The notes beneath the pieces were generated by a model. That model searched no databases. It worked only from the letters and a program-made list of their open reading frames with translations, and had not been told where the DNA came from. This document shows, in pieces, positions 1 through 32,300 of a stretch of DNA of 32,300 nt. The translations under genes were made by a program, and so were the position numbers. Source of the DNA: a virus. How positions within the stretch are numbered: position 1 is the first letter of the stretch; every line of letters begins with the position of its first letter. The stretch spans positions 1-32,300 of the IMG/VR virus record IMGVR_UViG_3300034104_005655; one strand, 5' to 3'.

Positions 1-127
1 GGTGCGCCGGGCCTACCTCGACCGCAGCGACCCGCAGCGGAGGGAGACGGCGCGGGCGCTGTACCTGCGGCACCGCGAGGAGCTCGACCGCGGCGGGCGG
101 GTGCTCCACCCGGTCTACCAGCCGCTG
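1..127. repeat. Terminal direct repeat, left copy
   Basis: Bases 1-127 are identical to 32174-32300. The repeat lies inside terL and the reading frame is preserved through it, so joining the two ends restores one uninterrupted terminase gene. A length of exactly 127 equals a common assembler k-mer size. It is therefore more likely the overlap left by assembling a circular or circularly permuted molecule than a biological terminal repeat. Confidence 0.95.
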
Positions 128-898
128 TGGAGCTTGGTCGAGCGGTTGTGGGATGGCGGGCGGGTGGGGTTCTTCCGCGACTATCAGCAGCGACCCATCA
201 GCGGCGACGCGCAAGTCTTCGCCCTCCACCACATCCGGCGGGCCCTGCTGCGCGAGGACGCGGAGGGGCTGCCGGTGGGGTGGCGCTCGCACGACGGGCT
301 CGAGGTCGGCCTCGGCGACTGCGACATCGGGGTGTGGCTCGACCCGCGGAACAGCCACCAAGTGGACCGCAACGACTTCAGCGGCCTCGCCGTGGTCGCC
401 GTCCACCGCCGAACCGGGTTGGCTGCGGTGCTGGAGCACGTCGCCGTCCGCGAGGCCCCGGCGCAGTCGGTCGCCCGGCTGTGGGGGCTGTGGGCGCGGT
501 ATCGGCGGTGGGCACCCAAGGTCGGAGCCGAGGCAAACCAGGGCGGCGGCTTGCTCGCAGACGAGTGGAGCCGGCTCCAGCGCGAGGCAGACAAGGCGCG
601 CCGCCCCTCGGCACCGCCGCTCGGCTTGGCGCACACCACGGGCGCGAAGGCCCCGCGCCTGGCCTCGCTCGGGCTGCCGCTGGAGACGGGGCAGCTCCAG
701 CTCTGCGACGTCGACGCGGGCGTGCTGCCTGGCGAGGTGTCGCGGCTGAGGCTCGATGTCCAACTCGCCGGCTTCCCGCGGGCCAGCATCCACGACGATG
801 GCCTCGATGCGGTCGAGCGCGCCTATGCGCTGGCGAGGGACGCTGCGGAGCGTGGCGTTGACATTAGCGTGCTGATGGGGGCTTTGGACGCGCTCTGA
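1..898 (+). CDS. terL: Terminase large subunit, C-terminal part (continues from 31338-32300)
   Basis: This is the 3' portion of the large terminase gene opened at the window ends. The frame begins at base 2, and bases 2-127 duplicate the coding sequence at the right end. Joined to 31338-32300, the protein is 577 residues. This half holds the RNase H-like nuclease that cuts the DNA concatemer. A first acidic stretch, GVWLDPRN followed by DRNDFSG (residues about 389-405), fits the first metal-binding strand, and HDDGLDA (543-549) fits the last nuclease aspartates. The stop is TGA. A promoter-like site follows immediately, so the next genes may be transcribed separately. The family call is secure; the assignment of individual catalytic residues is inferred from position. 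Confidence 0.9.
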   Translation, partial: VRRAYLDRSDPQRRETARALYLRHREELDRGGRVLHPVYQPLWSLVERLWDGGRVGFFRDYQQRPISGDAQVFALHHIRRALLREDAEGLPVGWRSHDGLEVGLGDCDIGVWLDPRNSHQVDRNDFSGLAVVAVHRRTGLAAVLEHVAVREAPAQSVARLWGLWARYRRWAPKVGAEANQGGGLLADEWSRLQREADKARRPSAPPLGLAHTTGAKAPRLASLGLPLETGQLQLCDVDAGVLPGEVSRLRLDVQLAGFPRASIHDDGLDAVERAYALARDAAERGVDISVLMGALDAL

Positions 899-916
899 GA
901 ATCTTTGTGGTCGGGC

Positions 917-945
917 TTGCGGGGTACAGCATAGCGCGCTATGCT
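917..945 (+). promoter_or_regulatory. Promoter P1 with overlapping 18-bp palindromic operator
   Basis: The -35 is TTGCGG (917-922), the spacer is 17 bases, and the -10 is TATGCT (940-945). A perfect 18-base palindrome, AGCATAGCGCGCTATGCT (928-945), covers the end of the spacer and all of the -10, so a protein bound there would block polymerase. It lies between terL and the first small gene of the right-end cluster, which starts at 1006. The same core palindrome recurs near 23648 and 30472. Confidence 0.7.
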
Positions 946-1005
946 TTGTGGGCGGGGCGGCACACCAGCCGACCGCCACCGGGCCCAGCGCCCACCGGAG
1001 CCACC

Positions 1006-1335
1006 ATGACCGCCACCACTACCGCTCGCTGCATCGCCGTCCGCACCATCCCCTCCGGCTCGGGCTTCGGCTCGCCGATGGCCCCCGCGCTCTACATCGC
1101 CCACAAGCGCGCGGACGGCGTGTGGACGTGGCGCAAGGACAGCGGGCGCCCCCTGCTCGGCTACATGTACGGCCGCGACGGCCGGGCCCGCGAGATCGGC
1201 GTCTACAGCGCCAAGAAGGCCAAGGTCATCGCCCGCGAGTGGGCCGAGCGGCTCGACTGCAAGGTCGGCCGGGGCGTCCGCCACGGCACCCCGTTGACCG
1301 CCGCTGAGATCGCTGCCTTCGGCCTCGAAGCCTGA
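1006..1335 (+). CDS. Hypothetical protein, 109 aa
   Basis: I do not recognise this protein. It is the first gene after promoter P1. The ATG at 1006 is chosen because GGAG lies six bases upstream within a CACCGGAGCC leader that recurs before the gene at 1400; an in-frame extension upstream would run back through the promoter. The protein has an even mix of charged and hydrophobic residues, with a lysine/arginine-rich middle (SAKKAKVIAREWAERL) likely to form an amphipathic helix and an aromatic stretch around ALYIAHKRADGVWTW. There is no signal peptide, membrane segment or cysteine cluster. The context is a row of small accessory genes behind the terminase. Confidence 0.7.
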   Translation: MTATTTARCIAVRTIPSGSGFGSPMAPALYIAHKRADGVWTWRKDSGRPLLGYMYGRDGRAREIGVYSAKKAKVIAREWAERLDCKVGRGVRHGTPLTAAEIAAFGLEA

Positions 1336-1399
1336 CCCTCCCAGCCACGGGCCGCCGCAAGGCCCCGCCTTCACCAACACCAACGCACCGGAGCCCACC

Positions 1400-1627
1400 A
1401 TGACCACCATCGATACCACCGCCATCGCCACCCCTGCCGACGTTGCCGTCGGTCAGGTTCGCATCAACCCCTTTGACGGAAGCCGCGTCGTGGTCCGCGA
1501 CACCTTCATGGTGTGGGCCGGCACCCTCTGCACGCTCCGGTGGAAGGTCTACCCGGTCGACCAGCCCGACGGGCCAGTGTCCGGGTGGGTCGATCACGAG
1601 GTGCTCAGCACCTGGGCGCTCGTGTGA
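1400..1627 (+). CDS. Hypothetical protein, 75 aa
   Basis: This is a small protein of unknown function. The start at 1400 is preceded by CACCGGAGCCCACC, the same initiation leader used at 1006, which supports it. The sequence (GQVRINPFDGSRVVVRDTF, then WVDHEVLSTW) looks like a compact beta-rich fold of the SH3 or KOW kind, but this is only an impression. It is separated from the preceding gene by 64 bases with no clear promoter, so it is probably cotranscribed. Its stop overlaps the GTG start of the next gene by four bases (GTGA). Confidence 0.7.
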   Translation: MTTIDTTAIATPADVAVGQVRINPFDGSRVVVRDTFMVWAGTLCTLRWKVYPVDQPDGPVSGWVDHEVLSTWALV

Positions 1628-1773
1628 GCCCGACCCCTCGGGCCCTCGGGCCCTGGCCGATCGCCGCCTGCGCCGCCCTCACCGCCCTCGCCATCGCCGT
1701 GGTGGCGTGGGGCGCGGCTGAGAACCGATACCTGAGCTGCCGCGCTGACCTGCGGCATGGAGCGACCCGATGA
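1624..1773 (+). CDS. Small single-pass membrane protein, 49 aa
   Basis: This small gene opens with GTG at 1624, overlapping the previous stop as GTGA, and ends with an ATGA overlap into the next gene. Coupling at both ends supports it despite its size. A hydrophobic helix (WPIAACAALTALAIAVVAWGAA, residues about 11-32) follows a short proline-rich N-terminus, and the C-terminal tail is basic (RADLRHGATR). The function is unknown. A small one-helix protein in a phage accessory cluster could be a holin-like or exclusion protein, but nothing in the sequence decides this. Confidence 0.6.
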   Translation: MSPTPRALGPWPIAACAALTALAIAVVAWGAAENRYLSCRADLRHGATR

Positions 1774-2108
1774 CCGACCCAGCCTTGAAGGCCTGCCCGC
1801 TTTGCAAGTCCGCCCCCTGGCCCGGCACATCGTTGTGGGGCACGGCCACCGCAGCGTGTAGCAGCCACGGCTGCCCGCTCGGCGGGATTGAGGTCTTGGC
1901 CGCAGAGTGGAACGCGCGCCCCACCGAGGACGCCCTGCGCGCCGAGCGCGACGCCGCCCTGGCCGAGCGCGCCCGCCTGCGCGCCCTCATCGCCGAGGCC
2001 GCCGCCGACCTGCCCCTCCACCCCGAGGGCGCGCACCTGACGCAGCCCGAGGAGGACGCGGAGGCCGTGCGGGTGGCGCTGCTCGCGGCGCTGCGGGGTG
2101 AGGCATGA
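1770..2108 (+). CDS. Lar-like restriction alleviation / zinc-ribbon protein, 112 aa
   Basis: The N-terminus has the layout of the Lar family: CPLC (Cys9 and Cys12), a second pair at Cys30 and Cys35, and then AAEWNAR (45-50), close to the family's AIxxWNxR signature. Lar proteins of the Rac prophage modulate host type I restriction-modification; most phage relatives are untested. The C-terminal half is a long alanine/glutamate/arginine-rich helix (residues about 53-75), probably a coiled coil. It starts with an ATGA overlap on the membrane peptide gene and ends with another overlap into the next gene. A second Lar-like gene lies at 25889-26230 on the other arm. Confidence 0.7.
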   Translation: MTDPALKACPLCKSAPWPGTSLWGTATAACSSHGCPLGGIEVLAAEWNARPTEDALRAERDAALAERARLRALIAEAAADLPLHPEGAHLTQPEEDAEAVRVALLAALRGEA

Positions 2109-2467
2109 GCGCGCCCCTGTGGCTGCGGACCTTGCGCCTTCCGGGGTGGCGGTGGGTGCCCGGCATGGCTCCATCCGTCATTCGCTATGGCTCGGTGGTG
2201 ATCCTCTCGGTGCTCCCGACGAAACGGCTTGCCCTCTGCCGCGCCACTTGGCCGGACGGCAATCCGGTGGCGGGCGAGGTGTATCTGAGCCTGGACATCC
2301 TGCGCCCGCACCACGCCGACCACGCCACGATGGACTTTCTGCGCGGGCTGGCCCGTGATGCAGGGCTGTCGGTCGCCCCCTGCGCCGACGTCTGGGATGA
2401 GGCTCATGCGCTGGTGGAGGGCCTTGAGCGGGCGCACCTGCTCGCGGCGCTTGGTGGCGACCGATGA
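2105..2467 (+). CDS. Hypothetical protein, 120 aa
   Basis: The function is unknown. The ATG at 2105 overlaps the previous stop (ATGA) and the stop overlaps the next gene's ATG, so the gene is translationally coupled on both sides. The N-terminal half looks beta-rich and hydrophobic (SVIRYGSVVILSVLPTKR), and the C-terminal half is helical with acidic patches (DVWDEAHALVEGLERAHLL). There are no metal-binding cysteines and no signal peptide. It belongs to the small accessory cluster downstream of terL. Confidence 0.65.
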   Translation: MSAPLWLRTLRLPGWRWVPGMAPSVIRYGSVVILSVLPTKRLALCRATWPDGNPVAGEVYLSLDILRPHHADHATMDFLRGLARDAGLSVAPCADVWDEAHALVEGLERAHLLAALGGDR

Positions 2468-2694
2468 CCCGCCGCCTGCGGTTCGCCCGCACGGAGCGGC
2501 GCACGTCGTCGGCGGCCCGGCTGCGCGCGCACCTGCTCGCGCTCGGGGCGTGGCAGGCGGCCTGGGGCTGGGGTGAGCGGTGGCAGCCGACCGCCGCGAT
2601 GAGCCCCGGCGAGGCCGCGCGGTGCCGTAGCCGGCTGGTGCGGCGCGACGCGGCGGACATCGGCTGGGCCGCGGCGGCGCGGCGGTGGGCGTGA
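2464..2694 (+). CDS. Hypothetical basic protein, 76 aa
   Basis: This small, strongly basic and tryptophan-rich protein (MTRRLRFARTERRTSSAARL at the N-terminus; W residues at several positions in the middle and end) begins with an ATGA overlap on the preceding gene. The arginine richness would suit nucleic-acid binding, but there is no recognisable domain. The overlap and lack of a better frame support the gene; the function is unknown. It is the last gene before a 70-base gap with a possible stem-loop. Confidence 0.55.
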   Translation: MTRRLRFARTERRTSSAARLRAHLLALGAWQAAWGWGERWQPTAAMSPGEAARCRSRLVRRDAADIGWAAAARRWA

Positions 2695-2701
2695 GGGTTG
2701 A

Positions 2702-2726
2702 GCGCCCGGCCGTGGTGGCTGGGCGC
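2702..2726 (+). other. Stem-loop between small genes
   Basis: GCGCCCGGCC (2702-2711) pairs with GGCTGGGCGC (2717-2726) across a five-base loop, with one G-T wobble. It lies in the gap between the genes ending at 2694 and starting at 2765. No T-run follows, so it is not a convincing intrinsic terminator; it could protect mRNA ends or separate translation units. Confidence 0.35.
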
Positions 2727-2764
2727 GGGGTGTGGTGGCGCCGAGGGGCGCGAGGGAGGGTGTG

Positions 2765-3091
2765 ATGGGTGAGCATCGACGGTTGAAGCTGTCGGCCGAG
2801 AAGACCGTCGCGGTGAATCTTCGCCGGCAGCGGTCGCTGCGGTTGATCATGGTTCGGGGTGGTCGCGAGGGGCCCTGCCCTCATTGCGCCGGGGCTGGCA
2901 GTATGAGGTGGAGCCAGGACGAAGCCTACCCGGCAGACGGCGTTGGATGGTCCCAAGCCCACTTCCTGCGCTGCTACATGTGCGAGTTGCGGGTCACGCT
3001 GAAGGTCTGGCAATGGCCCGACCCTACGCCACGGATGCGCTCGGTGCGCAGCATGTTGGCCGACTTTGAAATGTGGTACGACGCCGACTGA
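2765..3091 (+). CDS. Zinc-ribbon-like protein, 108 aa
   Basis: Two CxxC pairs, CPHC (Cys38 and Cys41) and CYMC (Cys70 and Cys73), are spaced as in a zinc ribbon. The N-terminus is basic (KTVAVNLRRQRSLRLIMVR) and the C-terminus acidic (MLADFEMWYDAD). The ATG at 2765 is chosen because a strong purine-rich ribosome site lies just upstream. That initiation region (2751-2772) is nearly identical to the one at 26591-26612 in front of the first rightward gene. The function is unknown: a nucleic-acid-binding or Lar-like role is possible, but the WNxR motif of Lar proteins is absent. Confidence 0.65.
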   Translation: MGEHRRLKLSAEKTVAVNLRRQRSLRLIMVRGGREGPCPHCAGAGSMRWSQDEAYPADGVGWSQAHFLRCYMCELRVTLKVWQWPDPTPRMRSVRSMLADFEMWYDAD

Positions 3092-3192
3092 CACCGCCCG
3101 AAACCCGCCCCGGACCTCTCCGGGGTAGGATGCCCGCACAGGCTCCGCTCTACGCGCTCCACCGGAGCCGGCGGCGCCGTGGGGGTGCCCTG

Positions 3193-3423
3193 ATGCACGA
3201 TGCGGAGCGCGAGCGGCTGACCACGATCCTCGGGCTCGACGTGAGGGCGTCGTCGCTTCGGGCCGACACCGCCGAGACAGCCGAAAGCGCCGCAGACTGG
3301 CGCCTTCACGCTGCCGTCTCGGCGCTTCTGCTCGCGATGTTGGTGACCGGCCGGGGCGTCGCGGGGGCTGCCGTGTGGCTGGCGTGGCGCGGCGGGGTGC
3401 TCTGGGGCAGAGCCTCGCGCTGA
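3193..3423 (+). CDS. Small membrane protein, possible holin, 76 aa
   Basis: The last rightward gene. An amphipathic, charged N-terminal half (residues about 1-37, MHDAERERLTTILGL then RADTAETAESAADW) is followed by one or two closely spaced hydrophobic helices (HAAVSALLLAMLVTGRGVAGAAVWLAW) and a short basic tail. A soluble helix followed by membrane helices is the layout of XhlA-type lysis proteins, so a holin role is possible but not shown. The start is uncertain: ATG 3193 has a weak ribosome site, and an in-frame ATG at 3130 with GGGGTAGG upstream would add 21 residues. Its stop (3421-3423) is one base from the stop of the convergent gene. Confidence 0.55.
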   Translation: MHDAERERLTTILGLDVRASSLRADTAETAESAADWRLHAAVSALLLAMLVTGRGVAGAAVWLAWRGGVLWGRASR

Positions 3424-3424
3424 G

Positions 3425-3784
3425 CTACCAGTCCAGCGGCTTGCCGTTCCACCTGACGCACCGGGCGCGCATCAGCGTCACGAGCGCGTCCACCGCGGGC
3501 TGCCCGCCGTGAGCGAGGGCCTTCGCCTCGGCACGCGCCCACGCCGGGGCTGCCGCGCTGGCGTTGAGAGCGGCCAGCATGGCGGCTTCGCTGGTCAGGG
3601 CGGCTCCGGTGATGCTGGCCCACTCGGCGCTGCTGACGTGCTCTCCGGTGCCGGTGCTCTCGCCCCAGCCGGTCGGGTGGCCGGGGATGGAGCGCGACCA
3701 CACGAGATCGAAGCGGCGCGCGGCGGGGAGCGCGAGGGGGTTGATGCAGACGGGCGGGGACCAACACGAGTCAGGACGGCACAT
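3425..3784 (-). CDS. Hypothetical protein at the end of the leftward operon, 119 aa
   Basis: The function is unknown. The ATG at 3784 lies two bases past the stop of the upstream gene, so it is probably translated by reinitiation. The N-terminus is cysteine- and proline-rich (MCRPDSCWSPPVC), which could bind metal or form disulfides. The middle is polar, and the C-terminal half is an alanine-rich helix (SEAAMLAALNASAAAPAWARAEAKALAHG). It is the final gene of the leftward transcript and converges on the rightward arm with a single base between stop codons. Confidence 0.65.
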   Translation of the reverse strand: MCRPDSCWSPPVCINPLALPAARRFDLVWSRSIPGHPTGWGESTGTGEHVSSAEWASITGAALTSEAAMLAALNASAAAPAWARAEAKALAHGGQPAVDALVTLMRARCVRWNGKPLDW

Positions 3785-3786
3785 GG

Positions 3787-4221
3787 TCAGGCCCCCCACG
3801 CGGGCAGTTCGCCCGCATCGGCCAGCGCGACCGCGGCGCATGCCTGCATCCGCGCTTTGGTCAGCTCGTCCAGCGCGAGGCCGAACAGGTGCTTAGCGCG
3901 CGACCGCTCCACCGGGCCGAGGGCCTCGTTCGACAACATCCGAGCCAGCCGGATGCACCGCTCGGCGGCGGCGAGGTCTGCGGATCGCGGGGCGACGGCG
4001 GCGCAGACGGCGGAGAAGGCGCGGCACGCCTCAGCGACCGCGGCGAAGGACTCGGGCCACGCCTTCGGCTTCTCCGCCGGGGAGAGGTCGCCAAGGTCGG
4101 CATGGTCGTACAGGGCGACGGTGAGCGCCCCGACGCACGCGGTCTCGGCGGCGCGGATGGCGGCAAAGCGCGGGGTGGTCTCGGTGGTGGGCGGGACGTA
4201 CTGGTAGGCGTCGGGCGTCAT
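3787..4221 (-). CDS. Hypothetical helical protein, faintly Acb2-like, 144 aa
   Basis: An all-helical protein. An N-terminal YxYxPPTxETxxRFAAIRAAE stretch (residues about 6-28) is followed by FAAVAEACRAFSAVCAAVAP, then a P-x-SADLAAAERxIRxARMLSNEAL segment. Small phage proteins of the DUF7681/Acb2 type, which sequester cyclic nucleotide signals of CBASS and Thoeris defence, share a similar order: tyrosine/proline start, IRxAA helix, P-S-x(n)-A helix, then A-x-x-AN-x-AI. The match here is by eye and loose, and the protein is longer than typical members. It lies two bases after the stop of a small membrane gene, near possible lysis genes, at the distal end of the leftward operon. Confidence 0.6.
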   Translation of the reverse strand: MTPDAYQYVPPTTETTPRFAAIRAAETACVGALTVALYDHADLGDLSPAEKPKAWPESFAAVAEACRAFSAVCAAVAPRSADLAAAERCIRLARMLSNEALGPVERSRAKHLFGLALDELTKARMQACAAVALADAGELPAWGA

Positions 4222-4223
4222 GG

Positions 4224-4439
4224 TCAGGCTCCGGTCAGGCGGCCGGGGAGCGACGGCCGGGTGTCGGGCGGCTCCGCGGGCGCGGGTGGGCAGGGGGGCA
4301 GGTCCGGTCCGAGCATCAGGCTGGCCGCGAGAAGGACCGCAGCGGACAGCAGCAGCTCGCGCCGGGGCTGCTCAAGGGGGCGGCGGTGCCGGTCGGGGGT
4401 CGGGGGCGCGGGCTCGGAGACGGCGAGGGCAAGACTCAT
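4224..4439 (-). CDS. Small membrane protein with proline-rich tail, possible lysis component, 71 aa
   Basis: A polar, proline- and arginine-rich N-terminus (residues 1-28) leads into one hydrophobic helix (ELLLSAAVLLAASLMLGP, about 28-45), followed by a proline-rich tail (DLPPCPPAPAEPPDTRPSLPG). The start overlaps the stop of the upstream coiled-coil membrane gene by four bases (ATGA). Proline-rich small proteins overlapping a membrane/coiled-coil gene recall Rz1/Rz spanin pairs, but no lipobox cysteine follows a signal sequence here, so a classic outer-membrane spanin is not supported. Function is inferred only from position and layout. Confidence 0.6.
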   Translation of the reverse strand: MSLALAVSEPAPPTPDRHRRPLEQPRRELLLSAAVLLAASLMLGPDLPPCPPAPAEPPDTRPSLPGRLTGA

Positions 4440-4750
4440 CGGGTGGCCTCATGGATGCGCTTGATTGCGCTCTCGATCAGCGCGTCTCGGCCCTGCGCGT
4501 GCGCCGCCGCTACCCGCAGGTCCGCGCGAAGCTCGCCGAGGGCGGCCTCGACTGCGTCCACGCGGGCCTCGGTTTTGGCCATCGATGCGCGGACTTCGGT
4601 GACGATGGTCCCGACGACGCGCCAGACAAGGCCGCCGACGCTGCCCGCGCCGACTGCGCCAGCGATGCCGGCGCCTGCGGCGAGCAGGTCGGGCGGGACG
4701 TCGGCGGCGATGGGGACAGCGGCCTGGGCGAGGTAGAGGGCGAAGGGCAT
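4436..4750 (-). CDS. Membrane-anchored coiled-coil protein, possible holin or inner-membrane spanin, 104 aa
   Basis: The N-terminal half is hydrophobic, with a glycine/alanine-rich membrane segment (AAGAGIAGAVGAGSVGGLVWRVVGTIV, residues about 26-52). This is followed by a long heptad-like coiled coil (VRASMAKTEARVDAVEAALG and onward, 55-95). Either a holin or an i-spanin could look like this. The ATG at 4750 is eight bases past the stop of the tail gene at 4759; a longer reading upstream would run into that gene. It is coupled by ATGA to the proline-rich membrane gene. The endolysin is elsewhere, at 14405-15067. Confidence 0.65.
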   Translation of the reverse strand: MPFALYLAQAAVPIAADVPPDLLAAGAGIAGAVGAGSVGGLVWRVVGTIVTEVRASMAKTEARVDAVEAALGELRADLRVAAAHAQGRDALIESAIKRIHEATR

Positions 4751-4758
4751 GGCGCAGC

Positions 4759-6288
4759 TTATCCCGCGGCGAGGAGGTAGAGGGTGCCCGCGACCTGGCG
4801 AGCCGTCCAGTCCCACGCCGTCGGCACCCACAGCGCGCGCCGGCCGACGGCCACGCCACCATCAGCGGCGGGGCCGGGGATGGCGATGCTGGTGACGCTG
4901 ACGAGGTCGCCGCAAGCCCAGCCCATTGCCTCGCCACCCAAGACCACCTCGACCGCTTCACACTGGCGGCCCCACCACGGGAGCAAGCGCCGCGCGAGGT
5001 CGTCGTAGTGCGCGGTCCATCCGGCCGTCTCGGCGAGGCGCGCAAGGGCGATGACTTCGGCCGGATATGCCACGTCAAGGCCGCTCTCGCCGACGGGATG
5101 CGTGTAGGGCGTGGTGCTGCCGCGCGAGGGGTCGTAGAAGATGATGTGTGTGGCGCCGCCGGAGGTGCCCGAGCCCACCATGTAGAGGCGAACCCCGAGA
5201 TACTCGGGGATGGAGTCGGGCGCGCGCGTCGAATGAGGCCCGACCCCGAGCAGAAGCGCGTCGGTCACGTCGCCCACGTAGAGCGCGGCCCACGCGGTCG
5301 ATTCGTGGGGGTCGACCGCGGCCCGCACGGTGAGCATGCCCTGGCGCTGGCACAGCCACAGCCCGAGGTAGGCAGCCCAGGCGAGGAGCTCCCCGCCTTC
5401 CGGGGTGCGTTGCGGCTCCGTGGCGCCAAAGGTGAAGTAGTCGGTCACCCCGACCGCTCCGACGCAGGACGCAAGCGCCGCCGCATCGACGGTGTCCACG
5501 AGCCCGGCCGGGATGGCGAGCCCATCGGGGAGCACGTCGTAGCCGCCCGTGCCGGCCCCGGAGCTGATGAGCGTCCGCAGCAGGACATCGAGGGGCGAGC
5601 CCGCTACGAGCGGGCCGTAGGTGATGGCGGTCCCTGGCGGCGCGGCGGTCGGAGCGGAGCCCGCGGCGTCCCACTGGAGCACCGTCACCCCGCTGAGAAG
5701 GCCGACCGCGTGCGTATTCGCGGCGAGGTAGTAGCCGCTCCCGATGTCCACGTGGATGAGCACCCACGAGGTGCCCGCCGGCCCAGGGCAGAAGGGCGTC
5801 GACGGGATCGCGGTGTTCAGCGTGGTGTCGCCGGGCGTGAAGGTCGCCGTGATGGTGCTCGACCCGGTGAGCCCATCCCACAACCCCGGCCGCCACCCGG
5901 TCGCCGCATACCTGCTCTGCGCCCACGTCTCGGCGCCGTCCACCACGAGCTCCAGCCGGCCCGGCTCGGTGGTCACGGACTCGCGCAACCGGCCCGCAAA
6001 GACCCGTTCGGACCCCGCCACCGTCTCGACCTGCAGCTGCACAGTCGCGCCCGGCGCAACCCCGCGCACCGCTGCGAGCCGGAGCGGGGTGCCGCGGAGC
6101 GCGACCCGTAGCTGCGGCGCCGAGGTCTGCCAGTCGCGCAGGCGCAGCCCGCCGCCGCTCACGACCACGGGCGCCTCCAACTCATCGTCGCCGACGGTCA
6201 CGGCAGGCGCGCCAAGCGGCCCGAGCAGCACCTTGAGCGAGGCCCGCCCCTGCGCCAGCGAGGCGGCCCAGCCGCCCGCCCACGTCAC
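4759..6288 (-). CDS. Tail tip / baseplate hub-like structural protein, 509 aa
   Basis: A large beta-rich protein after the tape measure and one other tail gene, where siphoviruses encode distal tail, hub and host-recognition proteins. The sequence is rich in G, T, V and aromatic residues, with many short strands and no membrane segment or enzyme motif. The start is set at GTG 6288, which overlaps the preceding stop as GTGA, the junction style used throughout this operon. A longer in-frame GTG at 6327 is possible but would overlap the upstream gene by 43 bases. The structural role is inferred from position; a direct homologue is not recognised. Confidence 0.65.
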   Translation of the reverse strand: MTWAGGWAASLAQGRASLKVLLGPLGAPAVTVGDDELEAPVVVSGGGLRLRDWQTSAPQLRVALRGTPLRLAAVRGVAPGATVQLQVETVAGSERVFAGRLRESVTTEPGRLELVVDGAETWAQSRYAATGWRPGLWDGLTGSSTITATFTPGDTTLNTAIPSTPFCPGPAGTSWVLIHVDIGSGYYLAANTHAVGLLSGVTVLQWDAAGSAPTAAPPGTAITYGPLVAGSPLDVLLRTLISSGAGTGGYDVLPDGLAIPAGLVDTVDAAALASCVGAVGVTDYFTFGATEPQRTPEGGELLAWAAYLGLWLCQRQGMLTVRAAVDPHESTAWAALYVGDVTDALLLGVGPHSTRAPDSIPEYLGVRLYMVGSGTSGGATHIIFYDPSRGSTTPYTHPVGESGLDVAYPAEVIALARLAETAGWTAHYDDLARRLLPWWGRQCEAVEVVLGGEAMGWACGDLVSVTSIAIPGPAADGGVAVGRRALWVPTAWDWTARQVAGTLYLLAAG

Positions 6289-7058
6289 GCCGGGCCCCAC
6301 GGGATCGAGGTGCGCGACGGCCGCCACCCGGTCGGGCGCGAGGGCCCGCTGAGCGCGGCGCGCTGGGCGCCCTGCTCGGCCCCGGCTTCTGCCAAGGCCT
6401 GCTCGGCGGCGACGTCTTGGATGAGGTCGAGGGCCACCCGGTAGACGAGGCCGTCGGCGTCAGCCACCTGCAAGGCGTCGCGGGCATCGGGCGCGAGCCG
6501 GAGCGCCGGGTAGGTCAGGCGCTCTCGGATGAGGACCGGCCCGACGAAGGGGCCGAGCACGCCATCCACGAGCGAGTAGAGCGGGGCCGCGGAACTCGCC
6601 AGCCGCCCCTCCTCGCGGCGCAGCACGCCCCCGAGATCGCGCAGTACCACCCGGCCGCCGGCCACCATCGTCCCGGCGACACCGGCCGGAAGCGTCTGCA
6701 CGGCGGCGAAGCCGGTAGCGCCCGCGGTCGCGAGGTAGCCCGTGGCCTGCCCGGCCCAGGCCTGAGCGGCGACGGCTGCGAAGCCGATGGGCTCCCCGCG
6801 CAGCAGGTGGTCGGCGAGGCTGTGCAGCCGGTCGCGCACCGTGCGCTCGGTGGCGTCGCCGGTCGGGTCGAGCGCGGCGCCCAGGGTGATGCTTAGGCGG
6901 TCGGCCTGCCCGAGCGTGCTGTGCCGCACGGTGCCGCCGATGCTCTGCGAGGCCGTGCCCTGTCGCTCCGGGCTGGGCTGACAGCGAGCCACGCGCACCG
7001 CCACGGACACCAGGGGCGCGCCCACGGCGGGCGTCCACCACAGGGCCCCGGCGCTCAC
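6285..7058 (-). CDS. Putative distal tail protein, 257 aa
   Basis: This gene lies directly after the tape measure gene, the usual place of the distal tail protein that joins tube and tip. It starts with GTG 7058, overlapping the tape measure stop as GTGA, and ends with a GTGA overlap into the hub-like gene. The N-terminal third (ALWWTPAVGAPLVSVAVRVA, then GTVRHSTLGQADRLSITLGA) looks like the strand-rich tube-joining fold. The middle is alanine/glycine-rich and the C-terminus helical (DLIQDVAAEQALAEAGAEQG). No motif proves the assignment. Confidence 0.6.
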   Translation of the reverse strand: MSAGALWWTPAVGAPLVSVAVRVARCQPSPERQGTASQSIGGTVRHSTLGQADRLSITLGAALDPTGDATERTVRDRLHSLADHLLRGEPIGFAAVAAQAWAGQATGYLATAGATGFAAVQTLPAGVAGTMVAGGRVVLRDLGGVLRREEGRLASSAAPLYSLVDGVLGPFVGPVLIRERLTYPALRLAPDARDALQVADADGLVYRVALDLIQDVAAEQALAEAGAEQGAQRAALSGPSRPTGWRPSRTSIPWGPA

Positions 7059-9709
7059 CGGGCCCCCGTGAGGCGGCCGTAGGGACCCGTTTCGAGGGCG
7101 ATCATGCGCTGCACTCCCACCGCGTTGCCCTTCACCGTGAGGGCGACGGACACCGCCCGGCTATCCGGTCGGCGCGTCCGGGGCTGGGCGCCGATGCCGG
7201 CGGCGAGGTCCGACTCGGCGGCGCTGCGGGAGCGGCTGGCGTCTTCGTTGCGATCGGCTGCCCGGCCGGCGAGGCCTCCGACGATGGCGCCGCCGATGGC
7301 CCCCGCCACGGTGCCGATGACAGGGACGATGGACCCCACGGCTGCGCCTGCTGCCGCGCCGCCCAGGGCGCCGCCAACCATCTGGTTTGGGTCGCTGCTG
7401 TCGGAGCGGAAGGCGTCTCGGATGGCCTCGCCGATGGCGGCGGGGAGGTCGAGCAGCGCGTCGGCGACCCCCTCGGCCAGCGCGATGGCGAGGTCGGGGA
7501 GGATGTCGATGATCAGCGGAGGCAGGACCTTGAGCCCCTCGCCCACGGCCCGCGCGAAAGTCTCGCCCCTGGTGCGGATCTCCTCCTCGCCAAGTTCGCC
7601 GAGGGTGGCGAGCAGCCCGAGGGCCTCGCCCGCGATGGCGATCTGCGGGATGCCCGTGGCCGCGCCGACCGCCCCAACGACGTTCCCCTGCTGGATCTGC
7701 TGCGAGGCGGCTCCGATGCGCGCCACCACCTGCCCCGGCCGCGCGGCGTCGGCGGCGAGGTCCGCGCTGCGCTGCGCGTCGGAGGCGGCAATGTCGCGGT
7801 TGGTGAGGGCCAGCGACTCGCCGATCGCGGCGTAGCGGTCGCGCTCCTCCGCGGCGTCAAGCTCGACCCGCGCCTGCGCTGCGATGGCGTCGCCAGCCTC
7901 GCCCGCGGCCTGCGCCACGCCGTAGAGCTCGAAACGGAGCCGCTGGTAGCGGGTGGCGATCTCATCGAGCGGGTCGGCCGTGCTGTCGCGGAGGTCCGCC
8001 ACCTGCGCCACCAGGGCGGCGATGGCCTGCGCGGTGGCGTCGGCCTCGGCCTTGATGGCGTCGGCGGCGTCGGCGGCTGGCGAGCCCGCAGCGTCGGCGG
8101 CCTCGGCGGCGCGCTGTGCCTTGCGGCCGGCGAGCAGCTTGTCTGCGTCCGCGTAGGCCTCGGCCAGCCCGTCTACCTCGCCCGCCAGCAGCCGGTAGCC
8201 GGTGCCCACGTCGGCGGCGACGCTGCGAACCGCGCCAGCGACGGCGTTCCCGGCCTGCCCGCGCAGGTTGGCGATGTCGTCGGCCAAGTCCATCACAGCG
8301 TTTTGCGCTGCGATGAAGGGGGCGCGCACGGCCTGCGGGACGCCGGTGGCCTCCATGATGGAGTTGAGCGCCGTCAGGTACTTCTCGACCGCGAGCGTTG
8401 CAAGCTCAAACGGCCACGTCAAGCCCAACCCAACGGCCTGCCCAAAGCTATCCGTAACGTAATCCGCGAACGCCCCAGCGCCGTTCAGCATGCCGTCGAA
8501 GCTCTTAGCCGCGAGAAGCCCGACCGCGAGCAGATCGCGCGCGAGTTCCTCCAGCGCCGGGGCCGCCGCTCCAGCGAGCACGCCCGCCATCGCCGTCCCG
8601 GCCAGCGACACGTCGCCGAGGGCGTCGGCGGCGCGCTCGGCCCCGGCGATGCTGGCCTCGGGCACAAGCTCCACGCCGCTGAGCTTGCTCAGTTGCCGCA
8701 GCTCATCGGCCATCCCAGCGATGTGGAAGACCGCGGCCACGGAGGCAGCGCCGACCGCTGCGAAGCTTGCGGCAACGCCGGCCCCAGCCCCGACGACGGC
8801 GCCGGCCGGGGTCAGCAGCACCTCCAGCGAGCCAACAAGGTCGCCCGCTGCGGTAGCCGCAGCCTCAGCCTCGGGGCTGATGACGCCGAGGGCGCCGGCG
8901 AGGGTCTTGAGCGCGGTGTCGGCCTTCCCAGCGACATCGGCGGCCTTCTCGGTGATGGCGCTAAAGTTCCGCACCCCGGCCTCGGCCCCGGTGCCGCCAC
9001 CCGACCCGCCGACCTTGCCGAGAATCAGGTCAAAGAAGCTCGACAGGACACCGCCACCGATGGCCGTCTCCCGCGTGCCGCCAGCCCCAAAGGCCTTGTT
9101 GGGGTCCACCCCACGCGCCAAAAGCTGCGCGCTGCGCGTCTCTGCGTCCTGCTGGATCGCGGTGATGCGCTCCTCGATGACGATGGCCCGGTCTGCATCG
9201 AGCTTGCCCAGCTTCTCGAGCTCATCCCGGACGGCGCGCGCCCGCTCGATCTCCAGCGCGGCCTTGCCCCGGATGGCGCCCTCGGACTGCCGCACGAAGG
9301 CCTGCCGCTGGCGCTCATACTCGCGCTCGGCGCGGGCGGTGCGGGCGTCTTCGTCCCGCTGAACCTTGGCGGCGGCCCGCGCGGCGTCGCTCTTGGCCTT
9401 GGCGACGGCCTTGGCCTCGGCCTTCGCCTCGTCGGCGGCGGCCTTCTCGGCGGCCCGCGCCGCTACCTGCGCCGGGTCGCGCGCCGCGCTGCCCGCGCCG
9501 ATGACCGCAGACGCCGACGTGCCGCTGATAGCGCCCTGCACAGTCGCGCGCCCGGTGCCGGCCAGCGACCCCGCGGCCTTGGCCTGCGCCTCGCTCAGCG
9601 CGGTGATGGCTGCGGCGGCGGCCTGCGCCTCCTTCGCAACGCTCCGCAGAACCTCGGGGCTTTTGCCCGCGAGGATCGACAGCTGGTACGTGACGCGGCG
9701 GTCGGCCAT
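7055..9709 (-). CDS. Tape measure protein, 884 aa
   Basis: The longest gene of the phage. It sets tail length and is ejected during DNA delivery. The N-terminal 200 residues are alanine/lysine/glutamate-rich coiled coil (DEAKAEAKAVAKAKSDAARA). Hydrophobic stretches follow around residues 285-395 (PAGAVVGAGAGVAASFAAVG and GTAMAGVLAGAAAPALEEL), with more coiled coil after them. Near the C-terminus is a glycine-zipper segment (ALGGAAAGAAVGSIVPVIG). At about 0.15 nm per residue, the known rule for tape measures, the tail would be about 130 nm. The start is ATG 9709, four bases after the upstream stop. No separate lysozyme or peptidase motif was noticed. Confidence 0.92.
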   Translation of the reverse strand: MADRRVTYQLSILAGKSPEVLRSVAKEAQAAAAAITALSEAQAKAAGSLAGTGRATVQGAISGTSASAVIGAGSAARDPAQVAARAAEKAAADEAKAEAKAVAKAKSDAARAAAKVQRDEDARTARAEREYERQRQAFVRQSEGAIRGKAALEIERARAVRDELEKLGKLDADRAIVIEERITAIQQDAETRSAQLLARGVDPNKAFGAGGTRETAIGGGVLSSFFDLILGKVGGSGGGTGAEAGVRNFSAITEKAADVAGKADTALKTLAGALGVISPEAEAAATAAGDLVGSLEVLLTPAGAVVGAGAGVAASFAAVGAASVAAVFHIAGMADELRQLSKLSGVELVPEASIAGAERAADALGDVSLAGTAMAGVLAGAAAPALEELARDLLAVGLLAAKSFDGMLNGAGAFADYVTDSFGQAVGLGLTWPFELATLAVEKYLTALNSIMEATGVPQAVRAPFIAAQNAVMDLADDIANLRGQAGNAVAGAVRSVAADVGTGYRLLAGEVDGLAEAYADADKLLAGRKAQRAAEAADAAGSPAADAADAIKAEADATAQAIAALVAQVADLRDSTADPLDEIATRYQRLRFELYGVAQAAGEAGDAIAAQARVELDAAEERDRYAAIGESLALTNRDIAASDAQRSADLAADAARPGQVVARIGAASQQIQQGNVVGAVGAATGIPQIAIAGEALGLLATLGELGEEEIRTRGETFARAVGEGLKVLPPLIIDILPDLAIALAEGVADALLDLPAAIGEAIRDAFRSDSSDPNQMVGGALGGAAAGAAVGSIVPVIGTVAGAIGGAIVGGLAGRAADRNEDASRSRSAAESDLAAGIGAQPRTRRPDSRAVSVALTVKGNAVGVQRMIALETGPYGRLTGAR

Positions 9710-9712
9710 GCG

Positions 9713-10687
9713 CTACCCTACCACGGGTCGGCCGAGGGCGGCGGCCTGCTGCGTCAGGGCATGGGCCCAGGCGGCCCGCGCCCAGCTCCGGGCCTCGGGG
9801 CCGAGGGCCTGGTACCCTTCATCCTCCAGCCACGGCTCCGTGCTTGCGCTCGGAAGCGGCGGCAGCGCGTCGCCCTCCCCGCGCACCGGCAGCCAATCCC
9901 GAACGACGGCGGCGGCATCGAGCGCCGGGGCCAGCGCCGCGCGCCACAGGGCGGCCACATCGGCGGCGGTGAGCGAGCCCGCCCACAGGTCGCCGTCGCC
10001 ACCGGCCAGCGGGGTCGCCTTGCAGGGAACCCACGTGGCATCGACCACGCGCCAGCCCACGAAGGCAGCCACATCGCCCATGAGCAGCAGCCAATCGGGA
10101 CGCCGCTCCTCGCCGTCCTCGCCGTCGCGCCACGGGGCGAGCGCCGCGCCCAGGCACCGCAGGCGCACCTCGGGGTGCCTCGCGAGCCGAGGCCAGTGAG
10201 CGAGCCGGACGCCGACGAAGCCGAGGCAGGTCGGGACCGGGATGCACCCCTCGGGCGGCGCGACGTGCCCGGCGATGGCGATGAGCCGCGAGGCGAGGGC
10301 GCGGGTCTGAATGGCGCGCGTCACGGCGTAGATGAGGACGTCGTGGTGCCCCTCGGCGAGCTCCACCGGCAGCCACGGCAGCGGCTGGTCGGGCGAGGAC
10401 ACCCCGCGGCGCATGCGGCAGGGGATGGGGTCGCCAATGGGTGTCAGGTCATCCTCGCCTTCGACCCTGCCCCACCACCCGACCACGAGGCTCAGGCAGA
10501 AGTCGAGCAGGACCGCGGCCCCATCCTCATCGAGCGGCTTCCCGAGGGCCTCGATGAGCCCCCGGTGCGCGTCCTCCTCCTCGGCGGTGGGCGCCCGCCA
10601 CCACAGCGCGGTGACGCCCGGCAGCAGGCCCCCGGTGAGCGGAGGCTGCGACAGGGCGCGGGCGATGACGGCGGCGCCAGGGGCCAT
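9713..10687 (-). CDS. Hypothetical tail-module protein, 324 aa
   Basis: This gene lies between the tail tube and tape measure genes, the slot normally held by tail assembly chaperones. At 324 residues it is longer than most chaperones. I see no slippery heptamer or second overlapping frame, so the usual programmed-frameshift pair is not evident. The sequence is tryptophan-rich and mostly helical (LLDFCLSLVVGWWGRVEG; VAALWRAALAPALDAAAVVRDWL). It starts by a TGATG overlap on the tail tube stop. Function is inferred only from position. Confidence 0.65.
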   Translation of the reverse strand: MAPGAAVIARALSQPPLTGGLLPGVTALWWRAPTAEEEDAHRGLIEALGKPLDEDGAAVLLDFCLSLVVGWWGRVEGEDDLTPIGDPIPCRMRRGVSSPDQPLPWLPVELAEGHHDVLIYAVTRAIQTRALASRLIAIAGHVAPPEGCIPVPTCLGFVGVRLAHWPRLARHPEVRLRCLGAALAPWRDGEDGEERRPDWLLLMGDVAAFVGWRVVDATWVPCKATPLAGGDGDLWAGSLTAADVAALWRAALAPALDAAAVVRDWLPVRGEGDALPPLPSASTEPWLEDEGYQALGPEARSWARAAWAHALTQQAAALGRPVVG

Positions 10688-11721
10688 CAGGCCATCGTCC
10701 CGTTGGTGGTGACGGCGGCCGAGGCGGCGTTGACCACCACGATCTTGGCGCCGTAGTCGGCCGTCTCCAAGGCCTGCGCCCGGAACTCCAGCGTCTCCGG
10801 GAGGGCGCCGCCAGCGGTGAAGGGCGCCGAACGGCTGATGACGACGGCGTTTTCGAGGTACACCGTGAACGTCTTGGTCCCGGAGGTGAAGGCCAGCGAC
10901 AGGTCAGCAGCGGTGCCAGCCATCAGTGCCGCCCGGAGCGTCGCCGAGTCGGCTTCGTCGGCGGCGCGGGTCACGGTGAGAGCCACCGAGACAGGGCCGC
11001 TCAGCACGCCCTCTCCGGGGATCGCGTTGCCGAAGTCGGTAGCGCGGTCGAGCGGGCGGGTGATGGTGAGCGAGGCCTTCCGCGCGGCGACGCTGTTCCC
11101 GCCCCAGCTCAGCACACCGCTCAGGCTGCCGAGGATCGGGGCCGCGGCCACCATCGTGGCGGCGGCGGGCGTTTCGGTGGAGGCAACGCCAAGCTGGTAG
11201 ACGGACGAGCGGAGGGCGGCAGCGCCGGTCACGTTGAGGGTGGCGTAAGCGATGGCGTCCGCGTTCAGGTCGATGGTCAGGCTGTCCACTTGGAGGCAGC
11301 GCCATTCGTCTTGGAGGCCGGTGCCGTCGGCAGCGGTGTAGCGCGAGAACACCGACCGCCACGGCGCATTCAGGCCGACCGGGTAGGTGTGCGTGTAGGG
11401 GCCGGCGCCCGTGGTCGCCGGGGTGCCGCCCAGGGCCCAGGCCAGCACCGCACCCATCTCCGCGAAGGTCGCGGCGAGCCGGATGCTGCCCGTGGCGCTG
11501 TTGGAGGCGACGAAGCGAGCCCCCTCCACGCCGGAGCCCGACCCGGCGAGATCATCGACCAGCAGGCTGTTTGCGGCCTCGGTGATGCTGATCTCGGCGG
11601 CGCGGACCCATTGGATCGCGTCGCCCGACGAGGGCTGGTCAGCGTAGTTCGCGACGGAGTCGCCATCGGTGACGATGCCGAGCGAACCGGCGTAGATGCT
11701 GCGGGAAAGGACGCGAGACAT
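10687..11721 (-). CDS. Major tail (tube) protein, 344 aa
   Basis: A polar, beta-rich protein rich in T, S, A and G. Strand patterns such as LTIDLNADAIAYATLNVTGAA and ASLTITRPLDRATDFGNAI are typical of siphoviral tail tube subunits. It lies in the standard order: tail completion genes upstream, then this gene, then tape measure. The ATG at 11721 is preferred over an upstream extension because it is one base past the upstream stop (11723). No frameshifted C-terminal Ig-like extension was seen. The protein would polymerise into the hexameric tail tube. Confidence 0.8.
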   Translation of the reverse strand: MSRVLSRSIYAGSLGIVTDGDSVANYADQPSSGDAIQWVRAAEISITEAANSLLVDDLAGSGSGVEGARFVASNSATGSIRLAATFAEMGAVLAWALGGTPATTGAGPYTHTYPVGLNAPWRSVFSRYTAADGTGLQDEWRCLQVDSLTIDLNADAIAYATLNVTGAAALRSSVYQLGVASTETPAAATMVAAAPILGSLSGVLSWGGNSVAARKASLTITRPLDRATDFGNAIPGEGVLSGPVSVALTVTRAADEADSATLRAALMAGTAADLSLAFTSGTKTFTVYLENAVVISRSAPFTAGGALPETLEFRAQALETADYGAKIVVVNAASAAVTTNGTMA

Positions 11722-11722
11722 G

Positions 11723-12514
11723 TCAGACCTCCAGCGGCGCAAGCGCCGAGACGAGTGCGGCAGCGACCACCGCGCGAGAGGGCAGCGAGCCCGACGCGGG
11801 CCCGCTCAGGTAGACGGTGACGCGGAGCACCGCCGAGGCGGCCTCATCCGGCGAGAGTACCGCGAGGATGCCCGCTCCGCGCGTGGGCGAGGCTACCACG
11901 CGCACGTCGGCGGTGGAGGTCCACCCCGCTGGTGTGGTCGGCGCGCTCTCGCCAGTCCCGGCGGCGACGGCCACGGAGACACCGGCGATGTCTTCGAGCT
12001 CCCGGCCGCCTTGCACCGGCTGCGCGGAGAGGGTGAGCAGCACCGGCAGCAGCACGGCGAGGCGCTCGCCGACGACGGCCACCACGCGGTCGCCCGGCTC
12101 GGCGCCGGTCGAGGTCTTCACCGGCGGCGCCCCGCCGAGCACGACCACCGGCAGCGCGGAGTCGATGCCCGCCTGCGCCTCGATGACGGATGCGCCGGTG
12201 ACGGTCACGCTCGGGTCCGAGGTCACCGTCGCGGAGGCCCCCACGTAGAGGTAGACCACCCGGACGGTGCCGCTCCCGGAGCCGGGGTTCGTGATGCGGA
12301 TCTCGGCCTTGGTGCCCTTCGTCCACTCGACCCGTTGGTGGGCGAGCGTAGCGCCGGCCGCTGTGCAGACGAGCAGGTCGTATCCGTCCTGCTGCGAGGC
12401 AGCCCAGAAGTCCACCGCCTCCGGGCCGAGCTTCACGCGGATCGGCTTGTCAGCTTCGTGGATGTAGCAGACCGCCAAGCGGGCACGACGGGGAGCGGCA
12501 GCGGGCCAAGGCAT
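11723..12514 (-). CDS. Virion-associated protein with DUF2341-like domain, 263 aa
   Basis: The N-terminal 100 residues (KPIRVKLGPEAVDFWAASQ, then DLLVCTAAGATLAHQRVEW and VRVVYLYVGASA) resemble DUF2341, a beta-sandwich domain found in surface and adhesin-like proteins, in which a Wxx(G/A)xAEIxI strand and a final Y-x-YxG strand are typical. The C-terminal half is a second beta-rich unit (ADVRVVASPTRGAGILAVLS) ending in a helix. It lies between a small tail-completion gene and the tail tube, so a decoration or adhesive role on the tail is plausible. The domain call is by eye. Start is ATG 12514, one base past the upstream stop. Confidence 0.65.
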   Translation of the reverse strand: MPWPAAAPRRARLAVCYIHEADKPIRVKLGPEAVDFWAASQQDGYDLLVCTAAGATLAHQRVEWTKGTKAEIRITNPGSGSGTVRVVYLYVGASATVTSDPSVTVTGASVIEAQAGIDSALPVVVLGGAPPVKTSTGAEPGDRVVAVVGERLAVLLPVLLTLSAQPVQGGRELEDIAGVSVAVAAGTGESAPTTPAGWTSTADVRVVASPTRGAGILAVLSPDEAASAVLRVTVYLSGPASGSLPSRAVVAAALVSALAPLEV

Positions 12515-12515
12515 G

Positions 12516-12944
12516 TCACACCAGAAGGGAGAGGGTGAGGGTGCACATGCACGTCACGGTGCGCGCCGCGCGGTTGTGGTGGACGCCACCGCCGCTCAGC
12601 ACAGCCTCGTTCGTGGAGGCCCCGAGGAGCTCCCGGTAGGCCGAGGCGGCCAGCGTGCTCAGCACCTCGGCGCCCACGAGCAGGGCGTCCGCGGGCGTCG
12701 CCACCGGCAGCACGATGGCGACCTGGTAGGTCGAGCGCACCGTCACCATGATGCCCTCGGCGCCTGCGTCCACGCTGGTCGGCAGCACGTAGGCCATCGG
12801 GGCCCCGCCCTCGGGCTGCTGGTCGGTCGGGCCGAGCAGGGTGACCCGTCCAGCGAGAGCCACGGAGCCGCCGGGGAGCGCAACGTCCGTGAAGGTCAGG
12901 CTCTCCAGATAGGTCTTGAGAGCGGTGATCTGCGCGCGGCTCAT
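12516..12944 (-). CDS. Putative tail terminator protein, 142 aa
   Basis: A protein of about 140 residues between the gp10-like and tail tube genes, where tail terminator (lambda gpU-like) proteins are encoded. An N-terminal helix (MSRAQITALKTYLESL) is followed by alternating strands, including GIMVTVRSTYQVAIVLPVA, as expected for that fold. ATG 12944 overlaps the upstream stop (ATGA) and is preferred over a longer start. The assignment rests on size, pattern and gene order, not on a direct sequence match. Confidence 0.65.
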   Translation of the reverse strand: MSRAQITALKTYLESLTFTDVALPGGSVALAGRVTLLGPTDQQPEGGAPMAYVLPTSVDAGAEGIMVTVRSTYQVAIVLPVATPADALLVGAEVLSTLAASAYRELLGASTNEAVLSGGGVHHNRAARTVTCMCTLTLSLLV

Positions 12945-13501
12945 GGCGTCCCCCCAAACCACCTATCCATCGGAAGCCGCTGCGGCACCACGCGCACCAC
13001 GTCATCGACGGCGTCGCCAAGGTAGCGCTTGGCGGGGAGGGTGACGGGGCCGGGGTGCAAGATGAAGAGCAGCCCTTGACCATCGGCGCCGAAAACGAGC
13101 CACCCGCCACCGCGGCGCGGGACGAAGCGAGGCCGCTGTAGCTGCCGGATCGAGGTGAGCCCGCCCCGGATGGCCGCATCGGTGGGGATGGCGAGGAACC
13201 GCGCCCGCACCGGCCGGATGGTCGCGCCGAGCTCTTGGGCCCGCGCGTAGGCCGCCGCTGGCGTGCCCGGCTCGCCGGCCGTCCACACCACCGCCACGGC
13301 CTCGGGGCCCGCGGTGGAGCGCGCCCGCACGCTCGCGCCCAGGGTGCCGCGACCACTCCTCGGGCCGTAGACCCGCGCCGCGGCATTGGCGACCGCGAGG
13401 CCGCGGCCCTCCTCGGCCAGCTCTTCGCCGGCCACGCCAAGCGCCGCCAGCATCCGGGCCGGCGCGGCGGCGAGTTCGGCGGCGAGCTCGGCGAAGGTCA
13501 A
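12941..13501 (-). CDS. HK97 gp10-like head-tail joining protein, 186 aa, TTG start
   Basis: An N-terminal amphipathic helix (TFAELAAELAAAPARMLAAL) is followed by a segment AAYARAQELGATIRPVRARFLAI (residues about 82-104). This matches the Y-A-x-x-x-E-x-G-T-x-x-x-P-x-R-F-L pattern of HK97 gp10-family proteins, which join head and tail. No ATG or GTG lies at a sensible place. A TTG at 13501 overlaps the upstream stop as TTGA, just like the ATGA/GTGA junctions elsewhere, so it is taken as the start. The C-terminal 70 residues extend beyond the core family. Confidence 0.75.
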   Translation of the reverse strand: MTFAELAAELAAAPARMLAALGVAGEELAEEGRGLAVANAAARVYGPRSGRGTLGASVRARSTAGPEAVAVVWTAGEPGTPAAAYARAQELGATIRPVRARFLAIPTDAAIRGGLTSIRQLQRPRFVPRRGGGWLVFGADGQGLLFILHPGPVTLPAKRYLGDAVDDVVRVVPQRLPMDRWFGGTP

Positions 13502-14151
13502 GCGGACCCCGCAGGGCGGCGAACCGCACGCGAGGGCGGCACGGTGTAGCGGTCGAGCGTGGCGAGCACGTCGGGCGGCCACTCCTCGGGCCGGTAGCTG
13601 GTCGAGGCCATGCCCTGCGCGCTGACGGAGGCCTGCCCGCGGCGGGTGTCGAGCTGCAGCGACCACCGCACGAGCTGAGCGACGGCGCCTTGCAGGTCCT
13701 CGGGCACCGTGGCCCACCCGGCGGTCATCGTGACGCGCAGCTCTTCGCCGGTCGGCTCGCCCTGCAGCCACCGCAGCGCAGGCCGGGCCGGCTCCGAGGT
13801 GTCGAGGCGGTAGTCGGTCCCAGCCACGAGCACGTCGTAGTCGACGCCCGAGGTGCCGCCCACATCCGACCCGCTCCGCACGTCGCTCACCGCCGAGACG
13901 GGGCACAGCGGGAGGGTCATCCGGCGGTCATCCCGCAGCGCGTAGTCGTCGCCGAGGAGCATGGTGTGCGCGGTCGAGGCGAGGGTGAGGTTCCCGGCGT
14001 CATTCTCGCGCCATCCGATGAGCTTCATCACGGCGGCGCTCAAGTCGAGCAAGCGCGCGTCGATGCGGGCCGTCGTCTCGGCGTCGGGGGAGGTGCCGGG
14101 GTCGTAGTTCGTGAGGTAGTTGGACCGGCTTATGATGGGGGTCGTAGCCAT
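13498..14151 (-). CDS. Head-tail connector (gp6-like adaptor), 217 aa
   Basis: The helical N-terminus (AETTARIDARLLDLSAAVMKLIG), the strand-rich middle (PLCPVSAVSDVRSGSD, then VLVAGTDYRLD and ELRVTMTAGWATVPEDL) and the following helix (AVAQLVRWSLQL) are the arrangement of phage gp6-like head-tail adaptors. The TAGWATVPEDLxxAV segment (residues about 142-160) is especially characteristic. The adaptor forms the ring under the portal. It starts by a TGATG overlap with the upstream gene and is coupled to the gp10-like gene by TTGA. Confidence 0.8.
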   Translation of the reverse strand: MATTPIISRSNYLTNYDPGTSPDAETTARIDARLLDLSAAVMKLIGWRENDAGNLTLASTAHTMLLGDDYALRDDRRMTLPLCPVSAVSDVRSGSDVGGTSGVDYDVLVAGTDYRLDTSEPARPALRWLQGEPTGEELRVTMTAGWATVPEDLQGAVAQLVRWSLQLDTRRGQASVSAQGMASTSYRPEEWPPDVLATLDRYTVPPSRAVRRPAGSA

Positions 14152-14408
14152 CAGGTGCTCCGGTCGGGGCTCTGCGCCCCAGCGGTGCCGGGCTCGGCCA
14201 GCATCCCCTCGAGGGCGGTCACGAGTTGCCGGGCCTCCCGCAGCAGGGCGCGCGCCTCGGCGCGGCTGACGTGCCGCCCGAGCTCGCCCAGCGGCGACAG
14301 GGCGGACACCACCTGGCGCATCGTGGCGTAGGCGGCGCCGGCCAGCGGCATCACGCGCTCAGGCTCGGGAGCGGTCCACGCGCCGTCAGGGGTGCGGGTG
14401 CGGGTCAT
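14151..14408 (-). CDS. Hypothetical protein, 85 aa
   Basis: This small protein lies between the endolysin and connector genes. The ATG at 14408 overlaps the endolysin stop by four bases. A polar, proline-rich N-terminus (MTRTRTPDGAWTAPEPERV) is followed by two predicted helices (AYATMRQVVSALSPLGELG and RAEARALLREARQLVTALEG). No domain is recognised. Given its place it could be a head assembly accessory or an endolysin partner; neither is shown. Confidence 0.65.
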   Translation of the reverse strand: MTRTRTPDGAWTAPEPERVMPLAGAAYATMRQVVSALSPLGELGRHVSRAEARALLREARQLVTALEGMLAEPGTAGAQSPDRST

Positions 14409-15067
14409 GGCGTCCCCAGGCCAGCCACGAGGCCGGCGGTGATGGCGTCGGCGAGCAGGTCGAGCCCGCCGTCCGTGAGGTGCCGCCAGTGTGCGGGCTG
14501 GTCGATGAAAAGCGGCTCTATCACGATGGTGTGAACCGCGAGCTGAGCAGACCCCGCCAGCCACGAAGCCTGAATCAGCCCCGAGGCGCGCGGGAAGTCA
14601 TCGACCGTGCTCGGCCCGCGGCGCCGCTCCACGCCCGGCAGCGTGGCGATGCTGGCCTCCAGGGCCGCGGCCCATCCCGGCGTCTTCGCCTCGCCGGGGT
14701 GGTGGATGGCGGCGACGTAGCGACCGCCCCCGGAGTTGAAGTGCAGGTGCAGCAGCAGGGCGCTGTGATGCCCTCGGCGCAGCGCCTCGCGCCCGGCCGC
14801 CGCACACCGCTTGGTGTAGCTGCGGAGCGGGTCGTTGTCGGGGCTCGGGATGGCGGCGTCGTAGCTCCCGCAGGCGATGCCCTCAGCGGCCAGACGGGCG
14901 AGCAGGCGCGGGGCGAGCGTCCGCACCCGGTCCTCCTCGATGAGCGTGATGGGCTGCAACTGCGTGTCGAGCGCCGTGGCCTTGGCGCCAGGGTCATGGG
15001 TCGGGCGGCCCGCCCTGTCGCAGCGAGCGCCGTGGCCGAGGATGAGGGCGACGAATGGGCGAGGCAT
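14405..15067 (-). CDS. Endolysin, N-acetylmuramoyl-L-alanine amidase (Amidase_3), 220 aa
   Basis: This enzyme hydrolyses the bond between N-acetylmuramic acid and L-alanine in peptidoglycan. Zinc-amidase landmarks of the Amidase_3 family are present in order: His12 in LILGHG, a glutamate at 44/45 (LIEEDRV), His109 in LHLHFNS, and catalytic Glu184 in VIEPLFIDQPAHW. There is no cell-wall-binding domain and no signal peptide, so a holin would be needed to release it. ATG 15067 overlaps the upstream stop (TGATG). Its place among head-connector genes, about 10 kb from the putative membrane lysis genes, is unusual. Confidence 0.85.
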   Translation of the reverse strand: MPRPFVALILGHGARCDRAGRPTHDPGAKATALDTQLQPITLIEEDRVRTLAPRLLARLAAEGIACGSYDAAIPSPDNDPLRSYTKRCAAAGREALRRGHHSALLLHLHFNSGGGRYVAAIHHPGEAKTPGWAAALEASIATLPGVERRRGPSTVDDFPRASGLIQASWLAGSAQLAVHTIVIEPLFIDQPAHWRHLTDGGLDLLADAITAGLVAGLGTP

Positions 15068-15498
15068 CAGCCCTCCAGCGGGCGCAGCATGGCGGCCCGG
15101 AGCGTGGCGAGGATGGCGGGCCAGCGGCCCACCGCGAGCAGGCGGACGCGGGGCGCGAACCGTGCGGGTCGGCCGAAGGTGCCGGCCGCGCAGCGGTTGG
15201 CTGCATCGCAAAGCCAATCGAGGTCCGGGCCGCTCATGCCGGCCGCGATGGCATAGGCGGCGCCGTCGAAAATCTCCTGCCCCACCTCAGTCTCGGCGTG
15301 CTCATGCCCAATCCGGAGCTTGGTGCCGTACTCGGCCTCGCCCCTGTCCAGCCGTGCGAGGATGGCGGCGCGAGCGGCCGGGGTCAGCCGCTCGGGCAGG
15401 TGGTCGCGGACGGGCGCGCCGCCGGAGACGCACGGCCCGCAGCGACGGGTCGCGCGGTCGATGACGTCGCCAAAGATCGCAGCGTGGTCGGCGGTCAC
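15067..15498 (-). CDS. Hypothetical protein, 143 aa
   Basis: The start is GTG 15498, overlapping the upstream stop as GTGA. A helix around residues 48-82 (RGEAEYGTKLRIGHEHAETE, then VGQEIFDGAAYAIAAG) recalls small phage proteins with an R-x-x-YG...E-x-x-(E/D)-x-D-x-x-x-Y pattern, some of which belong to the MazG-like nucleotide pyrophosphohydrolase superfamily. The glutamate spacing is incomplete, so I do not assign that activity. Two cysteines near the N-terminus (RRCGPC) could bind metal. The location, between structural genes and the endolysin, gives no clear role. Confidence 0.6.
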   Translation of the reverse strand: MTADHAAIFGDVIDRATRRCGPCVSGGAPVRDHLPERLTPAARAAILARLDRGEAEYGTKLRIGHEHAETEVGQEIFDGAAYAIAAGMSGPDLDWLCDAANRCAAGTFGRPARFAPRVRLLAVGRWPAILATLRAAMLRPLEG

Positions 15499-15704
15499 GC
15501 GACACCAGCGAGGGCGGCACGCAGGACGCCGAGCAGGTCGGCCACGGCCTCATCGTAAAACGCGGCCTCGATGTCGTCGCTCGGGCGCTCGGCCCGCAGC
15601 AGGTCGAAGGCATCGCCGACCACGGTAAGCTCGGCTGTCGCGCCGGATTGCTCGCCGCTTTCGTCGCTGACGAGGACGGGTCGGGGGTTGTACGCTTGGA
15701 TCAT
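15495..15704 (-). CDS. Hypothetical acidic protein, 69 aa
   Basis: This small acidic protein starts at ATG 15704, which overlaps the upstream stop by four bases, and runs into the next gene by GTGA. The sequence has a short strand-rich N-terminus (AYNPRPVLVSDESGEQSGAT) and an acidic helix (DDIEAAFYDEAVADLLGVLRAAL). No family is recognised. The double coupling supports the gene. Confidence 0.6.
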   Translation of the reverse strand: MIQAYNPRPVLVSDESGEQSGATAELTVVGDAFDLLRAERPSDDIEAAFYDEAVADLLGVLRAALAGVA

Positions 15705-16543
15705 GGGACGGTCACCGGGTCGCGGGTGTAAATATCGATCTGCTCCAACCCAAGCTCCACCGAGCCGCCAGAAGCCCCGCCGTTCCAGCCGTACAGGATG
15801 ACGTAAACGGTGGCGCCGCTGAACAGGACGGCCTCTAAGCCGCTGTCAGGACCGCTGGCGTCGCCACCGATGTTGGCGACATAGGTTGGGGCCTCACTGT
15901 CGATGTCGCGCGGCGCTTCGGCAACGAGCAGCATCCGAGACGAGCCGACCACTCGGACGTCATCTTGGATGAGCACTGTTCCGTCGCGCCAATCGGTGTC
16001 GATGGATGCGGCCACGTCAGCGAAAACGGCGGCCTTGCGCGTCTGGAGCTTCACGGTGTTGCTGGTGGAACCGAGACGCTGCGACCCGCTGAACGACGCG
16101 GTCGTCTCGGTGCCGCCGGACGGCACCACGCCGATCACGGCACGCTGCGCGGTGGTCGTACCCATGTCGCAACGCCAGCGGAACGACACGAGCAGATCGT
16201 CGGACGTTGCGACGGAGGGCGAGACGGGGACGGCGACCCGCAGGCGGACGGCGGTGGAGCCGATGCCGGACGGGACATCAAGAACGAGGCCGCGCGTCGC
16301 ATCGGCGCCAGTGTTCGTGGAGGCGATGCTGCCGGTGGTGACTGCGGCGTTGACTGCGACGGTCCCGCCGCCCGAGAGGGTGACGGTCTTGTCGCCGACC
16401 GTGGCGAAAGTTTGCGGCGTGGCGCCGATGAAGGTCAGGCCGCCGATACGGGTCCACGCGCCGGGGATGTCGCCGCCCCCACCGCCACCGCCACCGCCCG
16501 AGTCGCCGGCCGGGTAGAGCGGCCAGACCACACAGCCCCCCAT
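15701..16543 (-). CDS. Putative virion surface protein with polyglycine linker, 280 aa
   Basis: A short N-terminal segment (MGGCVVWPLYPAGDS, residues 1-15) is joined by nine consecutive glycines (16-24) to a beta-rich body. This contains strands such as GGLTFIGATPQTFATVGDKT and LLVSFRWRCDMGTTTAQRAV, and ends in YVILYGWNGGASGGSVELGL. The build is like a small anchor plus a lectin- or jelly-roll-like decoration domain, which suggests a head fibre or capsid surface protein. Start ATG 16543 overlaps the upstream stop (TGATG). Function is inferred from architecture and position after the capsid genes. Confidence 0.65.
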   Translation of the reverse strand: MGGCVVWPLYPAGDSGGGGGGGGGDIPGAWTRIGGLTFIGATPQTFATVGDKTVTLSGGGTVAVNAAVTTGSIASTNTGADATRGLVLDVPSGIGSTAVRLRVAVPVSPSVATSDDLLVSFRWRCDMGTTTAQRAVIGVVPSGGTETTASFSGSQRLGSTSNTVKLQTRKAAVFADVAASIDTDWRDGTVLIQDDVRVVGSSRMLLVAEAPRDIDSEAPTYVANIGGDASGPDSGLEAVLFSGATVYVILYGWNGGASGGSVELGLEQIDIYTRDPVTVP

Positions 16544-16839
16544 CACGACACCGCCACGTAGACGGTGGCGCTGCTGCTGTCGGCGCGGACGTGGAGCGAG
16601 GTCGAGGCCGGCAGCCCGGCGGCGCTCGGGCCGGGGATGCTGAGCCACGTCCCGGCATCGACCGGCACGAGCTCATCGCTCCCGATCCAGCGCCAAGAGC
16701 AGTCGTGCGTCACGCGCAGCATGACCACGGCGGTCCCGAGGGCGAGGGTGATGTCGAGGCCGTCCGTGCTGTCGACGCCGGTGACAGCCTCGGTGCGCTG
16801 GCGGGCGGCGGTGGAAAGGTCGAGGGTCTGTGCAGCCAC
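16543..16839 (-). CDS. Hypothetical small structural-type protein, 98 aa, GTG start
   Basis: The GTG at 16839 is preceded by GGAGG at good spacing, the first independent ribosome site after the hairpin at 16859-16886. The protein is beta-rich (TLALGTAVVMLRVTHDCSWRW; GLPASTSLHVRADSSSATVYVAVS), with TWLSIPGPS before the last strands, resembling small virion or neck proteins that bind a capsid surface. No family is assigned. It is coupled by TGATG to the polyglycine-linker gene, so the two products may work together. Confidence 0.6.
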   Translation of the reverse strand: MAAQTLDLSTAARQRTEAVTGVDSTDGLDITLALGTAVVMLRVTHDCSWRWIGSDELVPVDAGTWLSIPGPSAAGLPASTSLHVRADSSSATVYVAVS

Positions 16840-16858
16840 GGGGCCTCCGGACGCGAGA

Positions 16859-16886
16859 GAGGGCGGCAGGTCGCCCCGCCGCCCTC
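16859..16886 (-). terminator. Hairpin after the capsid-decoration gene, possible weak terminator
   Basis: Read on the minus strand, GAGGGCGGC and GCCGCCCTC form a perfect nine-base stem with a ten-base loop, beginning 22 bases after the stop at 16909. Only a short pyrimidine stretch (TCTCTCG) follows, so termination is probably partial. It could reduce transcription past the abundant capsid and decoration genes. Confidence 0.45.
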
Positions 16887-16908
16887 AGCTTAGCACGATG
16901 GCCGCGGC

Positions 16909-17268
16909 TTAGTTCGCCGGCCGCAGCACCCAGCAGACGCCCATTTCGTTGGCCTTGCCGCTGCCGCCCTTGGCGATGACAACCTTGAGCACCGCGCCCT
17001 TGGCGAGCACGACGGCGGTTGGGCTCAACGTCAAGTCCAAGGGGCTGTCGGCAGTGAGCGCGCCTTGGTTCGCCGCCCGGCTGTCGTAGCCGGTCGTGCC
17101 CGTGATGGTCGCCGTGATGTAGTCGGTATTGTCGGCGGCTACGCCGTCGCTGTCGACGATGGAGCACCCGATGACCTCGCAGGCCATCGGGAGCGGGATG
17201 GTCCACTCGCCGGTCGAGGCCGCGTTGCCGGTGATGCCGGAGATCGCGAGAGGGAAGAAGTCGGACAT
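16909..17268 (-). CDS. Putative capsid decoration protein, 119 aa
   Basis: This gene lies seven bases after the major capsid gene. Such a small beta-rich protein next to the capsid gene is commonly a decoration protein that stabilises the expanded shell. The sequence starts SDFFPLAISGITGNAAS and consists of strands rich in T, G, V and I (DYITATITGTTGYDSRAANQ; AVLKVVIAKGGSGKANEMG). No family match is recognised, and lambda gpD-type hallmarks were not found. A hairpin after its stop may lower expression of the genes beyond. Confidence 0.65.
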   Translation of the reverse strand: MSDFFPLAISGITGNAASTGEWTIPLPMACEVIGCSIVDSDGVAADNTDYITATITGTTGYDSRAANQGALTADSPLDLTLSPTAVVLAKGAVLKVVIAKGGSGKANEMGVCWVLRPAN

Positions 17269-17275
17269 GATGACC

Positions 17276-18931
17276 TCACTGAGCCGAGACGTTGAAGAGG
17301 AGCACGAACGGCTTTTTGCTGCTCGGGACGGGGCAGAACGGGATCTTGTGCCGCATCCGGCTCAGGCTGACGGCGGCCGTCCGCGGGATGACCTCGCGCA
17401 TGATGCGCCCGTTCTCGGGGCCGGTGACGAAGGTCATCGCCTCGAGGCGGCTGTAGACGGCGGCGTCGATGGAGCCGGAGCCGGTGATGAGGCCGCCGGT
17501 GCTCCACTTGCCCGAGGCCATGTAGACGTGCTCCATCACGATGGTGCCGTCCCACAGCATGCCGACATAGAGCGGGTTCGCGGCCTTCTCAGCCTTCGTC
17601 GCCGCCACGAAGAACGGTTGCGAGGTCGCGGTGGTGGTCACCACGAGCGCGCCCAGCTTGCGGGCGGCGGCACGGCTGATGGTGAGCACCACGCCGGAAC
17701 CGGCGTACTGCTCATCGAGGGCCGCCATCGCCTTGGTGTGCGCCTTGACGAAGTTGGCAACGCTTCCGAGCCAATCGGTGGCCGCCGAGAGCCCGGCGCC
17801 CGAGACGCCGTTGACCGTCGCGCTGCGGGCGATGGCCTCGCGCACCAAGCCGTTGCCGCGGAGAAAGGGGTCGATGTCGGACCCGCTGCGGGCGGCGTCG
17901 CGGCCGTCCCAGGCCAGGGCGGCGAGGCCAGCGGCGCCGTAGCCGTGCGACGCGGCGAGGCTGACCTGATGCCCGTGCAGCAGCACGCCGTCATCCTCGG
18001 ACATGTCGGCGAGCTCGGCGGCGCGCAGCAGGGTGGCCGACATGTCGATGGTCACCCGCGGGTCGCCCTGGAGGTCCTTCTCGGCGATGAGGTGCGACCA
18101 CACGACCGAGCCGCCGCGCACCTGCGTGGTGGTGGTCGAGGCGTCCGTGATAGGGAAGGTGCCGGGGAGGTTGCTGGTCGGGCTGTTCCAGCCGGCGAAG
18201 CCTCCGACGGAGGTCAGCACACGAACCTTGAGGTACTCGTCTTCGTGGAGGCCGGTCGCGGTGCGGATCGCGCGGGCGAGCCCGGTGTTCGCGGCAACGG
18301 AGGTGACATCGAGCACGTTGTTGTCGATGAACTCCGGGTTCACGAAGTCGGCACCCACGGTCGACGCGCCGCTGGTGTTCGCGATGAAGGCCCCGTCACG
18401 CCGGGCGAAGGCGCCCGCCTGCTTGACGATGCGGTCGACGTGCTGCTTGGTGTAGCCCAGCGCCTGCGCGCGGACCTCGGCGGGCATGCGCTCGGCGGCG
18501 GCGAGGGCGGCGTCGGCCACGTCTGCGAAGCCGGCCGACCGGGTCGAGCCACGCCAGAAGACGAGGTCAAGCGCGGCGAGCCCACCAAGGGCCTTCCGCC
18601 ACGCGCTGCGCTGCTCGCGGTGCTCCGCCGGCACGTGCGCGTCAGCGGCGTGGCTCAGGTAGCCGGGCCGGATGGCGAGGCCGGACTGCTTGACGCCATC
18701 GACCTCCACCTCCACGTGCCGCTGGCAGTCGTCGAACGCGAAGGCGCCGGCCTCGGTGCGCCACGCGGAGAGGGTGCCGGGGACGTGGCTCGGGTCGGCC
18801 GCGCTCGCGGCGCCGCCGGCCTTGGCGATGAGCGCCTGCGTCTCATCGAGGCGCAGGGTGAGGGTGTCGGTCTGCGTCCGGAGGGCCGCCAGCTCGGCGA
18901 CGACCTCCGCGGGGTTCTGGGGCACGGTCAT
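17276..18931 (-). CDS. Major capsid protein, HK97 fold, 551 aa
   Basis: The gene order portal, protease, this gene, and the sequence identify the main shell protein. An N-terminal coiled coil (residues about 8-40, VVAELAALRTQTDTLTLRLD) resembles the scaffolding delta domain of HK97-type capsids. The middle contains the pattern ADFVNPEFIDNNVLDVTSVA, typical of the start of the mature fold, and later DPRVTIDMSATLLRAAELAD, the long spine helix. At 551 residues it is longer than HK97 gp5 (385), mostly through the N-terminal region. The ATG at 18931 has GGAG seven bases upstream. The upstream protease presumably trims it during maturation. Confidence 0.85.
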   Translation of the reverse strand: MTVPQNPAEVVAELAALRTQTDTLTLRLDETQALIAKAGGAASAADPSHVPGTLSAWRTEAGAFAFDDCQRHVEVEVDGVKQSGLAIRPGYLSHAADAHVPAEHREQRSAWRKALGGLAALDLVFWRGSTRSAGFADVADAALAAAERMPAEVRAQALGYTKQHVDRIVKQAGAFARRDGAFIANTSGASTVGADFVNPEFIDNNVLDVTSVAANTGLARAIRTATGLHEDEYLKVRVLTSVGGFAGWNSPTSNLPGTFPITDASTTTTQVRGGSVVWSHLIAEKDLQGDPRVTIDMSATLLRAAELADMSEDDGVLLHGHQVSLAASHGYGAAGLAALAWDGRDAARSGSDIDPFLRGNGLVREAIARSATVNGVSGAGLSAATDWLGSVANFVKAHTKAMAALDEQYAGSGVVLTISRAAARKLGALVVTTTATSQPFFVAATKAEKAANPLYVGMLWDGTIVMEHVYMASGKWSTGGLITGSGSIDAAVYSRLEAMTFVTGPENGRIMREVIPRTAAVSLSRMRHKIPFCPVPSSKKPFVLLFNVSAQ

Positions 18932-18940
18932 GGGATGCTC

Positions 18941-20113
18941 CTACCGGTGGGAGGTGTCGCCCGCGGCGCCGGTCCACCACAGGGTCAAGGGGTCAGGGGC
19001 GGGCGGGCGAGCAGCCCACCACGCGGAGAGTTCAGCAGAGACGGCGGGCACTTCTCGCGCGGACAGCGCAGCCTCACCCTCCACCTCGGAGCGGGCATCG
19101 TCGGCGAGGCCGTCAGCCCAGGCGCGGGCGCTGTCGCCGCCCCACAGCGCGCGGGCGATGGCCAGCGCGCTCGGGGTGCCGTCGGGCTCCTCGGCGGGGC
19201 CCTCCACCTCGTCGAAGCGCGCCCACCACGCGGCGATGGTCAGCAGCAGCTCAGGCTCCACGCGGCCCGAGGTGAGGGCGCGGGCCGTGCGGACGCCCGA
19301 GGCGGTCCCGCCGCGCCCGTACTCCTCGCGCCAGTCGAGGCCTTGCCGGGCGGCCTCGCGGATAGCGTCGGGCACGTCGAAGAGCGCGCCTTCATCGGTG
19401 GCGGGCGGATCGGAGGGGGCCTCCTCAGCGGCGGCCTCTTCGGTCGGGGCCGCGGAGGGCGCCCGGTTCACGCCCGGCTCAGCCTCGGGATCCAAGCCCA
19501 TGACCTCGCGCATGGCGTCGTCTTCGCTCATGTCGTGATGCGCCACAAGGTGCTTCACCATGAGCTGCAGCGCGTCGCCCATCTCATCGAGGCCCGAATC
19601 GAGGTGCTCATCGAGCGACCACCGAGCATTGGCGTCCGCGCCGATCGCCACAAGGCTGGCCTCGGTGATCTCCACCTCGGTGATGGCGTAGCGCAGTTTG
19701 CTCAGGTCGGCGCCCTCGGTACGCAGCGCTTCCAGGTCGGCCGGTTTCAGCTCCGACCGTGCGCGCCAGAGGCCCGAAAAGCCGATGCTCGCAGCGTTCA
19801 GGAACCCGCCGTCTACCAGCGCCTTGGCTTCTTGCGCGTCGGGAGTGTCGGCCCACCGGATGCCGGCAGCGACCACGCGGCGACCATCGGCACGGGCGTC
19901 GACCCAAGCGCCGACGATCCGCAGCCGGTCGTGCTCACGGAGCGCAACCAGTTCACGGGAGCCCGGCCGGGTCCGCAGTTCGATCGGGCCCGACAGGTGA
20001 AGCTCACCGCCATAGGCGCCGCCGGTGTTGAGAATGTAGCCGTCGCCGTCCTTCTCGACCGGAAGGGCGAGCGAGCCGGTGCGGCGGGTCGGGCGAGTCG
20101 GAGAGCGGACCAT
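18941..20113 (-). CDS. Prohead serine protease with C-terminal extension, 390 aa
   Basis: HK97-type prohead proteases (U35-like) trim scaffold and capsid proteins. Landmarks are His61 in ALREHDRLRIVG, Ser109 in FLNAASIGFSG, and the ITEVEITEASLVAIGADANA stretch that follows. Residues about 190-240 are acidic and alanine/proline-rich, like an internal scaffold. A further segment (about 245-350) has EEYGRGGTASGVRTAR and ALAIARALWGGDSARAWAD, a domain often found fused to phage prohead proteases or encoded nearby. ATG 20113 overlaps the portal stop (TGATG); an in-frame TTG one codon earlier is less likely. Confidence 0.85.
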   Translation of the reverse strand: MVRSPTRPTRRTGSLALPVEKDGDGYILNTGGAYGGELHLSGPIELRTRPGSRELVALREHDRLRIVGAWVDARADGRRVVAAGIRWADTPDAQEAKALVDGGFLNAASIGFSGLWRARSELKPADLEALRTEGADLSKLRYAITEVEITEASLVAIGADANARWSLDEHLDSGLDEMGDALQLMVKHLVAHHDMSEDDAMREVMGLDPEAEPGVNRAPSAAPTEEAAAEEAPSDPPATDEGALFDVPDAIREAARQGLDWREEYGRGGTASGVRTARALTSGRVEPELLLTIAAWWARFDEVEGPAEEPDGTPSALAIARALWGGDSARAWADGLADDARSEVEGEAALSAREVPAVSAELSAWWAARPPAPDPLTLWWTGAAGDTSHR

Positions 20114-21381
20114 CAAGACCTCACGAGGCGAAGGCCGGCGGCCTCCTTGGATGGATCGAGAGCGGCGGCACCGGGCCAGACCAGCCCCTGCGCCTCATAC
20201 GCGCGGGCCGGGTCGGCGCCGGCAGCGATGGCCGCGGCGGCGAGGCGGGCGCGCTGCTCTTCGGCCGCAAGGGCTTCAAGCGCGAGCTCGGCCTGCCAGT
20301 CGCAGGCGATCCGCAGCCCGGCGCGGCGCTGGGCGGGGGTGGCGACGGCATCGACCATCGGCTGCAGGGCGCGGGTGAGCACGGCGGCAAGGTCGCGGCG
20401 GGCCTCGGCGGCGTCCCTGACCTGCATCAGCGCGGCGCTGTCGTTGGTCACGCTGAACCCGTAGAGGATCGGGGGCTGCCCGAGCGCGAGAATGACCGAC
20501 CGGCGCAGGTCTTCGCGCATCGGCAGCTCATCGCGCGGGGCGCCGACGCCAGCCCCGAGGCTGGTGATGTCCGCTCCATCGGTTGCGACCCAAACGCCGG
20601 ACTTCGCCCGGAACCGCTTGATTAGCCGCACTTGGTCGGCCAGCGCGCCAGCATCCGTGCTCCGCGACCGCAGCAGCACGCCATCCTCGACACCGTGGGG
20701 CCGGCTCGCGAGGTAGTCGGCCAGCGAGCGGTCGCCCGCAAGCTCAGGCAACAGCGCGTAAAGCGGCGGCACCCCGAGGAGGTGGTCGGGCCGCTCGCGG
20801 ATCGGCAGCAGGCGGGCGTGGGCCATGCGAGCGGGCGGCACCACGTATTGCCCGGCCAACGTGGTCACGCGGTAGCCGACCACCTGCAGGCCTTCGGTGT
20901 CCGTGATCGGGGTCACGTCGCCGGGGTCGTGCCGCAGCACGAAGCCGAGGCGCGGGCTGGTCGGCGTGGGCTCGCCCCGAAGCTCCGCAAAAGCGTTGCC
21001 GTCGGCCAGCAAATCGAGCGCAAGTTGGAGCATCAGCCCGTGCTCGCCACCGCTGGCCGACCCGAGCAGCTCGGCCACCTGCGGCGCCTCCACGGGCTGC
21101 CCGGCGCGGTCGAGCGTGGTCAGCGGCGTGTCGGCGATCGCGTTCGAGGTGCGCCCCATGCACGTCTGCGCGAAGCTCGACCCGAGCACCGCGCTCACCA
21201 GCGCCGACCGCGAAGCCGCGCGGCTGGCGTCCTGCCCGCCCACGGCCACCTCGCGCTCCAGCGGCAGGCGCGGCGCCGGCAGCCCGAGCAGGCGGGCGCG
21301 CGTCTCGGCCTCGGCGCCAGGGCCGAGGAGGGAGCGGAGCGCCAAGGTGATGCGCGCCCAGGTGTCGGCGAGGATGCTCAT
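20113..21381 (-). CDS. Portal protein, HK97 family, 422 aa
   Basis: The portal is the dodecameric ring through which DNA enters and leaves the head. The order portal-protease-capsid and the sequence support it: an N-terminal helical segment (SILADTWARITLALRSLLG), TCMGRTSNAIADTPLTTLD as the conserved beginning of the wing, ADGNAFAELRGEPT, and the late GQPPILYGFSVTNDSAALMQ motif before the stem. Length fits the family. ATG 21381 has no strong ribosome site. A promoter-like -10 ends seven bases upstream, so the mRNA may be leaderless. A hairpin with T-run separates it from the upstream gene. Confidence 0.87.
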   Translation of the reverse strand: MSILADTWARITLALRSLLGPGAEAETRARLLGLPAPRLPLEREVAVGGQDASRAASRSALVSAVLGSSFAQTCMGRTSNAIADTPLTTLDRAGQPVEAPQVAELLGSASGGEHGLMLQLALDLLADGNAFAELRGEPTPTSPRLGFVLRHDPGDVTPITDTEGLQVVGYRVTTLAGQYVVPPARMAHARLLPIRERPDHLLGVPPLYALLPELAGDRSLADYLASRPHGVEDGVLLRSRSTDAGALADQVRLIKRFRAKSGVWVATDGADITSLGAGVGAPRDELPMREDLRRSVILALGQPPILYGFSVTNDSAALMQVRDAAEARRDLAAVLTRALQPMVDAVATPAQRRAGLRIACDWQAELALEALAAEEQRARLAAAAIAAGADPARAYEAQGLVWPGAAALDPSKEAAGLRLVRS

Positions 21382-21388
21382 GCGCGCC

Positions 21389-21417
21389 AGCCTACGCCGA
21401 GCCGAGGCCAAAAGCAA
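21389..21417 (-). promoter_or_regulatory. Possible promoter P7 for a leaderless portal transcript
   Basis: On the minus strand, TTGCTT (21417-21412), a 17-base spacer and TAGGCT (21394-21389) are followed by seven bases and then the portal ATG at 21381. A start point at the usual distance would be the A of the ATG. The -35 overlaps the T-run of the hairpin at 21410-21448. The -10 and the next four bases match those at P8 (25652-25647). Confidence 0.4.
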
Positions 21418-21448
21418 GCCCGCCGCACCCTGCAGGGGGCGCGGCGGG
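21410..21448 (-). terminator. Probable intrinsic terminator upstream of the portal gene
   Basis: Read on the minus strand, CCCGCCGC and GCGGCGGG form a perfect eight-base stem around a loop that itself contains CCCTGCAGGG; CTTGCTTTT follows. This G+C stem plus T-run is the clearest terminator-like structure in the window. It separates the early leftward genes (ending at 21498) from the portal and the rest of the structural operon. Confidence 0.6.
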
Positions 21449-21497
21449 AGGTCGGGGAGGACCGTGCCGGGTGGGCCAGCGCCGGCCTCGTAGCGGG

Positions 21498-21953
21498 TCA
21501 GGCCGGGGGCGTCAAGGCCGGCAGCCGGCGGCGCAGCAGGTCGGCGACCGCTTGGAGCTCCGAGCTTTTGCCAGCGACCACCTCCCACGCTCCGCCTTCG
21601 TTCTGCGCCACGTCCACCTGCCTGCCCCGCTGAACGGCGCGCTGCTCGATGAGGTCGATGGCTTCGAGCAGGGTGGCGCGGCGGGCGGCGGCGGCCTGCT
21701 GCGTCAGCCGCTCCACCTCGGCGAGCAGCCGCGCCTCCTCAGCCTCGTGTGCCTCGATCTGGGCCCGCGCCTGCGCCACCTCGGCCTCCAGGCTCGCCGT
21801 CTGCTCGCTGCTGCCAGGCCCCTCGTACTCCTCAGCTGCAGCGGCGGCGCACACGGCTTCTTCGCGCGTCTCAGAGTGGCCCATGTAGTCAACGGCGGCC
21901 CCCTGGACTTCCCATTTCCACCCGCCTTCCACCTGCTGAATCGTCGTGCTCAT
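21498..21953 (-). CDS. Coiled-coil protein, 151 aa
   Basis: The N-terminal 45 residues (TTIQQVEGGWKWEVQGAAVD) form a small strand-rich unit. Residues about 50-110 are strongly heptad-like (EQTASLEAEVAQARAQIEAH; EAEEARLLAEVERLTQQAAA), a clear coiled coil, followed by a basic stretch (RRATLLEAIDLIEQRAVQRG). The function is unknown; it might be a recombination or replication accessory because it follows the ERF gene. The ATG at 21953 overlaps the upstream stop by four bases and is preferred over a longer start. A terminator-like hairpin follows. Confidence 0.65.
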   Translation of the reverse strand: MSTTIQQVEGGWKWEVQGAAVDYMGHSETREEAVCAAAAAEEYEGPGSSEQTASLEAEVAQARAQIEAHEAEEARLLAEVERLTQQAAAARRATLLEAIDLIEQRAVQRGRQVDVAQNEGGAWEVVAGKSSELQAVADLLRRRLPALTPPA

Positions 21954-22294
21954 CGGTCCCCCCAAAGCCGGCCCTGTCCCGGCAGTTCCTGCCACACCCG
22001 TTCCCGCGCCACCCGCTCACCCCGGACCATCCGGGGCGGCTCGCGCGCGGGCTCGATCTCCGCCCACAGAGGCCGCTGCGCCCGCTCATCGAGCACACGC
22101 ACCTCCCACCCTCTCGCCCTCCACGCGCTCGCCATGCCCTCGGCGACGTCCCTCCGGTGCCGCCCGTAGTCGGCCCAGCCACCGGAAAGGCGGTGCCGGG
22201 CGAGCACGCGCCACTCCGGCGGCTCCTCGTGGCGCTCGGCCTCCGGCTCCTCGGCGTCGCCGTCGCCGTCAAGCCACGCGCCCGCGGGCCTCAC
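21950..22294 (-). CDS. Hypothetical charged protein, 114 aa
   Basis: The GTG at 22294 overlaps the ERF stop as GTGA, which sets the start. The protein is very rich in arginine, glutamate and tryptophan. It has an acidic N-terminus (LDGDGDAEEPEAERHEEPPE) and a basic, helical remainder (RHRRDVAEGMASAWRARGWE; ERVARERVWQELPGQGRLWG). No domain is recognised. It is coupled to both neighbours, so it may act with the ERF annealing protein. Confidence 0.6.
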   Translation of the reverse strand: MRPAGAWLDGDGDAEEPEAERHEEPPEWRVLARHRLSGGWADYGRHRRDVAEGMASAWRARGWEVRVLDERAQRPLWAEIEPAREPPRMVRGERVARERVWQELPGQGRLWGDR

Positions 22295-22980
22295 CGGGCT
22301 TCGGGCGGGCCGCCGGCAGCCTCGGCGCGGAGCTTCGCCACGATGCTCGACCGCTGCGCTTGCGTCATGGCCGACGGGCGGGGCGAGCCCTTGGCCTCCA
22401 GCCGGGCGGCTACATCTTCGTAGCTGTGCCCCACGTCGCGCAGCGCCGCGCAGAACCGGGACCGCTCGGCGTCGGTCCAACTCTCGTGGTGCTTGCTGGG
22501 CTCGCTCTCATTCCGCGGCTTCTGCGCAGGCTTCTCGGCGGGCTTCTGCGCGGGCGGCTTCACCCCGCGGCCCACGTCGCCGTCGTCGTCGTCGCGCTCC
22601 TCGGCGCCCACGCCACACATGGCCGCCAGCCCGTAGCGCCGGCCATAGGTCACGGTGGAGCCGAGGGCCTGCACTTCGCTGATGCCCTTGCCCGCGGGGA
22701 CCGGGAGGGTGAGGGAGCTACGCATCCACTCCCCCGAGCTGTGTGAAAGCTGTGTCGTCACCGTCACCACGCCCTGCCCGGCGCTGACGCCCTGCGTCAC
22801 GGCGATGCCCTGCGCCGCGAGCACGTCGCGCACCGCATCGAGCACGGCCTCCAGGGTGGCGTAGCGGTTCTTCAGGTGCGGGTTCGCCCGGTCCTTGCGC
22901 GCGTCCCGCATGTTGGGGGCCGCTGCTGCAAGCGCGCCCGCCAAGGCCCCGATGGTGTTGCTCTGCTCGATCATGGTCAT
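22291..22980 (-). CDS. erf: ERF-family single-strand annealing protein, 229 aa
   Basis: The segment DRANPHLKNRYATLEAVLDA (residues about 31-50), followed by QGIAVTQGV, SHSSGEWMRSSLTLPV and the highly characteristic ALGSTVTYGRRYGLAAMCGV (105-124), identifies the ERF family. These phage recombinases anneal complementary single strands and help circularise or recombine replicating DNA. The C-terminal half is an acidic, lysine- and proline-rich linker and a small helical end (HHESWTDAERSRFCAALRDV). ATG 22980 is used; an ATG two codons later is also possible. It could pair with the RusA-like resolvase on the other arm. Confidence 0.9.
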   Translation of the reverse strand: MTMIEQSNTIGALAGALAAAAPNMRDARKDRANPHLKNRYATLEAVLDAVRDVLAAQGIAVTQGVSAGQGVVTVTTQLSHSSGEWMRSSLTLPVPAGKGISEVQALGSTVTYGRRYGLAAMCGVGAEERDDDDGDVGRGVKPPAQKPAEKPAQKPRNESEPSKHHESWTDAERSRFCAALRDVGHSYEDVAARLEAKGSPRPSAMTQAQRSSIVAKLRAEAAGGPPEAR

Positions 22981-22990
22981 CCCCCAGCCC

Positions 22991-23188
22991 TCAGAAGGGC
23001 ATCACACCACACGTCATCGGCACAGGCGCCCACCGCCCGCCGACGTAGCCCACCACGCGCCGCCCGCTGCGCCTCAGCCGCCGGCCCGGCGTCCGCCGCC
23101 GCACGGTCGGGGGCGGGTCGTGCGGCGCGCCACAGCACCGCTCGCAAGGGCAGCCGAACAGCCACCAGCCCCAGGCCTCGGTCCTCAC
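22991..23188 (-). CDS. Cysteine-containing small basic protein, 65 aa
   Basis: The GTG at 23188 overlaps the upstream stop as GTGA. Near the N-terminus is GCPCERCCG (residues 12-20), whose close cysteines could bind zinc; the middle is arginine-rich (TVRRRTPGRRLRRSGRR). Such basic, cysteine-bearing phage proteins often bind nucleic acid, but no family is recognised. It lies ten bases before the ERF gene in the same operon. The coupling and local frame support it; confidence is limited by its size. Confidence 0.5.
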   Translation of the reverse strand: MRTEAWGWWLFGCPCERCCGAPHDPPPTVRRRTPGRRLRRSGRRVVGYVGGRWAPVPMTCGVMPF

Positions 23189-23427
23189 AGCGCCCGCCCG
23201 TAGACGGCGCGCCCGCCGTGCCGCTCCCCGCAGCCCGAGGGCCAGGGCGTGTGCTCGCGCATGCGCCAGTCGCGGTCCATCTCGGCCCGCGTGGGGCGCT
23301 CGCGGGGCGGCGCGGGCGGGCCATCCTGCGGTGCGAGGGGGCGCGAGGCGGCCTTGATGCGGGCGACCTCGGCGATGGCGGCGCGGAGTTGGGCCTGCTG
23401 CCCGGCGTAGTCCTGAGCGGTGATCAT
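23185..23427 (-). CDS. Hypothetical protein, 80 aa
   Basis: The ATG at 23427 begins three bases after the stop of the 52-residue acidic protein. A helical N-terminus (ITAQDYAGQQAQLRAAIAEV) is followed by a proline- and arginine-rich middle (RPLAPQDGPPAPPRERPTRA) and a histidine/glycine-rich end. The function is unknown. It sits second in the operon driven by the palindrome-bearing promoter P2, ahead of the ERF gene, and is coupled to the next gene by GTGA. Confidence 0.6.
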   Translation of the reverse strand: MITAQDYAGQQAQLRAAIAEVARIKAASRPLAPQDGPPAPPRERPTRAEMDRDWRMREHTPWPSGCGERHGGRAVYGRAL

Positions 23428-23430
23428 CGG

Positions 23431-23589
23431 CTACTCCTCCCCTTGGTCTTCGGTGTCGTCGCTGCCTTCGTCCTCGAAAGGCGCCCCGTCTTCGTCGCAC
23501 GGCCGAAGGCAGCGCCGGGTGGCGCGTCGCTCGGCCCGGTACTCGTCGAGCCTGCTCGGGCCGTCGTAGTCGCTGATGTCCCAGGGCAT
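23431..23589 (-). CDS. Small acidic protein, 52 aa
   Basis: This is the first gene after promoter P2. The ATG at 23589 has GGGAGGGG directly upstream, an excellent ribosome site, about 50 bases past the -10. The sequence begins PWDISDYDGPSRLDEYRAER and ends with an acidic tail (CDEDGAPFEDEGSDDTEDQG); two cysteines lie in CLRPC. Short acidic phage proteins sometimes mimic DNA or inhibit host DNA-binding enzymes, but nothing here proves that. No homologue is recognised. Confidence 0.6.
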   Translation of the reverse strand: MPWDISDYDGPSRLDEYRAERRATRRCLRPCDEDGAPFEDEGSDDTEDQGEE

Positions 23590-23639
23590 CGCCCCTCCCG
23601 TCGGCTGGGCGCTCCGTGCGCCGCGCTCCCGACCCGCAC

Positions 23640-23668
23640 ACCATAGCGCGCTATGCCGACGCGCGCAA
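23640..23668 (-). promoter_or_regulatory. Promoter P2 with palindromic operator
   Basis: On the minus strand, TTGCGC (23668-23663), a 17-base spacer and TATGGT (23645-23640). The perfect palindrome CATAGCGCGCTATG (23642-23655) covers the spacer end and most of the -10, in exactly the same register as in P1. It lies just past the stop of the gene ending at 23678 and about 50 bases before the start at 23589. It probably drives the ERF cluster. Confidence 0.7.
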
Positions 23669-23677
23669 GCTCCCCGC

Positions 23678-24280
23678 TCACACTTTCCGCTCAGCGCGCA
23701 CAATGCGCTCAGCGACGGCCTTTGCCTCGGCGTTCGGCGGGGGCACCCATCGGGGCACCGTGCCTTGGGCGGACTGAGCGGCGGCGGGCGGCGGCGGGCG
23801 GGGCGCGTCGCCGAGCATGATGTCGAGGCCCGGCACCTGCTCGCAAGCCCAGCGGACGAAGGGCTCGACCGGGGCGCGGCCGGACAGCACGGCCTCAGCG
23901 CGCTCGTTGATCTCATCGTAGAAGGCGCGCCCGGCCCGCCTGGACTCGCGCCGCTCGGCGTCGCTGAGCTGGAAGGCGGGGGCTGCCAGCTTGATCCACC
24001 GCTCCCACAGCATGTCTGATGCGAGCTTCCCCCGCGGCCCCAGCCTCGCAGCCCGCAGCCGGCCGCGGAGCAAGGTGGCGTCAGGCCAGCGCCCGGCGTC
24101 CTCGGCGTCGTCGATGACCTCGGCGGCAACGTCGGGCGCCGCGCGCCAGAGCTCGACCACCGCCTCGGCGCCGGCCTTGGCCTCGCCGTCAGAAGGGGCA
24201 GACGTACCCATCGTCTTCGTCAGCCGCCGGTGAAGTACTCGCAGAGCTTCCCGCACTTCCGATTCCGTTCCAAAGCTCAT
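23678..24280 (-). CDS. Hypothetical protein in the position of a helicase loader, 200 aa
   Basis: A mostly helical protein (SEVREALRVLHRRLTKTMGT; AFYDEINERAEAVLSGRAPV) with a proline-rich linker (residues about 166-185) and a basic C-terminal helix (AEAKAVAERIVRAERKV). It directly follows the iteron-bearing initiator gene, as lambda P follows O, so a helicase-loading role is possible. There is no Walker ATPase motif, and no sequence match to P is recognised. ATG 24280 has GAGGAGG at good spacing and is preferred, though it overlaps the initiator gene by 92 bases; ATG 24211 is a shorter, weaker alternative. Confidence 0.7.
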   Translation of the reverse strand: MSFGTESEVREALRVLHRRLTKTMGTSAPSDGEAKAGAEAVVELWRAAPDVAAEVIDDAEDAGRWPDATLLRGRLRAARLGPRGKLASDMLWERWIKLAAPAFQLSDAERRESRRAGRAFYDEINERAEAVLSGRAPVEPFVRWACEQVPGLDIMLGDAPRPPPPAAAQSAQGTVPRWVPPPNAEAKAVAERIVRAERKV

Positions 24281-25358
24281 CGTCTTCCTCCTCGGAGTTG
24301 GGCACCTGCACACCGGCAGCCCGCATCCTCTCTCGCCAGGCCGGCGCGTCCGCCGAGCGCCCACCGCTCGCCAGCCACGCGGCCACCTCTTCCTGCTCGA
24401 TCGTCGTCAGGCCCGTCAACCCGGTCCACGTCCGCCGGGGCCCGTACTGCTCGGGGCGCGCCAGTAGCATGGCAAAGTCCGTGCAGCGGTCGCTCCCGCC
24501 GCGGTCCTCGCCCCGATGCCAAGCGGCGTCCGGGTGCCGCAGAAGCCACACCCATCCATCCTCGATGTCGCCAGCCGTGGTCTTCGCCAGCGCCTTGCGG
24601 AGCTTCGGCACCCATGCCTCGGCGCTCAGGCCGCGCACCGTCCGGCCGAGGCGCTGGTAGCGTTCGAGGCGCAGGCGTTCGAGGCGGGCGAAGAGCACGG
24701 CGGCGGCCTCGACTTCGCGGGAGGCTTTGGTCGGCTTCGTGGGCTTGGTCGTCACCGGCTCAGGCTCAGCCCCGAGGAGCGAGAGCTGGGCGGCGCCAGC
24801 CGCCGGGGGCTCGGCGCAGGCCGGGCCCGCCATGAGCTTAGGAGCGTTGTCTGAGGAGGGTTGGTGAGGAGGGTTGTCTGAGGAGGGTTCGGTGCCGAAC
24901 ACCGGCACCCCCCCCTGCCGAACATCGGCACCCCCTATGCCGAACACCGGCACCCCCCCCTGCCGATTACCGGCACCCTGCCGAACATCGGCACCCTGCC
25001 GATTACCGGCACCCCCCCTCCGGCTGTCGCGGGCCGGGGGCTCCCAGCCCGCCAAGCGGTCGAAGTCCAACCGGCACTTCATCGAGGTGTCGCCCCGCTC
25101 CACGGCCACAAGGATCCCCGCGGCGAGAAGCTCAGCCCGTGCGGCCTGCGCGGTGGAGCGCGAGCACGACGCCCAGGCGCTGAGCGTCTCCAGCCCCGGC
25201 CACGCTACGCCAGCATCCGGCGGGCGCTCGCTCGGCAGGTGGCTCATGTACGCGAGCAGGATGAGCTTTTGGTGGGCGCTGAGCGGTGACCTGCCGATGA
25301 GGTCCGCGGCTCGCCCACGGTTGAGCGGAGGCGAGGCCCCCGCTGGTGCGTCCGTCAT
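24189..25358 (-). CDS. Replication initiator, lambda O-like, with winged helix, 389 aa
   Basis: The N-terminal domain (residues about 24-107) contains PLSAHQKLILLAYMSHL, then GLETLSAWASCSRSTAQAAR and ELLAAGILVAVERGD. This is a helix-turn-helix of the kind used by phage replication initiators. The middle (116-171) is low-complexity: the DNA there is six dyad repeats, translated as GNRQG, DVRQG and VPVFG units, then two PSSDN units. The C-terminal part (about 195-330) is helical with tryptophans (DIEDGWVWLLRHPDAAWHRG) and ends DDGYVCPF. In lambda, O binds iterons lying within its own gene; the same is inferred here. ATG 25358 has AAGGAG seven bases upstream. Confidence 0.8.
   Translation of the reverse strand: MTDAPAGASPPLNRGRAADLIGRSPLSAHQKLILLAYMSHLPSERPPDAGVAWPGLETLSAWASCSRSTAQAARAELLAAGILVAVERGDTSMKCRLDFDRLAGWEPPARDSRRGGAGNRQGADVRQGAGNRQGGVPVFGIGGADVRQGGVPVFGTEPSSDNPPHQPSSDNAPKLMAGPACAEPPAAGAAQLSLLGAEPEPVTTKPTKPTKASREVEAAAVLFARLERLRLERYQRLGRTVRGLSAEAWVPKLRKALAKTTAGDIEDGWVWLLRHPDAAWHRGEDRGGSDRCTDFAMLLARPEQYGPRRTWTGLTGLTTIEQEEVAAWLASGGRSADAPAWRERMRAAGVQVPNSEEEDDELWNGIGSAGSSASTSPAADEDDGYVCPF
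24846..24889. repeat. 17-bp direct repeat beside the iterons
   Basis: GTTGTCTGAGGAGGGTT occurs at 24846-24862 and 24873-24889, with a partial GAGGAGGGTT match between them. It abuts the iteron array on the side downstream in gene direction, where lambda has its AT-rich melting region. It is strongly purine/pyrimidine-skewed and relatively poor in GC for this genome. It encodes the repeated PSSDN of the initiator. Confidence 0.75.
24893..25011. repeat. Six dyad-symmetric iterons inside the initiator gene, likely replication origin
   Basis: Six 15-base copies begin at 24893, 24916, 24938, 24961, 24979 and 24997. Copies 2 and 5 are TGCCGAACATCGGCA, with perfect six-base arms. Copies 1 and 3 are TGCCGAACACCGGCA. 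Copies 4 and 6 are TGCCGATTACCGGCA. Start-to-start distances are 23, 22, 23, 18 and 18 bases, with C-runs between some copies. Dyad iterons inside a helix-turn-helix initiator gene are the arrangement of lambdoid origins. Confidence 0.75.
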
Positions 25359-25495
25359 GTCGTCTCCTTCCGGGAGTAGACCATCCCCTCCCAGCCGCCC
25401 GCCGCTGGCCGGTAGCTACTCCGGGGCGGCGGGCGGGGTGCGCTGGCAAGGCGCGGCGGAAGGAGGACAGCCTCGGGCACTCGTGGCCCACCGTA

Positions 25496-25524
25496 GGCAT
25501 AGCACGGCGCGGGCACCAACGCAA
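25496..25524 (-). promoter_or_regulatory. Promoter P3 for the replication genes
   Basis: On the minus strand, TTGCGT (25524-25519), a 17-base spacer and TATGCC (25501-25496). The GCTATGC half of the shared operator is present at the -10, but the other half is degenerate. The initiator gene starts 138 bases further on. Confidence 0.55.
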
Positions 25525-25646
25525 GCGGGGGCCCAAAACGCAGACGGCCGCCCAGCAACATCGCTGAGCGGTCATCTGGCCGACCGGGGGCCCATCCCCG
25601 AGCGGATCCGCTGCCGCCGCGCCCGCGAAAGCACGACGACAACGCC

Positions 25647-25675
25647 AGCCTACCGGGCCCGCGCCCGGCGTGCAA
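25647..25675 (-). promoter_or_regulatory. Possible promoter P8 with dyad spacer
   Basis: On the minus strand, TTGCAC (25675-25670), a 17-base spacer and TAGGCT (25652-25647), just past the stop at 25680. The spacer contains a perfect inverted repeat, CCGGGC-CCGC-GCCCGG (25653-25668), which could be an operator. The -10 and following GGCG match P7 before the portal gene. Confidence 0.4.
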
Positions 25676-25679
25676 GCGG

Positions 25680-25892
25680 CTACAGCGCGACCGCTGAGGC
25701 CACTGCCCGCAGCACCAGGGCCTCGGCGTGCTCGGCGACGGCCCCGCGCTCGCCCCAGCGGGCCACGGCGGCGCGGCCCTCCGGGGTGCCAAGCCACGCG
25801 GCGGTCGCGTAGTCCCAGCAGAAGGTGGCGTCCTCGGGCCCGATGCGGCGGCCGAGGGCGGCGCAGCGGCGCGCGACTTCGGCGGCGCTCAT
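25680..25892 (-). CDS. Hypothetical protein, 70 aa
   Basis: The ATG at 25892 overlaps the stop of the Lar-like gene (ATGA). The sequence is helical and alanine-rich (SAAEVARRCAALGRRIGPED; RWGERGAVAEHAEALVLRAV), with a central aromatic segment (TFCWDYATAAWLG). No family is recognised. It is the third and last gene of the lipoprotein-led leftward cluster, followed by a 321-base gene-free region with promoters. Confidence 0.6.
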   Translation of the reverse strand: MSAAEVARRCAALGRRIGPEDATFCWDYATAAWLGTPEGRAAVARWGERGAVAEHAEALVLRAVASAVAL

Positions 25893-26230
25893 GCCGGGTC
25901 TCCCTCAAGGATGGGGTGGTGGGCGCCGCCCCGGATCAGCTTTGCCTCGCGGCGCAGCCCGCGGTGGTCGAGGAACGCGGCGATGGCGGCGCGCTCGGCG
26001 GAGACGGCTGCTGCGAGGCGCTCGATGCTGGCGAGTCCGATATCTCGGCGGCCCCACCGGCCAGCGAGGGCGGCCAGTGTCTCGTGGGGGATGCCATCCT
26101 CGGGCATGCCATCATGGCCGCTCATCACGATGCAGCCCGCATCGCACGTGATCCAGCCGGGACCGCTGGGATCGATGCAAAACGTAGCGGGGCCGCCACA
26201 AAACGGGCAGGGAGCTATGGCGGCGCTCAC
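25889..26230 (-). CDS. Lar-like zinc-binding protein, 113 aa, GTG start
   Basis: The N-terminus has CPFCGG (Cys8 and Cys11) and a second pair (Cys29 and Cys33), the metal-binding frame of Lar-type restriction alleviation proteins. The downstream WNxR motif is not clear. The C-terminal half is helical (LASIERLAAAVSAERAAIAA). The GTG at 26230 overlaps the lipoprotein stop as GTGA and is preferred to a longer start that would run through the lipoprotein gene. Lar proteins affect type I restriction in E. coli; here a host-interaction role is only inferred. Confidence 0.65.
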   Translation of the reverse strand: MSAAIAPCPFCGGPATFCIDPSGPGWITCDAGCIVMSGHDGMPEDGIPHETLAALAGRWGRRDIGLASIERLAAAVSAERAAIAAFLDHRGLRREAKLIRGGAHHPILEGDPA

Positions 26231-26520
26231 CGGAGCACCACGAGGCGCCAGTAGCCGGAGCCCTCCACGTAGACGGTGCCGCGGTCGTTGAAGAAGGCGG
26301 CGGGCTCGCACCGGCCGGCGGCGCTGTAGGGGTAGGCGCAGGCGTGGGCGCTGAGGATGGTGCCCGGCACCTCAACGCCGTCCACCTCGGCGGGCACCTC
26401 GACCACCTCGATTGAGGCGCCGCTGGCGGTGGTGGTGCCGTCGTCGGCGGCGGTGTCGCCGAGGGTTGAGCAGGCGGCGGCGAGGAGGGCGAGGAGGGCG
26501 GCCAGGTGAGGGCGGTGCAT
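26227..26520 (-). CDS. Predicted lipoprotein, 97 aa
   Basis: This is the first gene of the leftward arm. A short signal peptide (HRPHLAALLALLAAAC) with lipobox LAAAC predicts cleavage before Cys17 and lipid attachment. The mature part is acidic and threonine-rich, then strand-rich, with two further cysteines (Cys61 and Cys71) that could form a disulfide, and ends SGYWRLVVLR. Phage lipoproteins often act in superinfection exclusion or as lysogenic-conversion genes. ATG 26520 has a GGAGAG ribosome site and lies behind promoter P6. Confidence 0.75.
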   Translation of the reverse strand: MHRPHLAALLALLAAACSTLGDTAADDGTTTASGASIEVVEVPAEVDGVEVPGTILSAHACAYPYSAAGRCEPAAFFNDRGTVYVEGSGYWRLVVLR

Positions 26521-26539
26521 GAATTCTCTCCGGGGTGGG

Positions 26540-26568
26540 TTGCGCGCTATGGCGCGATCCGCTATACC
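26540..26568 (+). promoter_or_regulatory. Promoter P4, rightward arm, overlapping operator half-sites
   Basis: TTGCGC (26540-26545), a 17-base spacer and TATACC (26563-26568). The -35 and spacer contain GCGCGCTATGG, half of the shared palindrome, in the same place as in P5. The -10 overlaps that of the opposing promoter P6, so only one polymerase could open this DNA at a time. The first rightward gene starts at 26605. Confidence 0.7.
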
Positions 26569-26589
26569 ATTGGGGCCGGTGGGTGTCCA
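26561..26589 (-). promoter_or_regulatory. Promoter P6, leftward arm, divergent from P4
   Basis: On the minus strand, TGGACA (26589-26584), five of six consensus bases, a 17-base spacer and TATAGC (26566-26561). It reads toward the lipoprotein gene at 26520. It overlaps P4 almost completely and its initial transcript crosses the operator half-site. Confidence 0.6.
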
Positions 26590-26592
26590 CCG
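26577..26592. other. Inverted repeat before the first rightward gene
   Basis: CGGTGG-GTGT-CCACCG (26577-26592) is a perfect six-base dyad. It overlaps the -35 of P6 and lies in the 5' leader of the P4 transcript, directly before the ribosome site at 26593-26600. It could be a second operator or an RNA hairpin affecting translation. Confidence 0.5.
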
Positions 26593-26604
26593 AGGGAGGG
26601 TGCG

Positions 26605-26916
26605 ATGGGTGATGAAGCTGTCGGGCATGTGATGGACGACGTTGTAAAGCTGCTGATGACGGTCATTCACGACGAGACGCCGAGCGCGGCCGACTTCGAC
26701 GCGTCGCTGCGGCTCGCGGTCGCTGCCTACGACTGGCGGCACGATGCGGACCTGGTGGCGAGCGTTGAGCGTGAGGGCCGACGCATGCCGTTCCGGGACT
26801 CTCCGCAGATGGAGGCGCGTGCTGCGGTGGCGGCCTGCTACTCTCTGCCAGCCGGAGGGCGGGTCAGTGATGCAGTGGTGGCGGCCCTTGGCCGGCTGCG
26901 CGCGGGGCTCAAGTGA
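26605..26916 (+). CDS. Hypothetical protein, first gene of the rightward arm, 103 aa
   Basis: The ATG at 26605 follows GAGGGAGGG at good spacing; this initiation region is nearly repeated at 2751-2772. The protein is helical and acidic at the N-terminus (GDEAVGHVMDDVVKLLMTVI), with a second helical part (DASLRLAVAAYDWRHDADLV) and an alanine-rich end. No family is recognised. As the first product of the arm behind the divergent promoter pair, it could be an early regulator, but no helix-turn-helix is evident. Its stop overlaps the next GTG. Confidence 0.65.
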   Translation: MGDEAVGHVMDDVVKLLMTVIHDETPSAADFDASLRLAVAAYDWRHDADLVASVEREGRRMPFRDSPQMEARAAVAACYSLPAGGRVSDAVVAALGRLRAGLK

Positions 26917-27368
26917 CCCGGCAGAAGGGCGGCTACGAGAAGCGCGTGGCGGTCGCCTTCGCCACGGTCGCGGCCGAGGTGGCGAGCAGCGGCCACGCCC
27001 CGACCACGGCGGCGGTCGCTGAGCGGCTCGGCACGTCCTCCAGCTCGGCGCGGGTCTACGCGGTGCATGCGGTGACGCTCGGCCTTGTGGTGCGCGACCA
27101 GGCCGCCGCGCTCGGGCAGCCCACGAGCTACTGGCCCGGCCCCGCGGCTGGCGAGGTGCTCGGCGCTGACGAGGTGGCGGCCTGGGAGGCCGCGCGCGTG
27201 GAGCCGCCTGCCGAGGGCACGGTGCGGGTGGGCGGCCACCTGTACCGGGTCGTCGATGGCGAGGCGCTCGGGGCGCTGCCGGGGTCGGACTGGATGCTGC
27301 TGCGCGGTGGGCGCGCGGTGAGCAAGGACGGGGTGACGGTCGGGAAGTGGGAGGTGGTGCATGGGTAG
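26913..27368 (+). CDS. Winged-helix DNA-binding protein, possible regulator, 151 aa
   Basis: The start is GTG 26913 (GTGA overlap). Residues about 10-62 form a winged helix: a first helix (EKRVAVAFATVAAEVASSG), the pair PTTAAVAERLGTSSSSARVY, and the wing-like TLGLVVRD. The C-terminal half is strand-rich (GTVRVGGHLYRVVDGEALG; SKDGVTVGKWEVVHG), perhaps an effector or dimerisation domain. It is encoded next to the divergent promoter region and is therefore the best candidate to bind the shared palindromes. This is inference; it could instead be a replication or recombination factor. Confidence 0.7.
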   Translation: MTRQKGGYEKRVAVAFATVAAEVASSGHAPTTAAVAERLGTSSSSARVYAVHAVTLGLVVRDQAAALGQPTSYWPGPAAGEVLGADEVAAWEAARVEPPAEGTVRVGGHLYRVVDGEALGALPGSDWMLLRGGRAVSKDGVTVGKWEVVHG

Positions 27369-27603
27369 GATGATCGGGGAGGCCGAGGCCACGGGGCGCG
27401 AGGGCCTGGCGTGGCTGCTCGGGGTGGCGTCGCTTCGTCGCGAGGCGCTGAGCCGGGTGGCCCAGGTGCACGCTTGGGTCGCGGCGGTCGAGGTGCAGCG
27501 GGGCGAGGCGCGCGATGAGGCGGCTGAGTTGGAGCGGCGCGTCGATGAGCTCGAGATCGAGGTGGCGGGGCTGCGTATGCGGCTCGCGGAGGTGGGGCGA
27601 TGA
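27361..27603 (+). CDS. Coiled-coil protein, 80 aa
   Basis: The ATG at 27361 lies inside the end of the preceding gene (8-base overlap), and the stop overlaps the RusA-like start. After a helical N-terminus (EGLAWLLGVASLRREALSRV), the rest is a regular heptad coiled coil (EARDEAAELERRVDELEIEV, residues about 48-78). The function is unknown. Its position directly before the resolvase gene suggests an accessory in DNA processing. Confidence 0.65.
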   Translation: MGRMIGEAEATGREGLAWLLGVASLRREALSRVAQVHAWVAAVEVQRGEARDEAAELERRVDELEIEVAGLRMRLAEVGR

Positions 27604-28043
27604 GCGGCGGCATGGTGCGGCTGGAGGGGCTGCCCGGCGACACGCGGCCCAGGGTGTCAGCCACGCACACCTACATGCCCCGCGCTTATGTCGAGTGGAA
27701 GCGCGCGGCGGTCGCGGTTCTCGCCGAGGCTGGGCTGATGCGGCACGACGGGCCGGTGGCGGTGGAGCTGATGGTGGTCATCGGTCGGCCGCTCGCCCCG
27801 CCGCTCCGGGCCGGTGCCGGTCGGGCGCCGCATGTCGGGCGGCCAGACGTGGACAACGTCTCCAAGGGCGTGCTCGATGCGTTGACGGAGGCCGGGGTGG
27901 TCATCGACGATAAGCAGGTGGCTGAGCTTGTTGTGCGCCGGGTGTGGGGAGAGGTGCGACCGCATGCCCCGTCCTACGCTCGCGACGCTCGCGAGCGTAG
28001 CTGCTGCGAGGTCCGCGTGCGCGCCATCGGGGGTGGAGCATGA
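27600..28043 (+). CDS. rusA: RusA-family Holliday junction resolvase, 147 aa
   Basis: RusA-type enzymes cut four-way DNA junctions as dimers. The diagnostic core is RPDVDNVSKGVLDALTEAGV (residues 81-100) followed by IDDKQVAEL. Asp83, Asp85, Lys89 and Asp103/104 correspond to catalytic residues of E. coli RusA (Asp70, Asp72, Lys76, Asp91). The N-terminal strands fit the family and length is normal (about 120-150). The last 30 residues include an odd arginine-rich insert encoded by a perfect 27-base hairpin (27974-28000). It probably resolves recombination or replication intermediates before packaging. Confidence 0.88.
   Translation: MSGGMVRLEGLPGDTRPRVSATHTYMPRAYVEWKRAAVAVLAEAGLMRHDGPVAVELMVVIGRPLAPPLRAGAGRAPHVGRPDVDNVSKGVLDALTEAGVVIDDKQVAELVVRRVWGEVRPHAPSYARDARERSCCEVRVRAIGGGA
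27974..28000. repeat. Perfect inverted repeat inside the RusA-like gene
   Basis: CTACGCTCGCG (27974-27984) and CGCGAGCGTAG (27990-28000) are perfect 11-base arms around the loop ACGCT. It encodes YARDARERS in a part of the protein where family members normally have a short strand. A long perfect hairpin in coding DNA is unusual here. Confidence 0.7.
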
Positions 28044-28888
28044 CCGCTGAGGTTCCGGCTGGGGCCGCAAGCCTTGAAGACGTCGCCGAGCTGCGCCGCC
28101 TGCTCGCGGTCGCACAGCAGACGGCGAAGACGTCCACCAACCGAGCCAACAGCGAGGCTGGGCAGGTGTCGCGCTGGAAGGCTCGCCGGGATGACCTGGC
28201 GGCCTCAGTGCGGGAGGCTCTCGGCATGGGGCCAGCCCCCGAGCACATCCACGTCAAGCCCATCGTCGACCGAATCGGGGAGCTGTGCTCAGACCGCGAC
28301 GAAGCGGTGGCGCTCACCGATGGGCTTCGGACGCGGCTACAGGTCGCGCGCGACGCCCTGGAAACGGAGCGGGAGCGGTCGGCGGCGCTCGTCAAGGCTG
28401 TGCGCGCCGCTCAAGCCAAGGTCAACGCCAACGCTCGACGGGTCCGCACCCTGGAAACCAGCCGCGCAGACGTCGTCAAGGCCACCGCCGAGGCCGAAGC
28501 GGAGCGCGCGCACGCGGCACAGCAGCGCGACCGGGCGGTGCAGGCAGAGGCGCAGGTGGCTGAGCTCCGAGCGCAGGCGGCCGAGCTTCGGGCGCGCGTC
28601 GCTGAGCTGGAGCGAGAGGCACGGGCCCGCCCCGAGCCCAGCCCCGCCCGCCCCGCCTCCATTGGCGTGCTCAGCGAGGTGGAGCAACTCGCCGCGGCCG
28701 ACCGCATCACCCGCTCGCCGCGGGTGGTATCGGCCCTTCGCGGCGCTGACGTGGCCGCCTTGCTCCGGAGCGGATCTCCGGTGGCTGTGGCGCTCGGGCG
28801 GGTGTCGCTCGGCGGCGCTGGCGAACTCATGGACCGCGCCGCGCTGGTGCTCGGGCTGGCGACCGCTTGGTCTAAGGGTGTGCGATGA
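28040..28888 (+). CDS. Long coiled-coil protein, 282 aa
   Basis: The N-terminal 70 residues are helical with a basic patch (SRWKARRDDLAASVREALGM). Residues about 80-200 are a nearly unbroken coiled coil rich in A, E, R and Q (ALETERERSAALVKAVRAAQ; QVAELRAQAAELRARVAELE), then a proline-rich hinge (RPEPSPARPAS). The last 70 residues form a small helical domain (DRITRSPRVVSALRGADVAA). No family is recognised. It lies between the resolvase and methyltransferase genes and is coupled to both. A role in DNA organisation or replication is possible but not shown. Confidence 0.75.
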   Translation: MTAEVPAGAASLEDVAELRRLLAVAQQTAKTSTNRANSEAGQVSRWKARRDDLAASVREALGMGPAPEHIHVKPIVDRIGELCSDRDEAVALTDGLRTRLQVARDALETERERSAALVKAVRAAQAKVNANARRVRTLETSRADVVKATAEAEAERAHAAQQRDRAVQAEAQVAELRAQAAELRARVAELEREARARPEPSPARPASIGVLSEVEQLAAADRITRSPRVVSALRGADVAALLRSGSPVAVALGRVSLGGAGELMDRAALVLGLATAWSKGVR

Positions 28889-29979
28889 GCCCCATCCCCC
28901 TCATGGTCGAGCTCTGCGCCGGCACCGCCGCCCTCAGCCTGCGCCTCCACCGCGACGGCGCCAAGCCCCCGGTCTCCCGGCTTGGCGCGAAAACCGGCTA
29001 CGCCAACGTCATCTTGCGCGTCCTCGGCCTCATCCCCGGCCAGCGCGCCGAGCGGTATCTGTGGTGCGAGCCCGACCCCGGCGTCCGTCTTCTGCTCGAA
29101 GCCTACCGCGACGCCACGCTGGCGAAGGCCGCCGCGACCATCATCCGGTCGTGGGCCGCCGAAGACCCGCGCGCCTTGTGGGAGCGGCTGCGCGCGGAGG
29201 GGCCGCCGCGGTTGCCGGACGGGGGCGCGGAGGCGGGCGAGGTGGCGCGGTGGCTGTACGACACGACCGCGAGCATCGGACGCTTGGCCGGTGAGGGCGG
29301 CTTCGCAAGCAAGCAGAGCGGCGACGGGTCGCCTGGAAATCCGCGAGGCCCCCGAAAGTGCGGCAACCTTGCCGCGGTCGTTGACGACATGCCCAACACC
29401 CTCCCCGCCACGGTGACGTCAGACGCCCGCGACGTGGACCCGCGCGAGGTGGCGCGGTGGTGCCAGATCGTCGCCTCCAACCGGCTGATCCACACGGCAT
29501 GGAGCGACGCCGAGCAGCGGTGGATCAACACGGGCGACGGCGGCGCGACCTTCGGCGGGTCGGCCTTCTGCTCGGCACCGGAGCGCACGGCCGAGGGCCT
29601 CGACGGCGTGGTGGGCGACCTGCCCGCGGCGGTGGAGGTGGACGCGCGGGCGGTGGATCCCGGCCCCGCTTTGTCGCCCGGCACGGTCTGCTACATCGAT
29701 CCAAGCTACGTCGGCACCACCGGCTACGCCGCGGACCTGCCCCGCGCCGACGTGGTCGCGCTGGCCCGGCGGTGGGCTGCGGCTGGGGCAACGGTGTGCA
29801 TCAGCGAGGCCGAGCCAATCCCGGAGCTTGTGGCCGAGGGGTGGTGGAAGGTGCGGATCGATGGCGAGAGGGTGGGCCAGCCGCGCACCTTCTCGAAGCA
29901 ACAGGCCGAGTGGTTGACCTTGAACCGGGCGCCCGCTTGGGTGCCGAGCGTGCAGGGCGCGCTTTTTGGAGGGCGCTGA
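28885..29979 (+). CDS. DNA methyltransferase-like protein with DPSY motif, 364 aa
   Basis: MVELCAGTAALSLRL (residues 7-21) looks like the S-adenosylmethionine-binding motif I, and CYIDPSYVGTTGY (269-281) like catalytic motif IV, with DPSY (272-275) in place of the usual DPPY. SRLGAKTGYANVI, which resembles the GGK motif X of Dam-type enzymes, follows motif I rather than preceding it. Two internal segments, VVDDMPNTLPATVTSDARDV and VVGDLPAAVEVDARAV, look like a duplicated hairpin. The likely role is N6-adenine or N4-cytosine methylation of phage DNA against restriction; the altered motif leaves activity uncertain. ATGA overlap at the start. Confidence 0.72.
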   Translation: MSPIPLMVELCAGTAALSLRLHRDGAKPPVSRLGAKTGYANVILRVLGLIPGQRAERYLWCEPDPGVRLLLEAYRDATLAKAAATIIRSWAAEDPRALWERLRAEGPPRLPDGGAEAGEVARWLYDTTASIGRLAGEGGFASKQSGDGSPGNPRGPRKCGNLAAVVDDMPNTLPATVTSDARDVDPREVARWCQIVASNRLIHTAWSDAEQRWINTGDGGATFGGSAFCSAPERTAEGLDGVVGDLPAAVEVDARAVDPGPALSPGTVCYIDPSYVGTTGYAADLPRADVVALARRWAAAGATVCISEAEPIPELVAEGWWKVRIDGERVGQPRTFSKQQAEWLTLNRAPAWVPSVQGALFGGR

Positions 29980-30470
29980 TGGCACCGAAGACCACCGAGC
30001 CCGCGGCCCCGCTCACTGAGCAGGTCGAGGCGTGGACCCTCACCCTCGCCGGCGCCCCCGCGCTCACCCCGGCGACCCTGCGCGCGGCGGCCCGTGTGGC
30101 TGCGTGGCGGGCCATCGGGGCGGCGCTGGAAGGCGACGCCGCCAAGGCCCCGGCCGCCGCCGCCGCTGCCGCTGAGGCGCTCGCAGCGAGCGAGCCGGAG
30201 CGCGAGCCGGACGATGGGCCGGTGAGCGAGCGGGAGGTGGCGCGCGCCGTCATCCTCGCGGTGCGCCGTGGGTTGAGCAGCGAAGACCCCAAGCGCGTCG
30301 GGGAGGCCGTCGCCCTGTGGCGGGCCGAGCGGGCGTGGGCGGACCCCGAGGGGCTCGCGGGCGCCGGGGCCGCGGAGGGGGACGCGCTGAGCGCCGCGCT
30401 GGAGCGGGTTGCGGACGAAGCGGCGCGACAGGCGCTGGCGATGACGCAAGCGGGCGCGACGGGGCTATAG
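29979..30470 (+). CDS. Putative terminase small subunit, 163 aa
   Basis: A helical protein rich in alanine, arginine and glutamate. The start (PLTEQVEAWTLTLAGAPALT, then PATLRAAARVAAWRAIGAAL) could be the DNA-recognition helices of a small terminase. The C-terminal half has several helices (EREVARAVILAVRRGLSSED). Small terminases are normally encoded just upstream of terL; here three small genes intervene. No direct homologue is recognised, so the call rests on position and character. The ATG overlaps the methyltransferase stop (TGATG). The stop lies within the palindrome of promoter P5. Confidence 0.5.
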   Translation: MAPKTTEPAAPLTEQVEAWTLTLAGAPALTPATLRAAARVAAWRAIGAALEGDAAKAPAAAAAAAEALAASEPEREPDDGPVSEREVARAVILAVRRGLSSEDPKRVGEAVALWRAERAWADPEGLAGAGAAEGDALSAALERVADEAARQALAMTQAGATGL

Positions 30471-30496
30471 CGCGCTATGGCCGGAGCCGATATAGG
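30468..30496 (+). promoter_or_regulatory. Promoter P5 with palindromic operator, upstream of terL cluster
   Basis: A weak -35 TAGCGC (30468-30473), a 17-base spacer and TATAGG (30491-30496). The palindrome ATAGCGCGCTAT (30467-30478) covers the -35, and GCGCGCTATGG lies in the same place as in P4. It sits directly after the putative small terminase gene and about 30 bases before the start at 30528. Confidence 0.55.
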
Positions 30497-30527
30497 GGTG
30501 GTGCCGCGGTGCGGCCGGGAGGTGGGG

Positions 30528-30746
30528 ATGAGGTTCAGTGTGGTGGAAGACGACGGGGCGCTCGTGATTCAGCCCGAGCACGGCGCGCCGATGACGGCCG
30601 AGGACGTGGCGGCGCGGCTCGGGAACGACGCGCCCGTGGTGGTGTACGCGGTGCGGGAGGGGCGCGTGGTGGCCTTCCCGACCACCGATGAGGGGCGGCG
30701 GCTGGCGGTGATGCTGGCCCGGCAGCTTTTCGGGAGGCTGGCATGA
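30528..30746 (+). CDS. Hypothetical protein, 72 aa
   Basis: ATG 30528 is chosen because GGGAGGTGGGG lies directly upstream; a longer in-frame start at 30477 would fall inside promoter P5. The protein is compact and mixed alpha/beta (RFSVVEDDGALVIQPEHGAP; PVVVYAVREGRVVAFPTTDE). No family is recognised. It is the first gene behind the palindrome at 30467-30478 and is coupled to the next gene by ATGA. A regulatory role is possible only on positional grounds. Confidence 0.65.
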   Translation: MRFSVVEDDGALVIQPEHGAPMTAEDVAARLGNDAPVVVYAVREGRVVAFPTTDEGRRLAVMLARQLFGRLA

Positions 30747-31087
30747 CCGCCCCGACGCTCTTGGACCGCTACCTCGCAGTCTGCGCTGCCCTCGGGCTGC
30801 ATAAGTGGCCGGACGGGATGCCAGCCAAAGACGGACGCTTGTGGTTCAACCCTGGCGCAGAGCCCGACCTTGCCAGCCCGGCAGGCATCGGCTGCCTGCT
30901 CGCCATCGTTGTGTACCTGTACCCCGAGGCCCGCGAGATCGGGCTGATCTACCGGCGCAGGGCAGCCCGCCCGCCGGTTGCTGTGCTCATCGACGGCCCA
31001 TCATCCGTCGCCTACGTCCACGGGCAGACCGCCGCCGAGGCCCTGATCGCCGCGCTGGAAGCTGCCGCGCGTGGTGGTGCGGAATGA
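30743..31087 (+). CDS. Hypothetical protein, 114 aa
   Basis: The ATG at 30743 overlaps the preceding stop by four bases, and the stop overlaps the next gene. The sequence has a helical N-terminus (TLLDRYLAVCAALGLHKWPD), a strand/turn region (GRLWFNPGAEPDLASPAGIG), and a C-terminal helix (GQTAAEALIAALEAAARGG) after VAVLIDGPSSVAYVHG. It resembles many small uncharacterised phage proteins, but I cannot assign a family. It is part of the short operon running into terL. Confidence 0.65.
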   Translation: MTAPTLLDRYLAVCAALGLHKWPDGMPAKDGRLWFNPGAEPDLASPAGIGCLLAIVVYLYPEAREIGLIYRRRAARPPVAVLIDGPSSVAYVHGQTAAEALIAALEAAARGGAE

Positions 31088-31341
31088 GCGCCGCCGACTG
31101 GCGCCCGCACGTTGCCCACGTCCGCCACGTCGGCCACGAGGGCCCCGGCCGATGGGTCGCTGCGATGTCGCGGGCCCTGCCGCCGGGCTGGGCTGCGGTG
31201 CCGAGCCGAGACGAAGATGGGCGCTGGCCCAGCGAGGAGGCGGCGCGGGCCGCGTTGGTGGGTTGGCGCGAGCCGGCGGCGCGCAAGGTGGCGGCGGTGG
31301 TGGAGCCTGCTCAGGCTGGGCTCTTTGGGCGCGGGCCATGA
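31084..31341 (+). CDS. Hypothetical protein directly upstream of terL, 85 aa
   Basis: The ATG at 31084 overlaps the previous stop and the TGA overlaps the terL ATG, so it is coupled on both sides. The N-terminus is histidine-rich (HVAHVRHVGHEGPGRW), then polar and helical (SEEAARAALVGWREPAARKV). This is the slot where a small terminase or homing-type gene often lies. The size is too small for most small terminases and no helix-turn-helix is visible. The function is unknown. Confidence 0.6.
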   Translation: MSAADWRPHVAHVRHVGHEGPGRWVAAMSRALPPGWAAVPSRDEDGRWPSEEAARAALVGWREPAARKVAAVVEPAQAGLFGRGP

Positions 31342-32300
31342 GCATCGGTGCCAGCGGCATCAGCACGGCGGCCTACCTGCGCGCCGTCGCCGCGCTCCCG
31401 GCCGAGCAGCGGCTGCCGGTGCTGCGCCACGAGTGCCGGCGCGACATGCTGCTGTGGGGCCGGCTGTGCTTTCCCGAGGTGGTGCGCGCCGAGTACAGCG
31501 CCCTCCACCACGAGATAGGCGAGTGGTTCACCGGCCTGCCGCTGCCGGCCGAGCGCGCCGGGCTGAGCCCGCGGCGGCGGGTGGTGACGGGGCCGCGGGG
31601 CGGGGCGAAGACCAGCCTGCTGCGGCTCGGGCTGCTGCATCGGGTGCTCTGGCGGCTGGAGCCCTACGTGGTGGTCATCGGCCCGGAGGCCACCGCGGTC
31701 GACGCCGAAGTCGGCACGCTCCGGGGGCTCGCCGATGCGACGGAGCGGCCCCTGCTGCGGAGGCTCCACGGGGCGCGGGCGTGGACCGGCAACCTCTCCG
31801 AGGCGCAGGTGAGCGGCGGCGGGGGCGTGGTGCACCTGAGCGCGAGGGCGCTGAGCGGCACCATCCGGGGGCTCAACCGGGATGGCAAGCGGCCCACCTT
31901 GGTGGTGCTCGATGACGTCGAAAAGCCCGAGCACCTCGACTCCCCATCGACGCGGGCCCGGATGCGCGCGCGGCTGGCCGACGACATCGGCAACCTCGGG
32001 CCGCCGGAGGGCGGGCTGGCCTGCATCTACGGGGCCACGGACCTTGGCGAGGGCAGCCTGCCGAGCCACGCCGAGACGGACCTGGGGTGGGACCGCACCA
32101 CGCTGCCCGCCGTGCTGAGCTGGCCGGAGGGGCTGGGTGAGGGCGTGGACCGGCCGGGCTCGCGGTGGGAGGAGGTGCGCCGGGCCTACCTCGACCGCAG
32201 CGACCCGCAGCGGAGGGAGACGGCGCGGGCGCTGTACCTGCGGCACCGCGAGGAGCTCGACCGCGGCGGGCGGGTGCTCCACCCGGTCTACCAGCCGCTG
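31338..32300 (+). CDS. terL: Terminase large subunit, N-terminal part (continues at 1-898)
   Basis: This is the ATPase half of the packaging motor, cut off by the window end and completed at 1-898. A Walker A-like loop, GPRGGAKT (residues 85-92), has alanine in place of the last glycine, a common terminase variant. SARALSGTIRGLN (168-180) is the conserved strand before Walker B, and TLVVLDDVE (187-195) is Walker B with its catalytic glutamate. ACIYGATDLGEG fits the coupling motif. The enzyme uses ATP to drive DNA into the prohead through the portal. ATG 31338 overlaps the previous stop (ATGA). It is encoded on the opposite strand from the portal and capsid genes. Confidence 0.92.
   Translation, partial: MSIGASGISTAAYLRAVAALPAEQRLPVLRHECRRDMLLWGRLCFPEVVRAEYSALHHEIGEWFTGLPLPAERAGLSPRRRVVTGPRGGAKTSLLRLGLLHRVLWRLEPYVVVIGPEATAVDAEVGTLRGLADATERPLLRRLHGARAWTGNLSEAQVSGGGGVVHLSARALSGTIRGLNRDGKRPTLVVLDDVEKPEHLDSPSTRARMRARLADDIGNLGPPEGGLACIYGATDLGEGSLPSHAETDLGWDRTTLPAVLSWPEGLGEGVDRPGSRWEEVRRAYLDRSDPQRRETARALYLRHREELDRGGRVLHPVYQPL
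32174..32300. repeat. Terminal direct repeat, right copy
   Basis: Exact copy of bases 1-127, in terL. It shows that the window is a complete circular or permuted genome of about 32,173 bp. See the left copy for the assembly interpretation. Confidence 0.95.

Follow-up and report, generated by a model that had tools for sequence, protein, structure and literature searches.

A probable lambda-type replication origin with six dyad repeats inside an initiator-like gene of a high-G+C phage

Six tandem dyads inside an initiator-like gene of a phage are, with a probability of about 0.85, the initiator-binding iterons of an intragenic lambda-type origin, whose protein lies outside PF04492 (the lambda O family). 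The window, which is the whole stretch of DNA analysed, is 32.3 kb of phage DNA with 73% G+C. A lambda-like origin at this place was proposed in a preliminary description of the same DNA. We infer it, with support, from the O-like winged-helix gene, the array in the linker, whose codon position is that of the lambda O array, its reading in two frames, the weak duplex on its 3' side, a substitution-free array in a sister phage, and the joint exchange of N-terminal domain and array in a more distant relative. The preliminary description also spoke of the genome as a circle, which goes too far; the DNA is a virus contig whose completeness is not stated, and circularity is not established.

This reading would locate a probable replication origin in a phage lineage unrelated to that of lambda, for which the searches made found no relatives in 50,697 annotated phage records. 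It would also imply that the lambda design is found with a different family of DNA-binding domain and at 73% G+C. More generally, repeats in an initiator gene that are out of register with the reading frame may offer a route to phage origins from the genome alone.

The initiator-like gene and its dyad array

The gene and the two domains recognised in its product are as follows.

24189..25358, minus strand: initiator-like gene, 389 aa, ATG start (open reading frame; HTH_36 and O-like PHROG matches; a relative with 93% identity)
25050..25319, minus strand: predicted winged-helix DNA-binding domain, about residues 14-103 (AlphaFold2 model)
24390..24732, minus strand: C-terminal domain, about residues 209-323 (conserved in the relative L060; helices, mostly modelled with low confidence)

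Residues 26-83 match Pfam HTH_36 with E 3.4e-5 and 24.0 bits, just below the cut-off of 25. O-like initiator families of PHROG are matched weakly, the best being phrog_391 (replication initiation O-like; E 1.5e-4). In the AlphaFold2 model residues 14-103 form helices followed by a two-strand wing, with block pLDDT mostly 62-82 and one block at 45; the overall quality of the model is poor (mean pLDDT 46). These matches are weak, and together with the predicted winged helix they agree with the earlier placing of the dyads inside a helix-turn-helix initiator-like gene. A PDB fold search of the model returns nothing at E 0.001. All of its matches are weak (E 0.12 or worse), and many are winged-helix regulators, including TubR and proteins of MarR and ArsR type. 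The sequence search against solved structures gives no useful match, and no relatives of the initiator were found among annotated phages and bacterial genome contigs.

Residues 108-209 are predicted by AlphaFold2 to be a disordered linker. The dyads occupy codons 116-156 within this linker, so that the tandem array lies between the DNA-binding and the C-terminal parts of the gene.

24893..24907, no strand: putative dyad iteron TGCCGAACACCGGCA
24916..24930, no strand: putative dyad iteron TGCCGAACATCGGCA
24938..24952, no strand: putative dyad iteron TGCCGAACACCGGCA
24961..24975, no strand: putative dyad iteron TGCCGATTACCGGCA
24979..24993, no strand: putative dyad iteron TGCCGAACATCGGCA
24997..25011, no strand: putative dyad iteron TGCCGATTACCGGCA

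All six are exact copies of the 15-bp dyad TGCCG-N5-CGGCA, spanning 24893-25011 (119 bp), and their centres on the plus strand are, in order, AACAC, AACAT, AACAC, ATTAC, AACAT, and ATTAC. Start-to-start distances are 23, 22, 23, 18, and 18 (first start at 24893, last at 24997), as in the first account of six 15-base dyads at spacings of 18 or 22/23. Outside the array the 32.3-kb record has a single further TGCCGN5CGGCA copy, at 16111. By chance 0.18 dyads are expected per 32.3 kb, and a maximum of one falls within 119 bp in 60 first-order Markov simulations with the same dinucleotide composition as the window. Synonymous codon shuffles that preserve the peptide produce at most two tandem dyads (40 trials), which means that the array is not forced by the peptide.

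In the direction of the gene the dyads start at nt 348, 366, 384, 407, 429, and 452. Translation gives GAGNRQ or GADVRQ from four of them, which share a frame, and VPVFG from the other two, which lie in a second frame; the translated units GNRQG, DVRQG, and VPVFG had been described before, and the peptides are as claimed. That one DNA unit is retained in two frames is a sign of selection on the DNA. It is hardly credible that a need for a recurring peptide has preserved the repeats: two short types do recur, GAGNRQ/GADVRQ and VPVFG, but the same DNA unit gives unrelated peptides in its two frames and the linker that holds them is predicted to be disordered. The array also contains a 41-nt repeat at 45-bp spacing with 93% identity, in addition to 18-bp units. 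It looks as if it were built of in-frame 18-bp units and of 45-bp units, the latter being a pair, which backs the earlier suggestion that copy types were duplicated pairwise. GC skew, which had been suggested as a check on the origin, does change sign near 25-26 kb, but it is confounded by gene orientation and is uninformative for the origin.

Comparison with lambda and other intragenic origins

In lambda, the four iterons bound by O lie within the O gene itself, next to an AT-rich tract (PMC7466680, PMC3985674), and there are lambdoid relatives with six iterons and extra codons (PMC7466680). The lambda O gene with its ori comprises a PF04492 initiator, four dyad iterons of 18-19 bp, and the AT-rich tract. 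The annotated iterons of the lambda O gene occupy nt 349-433 and are read in three frames, and its weakest stretch is nt 436-475. The window has the same arrangement: dyads inside the initiator gene (from nt 348 here, nt 349 there), more than one reading frame (two here, three in lambda), weak duplex 3' of the array, and a following replication-region gene that overlaps the initiator downstream. The last two features are given here.

24830..24889, no strand: candidate DNA unwinding element, adjoining the array on the 3' side of the gene (nearest-neighbour energy)
23678..24280, minus strand: next gene, 200 aa, in the position of lambda P; overlaps the initiator gene by 92 nt

There are also clear differences from lambda. 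The N-terminal domain falls outside PF04492, the half-site reads TGCCG, the spacing mixes 18 with 22/23 bp, the DNA has 73% G+C, the unwinding candidate is much less AT-rich, and the downstream gene is without detectable relation to lambda P. With E values of up to 1 admitted, PF04492 gives no match to the window protein (lambda O, as positive control, matches at 5.7e-36). The 200-aa protein has no P-like match in sequence profiles (lambda P against phrog_109: 2.1e-98), and neither its sequence nor its fold gives any match above noise. With neither PF04492 nor a P-like neighbour, membership in the lambda O family fails.

The downstream gene was considered as a helicase loader, a role for which neither sequence nor fold searches give support. 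Among the genes tested there is no helicase, primase, or recognisable loader. The start codon of the 200-aa gene is kept in the sister phage, where its protein has 61% identity compared with 93% for the initiator. This fast-evolving protein has an all-helical model with pLDDT 83.

By profile, the nearest family of the window protein is that of the HTH_36-type initiators, and the likeness to lambda O is one of anatomy. The replication proteins of SfV, ST64B, and mEp460 have an HTH_36-like N-terminus, a family that the window protein matches just below the cut-off, and like it they have linker repeat arrays in more than one frame. They differ in iteron sequences and in their C-terminal domains, with about 22% full-length identity. 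Another intragenic origin is oriL of SPP1, where repeats and an unwinding element lie within the initiator gene 38 (PMC6316719). SPP1 differs in having low-GC DNA, a Bacillus host, and a helicase and loader of its own.

By nearest-neighbour energy the stretch 24830-24889 is the third least stable 60-mer in the window (top 0.03%), and at lengths of 50 and 60 it is the weakest part of the initiator gene. TGAGGAGGGTT occurs in it three times exactly on the plus strand (24852, 24865, and 24879). Within the same stretch, 24840-24889 has two 23-nt repeats, 96% identical and 27 bp apart. The least stable 40-60-mer of the gene also lies directly 3' of the array in lambda, in the viral contigs L007/L038, L014, and L016, and in L060. 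There are two exceptions. The weakest part of the SfV gene precedes the array on its 5' side, and that of the sister gene is at the 3' end of the gene and not beside the array, so that the unwinding candidate is weaker in the sister.

The dyads might instead be a partition-type site, or the operators by which the protein regulates its own gene. Binding to dyad operators is common among winged-helix proteins, and the weak fold matches include TubR and proteins of MarR and ArsR type. Such a role is very unlikely, however, as the array lies about 350 nt into the gene and not at a promoter, the profile matches of the protein are to replication initiators, and a weak-duplex stretch adjoins the array.

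If the dyads are origin iterons, the winged-helix N-terminus, probably as a dimer, would bind each of them, and several bound dimers would form a complex on the 119 bp. The low-stability stretch 24830-24889 next to this complex would then open, and the C-terminal domain would recruit the replicative helicase, either directly or via a loader. A position that codes for the linker would suit such an array, since nearly any peptide may be tolerated there and the DNA would be free to be kept for binding. Binding, dimerisation, melting, and helicase recruitment are parts of the model that we infer.

Conservation and joint exchange of the array in related phages

The sister phage (IMG/VR 3300043119_000756; L005, L017) has an initiator with 93% identity. 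Its array has five dyads, that is, one 18-bp unit fewer, and is otherwise unchanged, with 0 substitutions. In an 11.4-kb alignment of the two phages 19% of sites differ. At a length of 150 nt, divergence in this alignment is lowest in the array region and, equally, in one other stretch; at 250 nt it is lowest in the array together with the weak stretch. Codons changed are 1/55 in array and weak stretch and 64/326 elsewhere (Fisher P 0.0003). Changes at fourfold sites are 0/28 versus 14/120, which is not significant alone (P 0.07). Whether the dyads persist in a homologue had been raised as a question with the first proposal; in the sister they do, the array being free of substitutions while flanking codons have changed.

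A more distant relative, IMG/VR 3300042453_004843 (L060), was found by a search with the portal protein, which is 74% identical. Another relative from the portal search (L059) stops short of the initiator region. The initiator homologue of L060 is at L060:4837-6276. Its C-terminal part is 45% identical over 163 aligned columns (E 4e-34), and the alignment starts at residue 157 of the window protein. No similarity to the window protein was detected in the N-terminus of L060, and Pfam and PHROG searches with this homologue are without match. The linker (L060:5117-5331) has seventeen C[TG]CCAGC direct repeats with an exact 11-bp period, about one helical turn. They are grouped as nine and eight, 43 bp apart, and the period takes successive copies through all three frames. 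Directly after the repeats come the 40-60 bp of lowest duplex stability in the gene. Between L060 and the window, then, the N-terminus and the repeat array have both changed and the C-terminal part is kept. A homologue with conserved peptide and lost dyads, which the preliminary description had named as evidence against an origin, was looked for and not seen; L060 keeps neither.

A second case of joint exchange is found in L048 and L053. Their O genes have an identical 3' 367 nt and are without significant similarity upstream, where N-termini and linker repeats both differ. The DNA-binding domain and the iterons thus seem, from these comparisons, to travel together. Origin specificity here may well be a self-contained cassette, consisting of DNA-binding domain, linker iterons, and weak-duplex stretch, which is swapped whole while the helicase-recruiting C-terminal part and the neighbouring genes stay. 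Such a swap could change even the kind of iteron, as in L060: seventeen 11-bp direct repeats are found there, compared with 15-bp dyads at 18/22/23 bp in the window. This exchange is the most interesting part of the finding. With joint exchange in this lineage and in SfV-type phages, the winged helix with its linker iterons becomes testable as a transferable unit.

The L060 array also bears on a role of the repeats in mRNA, where a row of small hairpins could tune translation or decay. By inspection of the sequence, every dyad has the potential for a hairpin with 5 bp in the stem and 5 nt in the loop. At the same position, however, L060 has a counterpart array of 11-bp direct repeats and not of dyads, and the iterons of lambda are protein-binding DNA sites (PMC7466680, PMC3985674). 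A function as hairpins is highly improbable.

Tandem arrays and neighbouring genes in a wider context

A gene-blind search of viral contigs for two tandem dyads returned 12 contigs, including the sister phage. In 3 of the 11 others (L007, L014, and L016) the array is in an O-like gene, after the N-terminal domain. The rest were set aside on reading their open reading frames: tandem dyads lie in structural, unidentified, or shadow frames in L006, L009, L010, L011, and L015, and outside long genes in L008, L012, and L013. A search with the L007 protein, unconditional on dyads, gave 16 related genes, and a motif scan found linker repeats in all of them (16/16). These repeats are of three types, TGCCG dyads, GTGCA-N4-TTCAC, and CCGTCAGANTCTG, with 2 to 4 copies per gene at the patterns used.

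In bacteria, seventeen contigs have at least three tandem dyads of the same pattern, and most look like tandem palindromic repeats. No O-like initiator genes were recognised beside these 17 arrays by reading open reading frames. An array alone is therefore no proof of an origin, and it is the context that carries the argument.

These chromosomal arrays, several repeat tracts among them and one in a MutY-like frame (L031), are what would be expected if the dyads of the window were a tandem palindromic minisatellite that expanded in a tolerant linker and has no role in replication. The difference of one 18-bp unit between two close phages would fit this as well. The position of the array speaks against it, since it sits precisely in the interval from winged helix to C-terminal domain, an arrangement seen also in unrelated phages whose repeats are different. 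So does the sister array, which is without substitution though flanking codons changed, and so does L060, with a different array in the same place next to a different N-terminus. An expansion of this kind is unlikely, and an origin remains the preferred reading.

The genes near the initiator include those of an Erf-type annealing protein and a RusA-type resolvase; another (25889-26311, minus strand) codes for a Lar-type protein, whose match to Lar restriction alleviation is above the Pfam cut-off. A search for the host by means of the portal protein was unmatched in phages and in 396 + 398 genomes of two phyla.

The layouts of three bacterial arrays are as follows. Tannerella MAG contigs have seven (L027:5095-5247) and three (L032:4956-5016) tandem TGCCG dyads with 23-bp spacing near contig ends, where no long gene was identified. 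In a Tokpelaia genome, four tandem TGCCG dyads with 27-bp spacing lie within the MutY-like reading frame (L031:4955-5050).
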